Origin: Medicago truncatula
Taxonomy: Eukaryota; Streptophyta; Magnoliopsida; Fabales; Fabaceae
DNA length: 64,000 nt
Direction of reading: 5' to 3'
Assembly (NCBI RefSeq): GCF_003473485.1
Contig: NC_053043.1
Location: 23,709,936 to 23,773,935, forward strand
Part shown: one piece after another, positions 1 to 64,000 of the stretch
How the letters are laid out: each line of letters starts with the position of its first letter
Position numbering within the stretch: the first letter of the stretch is position 1
The notes under the pieces: generated by a model
Told to the model about the DNA's origin: nothing
Seen by the model: the letters and a program-made list of their open reading frames with translations, nothing else
Databases searched by the model: none
Made by a program: the position numbers and the translations under genes

Positions 1-679
1 ATGTCTGCTGAAGTTGGTTAAATGAAGATATTGAGTGTTAAAGTTGTGGTGTTGGAGAAGTAAACATGGCTGATGAGAAGAAGAAGATAAAAGAGAATGA
101 GGAAGAAGAGTTGTTGAGTGGACGTAGGAGGAAGAGGGTATGGTATGCAACATTGTTGCTACGGGAGAATGAGCCACACAGACTCACTTTGTTCTCAATT
201 GATTTTCAGTGGTTCTTAGTCATTCATTCCCACATTAAAGCCAAGCAACCAGGGCCACTACTTACATTAAAAACCAAATCGATCATATTCTTAAAACATA
301 AAAAATTCATCATAAAGTTTAAGTGAGTTGGGTCCAGATGCTCGTTAGAGTCAGACTTAAAAAGTTTAAGTGAGTTGGGTCTGGATGCTCGTCAAAGTCA
401 GACTTAAAATTCAAATGGATTTTATAGATTAACCATCAAAGAGATCATCAAACTGGCTCAGGAAGATAAATTCACGTTCTTGCAAATTATGATTCAACTC
501 TTTACCAATTAAATTAACATTCATGTGCTCATATTTTTTTTGTATATATTAATTTTTATATATATATAATTTGAAACTTTTTATTTTATTCTCAACCCAC
601 ATTTACGTGCATATTTAAAGAAATTCGATAAAGATAGTAGACTCTATTGAATCATCCCCATCTCACACACACCCCATAT
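1..679. other. Intergenic DNA with no supported gene
   Basis: No coding region here has a recognisable domain. A short reading frame at 66-326 is lysine/glutamate-rich at its start and then loses any protein-like character, so it is not called. The only structure is a two-copy tandem duplication (separate entry). Confidence 0.5.
314..407. repeat. Two-copy tandem duplication, 47-bp unit
   Basis: Copies at 314-360 and 361-407 both begin AAAGTTTAAGTGAGTTGGGT and end with GTCAGACTTAA. They differ at a few positions. No function is implied. Confidence 0.85.
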
Positions 680-883
680 TATTATGAATTAGAGGATGCC
701 GAGTATCAAGGTCCCATACAATGGAAAGATAGAATGCATAATGCTCTCTATGAGTCATCACTAAGAAACAATTGTATAAAAGATGATTGAAATGTTACAT
801 GAGTGTTCCTATATATAGAGTTTAGCTGTGTAACTAACTCTTAACCAAACTTCTCAAACACTCTAACTAACTATATTCTAATA
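680..883 (-). repeat. 3' LTR of the small LTR element
   Basis: A 204-bp repeat matching 4675-4878 with scattered substitutions, including GATGCCGAG against GATGTCGAG. It contains CTATATATAG, a possible TATA region. The divergence between copies shows this is not a very recent insertion. Confidence 0.88.
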
Positions 884-2332
884 GTTCCCTCAAACTCAAA
901 GTGGGAAAATTCACCAATTTGAGTTTGAAATACAATGAAAATTACAATTTATTCATACTAAAGTAACTAGGTAAAATTGGGGGTAAAACTAACAAATAGC
1001 TTAAAATATATGAAAACATAGGAAACCATATTGAAGCCCAGCAAGACTGATGATTTAGCCCACGCCTTGCTGGAAATCTGAATTGAACACAAACGGCACT
1101 ACACCTTCTTTGTAATTTCAGTAAACACGCTTCTGAAAACAACTTTCTGCAAACGCGTGTTATCAACCAAAAAAGCTTTTGTAAAATGCGCTTTTCAAGA
1201 CACACTTCATCCAGAAATTCGATTATGCTAACATAAATATAACTAGCTAAAAATCTGAACCAAAACAGCTTTTGTAAAACGCGCTTCTGGAGTTCGCTTC
1301 TGTAACAGCCGATTTTCGTTATATTTATTTTTAATTATTTTATTGTGTGTTCAATCGTGTGCTTATATGAATATTCATGGTTGGGTGCATTTTCGTGGGT
1401 TTTCGTGTTAAGGGGGTAAAATTATTAATTTTGGTGAGAATTATTTTTAGTGTTTAGTGAGAACTATTATTTTACTAAGTTACTAAAGTAGTAATTAGTA
1501 TTTTACCGTTAAGTGATTGTTAATAGTATTTTACCGTTGTGAGTGTAGAAACATTTTAGAATTGAGTTGGAGTGGATTAAGTCCACTAAGGTTTAGGGTT
1601 AAGCCCATTAAGAGGATAGACTATTTAAGACTTGTCTTAAGAGAAAATATCACACAATTTTCATTACATAAGATATTTTGAGAGAGGTAGAGAGAGAAAG
1701 TGAAGGAGAAGAGGAAAAAGGGTTAGAGAGAATAGGAGCTTGAAGATTCAAGAATTGGAAGAGATCCTAGGAGTTAAAGTGAAGCTTGGGCTATGAATTG
1801 GTGATAATTAAGGTAAGGGGGTTAGAATTCAATCATAATCATTTTAGTATAATTTTACAATTGTTGTATGAATAAGTGCTTAATTGAGTAAATGATTAAT
1901 TGTTCAAAGTTGTTATAATTCGTGCTCTAATTATGATGATATGTTTGAATGCATGAAGTTGTTGTTGATGAAATTTCATGTTCAAAGTATGAGAAAGTGA
2001 TATGTGTTGAATTATGCTCAAATTGTTGAATTATGCTATGTTGATTGTTGAATTGTGGTAAGAGTCATGTTCAATTGATGTTGTTGTGGCTAAGTGATGT
2101 TGTTGTTGATGATTCATGGCCTGGGTATTCATAATTCATGATTTGTTGATGAGAAATGAGTTGTTGTTGGTAGTTTTGCGAAATTGGTGCAAATGTCATT
2201 GGTTTTCATGTTTGTTGTGTTCTTGTGAATCAATTTAGTTATATTGACCTGTAAACAAACTCTGTAAACACATTTGAGAAATTGGGTGAAAAGGGGTTGA
2301 AACCCGTAAAAAATTTCTGCAGAATTATGACT

Positions 2333-2470
2333 GTTCGCTTAAGCGAACGAGTAAGCGAACAATCACAGTAGGTTCTGTGACTGGTTCGCCGAAAGCGAAC
2401 AACTAAGCGAACTTTTGCTATAGCTTCTGGAACTTGTTCGCTTAACGAACAAGGTCGTCGCTTAAGCAAA
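2333..2470. repeat. Palindrome cluster based on TTCGCTTAAGCGAA
   Basis: A perfect 16-bp palindrome, GTTCGCTTAAGCGAAC, lies at 2333-2348. Half-sites and near-palindromes (AAGCGAAC, GTTCGCTTAACGAAC) follow through about 2470. A similar cluster with two perfect copies is in the sister LTR at 55618-55745. Confidence 0.85.
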
Positions 2471-3377
2471 CGGGTCCAGTTTTAACAACTTTTGATTTTG
2501 TTCCGGGCTTTAGGGGCCAATCCGAGCTTTGTAAAATGATTCTTTCAACTTGTTTAACATCTGTTTGAACCCCTAAACCTACTGGAATATGATTAGCTTA
2601 CTTAAACTTGGGATTTTCCTTTTTGGGTTGGAACTTGGATATTTTTGGGAATTTCGGATTTTGTTGAATTAAATTTTTATGAAGTGAATGAGATTACAAG
2701 TTAAACCTACAGCTCATATAGACATAGGTAAGACTTATAATGTTGGTCAAACATCTTAATCATGTTAAACGTGAATTTCGGGTGGGAATGTGAAAAATGT
2801 TAACTTGGGTTTTATCATACGAACTTAAGCTATTCTTTGAACTAATGTCTAATAGTTTGTAGGAGGCTTAAGCTTTTGATTACATGATTGATTAAGATTG
2901 TTTGGTGAGTTTTCAAACTTTATATTGTTACCTTACTTGAGAGTTATCAATGTTGGTCGTTTGCCACTTGATACGGTTTTATCGGGAATGATTCCTTTAA
3001 GCTAATTACCTTATGATCTTTCGTAACTAGCTGTATATGACTAAATGAGGATGTGTGAATGACATGTTGTATGTTGATACGATATTTATCATAAGATGTT
3101 ATATGTTTTACTTGGAATATGAAAAATAAATGGATCGGTGAGATTATATGACATGGTCGTTTTTGATGATTATTGATGATAATGTGATGATGACTCTTAT
3201 TTAAATTATGACTTGAATGTTGTGTGGACGTAATTACTTGATAATGCAATTGTTGAGGAGATGATCAATATATTTGGAAGTTGTCATTTATATTGTTGTG
3301 AAAGTTTGGAGGTGATTTGCATTGTTGAGTCCTTACTTGTATGTCCATGCATCATAGTCATGTTGAGTCTTGTAGTT

Positions 3378-3471
3378 GTAAAAGGGTTGAGCTCTTTTAC
3401 TTCGGTGATTATGTAAGACGGGTGTGAAATCTTACATACGATGTTTTTGTTGCATCGAAGGTGACGACCTT
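3378..3471. repeat. Four consecutive short inverted repeats (stem-loops) in the solo LTR
   Basis: Stems are GTAAAAG/CTTTTAC (3378-3400), ATGTAAGA/TCTTACAT (3411-3437), CGATG/CATCG (3439-3457) and AAGGT/ACCTT (3458-3471). They sit at a place in the LTR comparable to the stem-loop array of the gypsy LTR at 40233-40371, shortly before a shared GGTACCACATGCATT block. Confidence 0.7.
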
Positions 3472-4312
3472 GAGGTGATTCGGTACCACATGCATTTATG
3501 TGTCATGTTCAGGGACATATCATTTTGTTGCATGAGTCCTAAATGTGGAACAATTGACATACTTGTGGTTGTGAGTGCTTGGTTGTGATATTTGGATTTA
3601 TCATTATGAATTATTTTTTAGATTCATTATTCAAGTCAATTATTTGGAACTTGAAGTGATTTATTCATGTCTAACTGTTTATGTGGATTATGATTTATGT
3701 AATACTTACCTCTAGTGGTTTTGACCGCTTACCTGTCAATATGGATGGGTAGATGCTGTGCAGGATTAGTTGCTCTGGTGAGTCGATTGATGCTTGGTTG
3801 GATATCGGGAGCTATCTCCGGTATCGGTTTAGTAGGGTCTAGGCATCTGTTTATGTTGGTCTGGATTTATCTGTTGGATTTTTTTTATTTATGTTGGAGA
3901 TTTGCCCCTTTGTCGGGACTTGGAGAACATTTATGTTGATGTATTTTTGATATCATGACATGCATGCTTCGAAGTATTTTGGTTTATATCCGCTGCGAAT
4001 GTTGAGATTTTTATGCATGCATGTTGAATTTGAGTTTTGTATGATGACGTAGCGTCTATTTCTTGAATATATGCTTTATTCGCGAGTTTTATCGCTTTAA
4101 TAGAAATAGGGCGTTACAGCTTCCACCAAGCGCGATTCTGCAACACAATCGTGAATGCAACTGAAAAATGATTTTTGTTGTCGATTCGGTTTCAAATTTA
4201 TTCAATTGCTACCAATTCTTGCTCCATTTCAATCGAATCAGAAAAGAAGAATGAATGAAGGAATGGAATCGAAACATAACAAAACAGGACTCTCGATAAG
4301 CGCTTGCAAGGA

Positions 4313-4676
4313 TTATTCGAACAGAAACTTTGTTTGCTTTGTAGGAATTGTGTGTGCCACTGACAGTAACCGTTGTTCTCCCTCTGTCCCAAGGTATCCA
4401 GCATAGACAGTTGTTGCGAAGAAATATGCGAACAGAAAACAAGGAACTTCACCGATCTTGATGGTAAATCCATCAATGACTGGTGCGATCCATGAAGAAG
4501 GAGGCGGAGCAGAAACTGAATCGCCGAAACTGCCAAAAACGATCGAAACTTGCGAAGCGGAAGAACAAGAATTTTCTGATGCGGAAGCTTCAAGATCTTC
4601 TTCGTCACCATCGGGACCATCTTTGTCATCAGAATTTGGATCGAAATCGCTATCTCCATAGCACTCTGATACCATA
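4313..4676 (-). CDS. Acidic serine-rich reading frame inside the small LTR element
   Basis: An open frame starts at an ATG overlapping the LTR/primer-binding-site junction and runs about 120 residues on the minus strand. Its first half is strongly acidic (DSDFDPNSDDKDGPDGDEED) and is followed by a serine-rich stretch. The second half is hydrophobic with no motif I recognise. It is not gag: there is no zinc knuckle and no conserved gag block. It could be a captured host exon, a degenerate leader peptide or chance. Expression is unproven. Confidence 0.3.
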
Positions 4677-4878
4677 CTATGAATTAGAGGATGTCGAGTA
4701 TCAAGGTCCCATATAATGGAAAGATAGAATGCATAATGCTCTCTAGGAGTCATCACTAAGAAACAATTGTATAAAAGATGATTGAAATGATACATGAGTG
4801 ATCCTATATATAGAGTTTAGTTGTGTAACTAACTCTTAACCAAACTTCTCAAACACTCTATCTAACTATATTCTAATA
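4675..4878 (-). repeat. 5' LTR of the small LTR element
   Basis: A 204-bp partner of 680-883. The adjoining minus-strand sequence TGGTATCAGAGTGC (complement of 4661-4674) directly abuts the LTR and is the primer-binding site. Confidence 0.88.
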
Positions 4879-4883
4879 CATAT

Positions 4884-6000
4884 AAAAAAAAATAGCAGAC
4901 TATATTGCATAAATTGTAATTATAATTAATTTCAATTTTTTATTTTTCCAGAAAAACCATATACATGCGGATTTCTTTAATCAAATTTTGGGTACATTTT
5001 TTTACCTTTAAAAATATATATTTTGTTTTAAAAAAATCTAGAGATTAAACAAAATTGATGCTATTTCTCAGTAAAAAATAATTTTTTGATAATCATACAA
5101 AAAACATTTAAAAGTGACAAAATTGATTTTAGCTTAATCAAATGCGCTCTCTATTTGGGCAAAGTTTTATTTCGTATTAGTTATAAGCAAAAATTAGAGC
5201 GTAGAAGTGTTAATGGATAGAGATGGCATTTAAAACATGTTGGCATCCTAAACTCACCACCTATTATTTGCAGCACTTTAATAAATAAGTTAATATAAAA
5301 AATGGAAGAAAAGAAATTGGAGGATCAAATCAAATTAAACAATCCAACATACCAACAACAATTGTTTCATTAAAAACTTTTCTAGAAAAACTCAAATGGA
5401 AAAATCTTAATGAAGGGAAAAAGAGTGCAAGAAAGAAAAATACAAGACAAACAAAACTCAAAGATGTCTAGGAAAACAACTAGAATTACACAAAGACTAA
5501 AACACATACAAGCCATAAATGAAGCGATAAGTGGACGGAATAGGCCATTTTATATTAAATATAAGACACTTTAATATCAACATTTTTTACAAACTTTTAA
5601 GAATTTAATTTAAACCAAGCATGATGATGATATCACATACTTAGGGAGAATGTGATATAATGTAACGTATATGAAATTAAAATTAAATAAAATTGTGTAT
5701 TTTTTAAATTTATTATGCGTACTTGTGTATTTTTATTTGATTTATTTTTGATATCACATATTAAATTCATATTATGTTAAAAAATTCTAATGTTTTTGGA
5801 AAGATTGTTATAATGTTATGCATTTTTCTGCAAAATTTTATTCAAAAATATGATTTCTACATATGAGTACTTTAAAGGATGAATCAAAAGTGAAGATGAA
5901 AATTTTTTAAAAGTTGAAGAAAAATTTCAGAGAAAGTAAAACAAAAAATTGACATATTTATAAGGATCAAAAACATATTTAATACTAACTTTTTTTTTGA
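4884..6000. other. AT-rich intergenic DNA
   Basis: No coding region, RNA gene or bounded repeat could be supported. The sequence is AT-rich with A and T runs. Confidence 0.5.
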
Positions 6001-6281
6001 GTTAATAGTGTTTTTCACCCCTGTAATATATGTTATTTCTGGTTTTCACCCCTATAAAATTTTCGGTTTGATTTGCACCCTCGTAAAAAATTAATTTTCC
6101 AGAAAACACCTCTAATAGCCCATTTTCAGAATTTTTTTTTCAAGAAATTTTGGTTTTTGAATGGCCTATTAAGGGTGTTTTCCGAAAAATAAAAATTTTA
6201 CGAGCGTGAAAATCAAACCGAAAATTTTATAGAGAAGAAAACCGAAAATAACATATATTACAGGGTGAAAAACACTATTAA
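6001..6281. mobile_element. Inverted-repeat MITE, GTTAATAGTGTTTTTCACCC ends
   Basis: The left end GTTAATAGTGTTTTTCACCC is repeated inverted at the right end (about 6262-6281). Inner arms also pair, for example CGGTTTGATT with AATCAAACCG. The flanks are T runs, so the target duplication cannot be fixed. The same family type recurs at 8170 and 13958. Confidence 0.65.
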
Positions 6282-6503
6282 TTTTTTTTTAAGTTCACAA
6301 ATATAAATTGAACACGAAATTACAGTACATAATTTCCTAACTAGAATCCAACTAACTAGCATGCATGAATTGCTGTGTTGTCCTACCGAGTCTTGGAAGT
6401 GAACCACAAGACACGGATCTCACAACGCATGTGTCGTTTACTGTCAACAAATTTCATTTTCCCTTTCTCTTTCTTTATTCCTTTTAACAAACGTTGCCAA
6501 CTC

Positions 6504-6511
6504 TATATAAA
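6504..6511 (+). promoter_or_regulatory. TATA box of the 6606 gene
   Basis: TATATAAA lies about 95 bp upstream of the ATG at 6606, a plausible core-promoter position that leaves a leader of roughly 65 bases. Confidence 0.5.
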
Positions 6512-6605
6512 ATCTCCACCACCCTTGTAATAAGCTCTTAAACTAAACAACACTTTTTTGTGATCTCACAAGCCAAGCTAATAGCTAATAACTTGGCTAT
6601 CAGCA

Positions 6606-6953
6606 ATGGCAACCGGTGCCGGAGATGCGTTTCTTCGGCCAATATTTGAGGGTTGTATTTCTGGTTACGACCACTCCGTTGAGCGTCGTCCTTATCATCG
6701 TAAGTGTGGTTGTGTACTTCATAGCAAATCAAAAAAATCATCAACCACACAAAAATCGCCAATGATGTGTAACAAAGTTAAATATCCTATAAGAAGAGCA
6801 TTTAGTGAAGGGAATTTGGCTTTGATTGCTTCACCTCTTACTTCTCCTTCTCCTGCTCCTCTTGGTGGTGTAAAGTCTCGTCGTGGTTCCGTCGATATAG
6901 ATCATGGTGATATGGATGAACAACTTAATCGTAATACTAGTGGTTTTGTTTGA
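6606..6953 (+). CDS. Small plant-specific protein of unknown function (115 aa)
   Basis: A single-exon frame starting ATGGCAACCGGTGCC and ending TGA. The protein has an N-terminal block, a basic middle containing CGC and lysine/serine stretches, a KYPIRRAFSEGNL motif near residues 59-71, and a Ser/Pro-rich stretch followed by SRRGS. The RRxFSEGNL type of motif is shared by small uncharacterised plant proteins that I recognise only as a family without known function. No signal peptide or membrane segment is evident. A TATA box upstream and a T-rich 3' region with polyadenylation-like sequence support a real gene. The function is unknown. Confidence 0.72.
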   Translation: MATGAGDAFLRPIFEGCISGYDHSVERRPYHRKCGCVLHSKSKKSSTTQKSPMMCNKVKYPIRRAFSEGNLALIASPLTSPSPAPLGGVKSRRGSVDIDHGDMDEQLNRNTSGFV

Positions 6954-7553
6954 GGTGTGAATCAATCATTTTCACCATTTTTTTTTTTATCTTTCTTTAT
7001 TTTATTTGATTGTATTTTTTAGGTTCCAGTTTTGAATTATTAATAATTTGAGGTCTTGTTAACTTTTTCTCTTTGGATTAATATTAAGATGAAGATGATT
7101 TGTTGGAGGTTTTTTTGGCTTGTAATAGATTTGTTTATTTTTTATTAGACAACCCCTTTATTGTAACGATGTATTTTGGATCTTTAAATGTATGAGTATA
7201 TATCTAACTTTTTATGTGAATTACTTGTGGTTTAGAATTTTGATGAATGAATAGAATAGATAGCCGACAATTCCCTTTTATTTTGTGTATTTTTTGTTCA
7301 ATTCTGAATTATGCGATTTTCTAAATATTTCCTGCGGTGTCCTACTTCATAAGTTCAATTCGATATTAATGTTGCAATTCGTTAGTTAGTGTTCATGTAA
7401 ATGTTTCTCAATTAATCAATTTGGTTTGAATTTCATTGTCCTTAATTTTAAGTCAAAATTTGATTGAAATCGTAATTCAACAAGGGATCTCTGTTCTCTA
7501 GCATTGTGAGTAATTAAATTCTAGGGAGAAAGCATCGTGAGTAATTAATTAAT

Positions 7554-7849
7554 GACTAAAATATGGTTTTGGTCCCTGCAAATATGTTTCTTTTGGTTTT
7601 AGTTCCTAGAAACTATTTTCAAAAACAAAAGATTTTGCAGAGATCTTTTTTCAAAATCAAAAGATTTTGCAGGACTACTTCTCTAATAAATGGATTCAGT
7701 GCAACGTGTACAAATCATCACAAAAGTGGAGTCAAAGACCAAAATCAAAATGTAGCATATTTGCAGGGACCAAAAATAACAAAAAAAAATTTACAGGGAC
7801 TAAAATTAAAACGAGTCATATTTGCAGGGACCAAAATCATATTTTAGTG
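7554..7849. mobile_element. Mutator-type MITE (GACTAAAATATGG ends)
   Basis: The left end (ACTAAAATATGGTTTTGGTC followed by CCTGCAAATATG) is repeated inverted at the right end, which closes with CATATTTTAGT. A 9-bp flank TTAATTAAT occurs on both sides (7545-7553 and 7850-7858). Because the flank is itself repetitive, the duplication is consistent rather than proven. The ends match the family at 24263-25186. Confidence 0.75.
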
Positions 7850-8169
7850 TTAATTAATTATATTATATTATAATAAAAGACAGATGTAGTAAGTAAGATG
7901 GGTTATGAAAAGTCTCATGACCATGTGGCCAGCAAATAATGCACCGAACCATTTAATGAGATGTGGGTGCCGGCAACACGGAGAAACAGCTAATCTTTCC
8001 AAAAACTTTTGAGTGTTTTTATTGAAAAGGACTAAAGATATTTTTTTGATTAAAGCTAAAGATAGCTGTCCTTTGTTTAATTTGATGAATCTATGAACTG
8101 TTTCTGAAGTTGACCTATCGGTTGTACTTATGATCTAGAACAAAGAATTGATTCATGATTTAAAAATAA

Positions 8170-8263
8170 AGGTTAAGGATGGTTTACTCCTGTAGTATAG
8201 GTTATTTTATAGGGGAAAAACAAAAAATGATCTATATTACAGGAGATAAAGCACCGTTAACCC
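8170..8263. mobile_element. Very short (94 bp) Mutator-type MITE
   Basis: The ends AGGTTAAGGATGGTTTACTC and a matching inverted right end closing with GTTAACCC are flanked by a perfect 9-bp duplication TAAAAATAA (8161-8169 and 8264-8272). Confidence 0.72.
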
Positions 8264-8396
8264 TAAAAATAATTATTGCACATCAAAATAATGATTTATT
8301 TATGTAAAAGAAAAATATAGAGTGAAGGAATGGGCAATAAAATGGAGAATATTGTAGAGTTTAAAGAACATGTATAAAAGAATTTATATTTACCTC

Positions 8397-8478
8397 ATTT
8401 ATTTGAAGGGATTTACTGGAATTTGAACCCAAAATCTCCTGATCCAAATCAGTCTTTTGACTATCAGACCATTTCCTT
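8397..8478 (-). repeat. tRNA-like (SINE-type) fragment
   Basis: On the minus strand, GGTCTGATAGTC resembles a pol III A box and GGTTCAAATTCC resembles a B box, about 40 bases apart. No 3' tail or target duplication is visible, so this is probably an old SINE fragment. It is next to a MITE. Confidence 0.4.
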
Positions 8479-8489
8479 GAAATTAAATA

Positions 8490-8793
8490 GGCTAAACTTC
8501 AATTTTCGCCCTCTAAGTTTCAAAATGTTGCGATTTTAGCCCCCTATTAAAAAAATGGCAAAAGTGACCCCCTATGTTTAGGGAAATATGCTCTTTTGAC
8601 CTCTTAACATAAAGGAAATATGTTTTTTGATCCCTTATCTTTACAAAAAGTTGCGATTATGGCCCCTTTTTTGGGACACGTGGCATCTTCTCAACAATTT
8701 TGGGATGAAGGGGGCCAAAATTGCAATTTTTTTTAATAGGAGGCCAAAATCGCAACATTTTAAAACATAGGGGGCGAAAAGTGCACTTTAACC
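8490..8793. mobile_element. Mutator-type MITE, 304 bp
   Basis: The inverted ends begin GGCTAAACTTCAATTTTCGC and close with GCGAAAAGTGCACTTTAACC. Long inner arms also pair (CAAAATGTTGCGATTTTAGCC against its inverse). It is flanked by a perfect 9-bp duplication AATTAAATA (8481-8489 and 8794-8802). Confidence 0.88.
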
Positions 8794-9203
8794 AATTAAA
8801 TAATGCGTTGTTTGAACATCAATAATGTTATAATATTTGATTATGGACTTTGATTAATTATGACGTCAACATTAGGAACAAAAAAGAGAAGCTTCCTGCA
8901 TTTGGTGATCTACTAGTCACATATCTAAAATCTGTGTATTATTGATTGAGAGTAAGTCATACATGGTGACAATGTTATGGTCATAAATCTTGGACACTTG
9001 AAGCAAAATGTAGAATTACCTTTTTGATTATCTTTGAAATCATTAAAGTACAAAAAGTAGAATTAATATTTTGTAAGTGTGCTAAGAGATTTATATTTGA
9101 TCTTATGACCAAGAATGAACCATTGATTGAATGATTCCTATAATCATAAAGCAATTGCTTCTCAAAGGAGAGATAACACTCTTTCTGCACTGCTAACTGA
9201 CCA

Positions 9204-9864
9204 TAGGGTGTTCGCGGTGCAGTTTGGTTCGGTTTTGAGCATAAAAGTCATCGAAACTGCGAGATAAAAAAACATTCGGTTCGGTTTGGTTCGGTTGATT
9301 TTTAAAAAGTCATCCAAACCAAACTAATACGGTTTGGATTGGTTCGGTTTGTGCGGTTTATCGCGAGATGAAAAAATATTACATTAACTCTAATATTGCC
9401 AACTTGTTGCAAAATAAACATAGGATATTTTATTTTGTTGTTTATATGATAATATATTAGGTAGAACTTATATTAAAATAGGTAAAATTAAGAAGAGGCA
9501 TAAGCATGAAACAAATTATTGGGAAGTAAATGAAACAAATTCATCACTGGAAATAAATTGAAAGAGATGGAAAGAAATTAGAATCGAACCTGATGGTGCA
9601 ACAATGGAAAAATCGAATCAAAAGCGATTATTCTTGAGCTATGTAATTGGGCTAGTACATGTTTAAGTAATATTCATTATTCTTGCGGTTTGGTTTGGTT
9701 TGGTTCGGTTGCTGAGATGCAAACCACAAACCAAACCGAACCGTGCGGTTCAAAGCAAAAGTCATCCGAATTCATCCGAATCAAGTGCGGTTTTTTACGG
9801 TTTCAGTTTGGATTGGTTTAGTTTGCGATTTTTCTATTGGGTTGGTTCGGTTTTGAACACCCTA
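9204..9864. mobile_element. Non-autonomous hAT-like element with GGTTCGGTTTGG motifs
   Basis: The termini TAGGGTGTTC and GAACACCCTA are perfect 10-bp inverted repeats. Subterminal regions are full of GGTTCGGTTTGGTT repeats in both orientations. No transposase frame is present. I could not confirm an 8-bp target duplication, so the hAT assignment rests on the end sequence and subterminal style. Confidence 0.65.
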
Positions 9865-10221
9865 GAAAACCATGTCCTTAACATGATTGTCCTTCCTCCC
9901 CATTAGATTAGAAACCGTCCCGGAGATAACTTTTAAACTGACATTTTGTGTTTTTGAAGGCTTCATTTGATAACTCTTGTTTTTCAAGATAAAGAGCAAA
10001 TAAGAGGTGATCAAAAGAACAACTATGTAAGCAACTTGTAACCAATCTAAGCAATTCTCTATCAGGGCCAAATGATATTTTCAGCGGCTTTGACAAGCAC
10101 AATGCTGCCTGCCTGCAAAAGCCCTAAATTTTCTGTTTTGAGACTCAACCCCGACTCTATGGATTGTTGCTTTTCTGACATCCAATGTATCTTGGAAACA
10201 CAAGTAAATGATTAAAAAACC

Positions 10222-10288
10222 AACGGTAGTTAACTGCTGTCAGTTTTCTAGTTATAAGTCAGCGGTAGTTAACTACCGCCGAGAGTAT
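10222..10288. repeat. Paired GTTAAC-centred palindromes
   Basis: Two near-palindromes (CGGTAGTTAACTGC and GCGGTAGTTAACTACCGC) lie about 40 bp apart. A matching pair occurs at 35757-35800 inside the last intron of the KNOX gene. Confidence 0.6.
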
Positions 10289-10849
10289 TTTAGTATTTTA
10301 TTTGTGTTTTTAGGAAGTTTTTGATGTTAAAAAAGCAATTGTCAACTTTATATGCTCTCTTTGTGCCACTCTGGTGCAATTTTCTGTCATTTAATCTATT
10401 AACCTATTTACTTAATCGATTTATTATGAATTAGCGAATTTTGCTAGTACTACAACATAACTTAATAAATTAAGTGGTGTCGTTTAATCGATTAACACAC
10501 ATTGCATTATAAAAAACATTTGGTTAAATAAAAGCAGATAGAAACAAAACTTTTTGTAAAATAGTATTTGTATTACTAAATTTCAAGTAACTCTGCCATA
10601 AAGTCCCAATGTTTAACTTCAATGCCTGTATTTTATACATCACAGCTTTGAAGTAAACGAACTAAACTATTACACAGAACTATGTTTTGTCCCAATGTTT
10701 AACTTTACTTCCTTCCAATTTTCAAGTCATTCATTTTGTTCACTTTAGGGTTTATTAATTATCAGTTCCTTTGAAATAATTTGAGTATGATTTTACATAC
10801 AACAGTTAAATGAAATTCTCTTGAATATTAATATACACAGGGAAAGAAG

Positions 10850-11739
10850 TTAAGGGAGAGAAGGTGTGAGGGAAGGCTTTGCAACCTCTAGCACCCCACA
10901 GTCACTAATGTAAATTGTGGTAAGAGGCCTGTTCCAAATGGCGCGAGCATTCTGAGCCCTCTCGTCTCCGAAAAATTCAGCCAAGTCATTAAATTGGCGA
11001 ATTCGTTCACCTGGTTGGTAAGTGGGAGTTGACGCTATGGTTGTGATGACATCCAACCCTGCAATTAGATTCAACTAGAAGCTGAGCAATGTAATTGGTA
11101 AAATAAAAAACAAGATTTATGATCCATAAAATCTAGTCCAAAAAGAGATCAAATATTTCAATATCTGAAAACAACTCTAACAGGTTGTTGATACACAAAA
11201 TGGCTGAATAGAGATCCAAAGTCAAAACTATTAAACATGGAGGTATAAAACATGACCTCTTACTAATGGGAGAGTACAATGCTTGTGCGAAAAACAAAAG
11301 CACAAACGTTTCACAAGTTTTAGTTACAAAGATTAAAGTCTACACACAATCAAAGTGAGTTCAGCGAAGCAACTTAGACCTTATGATACTGTGACAAACT
11401 ATCATTGTAACCTAGTTCTCAATTCTCTTTACTGCATGATATGAGTTCGGGTACACGGTATGCTACTCTTGAAGTATTGGGTACTTGGGGTGTATACATA
11501 GTTTGTTCCCTAGTTGGTTCTCAATTCTCTTTAGACAATAATGTTTTATCTTGTCTAGTTAAAAATAATTAAGTACATGTTAAAAACAGATAATCGAACA
11601 ACTAACAATAATAAGATGAGAGTGGTCTGTTTTTCAAAAATAGAAGATGAAAATAGTCCAACATTAAAAGTTGAGAGCATAGAACAATGTCCCACATCAG
11701 GAACTTCCTAACATGTGCAAATTTGCAAATGATAGAAAA

Positions 11740-11781
<42 letters not shown>

Positions 11782-13800
11782 GAAGCATTTTTCAAATACT
11801 CGGTTGTACCGCAGAATCAAATTAGTGCACTATGTCATAATAGCGGGTTTCCAGATAATAAATTTAATGGTCACAAACCAATTTTTTACTATGGGTGTTT
11901 CCATGGTCATTAAAACAGGAAGTAAACAGTTTTATTGGCCAGTGATTTCCTACGAATTGGGCACGAGTTTGTGCGAACCAATTTGTAAAAGTACCGTAAA
12001 TCGGTACGCACGAACTGGTTTGCGATTCTCAAGGCACCTTGAGCGAATTATGTCACCACTCATTTTGAGAATAGATGCAAGATCTCAAACTTAAATGTGA
12101 ATACCAACACTCAATGTGTCACTCTTTTGTTAATTCTCCTTATCTCCTACAAAGGCATCTCCAGTTTCCAGTTTAAACATTGAAAAGGTGCAGAACCAGG
12201 TTTCGAAAAAAAGGTAGCCAACCACAATTTGCATTGGGACATCCAAGGTTTTTGATAGCAATGCTGCCACAATTTAGAGTACATCAACCACATTTAAAAT
12301 TTAAATATTATTCTCAATGGTGTTATTAAATGGCAATGGTAATGGTAATGGCCATGGCAGAAATTTGTACAACTGCACTTAGCGTCTTAACCCTTGCCTG
12401 CCATGGTTTCTATGGCGGAGTTTTTACCTTCCATCACCACAACACTGATTCTCAATCATACCAAATGAAAGGATTGCAACGCAAATGAAATTTTAAACAA
12501 TTTGCATATTGAATTTTTGTGTGCCCTGATATTGCTGCTTTTGACCGTAATATTTGTTATATATTTGTTATATACAAGGGGACAACTAGGGTACTCATGG
12601 AAGAATGATGGGTAATTTACCCCAACCAATACACATTAGCCACATAAACACATTTTTAAGTGGTATCCATGAACTATCTTGACCCCACCAACAAATTGCT
12701 CATTTTCAAAGGTAATCTAGAAAAAACCTATATACAATGCATAACCTATATTCATGAATCCTAAGCTTCTTGTGTTTGAAACAGATGAATCATAAGCTTC
12801 AAGTTAATCGTGCATAAAACTGTTGTCAAGCAAGTGTTTATAAACCGATTTTGCAGGATTGAGTTTGATTCAATCCAATTTCTTTAAAATGCTACCACAA
12901 CATATATAAGATTTGTTCGGTCAGCCCTTATCAAACAATCGGCAACACTTCGCAGTCCTCCTGGGTACGAGGGCTATGCTAAGAATAGAACATTCAATAA
13001 CATATAGCCTAAAAAGTGCTATAAATGAGACACATTCCATATACTACACAAGGATTGAGTTATTTTCAATTTGGTTCACTAAGCAACACATGAAAAATAC
13101 TGCAAAAAAGTTTGTTACCTTCAAGCACGGTTCCAAAGACGATATTCTTATTATCAAGCTGAGGACAAGGTCCAGGTCCAGTGGTGATTAAAAACTCAAC
13201 ATTCCTATATTCAGGGTCAAACTTGATCTCATCATCGTCATCATTCTCCGATAGCGAAAGCGAAACAACACCGGGACGAGAATGTGTCAGCGCAAACGCC
13301 TTGGGGTCAACCGTTTCAACATTGCGTGGGAGGTGACGAGGAGGGCGGACCTCGCCTTTTTCAGGACGACCCTGACGTCCAGCAAGAAAGTACTGACCTT
13401 GTATAACCTTGTGAACGAATGTGTTCTTGTAGGAGGAAGATGAATTAGGAGAGGAAATACAAAGTGATTTGAAATTTGAGACTGTGCGTGGAACGAGGTT
13501 ACCGTAGAGGCCGAGAATGACGCGACCGAGTAAGGTGGATTCGGAGCATAGGGTGGAGATGGTGTCGCCGAGGGTGCGATTTGGGAGGTAATAGTTGGGG
13601 CAGAGGCTGAAGTCCATGAAGATGCGGTCGGTGATGGTGGGGTTTGGTAGCTGTGGTGAGGCGGAGGAGGAGAGGGAGGGGAAGGTGAGTGTGGTGGTGG
13701 TGGATGTGAGGAGGAGTGAGCGGCGGGTGATGGTGGGTTTGAGAATTGGGTGGTGGAGAGAGGGGAGTGGTGGTGGTTGTTGGGTTATGGAGGAAGCCAT
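10850..13800 (-). CDS. CYP28: Chloroplast peptidyl-prolyl cis-trans isomerase, CYP28-like (two exons)
   Basis: Coding exons are complement(13119..13800) and complement(10850..11058). They join at GAAG|gtaaca and ttgcag|GGTTGG, a phase-1 junction, to give 891 nt and 296 residues. The N-terminus is Ser/Thr/Pro-rich with TRRSLLL followed by a hydrophobic run, as in plastid transit peptides with a thylakoid-lumen signal. The cyclophilin-type domain covers about residues 75-285, with blocks FMDFSLCPN, LGRVILGLYGNLVPRTVSNF, VIQGQYFLAGR and FGTVLEGLDVI. It matches my knowledge of Arabidopsis CYP28, an atypical lumenal cyclophilin. The usual cyclophilin active-site residues are only partly kept, so isomerase activity is uncertain. 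The 2.06-kb intron holds a (TA)n tract. I chose the ATG at 13800 because the transit-peptide-like stretch follows directly. Confidence 0.92.
11744..11777. repeat. (TA)n microsatellite in the CYP28 intron
   Basis: An uninterrupted run of TA dinucleotides in the single intron of the CYP28-like gene. It is likely length-variable between individuals. Confidence 0.95.
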
Positions 13801-13957
13801 TGAGGAGAGGAGAGTAGTGAGTTAGGTTGTTCATGACGCAGAGGTTGAACTAGGAGAGGTGCCAATTAATGTGGGGTCTACCTTAGTTTAGATTAGATTA
13901 TACTCGTGAAATGTCTGCCAGCAAGGTCTTATTTCCATAGGAATGAATGATATTTTC

Positions 13958-14476
13958 GGGAGCGTAAAAAGTGTTTTACTCCTCTGATATAATTTATTTC
14001 TAGGTTTACTCTTGTTTGGATTTCGCCCTTTTCATTAGAAGATTTTTGGTTTTGAACATTTATGAATTTTGATCGTATAAAATCGAAGATATGATCGGGG
14101 GTAAATCAAAATTTGCTCAAATTACAGGGGTAAAATTTTCCATGAAGGTCCAAAATCAAAAATCTTCAAATTACAAGGATGAAATTAAAAAAAAAAATGA
14201 TTGAGGGTAAACCGAAAATGACATATATATTTTTTTTAAAACTCGGTATCCGATCCAAGAATCGACTAATCCGAGGGGACCAATCCCATCGCCCACTTGC
14301 GGGGGGCCCCGTTTAAAGCCAGAGCTATGAACTTAGCCCACCGAAATTGGCACCAGAGGGAATCGAACCTGAGACCTCTCGAGGAGCAAACTCCAAGATC
14401 CCAAGTCAACCACTAGACCAACCTCAAATGGGTTGAGAATGACATATATTATAAGGGGGTAAAACCCTATTAACCC
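13958..14476. mobile_element. Inverted-repeat MITE interrupted by a SINE
   Basis: The left arm (GTAAAAAGTGTTTTACTCC and following sequence) is mirrored by the right arm ending GGGGGTAAAACCCTATTAACC. The family matches 6001-6281 by its text (tttactcc/ggggtaaaa arms, ACATATATTA near the end). The arm is broken by a tRNA-derived SINE at 14230-14437. Exact ends and target duplication are not certain. Confidence 0.6.
14230..14437 (-). mobile_element. tRNA-derived SINE, about 205 bp
   Basis: Read on the minus strand, it begins near TTTGAGGTTGGTCTAGTGGT (A box) and has GGTTCGATTCC (B box). It ends in an A-rich tail (the T run at 14230-14237). It is flanked by AATGACATATAT on both sides (14217-14228 and 14438-14449), a target duplication typical of LINE-driven retroposition. 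Confidence 0.8.
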
Positions 14477-16630
14477 TTTTCACAATCAATTTTAAAAAAC
14501 TTTTATTTATAATAATCTCAATATATAAAGAAAATAGTATCGTTTGGTTTGTTAGATTGGCTTTTTTTCTTTCTCAAATTACCTTTAATTTTAATACAAA
14601 TAGTAATTTAATAAATAGATAAAAGTAAATTAAAATATAAAAAAAAATTAAAACAAAATTTAATATTTATTGTCCATGATATATCAATAAAGCAACAAGC
14701 AATATTATCTTCATATAATTGAAACAAAATTAAAGCAACAAGCAATATTATCTTCATATAATTGAATTGTTTCATTATAATGTGAAATCTAATTGTAATG
14801 CTAATTACTTAAAAAATTGAAGAAAAAAAATTGATTTTGATTGTGTAAAGTTGATTTTGGCTATAGGTTGAGTTGAATGTAAAGTAATTTATATTTGAAT
14901 AAATTAACTTATAAGTGAGTTGAACAATATAATCCAAGCTAAAAATTAATTGTGGACGAAAAATCGCAGAAATCTAACTTCAAGTTTAAATCAATTCGGG
15001 AAGCAAAATTAAATCTTTTCGAAAATATTCAAACGTGTTGGAATCAATTCTACACCCATAAAATCAATAAAATCAATTTTATCTCCACCAAAAGCAGAAC
15101 CAATTTTCCACAGCTACATTATAATATTACTACTTATTATATAATGCACGGTGTTTGTTGGAGTAGAAAAATTATTAGGCAACTGTTTTTTAGGTTAACT
15201 TGTTTAGTTTTAGTTACTTACGGCTTAGTCTTTGATTGAGAGTTTGGAGGAGAGGGGAATAGAAGACTTTTTAGAGAATGATAAATTAATGCTTATCATC
15301 AATATATTTTTATTTTTAAGAATATTACTACATTGATTAAATTTGAAAAATTCATATAAACCTTCCGAAATCCTACTCCAATATAATTTTTGAATTTCCC
15401 CATATGAGGAGGATTTTGTATTATAAGAAAAATGAACTCAAAACCTTTCCCTCTCAATGTCATCTATTCTTCTATTTGTTCCTTCCTTTTTTTCCAAACA
15501 CCTCCCCTTCCTTCCCTTCGAAACTCGCAAACAAAGCATTAGTGTCAATGTCATGGCTAGGTTTGTAAAAAAAAAAAGGTTTAGCTTGGTTGTTGATTAT
15601 TTCAATAAAGTTTTCTAAAACTGAAGGACTCTTTCATCCTCTGGACTATAATAAGATTTGTTTGTTGACAATCCTTTATGGGGTTGATTTTGAAAACCTT
15701 GGGGGTGAGATAGAAGTCATTGGCTTAAGATCCATTCACAATTGCACGTGGAGAGACTAATAAAGGAGCTGCCTAGGTGTACCCTCTGACTGGTCAAATG
15801 GAGATGTGAATTTGCCGGAGAAAAAGTCATTGAGCAATTAAAAAATTCCATTTCTGTTGAATACTTGAATGTTGTGTTTGTCTTTTGATATTTGTGTTGA
15901 CAATTTCTAGAACAAATTTTAGAGTGGTGATAGATAAACCACCCCATGTGGCATACCATTCTTGTACACCCCATATTGCAGGGGCAATTTTGTCCATTCA
16001 CAAAAAAGAAGGGTTAATTTTGTCCAACAAATTCAGCAACTCTCGCACTCTTTCTTCTTTAGACCTCACTTTCTTCTCCCTCACCGGAACCACCACCGGC
16101 AACCTTCGTCCGCCGCCTTCAATCTCAAAACTCACCACCACCGTCGTCGTCATCACCCTCAAAATTCACAGGCACCACTGTCGCCGTCAGATCTAACAAC
16201 CTTCGCCGTCAGATCTAACAACCTTCGTTCGACTTCAACCCCGTATGTCCACCACTGTCGTTACCCACAACCACCGTCGACTTAAATCTCACAACCATCG
16301 TCCCTAGATCTCACAACCACCGTCGACTTCCTCACCCACAAATCTCACCACCACCATTTTCGTCGATCTAACAACCACCACCACGGATTTGACACCAGGG
16401 ATGGCCGGAGAAGAAAGGGATAGAGAGAGGGAGAGTCTAACGGCGGCGACGAGGCGGAGGGGAGGAATGAACGGAGAAGAAAAATAGTTGGAGATGTGAG
16501 AGTTTTTTTTTTTTTTTTTTTGTACAGTGAGAAAGAGAGATTTGGGAACGAGGATTTGAGGAGAGAGGGTTAGATTTTTTTTTTAATTTAAATGCCACAT
16601 ATGCAAGTGGTACAAAAGTGTGTACAAGAA
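14477..16630. other. Gene-poor DNA with a CCACCG-rich stretch
   Basis: No gene is supported. Around 16060-16400 the plus strand is rich in CACCACCG/CCGTCG triplet repeats with low-complexity reading frames on both strands. This may be an old transcribed leader or a decayed Pro-rich coding segment, but nothing identifies it. Confidence 0.4.
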
Positions 16631-16639
16631 AAAGATGTC

Positions 16640-17370
16640 TACCCATCATTTTCCCAAATTTTATAAACAAGAAACCAACACCAGTCTAAAACAGCCACAC
16701 TAGCCCTGCTGCCCAGCCGCAACACAGACCGCACCACTAGCAAAACTGTCAGGAGCATAACGCAGCCAAAAACAGAAAAAACAGCAGCACTGAAAGACAA
16801 CACAACAGTCTTATAATAACAGCTCCAAAGGTAAAAAACACCGGAAAAACTATCTAAGTAAGCACTCCCGAGGGTTCCAACTCCACTCATAATACAAACA
16901 CGAGCCGATTTTTAACTTACTCATACTCCAATACCAAGCTAGAATCTTGATCTTCTCAATGAAAATATCTACATTCACCACACCATTATTGAAAATAATC
17001 TCATTCCTTTGCTTCCAAATCACTCAAATAGAGGCAAGCCAAATCAAACAAAATCCCCTTCTTAATTTCTTAGAAATAGCCTCATTTAACCAACATTCAA
17101 AATGTACATAGAGATTATGGGGTATTATGAAGTGAAATTCTAACCAACACATCAATCCTTTGCCAAATCCTCATAACCACATCACAATGTAAGAAAAGAT
17201 GTGACGTCGTTTCTTCCTCCCACCCACAAAACATGCAACTCTTGGAAGCTTCCTCATTCAACACTCCTCTAAAGGCTAAATTTATCCTTGTCGGAATTCT
17301 ATTAAGAAGCAAGGTCCAAACGAAAGCCAAAACCTTAAATGGAGCTTGGCCTTTCCAAATAAGAGCAAAT
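16640..17370 (-). pseudogene. 3' end of an L1-type LINE (zinc-binding RT-associated domain)
   Basis: On the minus strand, broken frames read an RNLAFRGVL-like block, a CMFCGWEEETTSHLFLHC zinc-binding motif (C-x2-C...H-x4-HC), then a WLxSIxVIWKQRNEIIFNN block and a terminal KILAWYWSMSKLK segment. These are the conserved C-terminal pieces of plant LINE ORF2 (the zf-RVT region). Only the last few hundred bases survive, with frame breaks. Plant LINEs are usually 5' truncated like this. The 3' boundary near 16640 is approximate. Confidence 0.75.
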
Positions 17371-19655
17371 AGTTGATAATCTAATGTTTGTGTTTATTGT
17401 GCATTTTCATTTAGCTTTGCCTATAGTTGTTAGGGTTAGTGGACTGCAGCAAAAGTATAGAAATGGAACTATTATATGTGTTTGAGTAATTCATGTTATC
17501 TCTTTGTTTGAAGGATCCTCTGATTATCTATTAACTATTTAAGAAAATTAAACCAAGTTGATTTTCCAATTTTGCCCTACAAGGGGTATTTTTGTAATTC
17601 AATAATAGATGAATTCTGATTCTTGACACGTCATGCAATTAGCCTATGGATATTGTGGCATAAGGCATTGTTATTTTTTCCATTCTCTCCCTCTGTGTAC
17701 GCGTTTCTCCCTTTCTGATCGTCGTGTTTAATTTTTATTGTGTTTTACCATCATTTCCTTCATAGTGGTGATTCAAGAAGTGGTGTAGTTTCAGAATCAA
17801 GGAACGCAGCCTCTCTTTTGTTGTCCTCTTCATCAATTCTTGATTTTTATCTTCATCAGAGGTAATTTCCCAACCTTTATGATCGGTTCAATTTTTTGTG
17901 TTATTTGTTTTATCCTTGATATGCATGTCCGATTGCATGTCATTTTGGTTGGAAAAAGACATGTTTTTTTGTTGAGTTTGTTGGATTGGATCCAATTTTT
18001 GTGGTGGGGTTAGGGCTTGATTGTTGTTGTGTTTGTTGTTGCATATCTCCACCGGTTTGTTTCGATTTGGTGATGGTGTTGTTGCAGCAGCTCTGGCAGG
18101 TCGACCGGTTCCGTTTCAGTGAAATTCTCTAAGGTGTTTGGTGAACGTACAACTTTTGAAGAGGTTCATGAAGGTAATTTGTTTGTACAACTTTCTATTT
18201 TGGTTGGATAAGTTGAATTTTACTACAAACCGTTTCCTGAGTATATGAGAATTCTTGCAGGGTCATTGTTTTTTTGTGGCTTGGCACTATCAAGTTATTT
18301 TAGTAGTTTGTTGATTACAATTATTCATAGGTTGACGGTTAAGGGGGGTGTATTGGATTAGGATTTTAAAAGACTATTTTAATAAAAAAAATCTTTAAGA
18401 TTTTAAAAGACTGTGTGAGATTGTATTGATTCTGTGAGATTTTAAAAGACTTTTTATGTAAAAGACTTTATACACTCAAGATTTTAAAGGATTTATCACA
18501 CTGACTTTTAAGGATTTCAAAGGATTTTATGTGATTTTAAAATTTCAAAGGATTCAATGAATTTTAGGAGAAAAAGAACAAACTTACAAGCGTGAATGAT
18601 AGAAATAATGAACAAATAAATTCTAGTGTTTGAATAAAGAAAAATAAAATCAATAAAAAACTCTTTTACTATTGATTTTCAAATTTTAAGAATTTTATAA
18701 GATTTTAAGGGACTGAAAAACACTTTAACACATTATTCTCAATACACATTTTTTTTTTTTAAAAATGTTATTCCCGCAAAATTCAATTGTACATATTTAA
18801 AATTATGCCAGCACTTACAAATCTTTCAAAAAAAAATATTGTGTCAACCATTACAAATCGGTCGAGTTTACACGAGTTTATCGAGTGTTAACTCAATCAA
18901 ACCCGTTAAACCTTCCGATTTTACTAGAAACCGAGTTTACCTCAGAGTTAACACGATTTTTGTACCTAAAAATGTAAACTCGGTAATCTCGGAGAGTTAA
19001 TATTCGATTTGCGGAACATTGATTACGACATATTCTCTATCATAATATTCTCAATACAATTTTTAATTTTTCTATGAGATAGAGAGGGAGAGAGGGGGGA
19101 TGAGAGATGAGAGAGAGGGAGAGAGAGTGGAGAGATAGAGAAACGAAGAGAGAAAGGAGAGAATAAGGAGGGGGAGGGAGGGAGAGAGAAAGGAGAAGAA
19201 ATATATAGTAACTTTTAAAAGAAAAACAATCTCAAGAAATCTCATCTTTTCATGAAAGACGTTCTCTTGTTAAAATTACACTACAAAATCCCACAAAATT
19301 CATCAAAATCCAATTTATTAAACAATCCTTCGAAATTTGAATGATTTTGAATACCACAAGATTTTTTTTAAGTGATGAAAAGTCTTGAATGAATACCTCA
19401 AGACTTTTTTAAAATGACAAAGAGTCTTGATTGAATACCACATGATTCTAACAAAGGGAGATTGGATTACTTACATGATTACTGGTTTGGAAGTTGTTAA
19501 TTTAGGTTACTTTGTATTGTGTTATAGGTACAAAGGGATCAAGTGTCTAAACAACCTAAACCAAAGATTAGTGGTGTTTAGTGGTTAAGGTATAATTAGT
19601 TATTGTTGTAGCACTTTTGATGGAAAAGAAATTTGATTCCATTTTTGTTCTATAG

Positions 19656-19796
19656 GCTTCTGAATATGCTAAAAGGTTGGTTAATCAAGAGAAGTCTTTT
19701 GCTTGTGCTGAAGTCGAGAGTACTAGAGCAGTGGTGCTGAGAATTGGGGAGGCACTTGAAGAACAAGAAAAAGATACACAAGCTTCTAAACCACAG
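19656..19796 (+). pseudogene. Exon resembling stomatal closure-related actin-binding protein (SCAB)
   Basis: A 141-nt phase-0 segment bounded by ctatag| and |gttcta encodes ASEYAKRLVNQEKSFACAEV, then VESTRAVV and a Glu-rich GEALEEQEKDTQASKPQ. From memory of the SCAB coiled-coil region (ASEDAKKLVDEERAFAR...), length and both exon boundaries correspond, with about half the residues alike. The other SCAB exons were not found nearby, so this is probably a captured or relic exon. Confidence 0.45.
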
Positions 19797-20610
19797 GTTC
19801 TACCATGCTCTTTGATTGAACAATTATAATTGTACATGTACAATTCTGCGTTAATGATTTCATAATCATACACTAAGCACTAAAATAATCATTTATGTGC
19901 ATTAGAAAGTGACATGCATGACTTGATATGAAAGAATTGCAGTTTTTGCTATTTCCAGCTATTATGTTACGTTAACTGTTAAACATACATTTTTAGTGTT
20001 TTCTTTTTTTTTTGGAAGGTCACCTATGAGATTAGGTGTTTCTTCGTTTTGTTTATTTGTTTTTTTTTTTATACCCTCTTGGTTTTGTGATGTTTTTTTA
20101 ATTGTTTGTTGGTGATTTAATTTAATTTAATGTTTTTTGTTTGGTGGATTTTAGGTGAAGACAACCATGATTATGACTGAGAAGATAATGGCTAAAGCTT
20201 TTGACAAGGGGCACGTTACACCTGGGGATAATAGTTGGGTCATATGTTTATGTTTCGATGACAACCGATATTTGAGGTCCTGGTTCTATTGGGATTTTTA
20301 AGAAGGAGTTGGGATGCTAAGGTAGTTATAATTTATGTCTTCTTTTTTTAACTTTTTGATTTGTTGTGGTGGTTGATGTATGTGTTAATGGATTTTATGT
20401 GAAAATCGATTTTCGCTGAAGGATTGAATTGTGTTATTGTTGTTTAAGGCAATAGGATTAGAGTCATGTAATAAAATTAAACTGAAGAAATATATAGGCG
20501 GTAGTAGTTGATATTTATCAAAATTGAGTATATGATTTTGGCTAGAGAGCTATGAATAGATGAATCGATCAAAGGGATAGGATTAGAGATCTACTAAGAA
20601 GGGTTTGTTT

Positions 20611-20832
20611 CATGAAGCACTTGCAATTTCCTGCACTTAAACCTTTTTTCCTATGTTTGTAGAGCTCGAATTCTAAGTTTGTGAGATTTTCAAAATCTAT
20701 GCACTATGAATAGCATTGTTTCATAAAGCACTTGCAATTTCCTGCACATACACCTTTTTTCTATGTTTGCAGATCTCGAATTCTTAGTTTGCGAGCTTTT
20801 CAAAATCTATGCACTATGAATAGCATTGTTTG
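20611..20832. repeat. Two-copy tandem duplication, about 111-bp unit
   Basis: Copies starting near 20611 and 20722 both contain AAGCACTTGCAATTTCCTGC and AAAATCTATGCACTATGAAT. They differ at several positions. Confidence 0.85.
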
Positions 20833-21069
20833 GAAGAAGAATGTGCGTCAATTAATTCAGTCGAGGTCAGGTAATGAAATATGAGCGCATGTTATTAAGA
20901 ACTGAAATAAAGAAACAAATGTCTTACCATGGTGATAAGTTTAACCTTTCTTTCTACAAAATAGTTTTATGAAAATCAACATGACTTTTTGTTTATATGC
21001 CTTAATTAGATCACAATGAAAAGCCATTGATTAGTCTTATGAAACATTTGAAAGAAGTTAAATTTTCTG

Positions 21070-21178
21070 TTGGAAATCCCGCCCTGAATATGAGGGGGTG
21101 GGTTGGTAATTCCACCTCAGGTGCGTTGGAAATCCCACCCCGAATGTGAGGGGGTGGGTTGGTAATTCCACCTTAAAA
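21070..21178. repeat. Two-copy tandem duplication, about 56-bp unit
   Basis: TTGGAAATCCC ... GAGGGGGTGGGTTGGTAATT occurs at about 21070 and again at 21126. Confidence 0.85.
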
Positions 21179-21224
21179 TTGCGATGCGATCTGCCCCAAG
21201 TTGCCTTATGTTGGCTTGTCTTTG

Positions 21225-21350
21225 CGGGGGTGGATTTAGTCCCACATCGGTTAGATTGGAAGCTTGATCAGAGTTTATAAAGAGGAAACACTCCTCACCT
21301 TACAAGCCGGTTTTGTAAGGATGAGTTAGGCCCCAAAATTTCAACATTTT
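21225..21350. repeat. LTR-like dispersed repeat fragment
   Basis: It contains TTAGTCCCACATCGG, a TTTATAAA box and CCTTACAAGCCGGTTTTGTA followed by GGATGAGTTAGGCC. This combination is common in LTRs of plant elements. No partner LTR or internal domain is present. A weaker relative appears near 32170-32240. Confidence 0.4.
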
Positions 21351-22303
21351 CACAACTAAACGTTTCTTACAAGTCAATTCTATAAGGTTGAATAAGTGGC
21401 AACTTTGACTCTATTCAGTTGCATTGTTGTTATTTGTTCTAACTGTGATTTCAAGTGGAAATTCTTATCACATATAAGGCATGTCAGTATAACTTGGTTG
21501 TTTGAGAGAAAGGTGAGTCTTTTCTATCTTTTAAAGGGTCCATGCATTGGTTTATTTGCATAACAAAGTTTAGTGCAAGTTATATGTATCTTGCAATAAA
21601 TTATAAGTTATTTGTTCTTTTAGGTTGGTTATTTTTCTTATTCCTTTCTTACTTTTGCTTTCACTTTAATCTGTAATAATAATAATAAATTGTTAGGATC
21701 AGTTATGATACACTTTCACTCTTTTTTGTCACTGCATACTGTATAGGAGAAGTCATTTAATGAGTGCGGATTTAAACTTTATATATATAAAGGTAAATAT
21801 GTTTTGTGTTTATGTCGATATCCCTCATTTTGAGTTTCGACTAACCAAATTAGTTATTGTGAGGATTACATATGTATATGTGTTTGATAGAGTTTGAATG
21901 TTAATGTTGTTTAAACTTTGAACTGCCATGTTGCAGCTTTGGAGATTTGGAGGCCTATATTAAAAACTTCAAATGCATATCTTGGTGTTTTTACTTGAAA
22001 CGAAGTGTCGGTGGTATGTCTATGTTGCGCGCACTTTCCATTTTTTCACTCAATGGATGATCTTTACTTCAGAATACATCAACTCCTTTGCAATAGTTAT
22101 GTGTCAATCTGTCATTTTAATTAGGCCATATGATCAAATGTTTAATGTTATGCCTCTGATCAAGTTTCAATCTCTCTATCTATTATTCTTTCGACATCAA
22201 TATATTTTGCGTATTCTATTTGCCTTATACTTCTCATTCTGTTTGTTAAAATTAGTTACTTCCCTCTGGGTCTGTACTTTCAAGCATGTCAGTTGGTCTT
22301 AAC

Positions 22304-22544
22304 ATGGCTGAAGCTTTGGTGCATGCTCCATCTCGATCTCAGTCAATTCCTCAGGTAGTTGAGCTAACTGTCTGTCGCTTTCTGTATCATTCTTTTAAAT
22401 ATAATGATTTCATTTATTTAAATGACCAGCTAATAATGTGTATATCAATTGTAGGTTTCGGTAAAAACCCAGAGGCTTGAAGAACTTGCTATTAAGCAGT
22501 CAAGACAGTTGATTCCAGTGACACCATCAATACCTAAGGCTTTG
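22304..22544 (+). pseudogene. Two short coding exons (MAEALVHAPSRSQSIPQ / VSVKTQRLEELA...)
   Basis: The exon at 22304-22354 (17 codons) ends CTCAG|gtagtt. The exon at 22455-22544 (30 codons) follows attgtag| and ends GCTTTG|gtgagt. Both are phase 0 and join cleanly. The joined segment contains TQRLEELAIKQSRQLIPVTP, which I recall as a conserved N-terminal block of an uncharacterised plant protein family. The following exons of such a protein are not evident, so this may be a truncated copy. I am not certain of the family. Confidence 0.4.
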
Positions 22545-22595
22545 GTGAGTAAACTGCCTTTTGAAATATTTTTTTATCAGTTTGAATTGCAAAAA

Positions 22596-22645
22596 TTAGC
22601 CGACTCCACTTACTGGGATAAGGCTTGGTTGTTGTTGTTGTTTGA
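22596..22645 (+). repeat. RTE-LINE/SINE 3' tail fragment with (TTG)n
   Basis: GCCGACTCCACTTACTGGGA followed by TAAGGCTTGG and GTTGTTGTTGTT is the characteristic 3' end of plant RTE-type LINEs and their dependent SINEs. Only the tail is present. Confidence 0.5.
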
Positions 22646-24262
22646 ATCGCGAAAATTGGTCTGTTTTAGCTTTTACCAGGGCATAGGATTTCCTGAAGTG
22701 GTTTTGCACTTGGGTTCGATCCATTTCTTTTTCTTGATATGTGGCGTTATTTAATGGTAAACAACTGAGTTGAAGTAGAAAATTTGAAAAGTATCAGAAG
22801 TTTTAAAATCGATGCTATAGTGAGGTTGGGTTTCTAGGTAGGACACTAGACTTAGAATAAGCACAATGTCAGAAATTTACAACATGAAGTTTGTTATTGT
22901 TTATTTCTTACTGCATTTATAATGCATGTGGAAAATGCAAATAACTTATTAACATGATGATAGCAATGTTTGTCTCTTTTATTTGATTGCTTCTTGCTTA
23001 TGGTTAGAGTGGTATTATAGAAGTCATAAGTTGTTTACTATTTATTACCCTCTCTTAGCCGCCCTCTATCAGTGGCACATATTTGGCATTTTCCTATCCC
23101 TCTTTTTTTATTGTTTCATTAAACTGTTATATTTCTATGCACTTAAGTATATGAATGAATTTTCTCATAATCAAACCTGAAATCTAGGCGTTGCTTTCTT
23201 AGTAGTGTTATCAAATATCAGCCGCAACGACACTAAGGCAGATTGTGGTGCCAGATTTTTCTGTTATGGTAAATGGCGGCCGATATCCTGCCATTTCCGC
23301 TATAATTATGTCATACAGAACTGTAATTGCGCCATATAATGAGGTATGAATTAAAGTCTTTATGCTTGAAAAATATTGGTTATTGCATATTTGACATGAC
23401 TGCTATTTGGAAATAACTTTCCAACAAACTGAAAAAAAAAATGAAAACTTAAGCAACTTGGTTTTATGTTTCTCTTGAAACTGATTTGTGATTTGTGATA
23501 TTTCAGCACTAAAAACCCTTTCTCATTAGTTGCAATGTTAGGCATATTGAGTTCTTGATCTTGGATAAATATGTAATTACTCAAACCTTGAATGATTCTA
23601 ATTAGTCGATGTTCAATTTTAGTCTTCATACTTAATCTTGTGTCTGCTATTCTTACATCAAATGTTGCCGCTGAGATTAAGGTAAGTTTAATCATGTTTA
23701 GGGATCCGTCATGGTTTTGAATTATGATCGCAGCCGCAACTGCTGTTCCACGTTTCTTTTAAGCTTTGATTATGTCTCTTAGACTGTCCTGTTTTGTTTA
23801 AATTTTGTATTTTTTTTCCATGTGCAGGAACCGAGGACCGTACATTTGAAAGAAGACTACGTCTTGGTGGTCCATTGGTGAAGGAAAACATCGCAACCAT
23901 GGTTCTTGAGAGGTTAGAGTCACTTTTTAACGATCTTACTTTGAAACTAAATGAACCAACCTTTTTATTTAGACAAGGTCATTTAATATAGGTTATGTAT
24001 TACTGAAATATGCAATTGCAGTCGATTCTAAGGACAAAGACGTCATGTGCTGCAGCGTGGTGCAAAACTTTTGCGTGTCAGTGACTTGCTTGTATTAGGA
24101 AGAGCTACCATTGAAGAGGCACGCCGTCTGTTACAGTAGTTGGAATTTGAGGCAGGTTTCGGCAAGATGGGTGTTTGTGGTAGCTTGAAATAACACAATA
24201 GTATATGGTGTGCTTTTATAATTTTGGCTAATATGTAATCGTAATTTGTACATTATTGGTTC

Positions 24263-25186
24263 GGCTAAAATATGTTTTTGGTCACTGCAAATATAGCGAA
24301 TTTGAGTTTTGATCCCTGGTAAATTTTTTTTTTGAAATCAATCATTGCAAAATTTTTTGTTTTTTAAAAAGGTCCTTAGGCCCACTTTCTTGCTTATGTG
24401 TCTTATTTTTGCATAGGTGTCACTTGCTGACTGTTTAATTGTGCACATGTGGCAGCCACGTGTAACTGATTTCATTTTAATTATTTAAAATCAATTTCTA
24501 AAAAACAAAAAACATATTTTCGAAATAAAAATAAAATATTGAAAAAAAAACTGGAATTTAATTTTCAATATAATAAAAACGAAATTAATAAAAAAAAAAA
24601 AGTTTATTTTTTTAAATAAAAAAATATGGAAATTTTTTTTACAAGAAAAAGAAAATATGGAACTTAATTTTCAAAATTAAAACGAAAATAATTTTCGAAA
24701 ATTAGAAAAACAAATTCAAAATAAAATAAAAATTCAGTTTTTATTTTTCCTGGAAATTAATTATTGTAAAATAAAAAATAAAAAGTTAGAAAACATTTTT
24801 CTAAAATTTTAAAAAATTCGGAAAAAAAAATTCCGAAAATTAGAAATTTAATTTAATTTAAATTAGTTATTTTTAAAATTTTGGAAAAATTAATTTCAGT
24901 ATTTTTTTAAATGTTTTATTTTAATTTCAAAAATATATTTTTTATTTTTAAAAAAAGTTTATTAAAAAATTAAACTAAAATAATTACCACGTGGCTGCCA
25001 AATGTACAAACTTACACAGTCAGTGAATGCCATGTAGGCATAAATGTGTCAAATCATCAATAAAGTGGGGTCAAGGACTATTTTAAAAAACAAAAAATTT
25101 TTGCAAGGATGGATTTCAAATTTTTTTTACTAGGAACCAAAACTCAAACTCGACATATTTACAGGGACCAAAAACATATTTTAGCA
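24263..25186. mobile_element. Mutator-type MITE, 924 bp, with a very AT-rich core
   Basis: The ends GGCTAAAATATGTTTTTGGTC and its inverse (closing with CATATTTTAGCA) are flanked by TATTGGTTC and TATTGGTTT (8 of 9 bases alike). The core of A/T runs has no coding capacity. Its terminal text matches 7554-7849. Confidence 0.78.
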
Positions 25187-26457
25187 TATTGGTTTCAATT
25201 AGTTTCATCTTAATTATTATGTTATTTTCCTGATCTCACGAACATTATATATGCTCCTTTGATGCTTTGATAAATATTTTAGAAAGAATATTTTTTTTTT
25301 TGATAAGGCAAGAGCAAATGGCTTAAAAGGAAAGAGCGGATCTCTAATCTTTTGCCAAATATCATATATATATTATTATAAAAAGTGAAAAAATATGTAC
25401 AAAATTGTGGGACCTAAACCTAACGGGTTTATCCACAATATGGAGATCTACCCAAACATGTAATATGAAAATTAAAAACAATATAAATGAATCATAACAG
25501 GCTCTTTTCGAGCCTCAAAGTAAACACCGAATAAGACCCTCCTTCTGATGTGGCGAACCACCATCCCGAAATTTATTGCATATTTAAAAATAGTGAATAA
25601 GTCATGGACTAAATCTCTTTTCACTTAAACCAATGTTTTTGTTTTTACAATAATATCATCAATTAATTGTTTGTCACTCTCATATGCATCAACAATGTGA
25701 AGTAAGAAAGAATAAATATAGTCTTAATACTTAAACAAATGAGTGATTAAAATAGATTAAAATTAGAGGAACTAAAATTACACCTAGATACAAAATAATG
25801 ACTTTTTTGCAAGAGACAAAATTATTGAATTACCTATTTGAAATAAATATATCATACCAATATGATTATGACCTTATTTGGAAGGTGAGCCTAGAGAGGG
25901 ATGGAATTATGCAATCACACATAGTATAAAGAAATTGCAAGTATTGGCAATGTAAGAGAGGCATGCAGTGGCAGTAAGGTGAAAGTTGAGTGGATCCCAT
26001 AAGTTAAGGGGAAGGACCACTTCCATCATTCTGACCCAACACCTCAATCCCAATCCAATCCCTTGTTCCCCTTTTTTCAAGTTTCCTTCTTTATTAAACT
26101 AGAAAAGAAAAGGACCACATATAACAGTTCCGCGTGACCCCTGCTATTCACTCTCAGTCTGTGCTAGTACTTAAATGCCATAATAACTTGTTTTTACTTT
26201 ACAGTTTTTATTTTTTTCATTATGTTCCAAATTCAGTTAAGGTCTAATTCCAATCCATTGGCAAAATGGGTCACCTAAATCACTAATTCGAAGCATTAGT
26301 GACATTCTAGATGATTGGATCATGGTCATTTAATCAAGTTATAACAATTTGATAAAGTGCAAATCATAATTTGTCTACGATCATCGACAAAGATAAATGT
26401 CTATAATACAATATTGGATACTATGTTTACATTGCTTGATTTTTTTAAGTCTGTTTT

Positions 26458-26550
26458 AGGTGGTGACGTGTTTTGGTTAGTTTATTTTCGAGGGTGTTTT
26501 TAGGTGGTGACGTGTTTTGGTTAGTTTATTTTCGAGGGTGTTTTTAGGTG
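26458..26550. repeat. Tandem duplication, 44-bp unit
   Basis: TGGTGACGTGTTTTGGTTAG with the following TTTATTTTCGAGGGTGTTTT occurs twice, starting at 26461 and 26505, with no visible difference. It is therefore recent. Confidence 0.9.
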
Positions 26551-28606
26551 GTTATGGTGTACCATTTATATCTTGTTTCGTCCATACCCTGCGTCTTGTG
26601 GGGATGACGTTTAATAATATTTTCCGATTCAAAACAAACTTAGGGTTGATGTTCAAGTTCAATCACACATCTTAAGGCTGTATAAGCCTCACATGTTAGC
26701 CACCTACCAAGATCGTATATTAATTTAAGTCTCGAGACGTCTTCTGCATATACACTCATTCAGCGGCAAAGCTAACACTATTTTCATGAGGTGACCACAT
26801 ATATTTTTTTTATAACTAATCTAACCAAGCAGGCGAAAAAAACTCACAATAATTATTACTTATATAAAATGTTCTTCATAAAATATACACTTGATTCAAC
26901 AAAAACGGATTAAACCAAAAATAAGACAATAACAGATTCTAGCAAAAAAACCACAGTAGAATAACAGATTGTACAAAAAAACTACCACAAAAGAAATAAA
27001 AACTAATATAGTAGCTATTTATAAAAATTGAACTCGACCACCCTTCAAAGACTCAAATTCATCCATAATTGCATCTCAGGTAAACCGACTTGCAATGTCC
27101 TTTTCAATGTAAATAACCAAGCTACTTGCAAGAAAATCATCACTCATTTTGTTTCTTTATTTTGTCTCAAGATTCTTCATTGATGAGAAAGCTCTCTCTC
27201 TTGTTGTGGAGATTAGGAGTGTCAAAACAAGACGAATCAATATATCAATTAAATGATAATGCTTTGATTTCCCCGATTATACTAATTTTTTGCACCAAAG
27301 AGTGTTGTTAAATTTTGAAAAGACTGAGATATATTAGCAATGTAATGACTTACTTGCAACCTCAAATGAGCTCTTTCTTGCTCAGTAAAATCATAAGAAT
27401 AGAACGTCTCTGCTAACCTACAAACATAATTAATGTAATTCGAAGTTCCTATATGACGGGATCAAATAATTCGAAGTTCGACATGAACTAAATAAGGATG
27501 GAAAAAAAAAAATCATTTAAAATAAAATTTGGGATAGTTAAATATATATTATTAGAAGTAGCCAAATATAAATATATACCTACTCACTAAAAAAATCCCT
27601 CCCTTATCAAAGCATCCGCCCCTGCACTCATTGCCTCAAGGTCGAAGAAGGAGGTTCATGTCAAAAACAATCCATTGTTTGTTTGAACAAAATGAATGAT
27701 CTCTTGTCTGAATCATGTCGAAACCCTAAACCATATCACTTTGGAACAAAAAAAATCAAATTTTAAAAATTAAAGAAATAAACAGAAAAATATTTAAAAA
27801 GAATGAACAGGAAAAAGTAGTAAAACAAAGTAGATTAAAGGCTATACATGTTTGTTTGTCTAGCGAAGCCAAACAGTACCACTGCCGGCGGCATCTCTTA
27901 CCCTAATCTAAAACGTTAGATCAGCAGCACAGTCTAGTTGACAGTGGTGTTTCAAGCAGTGACAACTTTCTCAGCTTTTTACAAATGTACGAACATGATT
28001 CAATTATGTTTGGCCCACACTAGTAAATTATGTTATGTGCAGTACTATGTTGTGGTCCATGAAACCTCGTTAAGACACGTGTCAGACTTGGGTGCTCTAG
28101 TCGCTTTCCGGTTGGGTAGTTGCCAGCCCAGACCACTGCCACTCTCTCCTCTTAAGTCGTTTTGAGTTTATTGGCCCACGCAGAGAATATGTATTGTATG
28201 TGAGAGCCAGTTACTACTGTGTGATGTGTGTGTTATCAACACTTTTCAACCATAATATAATACTATTGAAGAGAATGAATATTAATATTAAAAATGGTTA
28301 AGTTTTACATATTTTCTTTTAAAAATATAATTAAAGATGATAAAAATCATATAAAAAACTCTTTAGCTTATGTCCAAAGTTAAATCATGTTTAAAAATAT
28401 ATAAGTTAAGCAATTATGTTTACGAAATATATGCGGTGACATATCTTTCTTCAAATTCATGAGAACCATGATATCCTCCAAATTTTCTATATATATTATA
28501 TTAAGCATAATAAATACACTAATTTTTCTTACAGGCGGATAAAAAAAAACTCTTCAACCATCTCCTTTTCATATTTAAGTTATATTTAGATATTTTGTTC
28601 AAACAA

Positions 28607-28685
28607 ATGTTCTTGAGGGGATTCAAATTTGCACCCCCATGCTGAATTCAAGCAAAATAAACCACCAGACTAGTTAACAACTTTA
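28607..28685 (-). repeat. tRNA-like (SINE-type) fragment
   Basis: On the minus strand, TAGTCTGGTGG resembles an A box and CAAATTTGAATCCCC a B box. No tail or target duplication was found. Confidence 0.35.
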
Positions 28686-29272
28686 ATATATTTTTTGTTA
28701 AAGAACAATTTTAACAATTTTTTAAAACAGCTTAAGATTTATTTCATAAAATGTTGACACCCTAATAAAATAACTCAAGATCAGCCACTGATTATAAATA
28801 ACATTCTTTTACTATGTGCATATTGGTAGTATTTTACACTAACAATACACAAAATAAAATCAAATCTTACTCATGCAAAATACAAAAAATTGAAGTCCTA
28901 TAAAAAGAAGGAGGAAATAGTAATTAATAATCAACAAGTGGCAGTACCTACCATCTACATAAAAATTACAATCACCTATATTGCCACCCTATTTTAAACC
29001 CTAAAATATGACCTACTACTCCTAATACTACCTTTTGATTTTATTAATTAAAAATTAGCAGCGTGAAAACATGGGTAGTAGTCAGATTAGGACTGATTCA
29101 TGCTAAATCAAAAAGTCCTCCTCATCTTTCAATATTTCCCATCAAAAGCAAAACATGATTTCTTTATCCAAATTTAAAATAATATCTCAATAAAAAACAA
29201 AAACAACACGTCGGCAGACTGTGTCCACTTTCGAAACCATATCTTGATAATTAAACTAAAATTCAATTACTT

Positions 29273-29424
29273 ATACACCCTTCGGTCATTAGTATAAGCA
29301 AAAATTCACTCTTTATATACATTCAATTAATGTTGTTTATGGTCTTTATTATGTATCACATACATCATTAATTAAATGTATCTAAAAGGTAAATTTTTGC
29401 TTATATTAATGACCGACGGATGTA
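29273..29424. mobile_element. Palindromic MITE (CGGTCAYTAKTATAAGCAAAAA family)
   Basis: The left arm CGGTCATTAGTATAAGCAAA and the inverse right arm TTTTTGCTTATATTAATGACCG fold into one long hairpin. Two more members are at 35105-35255 and 36593-36741. Confidence 0.78.
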
Positions 29425-29598
29425 CATCGTTACATTACAATTACAAATGGACACAAAACAAAACATTTTTCCATATGCACATAGCAATGTTTGATTGGGT
29501 AAATTAAATATTCAATTAACAATAATATCATTATCATCAGTTGCCTCCTACCACATCATTGATCAATCTTTGTCTTATTATTATGACATAAAAAAATA

Positions 29599-29841
29599 CT
29601 CCCTCCGTCCCTTATCAGATGATCGGTTTAACAATATATACTTTTAATCTGACATGTTTTGATCGTATTTTTATACTAATATACAAAGATAAATAATATC
29701 ATATAAGATATTGGATTTTTTTCGACGAATATTTTAAAATATTAAATTTTTCATAATTTTTTTAAATAAATAATTAAAGATATTAAAGATAAAAAATATG
29801 TGTCAGAATCAAGTAAGTAATGTAATATAAGATGGAAGAAG
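29599..29841. mobile_element. Stowaway-like MITE
   Basis: It begins CTCCCTCCGTCCC directly after TA. It ends GATGGAAGAAG followed by TA, a degenerate inverse of the start. The TA duplication and CTCCCTCCGTCCC end are typical of Stowaway/Tc1-mariner MITEs. Confidence 0.7.
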
Positions 29842-30136
29842 TAATACCACAAACCCTTGCACGTTATTATCACCAATCCCAACCCTTGGATCCGTTCTCA
29901 ATCTAATATCCCTTGATTTTCGTGTCATCATCTTTCAAAAAGTCTTCTCCCATAAAAGAAAGTGCTTTTCCAAACCTCTTCTTCCTTCCACCACTTCTCC
30001 TACCTAGCTCTAACTCCTCTCCCTCACCCAACAATTTTCCCACCAAAATTCTCAACCCTCAATGTAGCAGATGTGAAACACACAAGAAAAAAAAACCCTA
30101 AACATAAAAAAAAAAAGTGATTAATTTATTAAGCAA

Positions 30137-33100
30137 ATGGCTTTTCATCACGACCATCTCTCTCATGAAATCAATTTTCAACCATTCAATGAAGAGCAAC
30201 AGTTAAATCAAAGCAGAGATATGCAAAGACTACTACCATTCACCGGAGCCGGTGCCGGATCAGCGCCAAATTGGCTCAACAACGCTGTAAACCTACGGCA
30301 GCAGAATTTCCTCCACTTACAGCCAGATACATCACAAAACGAGGACGTAAGAGGTATCACCCGGGATCGAAACCGGGCCGAAAGCAACACAGAATCATCA
30401 GAGGAGTTATCACAATATAAAGCAGACATATTAGGACACCCTCTTTACGATCAGCTTCTATCTGCTCATGTTTCGTGTCTGCGAATTGCTACGCCCGTCG
30501 ATCAGCTTCCGCGGATCGACGCACAGCTTCAGCAGTCGCAGCGCGTGGTGGATAAGTACTCTTCACTTGCTAATGCTAATGGTGTTGTGGATGAAAAGGA
30601 GCTTGATCAATTCATGGTTAGTTACAACAACCCAAACCTAATTTTATTATTTAATATCAATCATATATTAATTATGTATCTTCTTATCCATGCAAATTTA
30701 TTCTATTCTTCTCTATTACCCCACTACAACTACTTTAATCAACTTTTCAATGATGGATTTGAATGATTTGATTTATGTCTCTCTTTATTTCTTTGTTGTT
30801 GTCGCGTTTTAACCTAATATTGCAATAGTATTTCTTTACTATTCTATTAATTAATAATTAAACTTCTTTGTGATTTTAATTAATTATTTGGTATATGCTT
30901 GAGTTATACAATTTTTATTCAAAATCTTGTCTAGATTTGGGTGCTTCTGTTTCCTTATTTTTTATTTTTATTTTACTCTTATGTTGTGAAACTTTGTTTT
31001 TTTTTTTTTTGAGAGAATGTTGTGAAACTTTGTTCTTTCCTGAATTTCCGGAGTTTGTTGATTGGACTTTAAAAACTAGTTAACGAGGAGCATTGCCGAT
31101 TAGGGTGTAAGTGCTTGCTGCAGAATTTAATTAATAGTACAAAGAAAAAGAGAGAGGATAATGGAAAAAAGTTACATTCTTTTTATTTTATTTTAAAAAA
31201 ATGTAAAAAATGTTGGACTGTAGTAGTACGAATTGTGAGTAAATGAATCTGATTTTATTTTTTTTCTCTGATAAATGAGTAAATGAGTGTAATTAATTTG
31301 TCCTGACTTAGGATACTGCAGCTGTGAGGTTTTCCCTTTACTTTTTCTTTGAACATTTTGATTAAAGTTGTGATAAATATTTATTCCTCATTTGTTTCAA
31401 TGATCAATTTTTTACTCTTTTTGCCGACCTTAATCTTAATTTAATGGTTTATAAGTTCTTTAATTTTATCAACCTTTCCCCTTCGTATACGTTACTGGTT
31501 TGATTAGTATACCCACAAATTATTGATGGTAGTTGGTAAATTTAATTATTAATACATTAATTGATTCATTTTCAACGTTGATTAACGACTTTAGTAATTA
31601 AGAAACAGAAAATAATCTATAAAAATATTTGGTGTTCGGCAACCACATATTGTGACATTAACTAGATTTTGGTTCAACCTTTAGATCTTCGTAGATGAAT
31701 AAAACTGTGTCTGTGACTTGCGAGTAAATTGTTTTCATTTTGATTTCTTAATGATATTTTGCATTGATGGATACGTCATCATCTAGCTTCTTATTATTGA
31801 TTCCGTTAACCATTTTTACAACCAATAGTTTATACGATTGATCAATTATTGTGTGCCACCTATCAATGTTACTTTTAAATACTTTATTTGATATACTTTT
31901 TTAAAGGATGTGCCACGTGATACATTCTAATTGGACAATGATATATACCATTATGATACAGAAGTGCTATCCGACATGGAGTGTGGGGTAGTACTTCAAT
32001 CTATTACATATCTATTCCTATGATTCTTTAATGTTGTAATCTAAGTGGGCTAATTCCGTCCTTCTGATTCACAATTCACACTATTAATGTCTAATCATAT
32101 AAGTTAATTCATTCAATCGTTATATGATAATTTGATTTATTTTTCAAGTGTAGAGTCCAACGTATTGGCTGAGTTTATAATTGGGATAGTATTTCATCTT
32201 ACATACTAGTTTTGTAGGAGTTGAGTCGGTCCTTTCAATCTAAATTTTAAGATTAAGTTTTTTACATAACTAAAGAAAATCAACAAATTTTGTTCTTATC
32301 AAGATTAGTAGACTTTTTTTTTTAACACGAAAAATTAGTATTCCTCTAATTTTAAATTTTACTTGCACCAATTTCTTTCAACAATAAATTGTTAATGTTG
32401 TTAATTGAAAATAACACATCTCTAATATGGAATAGGATTCTCTACATTCAAGTTTCCTGCATTTCCTTGTATTTGCACTAGATTGTTGTGTTTTTAGTAT
32501 TTTCATTTTGTACAAGATATCATCTATATACTCCTCTCTTTTACTTACAGTTGTAATAAAGGGAAGGGAATCACAATCCCTCCAAATAGCATATGAAAGT
32601 TAACAAAGTTCTACTAAAAAGTAGACAATTAAAAAGAAATAGCAAAGTTGATTTAACTCATAATGTCCGATGACAACTCAAACAAGTACTTCTTTGTTCT
32701 CATGAAATTAGCTCAGTTGGTAAGAACAATGCATAATATATGTAAGGTCTGGGGTTCGAACCCCGAACACCACTAACAATTATATTACGCTCCTTAATTA
32801 AATTATATTTTGGTCTGATATATATTTTTGTTGTAGACGCATTATGTTCTCCTGCTCTGTGCTTTTAAAGAACAATTGCAACAACATGTCCGTGTTCATG
32901 CCATGGAAGCTGTTATGGCTTGTTGGGAGCTGGAGCAGTCTCTACAAAGCTTGACCGGTAAGTTTCATCTATGAGTAATGATATCTTTGTTTCAAATTTC
33001 CAATCATCCACGTACCATTTGCAATACATGATGCATGCATGAACAGGTGTATCTCCTGGTGAAGGGAGTGGTGCAACAATGTCGGACGATGAAGATGACC

Positions 33101-35955
33101 AAGCAGAGAGCAATGCAAACTTATATGAAGGAAGCCTTGATGGTGGTGATAGTCTCAGCTTTGGTCCTCTTGTTCCTACTGAAAGTGAAAGATCTTTAAT
33201 GGAACGTGTGAGACAGGAGTTGAAGCACGAGCTAAAACAGGTATAGCACATTATAACTTTCTCATTCTCATATATATCCAATGCAATGCAATGCAACCAT
33301 GGTGTATATTTTTATACTATATATATATGTGACAATACATGCATGTGTCTTTGCAAAGATGAAAGAATCAATCACATAATTATTGTTCCAAATTGAATTG
33401 ATTTGCATAGTTAATTAATAATTTAATGTTTTTTCAATATGCAGGGTTACAAGAGTAAGATTGTGGACATAAGAGAAGAAATTCTACGGAAGAGAAGAGC
33501 GGGAAAGCTCCCGGGTGACACCACCTCCCTTTTGAAAGCTTGGTGGCAATCACACTCTAAATGGCCTTATCCTACTGTAAGTTTTAAGATCAATATCCGT
33601 GACGATTGTCATTTCGTATATCTATAAAAAAAAAATTAATAAAATTTGGTTTTTCTCCTATGTCAACTATTATTAGTAATATTAGGTAAAACATTTTTAT
33701 TTATTACGTGTTAAATTGAAATTAAATTAGAATTATATGATATTTTTTACTCTTAAGAATAAAACATATACCTTAAAATTAGTATAATTTGAAACTAATC
33801 TAATATTAATTATTTAATTTAATTATTAATATTATGGATTGCTTTTAAAAAGAGTGAAGTAGTAATATCTTTTCCCCCAATACCCTTATCCATTATTGAT
33901 CTATTTAGGTTAACATGTTTTTAAATCTTAACAAATAGTATATCAAAGATAGAAAGAAATATAGGAGTATTAATAAACTAGTACAATCCCTCAAAAAAAA
34001 AAAAATACTAGTACAAGATATATAATATATGTATAGAATCTTCAACAATAATAACAATGTCCCAAAGTTTTAAATAATTCATAAAAAAACTAATTTTATA
34101 CTTCCTTCTAACAATAAAAAAGTCTTATTTTGTGATCTCAAATATAAGAAAAAAATCAACTAACCCTATCATATTTAGTGCGATCATTCTTAAATTTAAA
34201 TTTGTTTTTCAATAATACTTTTAATATTAATAGAACAAGTTCCCATGAGGGTATTTGAAAGAAAATTAAATGAAGTGAACTATTTTTTTCAAAGGGTGTG
34301 AGGTAGTTTGCTTTTGTTGAATGAGATCCGAGGAAGTATATGTCGAAACTCATTTGAACAAATACTCATTTGTTTTTAATTATACATCATTTGGCAACTT
34401 TCATGTGTATCAGGAAATGTAATTGATTTTAGGTTTAATTAAGTTTTTAGTTCCTACAAAATAAAATCATATTTTTTAGTTTCTGTGATATTTTCCTTAA
34501 GCATTTAGGGACCAAAAATGTTGATGGAAAAATTTTATAGGGACTAAAAATGCTGATGAAAATTTTAATAGGGACTAAAAAATGTAATTTTATTTTAAAA
34601 GGACTAAAACAAAATTCTGAATATTTATAGGGATCATTTACTTAATTAACCCTTGATTTTATATAAAAAAAATTAGAATAAATTACACTTATCTCCCTTA
34701 AAGTTTGTTAAAATGTCACTCACACCCCCTCTATTTTCTAATGGGACACAAACCTTCACTAATTAATTTTCAATGTCAAGAAAATAACTTAATCAAGAAA
34801 GTGACCTAGAAAATTCAAATAAAGGTAAATTAAATAATCTCATTCAAGGAGTTTTTGGAAAAAATGCAAAAAGCTAGGGCACAACTATCAGAACTTAAGA
34901 GGAAAAGTGTACAATGTCACTAACCGTACTTAAACAGTGTTAACTTGAGGGGATGTAAGTGATTTTGTTTAAAAAATTATGCTTCATGAACATTAATAAC
35001 ATGTGAAAAAAAAAACATTAATATTTTATTGATATAATAAAATGATTTATAATTTGATAAAAACAAAATTTGTTTTCAAAATATACTTGTGTGATCCAAA
35101 GAGGATGTACACTTCTGGTTATTATTATAAGAAAAATCTACTTTTTAAGTTTATTTAATAAATTATGTATATAATCTATTAAGTAGACCACATATATTAT
35201 TTATTGAACGAACTTAAAAGTAAAATTTTATTTATAATAGTGACCGAAAGATGTAGTAATGATTAATAATTAAAAAAGTCTTGCACCCTCGTAATTTTCT
35301 CTCAAATAATATGTGTCTCCCAATGTGTCAAGTCATAAGCATATAGTAGAAGTAGAACTTGATTATTTGTCCGTACTAGTAACGACCAAGGAGACAACCA
35401 TGACTGGTGAATTAATAACGTATTAATGTTATGTTCCAATTATTTGCCTCTTCCATGAATGCTGATCATATTAGACTCGTGAATGTACTTCTAGGAAGAA
35501 GACAAGGCTAGGTTGGTCCAGGAAACAGGACTTCAATTAAAGCAAATAAATAACTGGTTCATTAATCAAAGAAAAAGGAATTGGCATACTAATCCTTCGT
35601 CTTCCACTGGCTCCAAAACCAAACGCAAGAGGTCAGTTTTATTATTTCCCTAATGGACTCTTTTTTCTTGTTTCACAATGTCTTTATTTTGAAAATTGTT
35701 GTTTACACTTCAAACAAGGCTGAAACACATCAGAAAAAGACGTAAAGGTCTATCGGCGGTTAACTGCCGCTGTTTAAAATTCATCGGCAGTTAACTACCG
35801 ACAAAGTTATATGAATAAATTACTAGTGTTTTCTAATATCGAGTGAAGTGTGAACAACATTCTTCGTTTATTTTACTTGATGCTTAATCTGATTTTGTTT
35901 TTTACTATTAAATAGTAGTGGCGCAGGTGAAACAAGTAACCAGAGTTTCATATGA
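30137..35955 (+). CDS. KNAT3-like: Class II KNOX (KNAT3-like) TALE homeodomain transcription factor
   Basis: Six coding exons with canonical GT-AG junctions: 30137-30616, 32837-32957, 33047-33240, 33445-33576, 35495-35631 and 35916-35955. They total 1104 nt (367 residues), ending TGA. Domains in order are KNOX1 (about 95-140, [20 protein letters not shown]), KNOX2 (about 156-203, [20 protein letters not shown]), an acidic linker, ELK (about 250-272) and the homeodomain (about 272-335) with the TALE PYP insertion and the recognition helix [14 protein letters not shown] proteins bind DNA as partners of BELL proteins in the nucleus. Class II members act mostly in differentiating tissue. The last exon encodes only [13 protein letters not shown], shorter and different from KNAT3 as I recall it. 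Introns 1 (2.2 kb) and 4 (1.9 kb) are large and hold repeats. The paralogue name in legumes cannot be decided here. Confidence 0.95.
32703..32775 (+). mobile_element. tRNA-derived SINE head in KNOX intron 1
   Basis: TTAGCTCAGTTGGTAAGAAC (A box) and GGGGTTCGAACCCC (B box with T-arm) form a tRNA-like unit 62 bases upstream of exon 2. There is no acceptor end or proper anticodon arm, so it is a SINE head, not a working tRNA gene. Confidence 0.65.
34432..34652. mobile_element. Mutator-type MITE in KNOX intron 4
   Basis: The ends GGTTTAATTAAG and CTTAATTAACCC are flanked by a perfect 9-bp duplication TTGATTTTA (34423-34431 and 34653-34661). It contains repeats of 'agggactaaaa'. It lies in the intron between the exons encoding the two parts of the homeodomain. 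Confidence 0.87.
35105..35255. mobile_element. Palindromic MITE in KNOX intron 4
   Basis: A diverged member of the family at 29273 and 36593. The left arm TCTGGTTATTATTATAAG and the right arm TTATAATAGTGACCGAAAGA are inverse to each other with mismatches. Confidence 0.6.
35755..35802. repeat. Paired GTTAAC-centred palindromes in the last KNOX intron
   Basis: CGGCGGTTAACTGCCG and CGGCAGTTAACTACCG lie 24 bp apart, repeating the arrangement at 10222-10288. Confidence 0.65.
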
Positions 35956-36430
35956 TTCGGCCCCTGTTTTGAACAAGGAAACAAAGATGGAAAAGAAAAA
36001 ATCTATCCAAAATTTTCATTCTATGCAACAGTATATGGTGGGACATTTGATAGGGCAAGAACTTAATTATAGTGAAAAACATGAAACTCGTGTTGTGGAA
36101 TATGAATGTTAAATCGAAATTTATGTTTATACCAACCATTGCTAAGAAATGATATGTACTTGGTTATATTACAGAGGAAGCTAGTTTTGTTTTTGTTGTG
36201 TATATTAGGCTAACGGTATAATAAGATCGTAAAAGACAAATATTGCAAGTTTTTTACTTAATACACAATTTTATGAACAAACCCCACATCCTTTAATAGT
36301 ATAAATAAATATATAGGAGGATGTTTCCTTTTAAAATATGATGTTTTATATTTATTTTTTCCGATTAAGTAGTCAGTCTAATGGTGAAAATTTTACCTCT
36401 TAGATGAGAAAGTGATGAAGTTAAGATTCG

Positions 36431-38022
36431 GGCAACGTTTACGGTAGGAGAGGGCAATATGTCCCCTACCGTAGGAGATCATATAAAAGAGTTTTTTTTT
36501 TATTTTTTTTTACAACTAAATTGACATGTGTTTGTTGGTGGTTGGCAAAATAGATACTAGTGTTGTATTTTTTATTTTTTTTAGAAATGATGCATCCTCC
36601 GGTCACTATTATAAGCAAAAATCTACATTTTAGATTCATTCATTAAATGATGTATGCGGTTTATAATACAGACTACATACATCATTTAATGAATGTATCT
36701 AAAACGTTGATTTTTGCTTATAATAGTGACCAGATGGTGTATTTGTACAACCACTTTATGATAACTTTTTGACAACCTTCTCTCTCATACTCACGTTATA
36801 CTCTTATTTTCACTCTTTCTTTTTCTCTCTCCATTATTTTTACTAATGAAAAGAGAGAGAAAAGAAGTTGTTTGTCTCAAATGGATGTTCAAATATCACT
36901 ATTTTTTTTAGGGAGTTACATGCATGTTAGTTGTATTTAAGTAATGAGAAATAATATTTAAACAACTATTTTTTGATAATTATTGTGACAATTTTCTCTC
37001 TCATGTTTACATTAATTTTTTATTTTCTCTCTATTGTTTTTGTGTCAATACCTCATTTTCTTTATAAAATTTTGGTTGTCTCGAAAGTTGTCATATAAAT
37101 GGATGTTCAAATAACACAACTCTTAAATAATTCTAGAGTCAATTTTGTGATTTCCTTCTTAAATAAAATAATATTTTTCCACCTAGAGTATATAGACAAT
37201 ATTTTCCAATTCGTTCAACAATAAAACATTAATATAATGACTTTATATAATGAGTGGTAGTTGAAAATATATTAACGTTTTTACTGTAGATTGAATGTGA
37301 GTTTTTTTTAAATGATTGAATATTATTAGGTTTTTTAACAATAAATTATATTAGCAATAACAGGGTAATCTCCTTAGCACAAAGTGTATAAATGAAACCA
37401 CATATAATTACAAGCTGTCAATCCAAGAATACACAAAAAGGTTAATCGATACCCAAGCACCTAAACGGGTTCAACCACGAGCCATAAACAAAATTGACCT
37501 TATTAACTTTAAGCCACAATAACAATAAATACTTTACTTTTTCTAATAACTGTGGAATGGTATTTTCTAAATTTGTAAACAATACTTTTTCTAATAACAA
37601 TAAGTATACCATTGTGTTCGTTCCACACAATCCAAATATTATTAGTTGAATGGTCAATAGAGAGGAAGGTTAAATAAGTTTTTAGTCCCAATGAATATAC
37701 CGAATATTGTTTTTAGTCCTTAGAAGAAAAAAAAATTGACATGTTGGGTCATATAATTTTTCCAACAATGCCAAAAACACCCTTTATTAAATGTGATTTT
37801 AAAATCAATTGAATTTTTTAAATCATTCTATATGTTTAAAAAATAGAATTCTAGTGAATCACATTACCTGAAATCTCAGTTATTCAAAAGCTTCATCCTA
37901 TATTCAATGATTAATATCTATTTTTTTTAAAAAAAAATCTCATTTTACAAAAAAAAAAAAAAGAAAAGAAGAAGTCTCCTACGGTAGGAGACCTAAGGAT
38001 GTCACCTACCGTAGCCTTGGCC
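36431..38022. mobile_element. Non-autonomous Mutator-like element, 1.6 kb
   Basis: Flanked by a perfect 9-bp duplication TAAGATTCG (36422-36430 and 38023-38031). Terminal inverted repeats of about 48 bp begin GGCAACGTTTACGGTAGG at the left and, read inversely, GGCCAAGGCTACGGTAGG at the right. Both also contain CCTACCGTAGGAGA. No transposase is encoded. It carries a nested palindromic MITE (36593-36741) and a weak LINE-like scrap (complement of about 37550-37660, IWIVWNEHN). Outside its ends the host sequence looks tRNA-like. Confidence 0.87.
36593..36741. mobile_element. Palindromic MITE nested in the Mutator-like element
   Basis: The left arm CCGGTCACTATTATAAGCAAA is mirrored by GCTTATAATAGTGACC at the right. 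It is the best preserved of the three copies in the window. Confidence 0.8.
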
Positions 38023-38438
38023 TAAGATTCGACTCTAATCTCCTACATATGTAATGAAAATTTTATGTACTTACTACTTAGTATTTAGAAAATGATTAAA
38101 GGTAGAGGGATTTATAATTGAATTAGTACAACCTTCATTATTATATAACGATATATTTTATGACCTCTTTTTAAAGGGTTCGTCCATGGTCCTTACTATT
38201 TGATCGACAATAGCAGGTAGATTCAGCTTCTTTCTTGTTTACATTTCTCTTTTATAAGTTGTTCAGTTAGCATTGTGGTGGAAACCATTGAGTACAATTG
38301 ATGACAAGCACTTCACCATTACTGAATTATTTGAAATAAAATAAAAAATAAAAAATGAACCATCCAATTCTACAACTTTTCATAATTCAAAGGCTTACGA
38401 AATGCAGCAACAACAACAAACAATGAATGGCCGTTTGG

Positions 38439-39004
38439 TGTTAGTTTTAATTCAAGTTAAAGTTTGTTATAGACTTAACTATGTTTTAGCAAGTTAGTTA
38501 GTTTGTTTTTGATTGCCTACTAAGCAAGTCATGTGAATAAGTTGTATGTATATAAGCCAGTTTGTAAACACTTTTTCATCAATAAATGAGAATCACATCT
38601 TACAACAATCAATATTATCCTTCTTCTCTCAATTTTTCAATTCTCTCTTTCTTAGAAAATCAATAGCTTGCATTGCAAACAAGTTCTGTTGTGCTATCAA
38701 ATTGGCATCAAGAGCCACTAATTCTGATCTAAGGAAGGAATAAGAAAAATTCAATCACACAACGATTCAGGTGCAGAAACGTTGTGATAGAAAATCATGA
38801 ATGGTAACAACAGTTTCAATACTCATCTTCCAATTCTTGAAGGTGGAAATTGGGAAAGATGGAGTGTTGTGATGAAGAATCTGTTTGGGGCACAAGATTT
38901 GTTGGATATCGTGCGGAAGGGTTATGAAGACTTGGAAGGGAATGCAACTGAAACACAAAAAGAGCTGCGCATAAGGAGTTAACGAAGAAGGATTGCAAAG
39001 CCTT
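38439..39004 (+). mobile_element. 5' part of a copia-type retrotransposon
   Basis: A 261-bp LTR (38439 TGTTAG to 38699 ATCA) with a TATATAAG box is followed by TTGGCATCAAGAGCC, close to the usual TTGGTATCAGAGCC primer site. The gag start is ATG at 38797 and has LPILEGGNWERWSVVMKNLF and FGAQDLLDIV, the N-terminal block of plant copia gag. The frame breaks near 38980 and is then cut by the gypsy LTR at 39005. The remainder and the 3' LTR are not in the window. Confidence 0.82.
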
Positions 39005-39619
39005 TGTAACGCCCTAGTCGTCATTTTATTTATTTTGATTTATTTAGAGTCTTTTATATGATTTTAAATGATTATTATTGATTATGTGGTGTGTATTATT
39101 TTATTATATAGTTTATTTTAATATAATTAGATTTATGTGTGAATTAATATTATTTTGGAGGTTGGGGAGTTAATTAGGAATTAATAGAATTAAGGGGGAG
39201 TAAATGAAATAAAGTGGAGTTAATATTGGGGAGTTAGGAAAAGAGAAGTCAGAACTGCTTTTACGTACAAACAAGTTTTGGGAGAAAAACCAAGAGCAAG
39301 GGAGAAGAGCCAAGAGACCCGGATTTTGTTAGAGATTGTCCTTCTGAATTAAGGTAAGGGTGAGGTTTGCTTCAGTAGTATAGTTTTTGAATTCTGATTT
39401 TGGATTTAACAGGTTTATGATAGAATTGGGAAATTTGGGGTTATGTTGGATTAATGGGTTTTTGAGTGAATTGAGTGTATAGATTGATGTTCTGATGTTA
39501 GAAATAGGTTCTGGTTGCATACAGCACTTAGTTTTATATCTGTAAACTGATTTGGGGAGTGAATTTGAGGAAAATTGGATTTTTGGGAAAAACCTGCATT
39601 CTGCCCGTACTGATGTTCA

Positions 39620-39972
39620 TCGCTTGCCCCGGCGAGTAGCTCGTCTCGCCTCGCGAGTGAGCAACTTCATGGCTCGCCTCGCGAGCAGAACCACTCGCCA
39701 TGGCGAGCAAGTGCCTGTGAGATCATGATTTTTGAATTGTTGTTATAAGCTGTATTTTTGTTAGTTTTGAGTGCCTAAATGATTTTAGAGAGGACTGGGA
39801 CAATTTTTAGATTAAAAAGATGAATAGGGAGCTTAAAAATGAAGATTTAGTGAGAAAAATGTCAAAACTCCCGAGAGCACCTTTTTCTCATTCGCCTTGA
39901 GTTCGCCACGACGAGCAACCCATTCTTTGAGCTCGCCATAGCGAGTAGATGTACTCGCGAGGCGAGTTGCCC
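39620..39972. repeat. Palindrome cluster of CTCGCC..GGCGAG type in the gypsy LTR
   Basis: It includes the perfect palindrome CTCGCCATGGCGAG (39694-39707), GCTCGCCTCGCGAGC (39672-39686) and further CTCGCGAGGCGAG sites up to 39972. It is analogous in layout, though not in sequence, to the TTCGCTTAAGCGAA clusters of the solo LTRs. Confidence 0.8.
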
Positions 39973-40232
39973 AGTTCAGAAGCTGATTGTTATATGATTG
40001 AATAGAAATGGGAGAACTTGAATGTATGAGCATGATATGATTAATTGTGAATTTTTCTGGAATTGTTAGATTGATTATGATGATCTGTTGATGATTGTGA
40101 TGTATGTTTACATTAATTAAATCATACAAGTTGTTGAATTATGGAGTTGTAAGTCATATATACATATATGCATTGTTAAGTTGTATGTAGATATACACAA
40201 GTGGAGTCAGTTGCATAAGCATATAAAGCGGG

Positions 40233-40371
40233 AGGGCTCTTGCCCTGGAACGCCTTGTCGTTCAAAGCGGGAGGACTCATGTCCTGGAACACTTTAATTG
40301 TTCAAAGCGGTGAGGGCTTATGCCCTGATGAATGCTTTAACCATTCAATATCCGGTGAGGGCTACTGCCCT
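40233..40371 (+). repeat. Tandem stem-loop units with covarying stems in the gypsy LTR
   Basis: There are four units at 39-45 bp spacing. Stem 1 is AGGGC/GCCCT (units 1, 3, 4) and AGGAC/GTCCT (unit 2), with loops TCTT, TCAT, TTAT and TACT. Stem 2 is GAACG/CGTTC, GAACA/TGTTC and GAATG/CATTC in units 1-3. The loops and spacers vary freely while pairing is kept. Confidence 0.85.
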
Positions 40372-40897
40372 GTAAATTGGTACCACATGCATTGTCGTAT
40401 CGTTGTATTGTCGAGGAGTCTTAGTGGTGTTGTCGAGTAGTTGCATGAGTCATTGTTGTTGGTTGTAAATACCATTGTTGTTGATATGTTGATTATGAAA
40501 TATATATTTATATTGAATAGTTATTATTATGTTAGGGTGTTAGATTCAATTGATGAATTTATTATCTATATTTATTGTTGTGAATCTCACCCCTTCTGCT
40601 TGAAAATGTTGCCCTTCCTATGGGTAACTTGCAGGTGATCCTTATTGTTGTTTTAATTACTTGGATGAGGCTTTCATGCCAGAATTTTATGGAGAATTAA
40701 ACAGTTGATGTTGTTGTTGTTTTTAATGAAAATACTCCGCTGCAAGGTTTTGGTGAAACTAATAAAGTTTGTGGTTTATTAAATAGTTTTATATTCTATT
40801 TAAGAAAATTTGAAAAGTAGTGTGACATGCCCGTTTGGGATATACTCTGATGTATTATTTAACATTTAATTGCTTTGGGATAACGGGGTGTTACAAT

Positions 40898-40909
40898 TGG
40901 TATCAGAGC
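40898..40909 (+). other. Primer-binding site of the gypsy element
   Basis: TGGTATCAGAGC, complementary to the 3' end of plant initiator Met-tRNA, lies 2 bases after the LTR end. Confidence 0.88.
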
Positions 40910-40982
40910 AGGTTGGTCCGTCCGGCTAAGTAGTAGAGTCGTGTTGAGCCACGTAGGATAGAGTGTCAACTTAAAGTTGTCT

Positions 40983-41060
40983 TTTGTTGTCCTGATTGTT
41001 GTTTGTTGTGTACTTGGTATGAACTGGTTGGAGTATAACCATGTTCATATTAATTGTTTT
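40983..41060 (+). pseudogene. Gypsy pol fragment (end of protease region), left of the Ogre-like insertion
   Basis: It reads VLGMNWLEYNHVHINC in one frame, the block between protease and reverse transcriptase in chromovirus-type gypsy pol. The frame continues after the 12.3-kb insertion at 53367. Confidence 0.72.
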
Positions 41061-43718
41061 TGTGCTCGCGATTTTCGGATGTCAAACCATTTAATTGATT
41101 TGAATCGTCGATCTTTGAACTCTCGATTTTTATTCTTGGGAAGGGAAAAAATGAGTAAAAACCCTTATCGAGACTTTGGATTCGGGGGTTGGTTACGCGA
41201 AGGGAAGGTGCTAGCATCCTAAGCGTCTATGGTATTCCATAGGAACCTCTTACCTAGATTATCTTGTGCTAAGTTACTCGTTTATTTGAAAAATTATTGC
41301 CTAATGTCTAAGTGAAAGAATGGAGGGAGAAGAAGTATGTTTTTGGTTATTTTTATTTGATTTGGAAGGACAAGTCCTCTGCCTACGTACCCTTTTGGGA
41401 AAGGGATCAAAACCGACGTAGTTCCACTCAAAAATTTCTTTGGTGGGTTAGGTTGATTTTAAGATTTTTTGAAAATGATTTTAAGAAGAGAAAGAGGCCT
41501 CAAGGCATGAGATAAAAAAAATGAGTGAGGTTGATTGATTTTAAATTTTGAAAATGATTGAAGTTGAATTAAAATTGATAAAAAAATTTGATTAAGAAAA
41601 TAAAGGGAAAATGTTGCTAAGAAAAAATATTTTTGAATTTGACATATTTGATTTTTTTTGAAAATGATTTTTTTCTAAACTAACGGTGAAAACTAACGTA
41701 ACGTCGTAAAAATTAACGGAAAGCGGTAAATAAAATGTGGTAGTGTCGGTGCATGTGTCGGTGCTTGTGTTACCTACATTATTACATCAATTCCTAAATA
41801 CAACCCTAAAGCCTTTATGCCAAAATAAAATGCAAGAAATAAAATTACATCAATTCCTTATTTATACACACTAAGTCAATGACAAAATAAAATTATGAGA
41901 AAATTAAATGTGCATGCTACGATTCAAAACAAAAATTAACTCGTTAGTAAGCATAAGAAATATCATGGTGAATGAGAAATAAGAAATAAAAAGCAAGGAA
42001 TTAAGACAAACAACAATTAAGATCATCATATAAGAAATAAACGAAATTTTTTTTTTAAGAGAAAACAAATAGGATGGATTTTTAAAATTAGAGAAAATTA
42101 AAATGATGAGAACAATATTTTAGAATTTTTCTAAACATAAAAATGTCAAAAAAAGTGTAAAGACAATTAAAAATAAGAAATAAAAAATTGGCTCAGCAGG
42201 ATTTAATCTAGACCGTTGGATGAATCCAGAGGTCCAGATCTGAATCTCAAGATCTCATCACAGCTACTGGATCAAAAATCCAGGGTTTAAAAGACGAAGG
42301 TGTACGAAATTAACATAGGCTGTAGAGTATAGGATTAAAGTGAGGGAGGAGGTATAAAAACATGTTGCTGCTGCTGTGACTTCATTTTTTACAAAGAAAC
42401 TTCTCACTAAAAATATTTTACCCACTTCTCTCTAGAAAAACAGCCAGCGCCCCCTTTCCCCTTTCTTCTCCGGCGAAGCAACAAATTTCCGGCGCGGTGG
42501 CCGGTGGTGGCACCACCGCGCCGGAGTTTCAAAACTCACCCTTTTCAAAAAAAAATTACATATTTGAATATCCTTTTTCTTCCTCTACTCAAATCCGGAC
42601 TAAGATTTTCAAAACAAACCACATACAAACCTAGATCTAGAGTGCAAGATTCAAAAAAAAAGAGCAAAAAAAGTACCTCTACTCTCTCTCTTCTTCTCCG
42701 GTTCGTTTCTTCCCTCTGGTTCGTGGTTCCCTCTTCCGATTCGGTTTAGTTCTTACTTGCTTTTGTGATTATGTTTGAGTTTTGTGAGTTTATACACGAT
42801 TCGGATCTGTTTGTTACTGTTTGTGGCCGTTTGTGATGTTTGGATGATGATGATTTATGTGTTAGTGTGGAGCGATTCGAGGTTTGGTGAAAGGATACGA
42901 AAATGATTGTTAAAAGAATGGTTCACATGATTTTCGAATTTGAAATGTTCATGAAGTTCATGATTTTTTCTGGTTTTTTTGAGAGTTTGATCTAAAAATG
43001 TGGAGAGAGGATATGAATTTAGTGTTTGTGAACTGTTGTGGCTGTTGATTGATGTATCAGTGTAATAATTTCTGTGCAGCCCATTTCCCAATGATTGACA
43101 GGCTTTTATAGTGACAAATTAGGGTTGGCTCTGGTACAGATCAAAGACCAAAATACCCCTGCAGCTGAGACTTGGAGAAAAAGATTTTAACAAATAAATA
43201 AATAAATAAAATAAAAACAAAATGCATAAAATAAATAAATAAAAATAAAAAAGAAAAGAAAAGAAAAGGAAGGAAGTCACTCACGTGACTTTCACTTCTT
43301 TGTTTTTTTTTTCTAAAAAAATAAAATAAAATAATAATAAACAAACTAACCTAAAAAAAAAGAAAATAAAAAGTCCCTTCGAAATCTGACATGAGGTACT
43401 TCAAAGTATCCTCCCTGCCGAAATTTCGGTTGAAATGATTAATAAAATACGCCTTTTAACATACAATTAGCCATTTTAAAATGACTTGCCTGTTATGACT
43501 AAAAGGATTATAAAATGCGTTTATAAAAATGCAAATGGAGTGATTTTAAATGTTGTAAAAAATGCAAGCGAGGACTTAAATGCAAGATGAAAGTTTTTAA
43601 ATGATTAATGACGAAAAACACGAGTTTTAAAAGGTAAAAAAACGAATAAAAGAGAATCTGAACTATTAAAAAATGTGGACAAAAAAGATTTCAAATGGTC
43701 CAAATTTGGGGTATGACA
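41061..43718 (-). repeat. 3' LTR of the Ogre-like element
   Basis: On the plus strand it reads TGTGCTCGCG...GGGGTATGACA. It is the same as 50703-53361 apart from A-run lengths near 42670, 43243 and 43355. An A/T-rich end and an (AAAT)n stretch near 43195-43240 are included. Confidence 0.93.
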
Positions 43719-43984
43719 GATGCCCCTATTTAAGTTTCTTCGTCACGAAAGGTTTAAAAGGGAACCTTTTAAACCAAAGGGTCGAGGAGACTTAAATATA
43801 TAAAAAACGCCAATTTTGGACCGTTTGAAATGCCAGGGATGTGATGCTGATGAATGTGATAATATGACTGAATATGATGTAAGCATGAAGGTAAAGATGA
43901 TGCAAAGACTGACTGGGAGACAAATGGATAGGTATCACTGGGGAAGGAAATGATAGGTAAGTATAAATGACATTGTTTCAAGGC

Positions 43985-45046
43985 GAAAGTAAAGACATGA
44001 TTGGCCGACGAGTGGCGAAAGTAAAGGCGTGATTTGCCGACGAGTGGCGAATGTAACGACATGATTTAGCCGACGAGTGGCGAAAGTAAAGACATGATTT
44101 AGCCGACGAGTGGCGAAAGTAAAGACATGATTTAGCCGACCAGTGGCGAAAGTAAAGACATGATTTAGCCGACAAGTGGCGAATGTAAAGACATGACTAG
44201 CCGACAAGTGGCGAAAGTAAAGACATGATTTAGCCGACAAGTGGCGAAAGTAAAGACATGATTAGCCGACAAGTGGCGAAAGTAAAGACATGATTTAGCC
44301 GACAAGTGGCGAAAGTAAAGACATGATTGAGCCGACAAGTGGCGAAAGTAAAGACATGATTTAGCCGACGAGTGGCGAATGTAAAGACATGACTAGCCGA
44401 CAAGTGGCGAAAGTAAAGACATGATTTAGCCGACAAGTGGCGAATGTAAAGACATGACTAGCCGACAAGTGGCGAAAGTAAAGACATGATTTAGCCGACA
44501 AGTGGCGAAAGTAAAGACATGATTAGCCGACAAGTGGCGAAAGTAAAGACATGATTTAGCCGACAAGTGGCGAAAGTAAAGACATGATTGAGCCGACAAG
44601 TGGCGAAAGTAAAGACATGATTGGGCCGACAAGTGGCGAAAGTAAAGACATGATTGGCCGACAAGTGGCGAAAGTAAAGACATGATTGGGCCGACAAGTG
44701 GCGAAAGTAAAGACATGATTGGCCGACAAGTGGCGAAAGTAAAGACATGATTGAGCCGACAAGTGGCGAAAGTAAAGACATGATTGGCCGACAAGTGGCG
44801 AAAGTAAAGACATGATTGAGCCGACAAGTGGCGAAAGTAAAGACATGATTGGCCGACAAGTGGCGAAAGTAAAGACATGATTGAGCCGACAAGTGGCGAA
44901 AGTAAAGACATGATTGGCCGACAAGTGGCGAAAGTAAAGACATGATTGAGCCGACAAGTGGCGAAAGTAAAGACATGATTGGCCAACGAGTGGCGAAAGT
45001 AAAGACATGATTGGCCAACGAGTGGCGAAAGTAAAGACATGATGGA
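43985..45046 (-). repeat. Tandem array of about 32 units of 32/33 bp near the 3' LTR
   Basis: The unit is GCCGACAAGTGGCGAAAGTA + AAGACATGATT plus one or two variable bases. From about 44590 to 44990, 33-bp and 32-bp units alternate regularly, giving a 65-bp higher-order period. The edge units are more diverged (CGAGT, GAATGTAA variants). Arrays in the 3' untranslated region just before the LTR are known in Ogre-type elements as sources of satellites. Confidence 0.93.
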
Positions 45047-45684
45047 CCGACAGGGTTTGCTAACATTGTGGGATAGCGCACACACGGTAAAAAATAAAGG
45101 CAAGACAGACCATTGGCATTTGCTAAAAGCAAAGCCTCCGGTGAAAGTAAAGACAATGTAAAGCTTGGTATCAGGGGAGTGACTTGATAAAGATAAAGTT
45201 GAGGGGAACAAGGAATTTGTCTGAAGACAAAGGGGAAACGTATAGACTGATTACTGGTGAGACCTGCCCCTTTGGAATGTGTTTGATTTGATGACATTTT
45301 GGAGTTAGACACACTGGGGGTGATATCTAAGGATGTTGCAATAAGTCATAGGGTAAAAATGCAACTATGTATGAATGATACTTATATGCGTGCTATGTAT
45401 GCATGAATGAATAAGTATGTATGAGACTCATAGGACGACATAATGGTAAGATTGTTGAAGCAAGACTGGGCAGGTCTACAAGGAGAATGGCCCGACATCA
45501 CTGGACGAACACTCGAAACCTTCAATGGGGACAAAGTCACGGGGAATGAATCAACCATCGTTGGGGTACAGCTTTCACAATCCGGGGTAGAAGTCGCCAT
45601 TTCACCAATGCAACACCGTATTTCCATGCTTGAATAGTCATTGCCTTTTTGTATATATATTTCTTGAAATCCCTAACTTTTGCC

Positions 45685-45796
45685 TGGATCATCCTTTCAG
45701 ATTTTTTTTTGATCCACCGGGAGACATTTTTCTTTTTTTCTTTTTGTATGCCCCTAATTTTTACCTGGACCGCCCTTTCGAGTTTTCGATCCACTA
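45685..45796 (-). repeat. Hairpin cluster 1 (copies A and B)
   Basis: Copy A (45685-45716): outer stem TGGATC/GATCCA, inner sense stem ATCT/GGAT with loop GAAA. Copy B (45766-45793): outer TGGATC/GGTCCA, inner CTC/GGG with loop GAAA, all read on the minus strand. A long T run follows on the plus strand. Confidence 0.8.
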
Positions 45797-46335
45797 GGGC
45801 GCTTTCTTTTTTTTTTTTTTTTTTTTTTTTTTGCAATGACTATTTCTTCTTCGTTGAACCTGCTAGTTTCGGACCAACTGTTGACACATACTTATATATT
45901 TTCAAGTTGTTCGATGGAGAACATGTCGTTTGAAATACTGAAGAAGCAAGGTAAAATGGATTCCCAAACTGTTCGATGAAGAACGTGCCATTTGAAATAT
46001 TGTGGATTGGTGACATCTCTGGATCAGCCACACTGGTGATGACACTTTTAATGAGATACAATTGAAATAAGACACTGGATGGTAATGCAATTTATGTATA
46101 AATGATATTTGTATGCATGTTAGATGTGCATGAATGTTATATGCATGTATATGTATATGAATGTATGAATATACGCATGAAACTTGTAGGACCGTATGAC
46201 TGTATATAACAGGTGAAACTGACAAACAAGACTGGATAGGTAAGATAGGAGGTTGAACGACATCACAGTACAAACACTCAACAATCTTCATTGGAAATAA
46301 TATCGCTGGAGATGAGTCAAATTAATGTTGGGGTA

Positions 46336-46610
46336 AAGCACGATATCAACCCACTAGTAGGGGAAACAAACCATTAATCAGACCACTGAAAGGAGAATGC
46401 CCCATAACCAAACCACTTGAAGGGAGAAAGCCCCATAATCAAACCGCTTGAAGGGGTAATGACCCATTAATCAAACCACAAGCAGAAATTGCCATTAATC
46501 AACCCACATGCAGAAATCGCCTTTAATCAAACCACTAGAGAGGTACCAACCCATGTTTTGGCAGAAGTCGCCATACATCAAACCATAGGCGGAAGTTGCC
46601 ATTTGTAAAC
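46336..46610 (-). repeat. Degenerate ~30-36-bp repeats around AATCAAACCAC
   Basis: About eight units containing AATCAAACCAC-like text on the plus strand, each followed by a small inverted repeat such as GGGT/ACCC or GGC/GCC. Several contain GAAGTCGCCA-like decamers, the inverse of the primer-site start. Confidence 0.65.
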
Positions 46611-46717
46611 CAATACCGAGTGCATTCTTCCATTTGACCCTCTTGCATTGTGATGTCTCTGTCTTTGTTGTTTTTTTTTCCATTTTTTTTATATTTTTTG
46701 AATCCCTAACTTTTGCC

Positions 46718-46866
46718 TGGACCGCCCTTTCGGGTTTTCAATCCACCGGGAATATATTCTCTTTGTTTGTATGCCCCTAATTTTTGCCTGGACCGCCCTT
46801 TCGGGTTTTCAGTCCACCGGGACGCTCATTTTTGGCTTAAGCCGCCCTTTTGGGTTTTCGACTTAA
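46718..46866 (-). repeat. Hairpin cluster 2 (copies C, D and E)
   Basis: C (46718-46745) and D (46789-46816) have sense outer stems TGGAT/GTCCA and TGGAC/GTCCA with inner CCC-GAAA-GGG. E (46837-46866) has outer TTAAGT/GCTTAA with inner CCC-AAAA-GGG. The asymmetric internal loop (GAAAA on one side, CG on the other) is kept. Confidence 0.82.
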
Positions 46867-46867
46867 T

Positions 46868-46901
<34 letters not shown>

Positions 46902-47497
46902 ACAGAGGTCATCTCTCAGCTTTTGGTCATGCCAACCTTGCAGAGTTTAACTGTCCTTGAGACGGATGTTGATGTATGTTTCACCCACTCATAAATTCAA
47001 AGAAGATGTACTTGTTGATTATGCTTTTCAGAAGACATGATAAAAGTTTTTTTTTTTTTTTTTAAAAGATTTTTTTTTTGAATTTTTTTGCTTTAGGTAT
47101 TAACATCAAAAATAGAAGAAAAATTTGCAAACAGAATAAATGAGAATTTTAAATAAATGGGCACAAGCTCAAGTTAATGTAAATGGAATGGTGGCCTGCC
47201 AAAGGCGTGGTTCCACAGATTTTAAAAGTTTGGAAAAATGGTAATTATATGGAAAAGGTACGTTGAACACAATAACCACTGTTTCCTCTACCAACTTTGA
47301 ATTCCACTGTTTTGAGTCTTTGATTTGCAGACGCTTCAGATCGGATGTCCTTTAACAGCTAAGATGCCCCAGATGAATCATATCTGATTTGATGCAATTA
47401 CCTTGCCATGAGTCGGAGATCTTTTGACGGCTGAAATGCCCCATATGAGTCATGTCCGACCAGATGCAGTTACTTTGTCATGATCCTTAACTTTTGC

Positions 47498-47656
47498 ATA
47501 GATCGCCCTTGCGGGTTTCAACCTATCAGGATAATCATTTTTTTATATTTTTTTTTTTTATATGTCTCTAACTTTTGCATGGACCGCCCTTTTGGGTTTT
47601 CAGTCCATCGAGACGCTCTTTTTTGCCTAAGCCGCCTTTTCAAGTTTGCGACTTAT
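47498..47656 (-). repeat. Hairpin cluster 3 (copies F, G and H)
   Basis: F (47498-47526): outer ATAGGT/ATCTAT, inner CCC-GCAA-GGG. G (47579-47608): outer ATGGAC/GTCCAT, inner CCC-AAAA-GGG. H (47628-47655): outer TAAGT/GCTTA, inner CTT-GAAA-AGG. All are on the minus strand, with the same internal loop type. Confidence 0.8.
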
Positions 47657-48621
47657 CGAACTTTTTCCTTTTAACAGAGTATTTCTTGACTGCATCGGTA
47701 TTCACAGGACATACCAGTTTACCCTCATTCTTTGTATTAGGCATTCATTGCCCCTGGAACTTGGTTAAATCAGATAGTATAACTATTGAGCACAAGGCCA
47801 CTCTCTTGACATTCATGGGGACGAGCCTTCTCTTATTGAAAACTTGCTTCATGCTTTTGATACAACTTTTCACGCCATACGGCAGTGACACTTTGAAATT
47901 CAATCAAGCTTAGCTTTCATTGGAACTCCCGTTGACAGGACTTTGACCTTCATGTGAGGCATTGCCTTTATGTTGTAGACTGAGGGATGGAGGGGGGGTT
48001 GCCCCTGCTGAAATGTTCACTTGAAGTACAATATCCTTGCAAGGAAAATGGTGGCATCTCGTGCCAGTCTTTGTACATGAAAGTCCTCTTCTAGACAATC
48101 TCTTTTGATATTTGCAGCTTCGACGGCCAAGATGCCCCAGTAGGCGAGAAATATCAGTGGAAGCTTCTTCATCATCCTCTTATTCAGCCTCGGATATAAG
48201 GAACTCAAGGTCGAGAGGGAGTATATGATTAAAGTGTTCAACGGGTTTATTAATGCATGATTTGATTGTTGATATAAACATTATGATTATGCAGATATGT
48301 GGAAATGATTAAAGAAAAAGATTCTCTTTTTTTTTTGGTTTTTTTTTTTTGTATTACCATTTTTTCCAGAAAAAGCACAAAATAAAACAAAGTCGGGATC
48401 AAGCGACCTTTCACTAATGATGAAAATACATAAAGCAAAAATCCCTAAACAAATTCACTCTCGCCTCGGGTGGGACGAAAGGATTTTTTTTTGGAAAAAC
48501 ATAAAGCAACAAACAAACATACTAATTGAACAAAAGAGTAGTAGAAATAACCATCAGCAAAGACCCAACTGTAGCTAAACATTCCATGTGTCAACACAAG
48601 GTCCAAAGATCCGATAGCGGA

Positions 48622-49338
48622 TTAACTTGCGTATTCAGATCCAAACTCTTCGAAAGGTATGAGATCATCTTCAATCAGTTTCTGGACCGCAATCTTCAAA
48701 GAAAAACAGCGCTCAACATCATGACCTTGTGCCCCTTGATGGAAAACACAAAAGAGATCAGATCTCCATCGAGCCGGCAATTTCTTCGGTATCGGAGGAG
48801 GTGGCCTGGTTTGGACAAGGTTCCTCTCAAGCAAATAGGGAAGCAACTTTGCATATTCAATTGGAATTGGATCAAATTTTATTCTTGGAGCCTGTAGTCG
48901 AGGTTGTTGTTGATATTGTTGAAATTGGGACTGATAACCCAGATCTTGGACCGCGTTCATGATGGGCATAACAGCGGAAACAGAGAGAGGAGCCAGATAT
49001 TGTTGTTGGCTTGGTTGGAACTGGGGTTGATAACCCGGATCTTGAACATTGGTGATGGGCGTAACAGCAGCAACAGAGTGAGAAGCCAGATGTTGTTGTT
49101 GACGTAGCACTTTTATATCTGGGTCTTCGAAGGACCAGGCGTTATTTTCAATCAACTTCTGAACTTTTTCCTTCAAAGGATAGTACTGCTTAGTGTCATG
49201 ATCTGGTGCCCCTTGATGGAAGGCACAATTGCGGTCAGGACGATACCCGAGAGGCAGCGTATTTGGCACATGAGGAGGTGACAAGGTTTGAACAAGGTTC
49301 GTCTTCAGCAAAATGGGAAGCGAATCCGCATATTTCAC
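48622..49338 (-). CDS. gag C-terminal segment with two zinc-knuckle-like repeats
   Basis: 238 codons. Two related blocks of about 70 residues carry LPxLLxxNLVQT, a Pro-rich stretch and a C-x2-H-x5-H-x4-C motif. The second is intact (C197, H200, H206, C211). In the first the last ligand is Tyr (C38, H41, H47, Y52). Between them is a 32-residue Gln-rich unit duplicated in tandem (about residues 80-111 and 112-143). The central gag domain that normally lies between coiled coil and knuckle is missing. The frame is open upstream to the TAG at 49432, so the first Met need not be the start. The segment probably binds RNA or partner gag proteins, which is inference. Confidence 0.75.
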   Translation of the reverse strand: MKYADSLPILLKTNLVQTLSPPHVPNTLPLGYRPDRNCAFHQGAPDHDTKQYYPLKEKVQKLIENNAWSFEDPDIKVLRQQQHLASHSVAAVTPITNVQDPGYQPQFQPSQQQYLAPLSVSAVMPIMNAVQDLGYQSQFQQYQQQPRLQAPRIKFDPIPIEYAKLLPYLLERNLVQTRPPPPIPKKLPARWRSDLFCVFHQGAQGHDVERCFSLKIAVQKLIEDDLIPFEEFGSEYAS

Positions 49339-49431
49339 AGGAAACGGGTCACACTGAGACGCTTTTTGGGCCTGATTTTGAGGTATAAGCGGTTGAGGAG
49401 ACTGATTTTGAGGGATAAACCGCTGAGAACC

Positions 49432-49665
49432 CTATTGTCGAGACCGTTTCATGCATATTGGCTGACATAGTGCCTGAGGCCTTTGTTGGACAAGCGGTGG
49501 ATCCTTTGTAGCCATCAATGAAGATACAAGGCTAGTTAACTTCTCTACCTCAGCCCGAAGTGTTGTTACTTCTCTACGAAGCTCGTGGACCTCTTGCTCA
49601 AGTTGATCCATCTTTTGTGTTTGCACGAGTGTCTGCATATGTGAGCCGAACTTGGATGAAGACAT
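49432..49665 (-). CDS. gag N-terminal coiled-coil segment
   Basis: 77 codons starting MSSSKFGSHM. It contains a heptad-rich segment (MDQLEQEVHELRREVTTLRA and on to LTSLVSSLMA) typical of the N-terminus of legume Tat/Ogre-type gag. It ends at a TAG at 49432-49434 in the context CAA-TAG-G. The downstream gag piece is open in the same frame, so one stop codon separates them. Confidence 0.72.
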   Translation of the reverse strand: MSSSKFGSHMQTLVQTQKMDQLEQEVHELRREVTTLRAEVEKLTSLVSSLMATKDPPLVQQRPQALCQPICMKRSRQ

Positions 49666-50680
49666 CTGACCACTTTACTAATGAATTGACCTTTTTATGG
49701 AGAAGACACAGTGTGAGATACAGACTAGAAACTATGAATGCAAAATGATGCATGATATGCTTATGCAAAAATAGATTTTTTTGAAGGACTTGTTAAAGTG
49801 AAATGTAAACATGGCAGAGGAATATGGTTTCATTTGAAAATTGTCAAGATATTTACAATAGGTTTCTTTTTCAAAAGGTAAGAACGAAACCAAGGAAGAA
49901 GTTCTTTAACATAAGCTAAAAGCTTAGTTAAAATTTTGGAAGTTGTATTTCTTGGTGTTCATTCTTACAAGGTCCATATCCGTGATGTTTACAAAAACTT
50001 GTCTAAGTCCTTCAATTTTTTTATTTATGGAAAAAGTTGTTTATGAATGAATGCATGTATGCATGATTATGCTAAGTGGATAGAATACATGGTGAGGGTA
50101 AGTTCCACAATGTTGGAGTCAATGGTAACAACGTCATTTGGTAAGGACTATGGTTTCAAATGTACCTGTATCACGGGTTCTACCAAGGTTCCCAAAGTCC
50201 TCGACCACTTCCGAATATTATCGGATACCGAGAAAACACCCGGTCCAACAACGTTCGTAGGAAAGTCTCATTTGAGTGTAGTATCGCGTATCGACTAATT
50301 CCGAGAAAACACCCGGTTAGCCACCGCACTACGTCCTAAAAGGCCAAGATGGGTTAAGGGTTACTAAAGGTTCTTAGCTTCATTGGAAGATTAAAAGTAA
50401 TAAAGTCTAAACGTGAAAACACACGCCGACATTTATTACTTCAATCTCCTTTGCTAAGTGTGGTTATCTCACGTGTGACAAGACACGAGTATACTCTTGG
50501 TATGCCACTATGAGTCTACCACTCCTATCTTACATTTCCCTCAAGCTCGGGTGTAGAGCTTATTTTCTCACCCCTCACGTAATAAAGTAAACATGTAAGC
50601 AAAATATTTACAAGATATAAACAAATAATAAAGCACCAAATAAAGAAAGTAAGGTGGGTTTAACCCGCATAGGACCTAAG
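49666..50680 (-). other. Leader between primer site and gag in the Ogre-like element
   Basis: About 1 kb without a supported frame. CCGAGAAAACACCCGGT occurs twice (about 50228 and 50301). A long untranslated leader is usual in this lineage. Confidence 0.5.
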
Positions 50681-50698
50681 TCCCCAGTGAAGTCGCCA
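50681..50698 (-). other. Primer-binding site of the Ogre-like element (Arg-tRNA type)
   Basis: Minus strand TGGCGACTTCACTGGGGA, 4 bases from the LTR. The TGGCGAC start matches the 3' end of a tRNA ending GTCGCCA, as in Arg-tRNA. Similar decamers recur inside the element. Confidence 0.8.
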
Positions 50699-50702
50699 TT
50701 TC

Positions 50703-53361
50703 TGTGCTCGCGATTTTCGGATGTCAAACCATTTAATTGATTTGAATCGTCGATCTTTGAACTCTCGATTTTTATTCTTGGGAAGGGAAAAAATGAGTAA
50801 AAACCCTTATCGAGACTTTGGATTCGGGGGTTGGTTACGCGAAGGGAAGGTGCTAGCATCCTAAGCGTCTATGGTATTCCATAGGAACCTCTTACCTAGA
50901 TTATCTTGTGCTAAGTTACTCGTTTATTTGAAAAATTATTGCCTAATGTCTAAGTGAAAGAATGGAGGGAGAAGAAGTATGTTTTTGGTTATTTTTATTT
51001 GATTTGGAAGGACAAGTCCTCTGCCTACGTACCCTTTTGGGAAAGGGATCAAAACCGACGTAGTTCCACTCAAAAATTTCTTTGGTGGGTTAGGTTGATT
51101 TTAAGATTTTTTGAAAATGATTTTAAGAAGAGAAAGAGGCCTCAAGGCATGAGATAAAAAAAATGAGTGAGGTTGATTGATTTTAAATTTTGAAAATGAT
51201 TGAAGTTGAATTAAAATTGATAAAAAAATTTGATTAAGAAAATAAAGGGAAAATGTTGCTAAGAAAAAATATTTTTGAATTTGACATATTTGATTTTTTT
51301 TGAAAATGATTTTTTTCTAAACTAACGGTGAAAACTAACGTAACGTCGTAAAAATTAACGGAAAGCGGTAAATAAAATGTGGTAGTGTCGGTGCATGTGT
51401 CGGTGCTTGTGTTACCTACATTATTACATCAATTCCTAAATACAACCCTAAAGCCTTTATGCCAAAATAAAATGCAAGAAATAAAATTACATCAATTCCT
51501 TATTTATACACACTAAGTCAATGACAAAATAAAATTATGAGAAAATTAAATGTGCATGCTACGATTCAAAACAAAAATTAACTCGTTAGTAAGCATAAGA
51601 AATATCATGGTGAATGAGAAATAAGAAATAAAAAGCAAGGAATTAAGACAAACAACAATTAAGATCATCATATAAGAAATAAACGAAATTTTTTTTTTAA
51701 GAGAAAACAAATAGGATGGATTTTTAAAATTAGAGAAAATTAAAATGATGAGAACAATATTTTAGAATTTTTCTAAACATAAAAATGTCAAAAAAAGTGT
51801 AAAGACAATTAAAAATAAGAAATAAAAAATTGGCTCAGCAGGATTTAATCTAGACCGTTGGATGAATCCAGAGGTCCAGATCTGAATCTCAAGATCTCAT
51901 CACAGCTACTGGATCAAAAATCCAGGGTTTAAAAGACGAAGGTGTACGAAATTAACATAGGCTGTAGAGTATAGGATTAAAGTGAGGGAGGAGGTATAAA
52001 AACATGTTGCTGCTGCTGTGACTTCATTTTTTACAAAGAAACTTCTCACTAAAAATATTTTACCCACTTCTCTCTAGAAAAACAGCCAGCGCCCCCTTTC
52101 CCCTTTCTTCTCCGGCGAAGCAACAAATTTCCGGCGCGGTGGCCGGTGGTGGCACCACCGCGCCGGAGTTTCAAAACTCACCCTTTTCAAAAAAAAATTA
52201 CATATTTGAATATCCTTTTTCTTCCTCTACTCAAATCCGGACTAAGATTTTCAAAACAAACCACATACAAACCTAGATCTAGAGTGCAAGATTCAAAAAA
52301 AAAGAGCAAAAAAAAGTACCTCTACTCTCTCTCTTCTTCTCCGGTTCGTTTCTTCCCTCTGGTTCGTGGTTCCCTCTTCCGATTCGGTTTAGTTCTTACT
52401 TGCTTTTGTGATTATGTTTGAGTTTTGTGAGTTTATACACGATTCGGATCTGTTTGTTACTGTTTGTGGCCGTTTGTGATGTTTGGATGATGATGATTTA
52501 TGTGTTAGTGTGGAGCGATTCGAGGTTTGGTGAAAGGATACGAAAATGATTGTTAAAAGAATGGTTCACATGATTTTCGAATTTGAAATGTTCATGAAGT
52601 TCATGATTTTTTCTGGTTTTTTTGAGAGTTTGATCTAAAAATGTGGAGAGAGGATATGAATTTAGTGTTTGTGAACTGTTGTGGCTGTTGATTGATGTAT
52701 CAGTGTAATAATTTCTGTGCAGCCCATTTCCCAATGATTGACAGGCTTTTATAGTGACAAATTAGGGTTGGCTCTGGTACAGATCAAAGACCAAAATACC
52801 CCTGCAGCTGAGACTTGGAGAAAAAGATTTTAACAAATAAATAAATAAATAAAATAAAAACAAAATGCATAAAATAAATAAATAAAAATAAAAAAAGAAA
52901 AGAAAAGAAAAGGAAGGAAGTCACTCACGTGACTTTCACTTCTTTGTTTTTTTTTTCTAAAAAAATAAAATAAAATAATAATAAACAAACTAACCTAAAA
53001 AAAAGAAAATAAAAAGTCCCTTCGAAATCTGACATGAGGTACTTCAAAGTATCCTCCCTGCCGAAATTTCGGTTGAAATGATTAATAAAATACGCCTTTT
53101 AACATACAATTAGCCATTTTAAAATGACTTGCCTGTTATGACTAAAAGGATTATAAAATGCGTTTATAAAAATGCAAATGGAGTGATTTTAAATGTTGTA
53201 AAAAATGCAAGCGAGGACTTAAATGCAAGATGAAAGTTTTTAAATGATTAATGACGAAAAACACGAGTTTTAAAAGGTAAAAAAACGAATAAAAGAGAAT
53301 CTGAACTATTAAAAAATGTGGACAAAAAAGATTTCAAATGGTCCAAATTTGGGGTATGACA
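50703..53361 (-). repeat. 5' LTR of the Ogre-like element
   Basis: The matching LTR, 2659 bp. In sense orientation it drives the element toward lower coordinates. It lies directly beside the primer-binding site at 50681-50698. Confidence 0.93.
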
Positions 53362-54078
53362 GTTTTAATAAGACGATGTACTTTTCTTTTGCTGAAGAAG
53401 AGAGTGAAGCTGAGTTTGTGACTACGAAGCAGTTGAAGGAGTTGTTGAATGAAGGTACTCCAATATTTTCCTTGATGGCATACTTGTCGTTGGAGAATCA
53501 AGCTGTGATTGATAGGTTGCCAGTTGTGAATGAATTTCCAGAAGTTTTTCCTGATGAGATTCCAGATGTGCCACCAGAGAGGGAGGTTGAATTTGCAATT
53601 GATCTTATTCTCGGAACGAAGCCGGTGTCGATGGCACCTTATCGTATGTCGGCACCCGAGTTAGCTGAATTGAAGAAACAGTTGGAGGACTTGCTTGATA
53701 AGAAATTTGTAAGACCAAGTGTTTCACCGTGGGAGCGCCGGTGTTGTTGGTTAAGAAGAAGGATGGTAGCATGAGGTTATGCATTGATTATCGTCAGTTG
53801 AACAAGGTTACGATAAAGAATAGGTATCCACTTCCGAGGATTGATGACTTAATGGATCAGTTAGTGGGTGCACGTGTGTTCAGCAAAATTGATTTGAGGT
53901 CAGGTTACCATCAGATTAAGGTGAAGGATGAGGATATGCAGAAGACGGCCTTTAGGACACGATATGGTCATTACGAATATAAGGTGATGCCTTTCGGTGT
54001 TACTAATGCGCTTGGTGTGTTTATGGAGTATATGAACCGAATTTTCCATGCTTACCTGGATAAATTCATGGTTGTGTT
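53362..54078 (+). pseudogene. Gypsy pol: reverse transcriptase, N-terminal half
   Basis: The fragment starts with an acidic linker, then has the FPDEIPDVPPEREVEFAIDL block, the PYRMSAPELAELKKQLEDLL block, a frame break near 53731 (one G appears missing in the SPWGAP region), then [20 protein letters not shown] and [15 protein letters not shown]. It ends just before the catalytic aspartates, where the solo LTR is inserted. It is non-functional as it stands because of the frameshift and the insertion. Confidence 0.9.
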
Positions 54079-56854
54079 TGTAACGCCGTATTTCTATTAA
54101 AGCAATAAAACATGCGAATAATAATAATATTCAAGAAATAGTCGCTACTTTCACCAAATCAAAGGAAATCAAAATCGAATCAACGGTCAACATGCATGTA
54201 TATAAAACCTCATCAGTCGCAGCGGATACAAAATTCTTATACATCAAAGCATACATGTCACGTGATCTCAAAAATGCATAAGCATAAAACTCTCCAAGTC
54301 CGACACATGGACAAAATCTCAAAATATAAAATAATCCAACAAGATCTAGAGCTAACATACAAAATCCCTAGATCAGAGCCGACTCTACTCTAAGACCCGA
54401 TAGTGGAGAAAGCTCCCACTATCCAGCAACATCAGAAACTCACCAAGCTACTACTCCTGCACAACGTCTACTCACCCATACAGGCAAGTAGGCGATTAAA
54501 AACCACTGGGGGGAGTATTACATCAACATAATCAATAACACAGATAAGCAGGAATAACATAATCAAATATCGTGTAATGAATCAAATAGATAAATTTCAT
54601 ACATACATTATCACCACAATCCAAGTCTCACCGACATATATTTAACGAACACATCATCATCAATAATCATCATTCACAATTCCACCACTTTCATGAGTTT
54701 ATCAATTCACATAGTTAATCATGACATGACACAACAATCCATCAAATACAAACATCACCATTAATCACTTACAACCACAAGTACATCAAGTAATTTCACA
54801 ACTAGGACTCATGTCACCTCATGATATGATCCTAGACACAACACCTATATGCATGCGGTACCGGTCATCACCAATATTTAGGCCGTCGCCCATCATCACC
54901 AAAATCATCACCAATTGGATATATAAAAATATCTGTCATCACCAAAATATGTATGCATGAACATATGACTCAATAATAATGCATATGTCCACACAACAAC
55001 TCACCATATCATCACCAATATTTATTTGCATTTATGCAATCACATCAATAATTCATCACCTCATGCATAATTAATATTATATCATAGTAAACAATGTATA
55101 TGGACTCACCAATATCATCTCATTCACATAATTCATATCAAATACATCACCTTGAGATAACTTCTCATTCAACATTCAATTAATGATCAAGTACTTCCAT
55201 ATAGTCATACAAAACTAGTCATGAAAGATTTATAAGGTGATTGGCTTAAAGGATATTTTCATCAATGTTCGTCTCTCTTTGACATTTCACAAGAATATTC
55301 CATTTTCAAAACCAAAATCAATTAAAGCTCAAGGAAACCAATCACTACCATTTTCAGTAATCATATAATCTCTATTCTATCTTAATCCCATTCCATTTCC
55401 TTGAAGATCCCATTTTCCGGAAAAGTCAACGTTCTTGAGCAATTTTCAAAGTTAAGTTTTGATTTCACAAACCAAGTCCAAATTTCATTCAAGGTGATGT
55501 TCCAGTATGATTAAGTATGAGACTAATGATTATACAAGTTAAAAGAAGTGTTTTAAGAAGTTCGGATTGGCCCTAAGAAGTTCGGAACAAAAATCAAAAG
55601 GTGCTGAAACTGGGCACGTTCGCTTACCCGTTCGCTTAAGCGAACTCAAGTCAGTAGCTTCTGGGCTGTTCGCTTACCCGTTCGCTTAGCGTTCGCTTAA
55701 GCGAACAGTCATCAAACATCAACTTTGCAGTGTCGCTTAAGTGACCATTCAAAATTCTGTAGAAAAAATGTTACGGGTTTCACCCCTTTTTTCATCCAAA
55801 ACTCTCAATTTTGATCTCCCAATGCCCAAACATGTTTCCAAATATTGTTTATAGGTCAAATAACTCACAAGGACACTCAAAAACACATTGAACATGAAAA
55901 TCAATCTCACTTTTAGCCAATTCACCAAATCAACCCATTTACATAAAACACCAACAACAATTCAAATTCTCATCATCAATTCATGAATATGCATACCCAA
56001 GCCATGATTCATCAACAACAACATCAATTAACAACAACAACATCAATTGAACATGGTTCTCATCATAATTCAACAACAACATAGCAAAATTCACCACTTG
56101 AGCACAATTTTCACAACTTCACATTTTTACATAATTGAACATGTAATTTCACCAACAATCATACAATTATCATCAATTCATGCATACAAACATAACATCA
56201 TAGTTAGAGCACGAATTTAGCAACAATTATCCATTTATTCAATTCAACCCATATTCATACAACAAATGAGAAATTGCAATAAATGAACATGATTATGATG
56301 AAGACTAACCCCCTTACATTAGATAATGATTAATCCAAACCTAGGCTTCACTTTAGCTCCTAAGCTTACCCCAATTTGATTCTTCAAGCTCTTCTCTTCA
56401 CCACTTTCTCTCTCTACCTCTCTCTAGAATGATCTTATCAAGTGAAAATGAATGATATTTTCCAATACAACTCATATGGTATCTCCCTTAATGGGCTTAA
56501 CTTAATTTCTAGTGGGCTTAACCCATTTCTATTCAACTCGCAAAGTTTCTTCACACACAACGGTATAACATAAATAATGGTAAAACATCACTAACGGTAA
56601 AATCTCAATTTACTCTAGTAACTTAATGAAATAACTATTCTCACTAATCACTAAAAGTAATTCTCACCAAAACTTATAATTTTATCCGTTCTCACAAAAT
56701 GACCAAAATACCCCTAAGTCTAAAATGACTAAAATACCCTTCTAACACGAAAATCTATGTAATGCACCCAATGATGAATAATCACACACAAACACACATA
56801 AAATACATAATAAAAGTAATTAAAATAAATCTAGCTAAAAATCGGACTGTTACA
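54079..56854 (-). mobile_element. Solo LTR, 2.8 kb, inserted in the RT catalytic box
   Basis: On the plus strand it reads TGTAACGCCG...CGGACTGTTACA, flanked by a perfect 5-bp duplication GTGTT (54074-54078 and 56855-56859). It is a reverse-orientation relative of 1301-4118: the minus-strand start TGTAACAGTCCGATTTT corresponds to TGTAACAGCCGATTTT. It holds no internal domain. The palindrome GTTCGCTTAAGCGAAC occurs at 55630-55645 and 55691-55706. Confidence 0.88.
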
Positions 56855-57612
56855 GTGTTTATTGATGACATCTTGATTTATTCTAAGACTGAAGAAGAGC
56901 ATGCAGAACATCTGAAGATTGTCTTGCAAGTGTTGAAAGAAAAGAAGTTGTATGCCAAGTTGTCAAAATGTGAGTTCTGGTTAAGTGAAGTAAGTTTTCT
57001 TGGCCACATTATTTCTGGTAGTGGTATTGCAGTTGATCCATCGAAAGTTGATGCAGTATCACAATGCGAGACTCCGAAGTCAGTGACTGAGATTAGAAGT
57101 TTCTTGGGTTTGGCTGGTTATTACCGCAGGTTCATTGAGGGATTTTCGAAGTTAACACTTCCGTTGACTCAATTGACCTGTAAGGGTAAGTCTTTTGTGT
57201 GGGATGCTCAGTGTGAGAGTAGTTTCAATGAATTGAAGCGAAGGTTGACAACTGCTCCTATTTTGATTTTACCGAAGTCGGAAGAACCTTTTGTTTTTTA
57301 TTGTGATGCATCCAAGTTGGGCTTAGGTGGTGTTTTGATGCAAGATGGTAAAGTGGTAGCTTATGCTTCTAGGCAGTTGAGGATTCATGAAAAGAATTAT
57401 CCTACACATGATTTGGAGTTAGCTGCGGTGGTTTTTGTTTTGAAAATTTGGAGGCATTATTTGTACGGTTCCAGATTTGAAGTATTTAGTGATCACAAAA
57501 GTTTGAAATATTTATTTGATCAGAAGGAATTGAATATGAGGCAGAGGAGATGGCTTGAGTTGTTAAAAGACTATGATTTTGGTTTGAATTACCATCCGGG
57601 TACATGTTCATA
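56855..57612 (+). pseudogene. Gypsy pol: RT C-terminal half and RNase H
   Basis: Resumes with the FIDD catalytic box and [14 protein letters not shown], then [18 protein letters not shown], the [12 protein letters not shown] connection block, and an RNase H domain starting [14 protein letters not shown] with ASRQLR and the [10 protein letters not shown] block. It ends at LNYHPG, where homology stops abruptly. Integrase and chromodomain are absent. Confidence 0.9.
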
Positions 57613-57861
57613 TTTTATAATCTGAACAGATGAAATTCTACAGGAAAAAATCGAACCATAACAGTTGCATGTTGAGGGAATGAGACCTAACTTTTAGTTT
57701 GATGTTTGATAAAGCTTCAAATGTGATGATTTTGAGCAAAAAAAAAAACTCAAAGACGAAATGTAAGTGTAAAACGGTAAAAATGGAAAAAGTTATTGTT
57801 TTCGTTTTTATATTTATACAGTTTTCAGATTTTAGAATTCAAAAGACGATTTAAAAAAATA
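57613..57861. other. Short unassigned interval right of the truncated gypsy
   Basis: No LTR, gag-pol homology or gene is seen. The gypsy breakpoint near 57612 abuts AT-rich unique-looking DNA. Confidence 0.45.
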
Positions 57862-58211
57862 GGTTTAAATATGCTTTTAGTCCTTGCACTTTCATCAGAT
57901 TTTGGCATTGGTCCCTACACTTTTTTTTTTGTTTGGAATTGGTCCATGCACTTTGTAAAAATATTGGTATTGGTCCCTCTGTTAACTTTCTGTTAAAAAA
58001 AAACACAAAACTATTGGTATTGATCCTTTGTAAAAATATTGGTATTGGTCCCTGCACTTTGTAAAAATATTGATATTGGTGCCACGTGGCGTGAAATGAT
58101 TGGGCCACGTGGCACTCCGTTGGTTTTGTGTTTTTTTTTTAACAGAAAGTTAACAGAGGGACCAATACCAATATTTTTACAAAGTGCAGGGACCAATGAC
58201 ACATTTAAACC
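57862..58211. mobile_element. Mutator-type MITE upstream of the eEF1B gene
   Basis: The ends GGTTTAAATATG and CACATTTAAACC with long inner arms (GGTCCCTCTGTTAACTTTCT and its inverse) form a palindrome-like element. Its flanks are A-rich, so the 9-bp duplication is ambiguous. It ends about 140 bp upstream of the TATA box of the next gene. Confidence 0.7.
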
Positions 58212-58350
58212 AAAAAAAAAAATAAAATAGGGCGTTGTCTGGTGGGGTGGGAAAAGTAATAGGAATTGATTTTGTTTTTTTGAGGGAAGTAATAGGAATT
58301 GATAAAACCACACTTTTTTTTTTTAAAAAAAAAAACAACACTTCTCAACC

Positions 58351-58358
58351 TATATAAA
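58351..58358 (+). promoter_or_regulatory. TATA box of the eEF1B gene
   Basis: TATATAAA is followed about 30 bp later by a CT-rich leader (TTCACTCTCACTTTGCATC...), as often seen in highly expressed translation genes. The leader exon ends at 58440 (CAACACAG|gtaaac), and a 5'-UTR intron runs to an acceptor shortly before the ATG at 58797. Confidence 0.6.
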
Positions 58359-58796
58359 ACAAAACACTTTTTCAATTCACTCTCACTTTGCATCTCGTTA
58401 CTACTCTTTGCCTTCAATCTCCTCGCCTCTCTCAACACAGGTAAACTCATTCAATCGATCTCTTCTTCTTCAATTTAAATTCACAAAACCCTAAATTCGA
58501 TGTTAGCATAAATCTGTAATATATTATCCTGAATCTGTGTTTTTTTAAGGCTTTTTCATTATCCATTGATTTCAAGTAAGATGATTGTTTTTTTTTTTTT
58601 TTTTTTTTGTAATTTGTATTAATGGGTTTTTGCTCAATCATTGTTTTAGCTTATCTTCCTAATTTGAGTTTTTCTTTGGGGGTTTCGCAATTTAGTTGCA
58701 GTGATTGATTTCAATGTAAAAAAATTGAATTTGAATTTTTTGGTGATTTATGTTAATCATTGTTATGGTATCTGTTTTGTGAAGTAGAAGAAAAAA

Positions 58797-60646
58797 ATGG
58801 CAGTCACACTCTATAACCTTAAGGCTGAATCTGGGTTGAAGAAGCTTGATGAGTACCTTCTTACACGCAGTTACATCACTGGGTAGGTTTTTTTTTCTTC
58901 TTCTTTTCTTTCTGTTCATAATTGATTGTTTATTTATTTGTTTTATTTATTTTTTTGTTTCTTATGAATTCTGTTTTTATTTGATCTGTTAAGGTACCAA
59001 GCTTCAAAGGATGACATCACTGTTTATTCAGCTTTGCCATCCGTTCCATCATATGAATATGGGAATGTTGCTAGGTGGTACAAGCACATTGATGCTTTGT
59101 TGAGAATTGCGTAAGTTCCCCTTACCGTCTTTGTCAATTATATTCGAACATTGTAAAATAAATTAGAAATTAGAAATTATAATAAGGATTTTATTTGTCA
59201 TGACTTGTTATTCAAGTGACTTGTATTCATTATGCAATTCTTTGTCAAATTTTAATTGATTTTTGTGATTGTAGTGGTGTTTCTGGTGAGGGATCTGGTG
59301 TCACTGTGGAATCTTCTCTTGTGGCTGAAGAGACTGTTGCCACTCCTCCAGTTTCTGACACAAAGGCCGCTGAAGCTGAGGATGAAGATGATGACGATGT
59401 TGATTTGTTTGGTGAAGAGACTGAGGAAGAGAAGAAGGCAGCTGAGGAACGGGCAGCAGCCGTGAAGGCATCTGGCAAAAAGAAAGAGAGTAAGTTTCTG
59501 TTGTATCTCATATCCTCGTAATTATTTCGAATCTGGTTGGACATCAATTTAGAGTATTGGTTTTCTGCTGATTGCATTCTCAGGTGGGAAATCATCTGTA
59601 TTGTTGGATGTGAAGCCATGGGATGATGAGACCGACATGAAGAAACTTGAAGAAGCAGTGAGATCTGTTCAGTTGGAAGGGTTGTTTTGGGGTGCATGTA
59701 TGTTATTTGTCTCTTAACAATTTTTATTTTTCCGTCGATTGATATTTGTGCATTTCAGCTTTCTTGATTGTTTTCATTCTAATTCTAATATATGTTGTAT
59801 GATGGGTAACCTTGGCGCAATTGGTAAAGTTGTTGTCATGTGACTGTAAGGTCACGGGTTCAAGTCATGGAAACAGTCTCTTGTGTACAAACAGGGTAAG
59901 GCTGCGTACAATACACCAAATGGTGGGATCCCTTCCCGAACCCTGCGTATGCGTGAGCTTTAGTGCACCGGGTTGCCCTTTTTTTTTTTTTTTTCCTTCT
60001 AATATATCTTGTATAATATATGATATGATTCTGAATAACAAGTTTCAGTTTATTGTATACTATTTTTCACGGCTATGTCTATGGTGCACAAATAAGATAT
60101 TGGTGTACTATGCATAAGTTTGTTTTCCACTATTGGGTCAATACTCAATAAGTCCCTTTATATCTCACTTGATCTAATGGTGGAATGTTTTATCCAATAG
60201 TGAAATATCTTATTTTTCAATTGTAAAAGAGAAACTATTTTCAAATACTCGAATGCGTAAAAAGTATATATTAGTCTTTGTTTTGTAGAGATTTTGTAGC
60301 CATCTTTACTATTAATTTTATTTGTTTGTTTTATTTATCTATACTAGCTATCTCTGTGATTCTGATATTAGTTTATTGCTTTCATAGCCAAACTTGTTCC
60401 TGTTGGGTATGGTATCAAGAAACTTCAAATTATGCTTACTATTGTGGATGATCTTGTTTCTGTTGACAATATGGTTGAGGATTATCTTACCGTTGAGCCC
60501 ATCAATGAGTATGTCCAAAGTTGTGACATTGTGGCCTTCAATAAAATTTGTAAGTAATTTTCAGATTTTATTTTTCTGTTGGTTTTATAATTTTTTTTCT
60601 CATAAGCTGCATATCTTAATGCCATATCATATTCTTTGGTACAGAA
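58797..60646 (+). CDS. Translation elongation factor 1-delta/eEF1B-beta (GDP-GTP exchange subunit)
   Basis: Coding exons are 58797-58882, 58994-59110, 59275-59489, 59584-59697, 60388-60549 and 60645-60646, total 696 nt (231 residues). The product reloads eEF1A with GTP in the cytosolic eEF1B complex. Features are an N-terminal GST-C-like helical region ([20 protein letters not shown]), a variable Glu/Ala hinge with [17 protein letters not shown] (the acidic CAR segment), and the C-terminal guanine-exchange domain ([20 protein letters not shown] to [14 protein letters not shown]). The length fits the plant family. The stop codon TAA is split by the last intron (T at 60549, AA at 60645-60646). 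If that intron were retained, the frame would read two more residues (CK) to TAA. Whether the legume name is delta or beta depends on nomenclature. Confidence 0.95.
59804..59994 (+). mobile_element. Au-type SINE in eEF1B intron 4
   Basis: The tRNA-like head GGGTAACCTTGGCGCAATTG and B box GGTCACGGGTTCAAGTC are followed by the Au body (CAGGGTAAGGCTGCGTACAA, TTAGTGCACCGGGTTGCCC) and a T-rich tail. It is flanked by an imperfect 18-bp target duplication TTCTAATATATGTTGTAT (59783-59800) and TTCTAATATATCTTGTAT (59997-60014). It is inserted in the sense orientation. Confidence 0.93.
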
Positions 60647-61600
60647 TCTGCAATTCGAATGACATGGAGATCATGGTAGGAGGCAGAAATTGCAATTATT
60701 AGAAATGACAATCAAGGGATACTATTATCCTAAGATGAGATTTTTGTTTTTGGGAACCTAGTTGTTGTCGCTGTCATTTTTGTGATACTGTGTCTTTGTG
60801 ATTTCATCCATTATCTGGATTGTGTTATAATTATTCAAACTTTGAGAATTGTAGGCATGTTGTGTTTTTTAAACTCTGATTCTTGTCTTGCACACACTCT
60901 TTGAATCATGTGACATTAAAATTTCATGGGGTGTCCTCTAACAAACCCTGGCAATGCAAATTACCCTAATGTTTCAGAAACATTAAAAATAATTTTACTT
61001 AAAAAAGTGGTTAAGTATGCTCTGCCAGGTCTTTTAAGTTTAAGCGAAAAGTTAGATGTATCTAGCATCACGTGCCTGTTTGGATTTTGAACTTATTTTC
61101 TTAAGCTCCCCAAGATAACTAACTAAAATAGCCCGTAACTCTTAGAAAACAATTTAACAGGCACAAGTGTTTATCGTAATAAGTTGTTTATCCAATCAGT
61201 ACCTTAGTCCAAATTTGTAATAAGGGGTGTACATTTAAACTGTTTTCTTTTCCTAGATAAACTCATTCCTTTCATGGTACGGGGGTTAACTTTTACTCAG
61301 GTTGAAATTGACATTTGATATTTTCATAGCAAATTGATGTCAACTTTATTATTTTTATAGCAAATTGTTACTTAATGCATGTTGTGCAAAACTATGGTGT
61401 TACAATAATTGTTATGAAGCATAGCTTGTACAAAAAGAGAAGAGAATGCTTACCGGACATTCAATATCTATTTTACATCTTGAGAGAGAAAAGAATAAAA
61501 ATATGAAAATTAATGTGATAACTGTGAATTGTCAATGATGTGATTGGATAAGAGATATCAAAAGAAAATAAAATGTTATAAATATATGAAAATTATAGGT
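60647..61600. other. 3' UTR of eEF1B and intergenic DNA
   Basis: The last exon continues from 60645 as 3' UTR. T-rich, transcript-like sequence runs to about 60870. No further gene is seen to 61600. Confidence 0.45.
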
Positions 61601-61639
61601 GTACATATTTAATTGTTTGCAAAATCATGATAGTTCATT

Positions 61640-61858
61640 AGGATATTACTAAATTTACAGTAATACCAAGTGCACTTGAATGAATGATAAGATATCTCTT
61701 TTAACTTAAAAAAAGTATTGAGTTCGAATCCAACAATATGATCGCAACAATGATAAATCTCTTGAGGATGAGTTTTGTCACTCATTGCGGTCCTACCCAA
61801 TTCGAGAGATTAGTCTCTGTTGTTGCGCGGAATAACCGTTTCATAACAAAAAAAAAAA
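61640..61858 (+). repeat. Probable SINE or SINE fragment
   Basis: It contains GAGTTCGAATCCAAC (B-box-like), a body with TCCTACCCAATTCGAGAGAT, GTTGTTGCGCGG and an A-rich end CATAACAAAAAAAAAAA. The A box is degenerate and the target duplication was not found. Confidence 0.4.
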
Positions 61859-62700
61859 GCACTAAGTTGAGTCAGAGTAGTCAATAGCGCATTGTCGCCT
61901 TCTATCTTTGTTAAAATTCCATCTATCTTTCTCTGTGCTTTGTTCTCTTCCTTTCTCCACCGCTGTTGTTTCCTTCCCATTCCCGGCAAAAATATTACGT
62001 GCAACCCCACACACTTCATTATTCTCTCTAACTCTTTGATTAGTTTCAATTTCATCTCAAAAAATAGATTATGATTATGATTATTCTATTCTATTTTGTA
62101 AATATAATTCAATTTCAGTAGCATTAAGTGAAGAAGAAGAAGAAGAAGGCTCTGTGATTGATTCAATACGTATTAAGTTGAATTGTTTAGTCTAAGTTTG
62201 GTCTGTCATCTTACTATGGGTCTTGCTGAAGTGTGGTATCAATAAATTTTGCTGATTAAATAAAAAAAGAGTTAAATACAGATAGACATATCTACCAAAA
62301 GTATATTCTTATGGGATCATTTCAATTCTCCATGTGCTTCTCCATCTTACATTTTGTGGACAAAATTATTCAGTCTACGTTTGGTCTGTCATCTTACCAT
62401 GTTACATGTCCTAGTTCTTCTAAAGTTTTTTCCAGTTCAAAGTTCAGGAAACCATATGAGACACCATATATGATTATCTCTATCTCTCTTTAGTTTTTTA
62501 TTTTCTATAATTTACATTTAAAAAATACAAAAAAAAAAAAAAGGAACATTGAACCAAGGGAAGGGAAAGGTCGGAAACAAAAAAATATGAATCAAAAGAA
62601 TGAGATTTACACAATGAATGATGAATGAATCTACAAATATACCATCCAGTGCACAAATTTAAGCTATAAAACCTTAATCAACACGATATGCATGCATGAA

Positions 62701-63126
62701 TCACAGTTCACCCTGGCGACGTCCAGAGGGAAAAGGAGCACTAAACCTAGCAGAAAAACTGTGCGGCAAGTCGTCATCTTCACTCTGAGCCCCACTACTG
62801 AAGTTGAGAGCATAGCTGTGTTCATCATATTGGAACTTACCCTTCTGTTGCTTCTTACCATACATGCTAATCTTTCTAATGAATGTCTTCCACTTAGGAC
62901 CTGCAATCACTTCTGAAACCTCTTTCATCTTCCTCAACTTGCAAACCCACCAAGAATCTTCCCTTTGCTCCAATAGACCTTTACCTTCATCATTGCCTAG
63001 CCCCCATTTCAACCCACAAGCACGAAAGCACCCATACCCACATCCACTATCCTCTTGATGATCATTGAAATCTTCTCTACTGTGTTCCACCGCCTCGACC
63101 AATGGGCTTCCCTCAAAAGCAGCCAT
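62701..63126 (-). CDS. Plant-specific small protein, 'stress induced protein' type (141 aa)
   Basis: A single-exon minus-strand frame with ATG at 63126. It contains a Gly/Cys-rich CGYGCFRACGLKWG segment, a WW-containing KLRKMKEVSEVIAGPKWKTF basic block, KGKFQYDEHSYALNF and a C-terminal FSARFSAP. These blocks are shared by a family of short plant proteins often labelled 'stress induced protein', whose molecular role is unknown to me. No signal peptide or membrane segment is evident. The frame is intact and codon use looks normal. An AT-rich leader lies upstream. Confidence 0.8.
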   Translation of the reverse strand: MAAFEGSPLVEAVEHSREDFNDHQEDSGCGYGCFRACGLKWGLGNDEGKGLLEQREDSWWVCKLRKMKEVSEVIAGPKWKTFIRKISMYGKKQQKGKFQYDEHSYALNFSSGAQSEDDDLPHSFSARFSAPFPSGRRQGEL

Positions 63127-64000
63127 ATTTTCAGAGAAATAATACCAAGTTTTTAGAGTTAGATCAGTTGAGGGGTTTTATTTGTTCAGATTCTTTTGTA
63201 GGTGACAATCATTAAAAAGGAGAGATGCAAGGGAGATAATGACAAAGAAAATGAAGCTACAACTGTCTTAAAAAATCTTCAAGCAATAATAATATTAATA
63301 AAAGGGATTATAGCTTTTTAAACTACAAGCAAATAAAGCATCCTATGAAGTTTGGTAATGCAAACAACAACATTACGCGATGTATCTGGCATTTGGCAAT
63401 TTCAATTGCCAAGTCGGTAGCTCAAGGGACGGCAATATATAATTTAATATAATAGTATAAAAATGATAGAAAATATTCTACCAAAAAAAAAGATATAAAA
63501 TATGGATTCCATTTAAAGAAAGATAAAGCAGACTCCAACGGTAAGCTGTGTCACTCTCAGCTGTTGGTGGCTCCCACGTAATTGATAAGAACAAAGAAAT
63601 TTAATTGCCTGAGTGCACAAGTCAAACCCAGTAGTGGTATTTGTTAAAGAAAAGAAATGATCTTTGGTTGGTATTTAGTACAATAATCACTTTAAACATG
63701 GAACAACAGTAACAATTGCAAACACAGTTAAAAGTGCTGTTCCTCTTTACAATATCAATTTTTACAAGCACTGTAAAAAATTTAGAATACTGACAAACAT
63801 TTTTCTTTTTCTTTTATCTTTTTTCTTTTATAGTACTGACCTTGGGTGTATTACAAGAATAGGTAGTAGTACTAGACAACCTGACACTTATTAACAACCA
63901 TAGGTTACCTTCTGACACTTACAAGACCTTCATAAAGCAAATATTGCCAATTGGATGGGAAACACAAACCATAGACGGATATAGGATTAAGCATCTCGCT
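63127..64000. other. Upstream region of the 62701-63126 gene
   Basis: AT-rich promoter and intergenic DNA with no further gene or bounded repeat that I can support. Confidence 0.45.

Follow-up and report, generated by a model that had tools for sequence, protein, structure and literature searches.

Eight hairpins on the minus strand of the window (the 64,000-nucleotide stretch of Medicago truncatula DNA analysed here) belong to what, read from their letters, is a structured RNA family in the sense transcript of Ogre-type Ty3/gypsy elements of the M. truncatula genome. All sequence evidence for the hairpin family comes from this one genome.

The eight units span positions 45668-47662 in total, and all eight copies named by the original prediction are present on the minus strand. 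Each unit runs in the order P1 (4-5 bp), internal loop, P2 (7 bp), four-A bulge (A4), P3 (3 bp) and GNRA-type loop. Between P1 and P2, the 5' side is mostly GR and the 3' side, 9-11 nt long, is NGCAAAARUUA or a shortened version of it; the A4 bulge sits on the 5' side of the P2/P3 junction. The units are as follows:

H1, 47611..47662, minus strand: P1 GTTC/GAGC, P2 TAAGTCG/CGGCTTA, bulge CAAA, P3 CTT/AGG, loop GAAA
H2, 47563..47614, minus strand: P1 GTCTC/GAGAC, P2 TGGACTG/CGGTCCA, A4 bulge, P3 CCC/GGG, loop AAAA; abuts H1
H3, 47482..47532, minus strand: P1 ATCCT/AGGAT, P2 TAGGTTG/CGATCTA, three-A bulge, loop GCAA
H4, 46821..46872, minus strand: P1 CTCAT/ATGAG, P2 TAAGTCG/CGGCTTA, loop AAAA
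H5, 46772..46823, minus strand: P1 GTCCC/GGGGC, P2 TGGACTG/CGGTCCA, loop GAAA; abuts H4
H6, 46701..46752, minus strand: P1 TCCC/GGGA, P2 TGGATTG/CGGTCCA, loop GAAA
H7, 45749..45800, minus strand: P1 GCCCT/GGGGC, P2 TGGATCG/CGGTCCA, P3 CTC/GGG, loop GAAA; extra cluster
H8, 45668..45723, minus strand: P1 TCCC/GGGA, P2 TGGATCA/TGATCCA, eight-A bulge, P3 TCT/GGA, loop GAAA; extra cluster

The units form two clusters of three and one cluster of two. The tandem pairs H1/H2 and H4/H5 abut within 0-1 nt: P1 of H1 adjoins P1 of H2 with no spacer, and H4 and H5 are separated by one base. Each of the eight units folds alone, except that the inner stem of H1 is missing from its minimum-energy fold. The predicted succession of stem, bulge, stem and tetraloop thus holds apart from that inner stem, and the P1 helix had been overlooked. 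The outer stem, described as 5-6 bp with a GAAAA/CG internal loop, is instead 7 bp followed by the four-A bulge, with variants in H1, H3 and H8. Five loops are GAAA, as had been counted, two are AAAA and one is GCAA. Arms of P1 vary among the window units, as listed, and take the forms AGCGT/GTGCT and AGCGT/GCGCT in relatives. A search model, R1, recovers seven of the eight window units and misses H1, and the 4227 families of Rfam 15 give no covariance-model match to the units, whether at E up to 1 or at the gathering score. Rfam matches within the window are MIR2593 and MIR2617, which we take to be Medicago families. The 28-31-bp repeats at 46375-46535 were also considered as a structured element and rejected, since they fold worse than their shuffles (z +2.41).

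The hairpins are carried by an LTR element at 41056-53366 that reads on the minus strand and keeps both LTRs. We compared it with L039, a 10-kb genome stretch that holds a relative with open frames. The features of the window element are these:

41061..43718, minus strand: 3' LTR, from the LTR-LTR alignment, with target duplication AAAAC at 41056-41060
43982-45043: tandem array of ~65-bp units within the element
47679..48105, minus strand: decayed stub of the pol C-terminus, immediately upstream of the first hairpin, H1
48622..49431, minus strand: gag-pro remnant, found by tblastn with L039 gag-pro
50698-50681, minus strand: PBS-like TGGCGACTTCACTGGGGA, just inside the 5' LTR, read from the letters
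50703..53361, minus strand: 5' LTR, from the LTR-LTR alignment, with target duplication AAAAC at 53362-53366

At 99.85% identity, the two LTRs differ by 1 mismatch and 3 gap openings over 2665 aligned columns. The element is recently inserted and is flanked on both ends by AAAAC, a 5-bp target duplication. The gag-pro remnant matches L039 gag-pro at 37-55% identity at 48649-48894 and 49123-49410 (tblastn); no Pfam family matched it across 48622-49431, and a zinc-knuckle-like stretch can be spotted in it by eye. The pol stub matches residues 995-1168 of L039 pol at 30-43% amino-acid identity (tblastn), and its frame meets no stop ahead of H1 and enters that hairpin. Apart from this stub, a tblastn search with the L039 proteins found no reverse transcriptase (RT), RNase H (RH) or integrase (INT) in the window element, which cannot copy itself because pol has been lost.

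L039 shows the Ogre gene order, in agreement with the Ogre-like carrier named by the original prediction:

L039 2-1123: DUF7745 ORF, upstream of gag (Pfam E 5.8e-85)
L039 gag-protease ORF: 1109 aa
L039 pol, RT-RH-aRH-INT: 1170 aa, with RT_RNaseH at 424-526, RVT_3 at 599-709 and rve at 884-981

An extra ORF upstream of gag separates Ogre from Retand. In L039, the aRH domain is placed between RH and INT, an arrangement that marks Ogre and Retand according to the available part of PMC6317226, and Retand has antisense ORFs downstream in the part available of PMC11963269. The gag-pro and pol stop-to-stop frames of L039 are separated by 253 nt and offer 339 phase-compatible GT/AG pairs, a number that is non-diagnostic of an intron.

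The evidence for structure lies chiefly in the way the stems vary. Alignment A1 holds 44 units (42 distinct), and A2 holds 103 model hits in twenty further stretches (77 distinct). With a tool under which related sequences may beat shuffles even without structure, and whose statistics are not tree-aware, the covariation score was 0.485 against 0.294 shuffled in A1 and 0.417 against 0.256 in A2 (0/500 shuffles in each). Pairing is found in 89.8% of the cells of A1, falling to 49% when the alignment is slid by one column, and in 92.0% of the cells of A2, which leans towards the model because its hits were found and aligned with that model. Rows of A1 were mostly picked by P2/P3 pairing (40/44 have at least 8 of 10 positions paired), so that only its P1 counts as unselected; the unselected tests of P2 and P3 are a 29-member sample and a stem-agnostic scan of the twenty further stretches, both given below. 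Double-change pairs (reached by 9/500 shuffles in A1 and 57/500 in A2) and further pair types (40/500 and 14/500) lie near or within the shuffled range and are weak measures.

Change at one array position between families, with pairing kept, is a better argument than the shuffle scores. Across families, P2 of H3 reads TAGATTG/CGATCTA, TAGGTTG/CGATCTA, TAGATCG/CGATCTA, TGAGCCG/CGGTTCA and TGAACCG/CGGTTCA. P1, which is paired in 75-79% of cells, also covaries in its own right: when 3' flanks were redealt among 34 distinct units, with an identical best-offset search for observed and redealt flanks, the observed score of 147 exceeded every redealing (mean 127, maximum 139; 0/20,000). RNAalifold predicts P1 de novo from 24 units of equal loop length, with 8 of 14 pairs doubly compensated. 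From all 44 units it predicts P2 and P3 and misses P1, because the shorter 3' loop of H1/H4-type units shifts the register. A second stem family near GGGGCATYT scores 163, where permutation gives a mean of 146 (0/300), and the evidence for it is weak.

Wobble pairs carry information on the strand. A letter count of P2 and P3 in the eight window units finds 12 wobbles, every one G-U in the sense strand; A-C pairs and other mismatches are absent. The direction is as originally claimed, and the number is 12 rather than eight. In the twenty further stretches, departures from Watson-Crick pairing in P2 and P3 amount to 92 G-U, 6 A-C and 9 others. Leaving aside two columns where U-G is usual, 19 G-U stand against 4 A-C (binomial P 0.0026), and these one-sided wobbles together with the covariation bear out the prediction that the sense transcript folds as RNA. 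As a background control, singleton substitutions outside hairpins at six related loci ran 55:40 in the matching direction. A mild strand-biased mutation therefore exists, and 55:40 falls well short of 92:6 and is closer to 19:4. By minimum energy, the sense strand beats the antisense in 7/8 window units, the exception being H4, in which the antisense folds slightly better (-13.9 vs -12.7). The mean fold z of the window units is -2.0 for the sense and -0.5 for the antisense strand, with H2 at -3.89 and the weakest unit at -1.14; such modest values would be insufficient by themselves to establish structure.

The same architecture recurs throughout the 430-Mb host genome, which we searched on both strands with reversed patterns as controls. 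A stem-agnostic pattern, which requires AAAA in the bulge, GNAA in the loop and the GCAAA stretch, constrains one flank position loosely and leaves all stem bases free, matches 4,432 places (2261+2171) against 301 (150+151) for the reversed control, and a loop-agnostic pattern gives 1678+1581 matches against 0; these counts are not independent, because many copies are near-identical and units within an element are duplicated. Among the 100 stem-agnostic matches listed, all on contig 1, 75 have a same-strand neighbour within 1.5 kb. These array members hold 661 Watson-Crick, 75 G-U, 6 A-C and 8 other pairs. Their 29 unique sequences, at ten stem pairs each, hold 247 Watson-Crick and 30 G-U pairs against 6 A-C and 7 other, so the stems do change letters and stay paired, as had been proposed. 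The original prediction had named stems broken as often as loops as an outcome that would count against it; here breaks in stems are less frequent than changes in loops. Five of the 25 listed matches without an array neighbour are clearly units, and the remainder resemble chance matches. In the twenty further stretches, drawn from earlier pattern listings (one of them from a pattern with stem letters), so that at least one unit in each is not blind, the stem-agnostic scan finds 10 paired positions in 55 candidates, 9 in 11, 8 in 1 and at most 6 in 10, a clean gap between units and non-units. Viral contigs and genome contigs from collections that are essentially non-plant gave 0 matches, which is uninformative on other plants.

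The array also has a fixed place. In the window it lies between the pol stub and the 3' LTR, and in relatives it lies downstream of the pol stop, their 3' LTRs being unmapped. In L039, six units arranged 3+3 begin just past pol: the stop is at 8421-8423, and P2 of the first hairpin starts at 8446, 22 nt further. Between H2 and H3 of L039 there is an additional P1-like stem with a UACG loop. Model hits show the 3+3 layout in eight stretches (L010, L026, L039, L043, L050, L051, L057 and L058); the remaining stretches have three to seven units, several being clipped by stretch ends or lacking H1, which is poorly detected. The H1-H2 and H4-H5 start distances are 47-50 nt wherever computed. A pol C-terminus stands upstream of the array in 16/28 stretches tested and in the window (L001 and L003 overlap), and stretches without one may begin too late. 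In every stretch that retains the pol stop, the P2 arm of the first hairpin starts 15-43 nt past it (9/9 stretches: L026, L039, L041, L046, L050, L051 and L056-L058). The six window-type rows (window, L001, L004, L006, L010 and L018) have a stopless pol frame that runs into H1. A pol C-terminal query returned 1473 first-look candidates, of which 150 were scored; those listed are 100% identical, many in 1170-aa open frames. At L039-family pol ends on contig 1, an H2 match lies exactly 81 nt away in 11/11 listed copies; these are near-identical and of one family, so they show a fixed position rather than independent retention.

Comparing the six window-type rows with five rows in which pol is better kept, with gaps counted, we found a mean identity of 0.76, 0.88, 0.79, 0.85, 0.82 and 0.61 for H1 to H6, against 0.50 for the pol stub and 0.36-0.45 for the spacers. 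The recent, pol-less window element keeps the array and has an extra pair of units (H7 and H8). Coding capacity is gone and the hairpins remain; the array is a selected sense-strand RNA module. Within the unit, the A bulge averages 0.18 bits of column entropy and the loop 0.29, against 1.19 for P1 and 0.72 for P2, and columns of the GCAAAA side have at most 0.16 bits each. Stems that are free in sequence yet paired, combined with fixed unpaired letters, suggest the pattern of a protein-recognition site.

The hairpins are therefore read here as most likely a protein-binding array acting in cis on genomic RNA. As to what the bound protein would do, our tentative choice, held at somewhat less than even confidence, is that the array helps partly spliced genomic RNA out of the nucleus and helps it persist. 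An RNA-binding protein, of the host or of the element, would dock on several identical sites of the element's own genomic RNA, with the helices only positioning the conserved unpaired letters and the abutting H1-H2 and H4-H5 pairs serving as double sites. Its binding would promote nuclear exit and survival of the long, partly spliced RNA, as retroviral 3' transport/stability elements do, and pol-less elements would retain the array because copying in trans needs identical RNA handling. Export, stability and packaging predict identical sequence evidence. We would place export and stability slightly ahead because known retroelement transport elements of the export kind lie in the 3' region, the Ogre intron is reported to be functional and the 5' leader shows no sense-strand unit. 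The report of a functional intron in M. truncatula Ogre RNA comes from a review, in the part available, which also states that plants do not use NXF1/TAP (PMC12786077); without that route, the array is unlikely to work exactly as the MPMV CTE does.

Packaging is a slightly less probable role, in which Gag would bind the repeated hairpins to select genomic RNA and pol-less elements would thereby enter helper particles. It accounts for the retention and expansion of the array in a recent pol-less element as well as export and stability do, and each array offers multiple identical sites. Retroviral NC sites typically have G-rich loops, however, unlike the A-rich invariant letters of the unit. Moreover, in the 5' leader of the window element (5' LTR to gag remnant), model R1, which also misses H1, finds no sense-strand unit and one weak plus-strand match (49749-49780, E 0.15); this absence lowers the case for a psi and leaves that for a part in packaging as it was. 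RNA of the Gag-less barley BARE2 enters BARE1 particles (PMC3735527), and packaging of Ty3 RNA depends on UTRs or POL sequences, whereas Ty1 has its described packaging sequences 5' (PMC4974528), as far as the available text of these papers goes. Placement next to the pol stop could instead point to an element that shields a very long 3'UTR from nonsense-mediated decay or boosts translation, which we think improbable. The Rous sarcoma virus stability element and plant-virus 3' enhancers are precedents, and the 15-43 nt spacing in every stretch that keeps the stop and the constant offset in the 11 listed copies of one family fit this explanation. It is weakened because the window-type rows have lost the stop, their frame entering H1, and still keep the array; in addition, the second cluster lies more than 500 nt downstream, and GNRA loops are poor at the base-pairing used by known 3' enhancers.

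That the units have no RNA function, and are recent duplicates or DNA palindromes that owe their pairing to a few founders, would explain why units within an element are duplicates and why many genome copies are near-identical. We consider it very improbable, given that H3 differs on both sides between families and still pairs (TAGATTG/CGATCTA vs TGAGCCG/CGGTTCA), that P1 covaries separately, that the sense-strand wobble bias exceeds the 55:40 background, and that the flanks diverge. Least credible of all is that the units are a coding repeat in disguise or precursors of small RNAs. In favour of this, H1 and H2 often start 48 nt apart, a distance divisible by three. Against it, abutting pairs also occur at 47, 49 and 50 nt, the remaining spacings are not divisible by three, the bulge varies in length by 1 nt, the units are ~50 nt with large internal loops, and Rfam gives no match at them. 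Taking the protein-binding array at its broadest, there is close to an even chance that it represents the first plant retroelement RNA-handling code, in which one protein would read the GNRA/A-bulge hairpin on every Ogre-type transcript for export or packaging, making pol-less relatives mobile in trans; compensatory changes in thousands of copies would have preserved this code.

The array appears to be undescribed in the literature searched, and it belongs with cis-acting retroelement RNA structures. No such array is described there and the unit motif strings are absent from the full texts, subscription papers including several original Ogre papers lying outside this scope. The Tat/Ogre/Retand literature, in the portions available, mentions no hairpin array; the available main text of a paper on the Retand 3' region (PMC11963269) does not mention hairpins, stems or secondary structure, nor does the accessible text of PMC7004042 mention hairpins or secondary structure. 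Ogre-type elements occupy much of some legume genomes, 45% of that of Lathyrus sativus by the same portion of PMC7004042, and the available part of PMC12786077 reports no direct study of RNA export for plant LTR elements. The array bears on how long, partly spliced Ogre RNA leaves the nucleus and on which pol-less relatives are chosen for copying. Its short module size makes the question of RNA export and copying directly testable, and a covarying module at a fixed place provides a sequence tag by which mobile pol-less elements can be grouped.

Among known systems, the closest in gene content is the Ogre lineage (Ty3/gypsy, Tat clade), with which L039 shares the upstream DUF7745 ORF, the gag-pro ORF, RT-RH-aRH-INT, and non-coding sequence both between gag-pro and pol and after pol; the window element differs in having lost pol. 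The packaging determinants of Ty1/Ty3 and BARE are likewise RNA sequences that mini or parasitic elements need in cis, but those of Ty1 are 5'-located, and none of the three is described as repeated covarying hairpins in the available text (PMC4974528, PMC3735527). Sirevirus motifs are also conserved repeats in diverged plant elements, some of them between pol and the 3' LTR, but they occur in Ty1/copia elements and consist of PPT copies and DNA palindromes rather than RNA hairpins (PMC2829016, in the part available). Mouse IAP and musD carry the RTE and MTE export structures (PMC12786077, in the part available). The array would resemble these and the MPMV CTE as a cis RNA structure that exports unspliced retroelement RNA, export here being a proposal. 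The MPMV CTE has repeated A-rich internal loops and lies before the 3' LTR. The array differs from all three in having no Rfam match and in consisting of six to eight short, three-tier hairpins gathered in clusters.

The word GGGGCATYT lies at the junction between the element's PPT and 3' LTR (AAATAGGGGCATC followed by TGTCATACC). It occurs in the window on the sense (minus) strand at:

43726-43718, minus, at the junction
48138-48130, minus, internal
47442-47434, minus, internal
47370-47362, minus, internal

One internal copy falls a short way upstream of the pol stub as detected, the decayed remnant of the pol C-terminus, and two fall between the hairpin clusters; the word also recurs inside related elements. 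These internal copies look PPT-like, and there is a weak hint that stems may perhaps enclose them.

Between the clusters, a stretch of ~170 bp is shared with L039, a 10-kb stretch of the same genome carrying a relative with open gag-pro and pol frames. The two copies (window 47138-47304; L039 8744-8907) are 74% identical, although the elements have otherwise diverged. L039 (8558-8595) and, at the equivalent place, L026, a stretch with another related element, contain an extra degenerate hairpin unit. Its P1 stem is GCTC/GAGC with a GGCAAGAAT side loop, and its top reads TGAG-A-TTG-TACG-CAA-CTCA, with a UNCG-type loop replacing the GNRA loop.

The element itself appears, from its flanks (about 40996-41056 and 53362-57622), to sit inside another Ty3/gypsy element. 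The right flank has an RT_RNaseH domain match (56729-57622) and is also matched by L039 pol; the flank near 41 kb contains a stretch judged protease-like by eye. Elsewhere the window holds:

36609-36723 and 40815-40900, where the Rfam families MIR2593 and MIR2617 match above the gathering score
30125-30766, an ORF that matches the KNOX1 domain (E 3.4e-19)

A further feature lies in the interval that separates the hairpins from the 3' LTR:

43982-45043, a tandem array of ~65-bp (33+32 bp) units

The array comprises ~16 copies with 96% matches. PMC7004042 describes 3'-region tandem repeats of this kind in Ogre elements.
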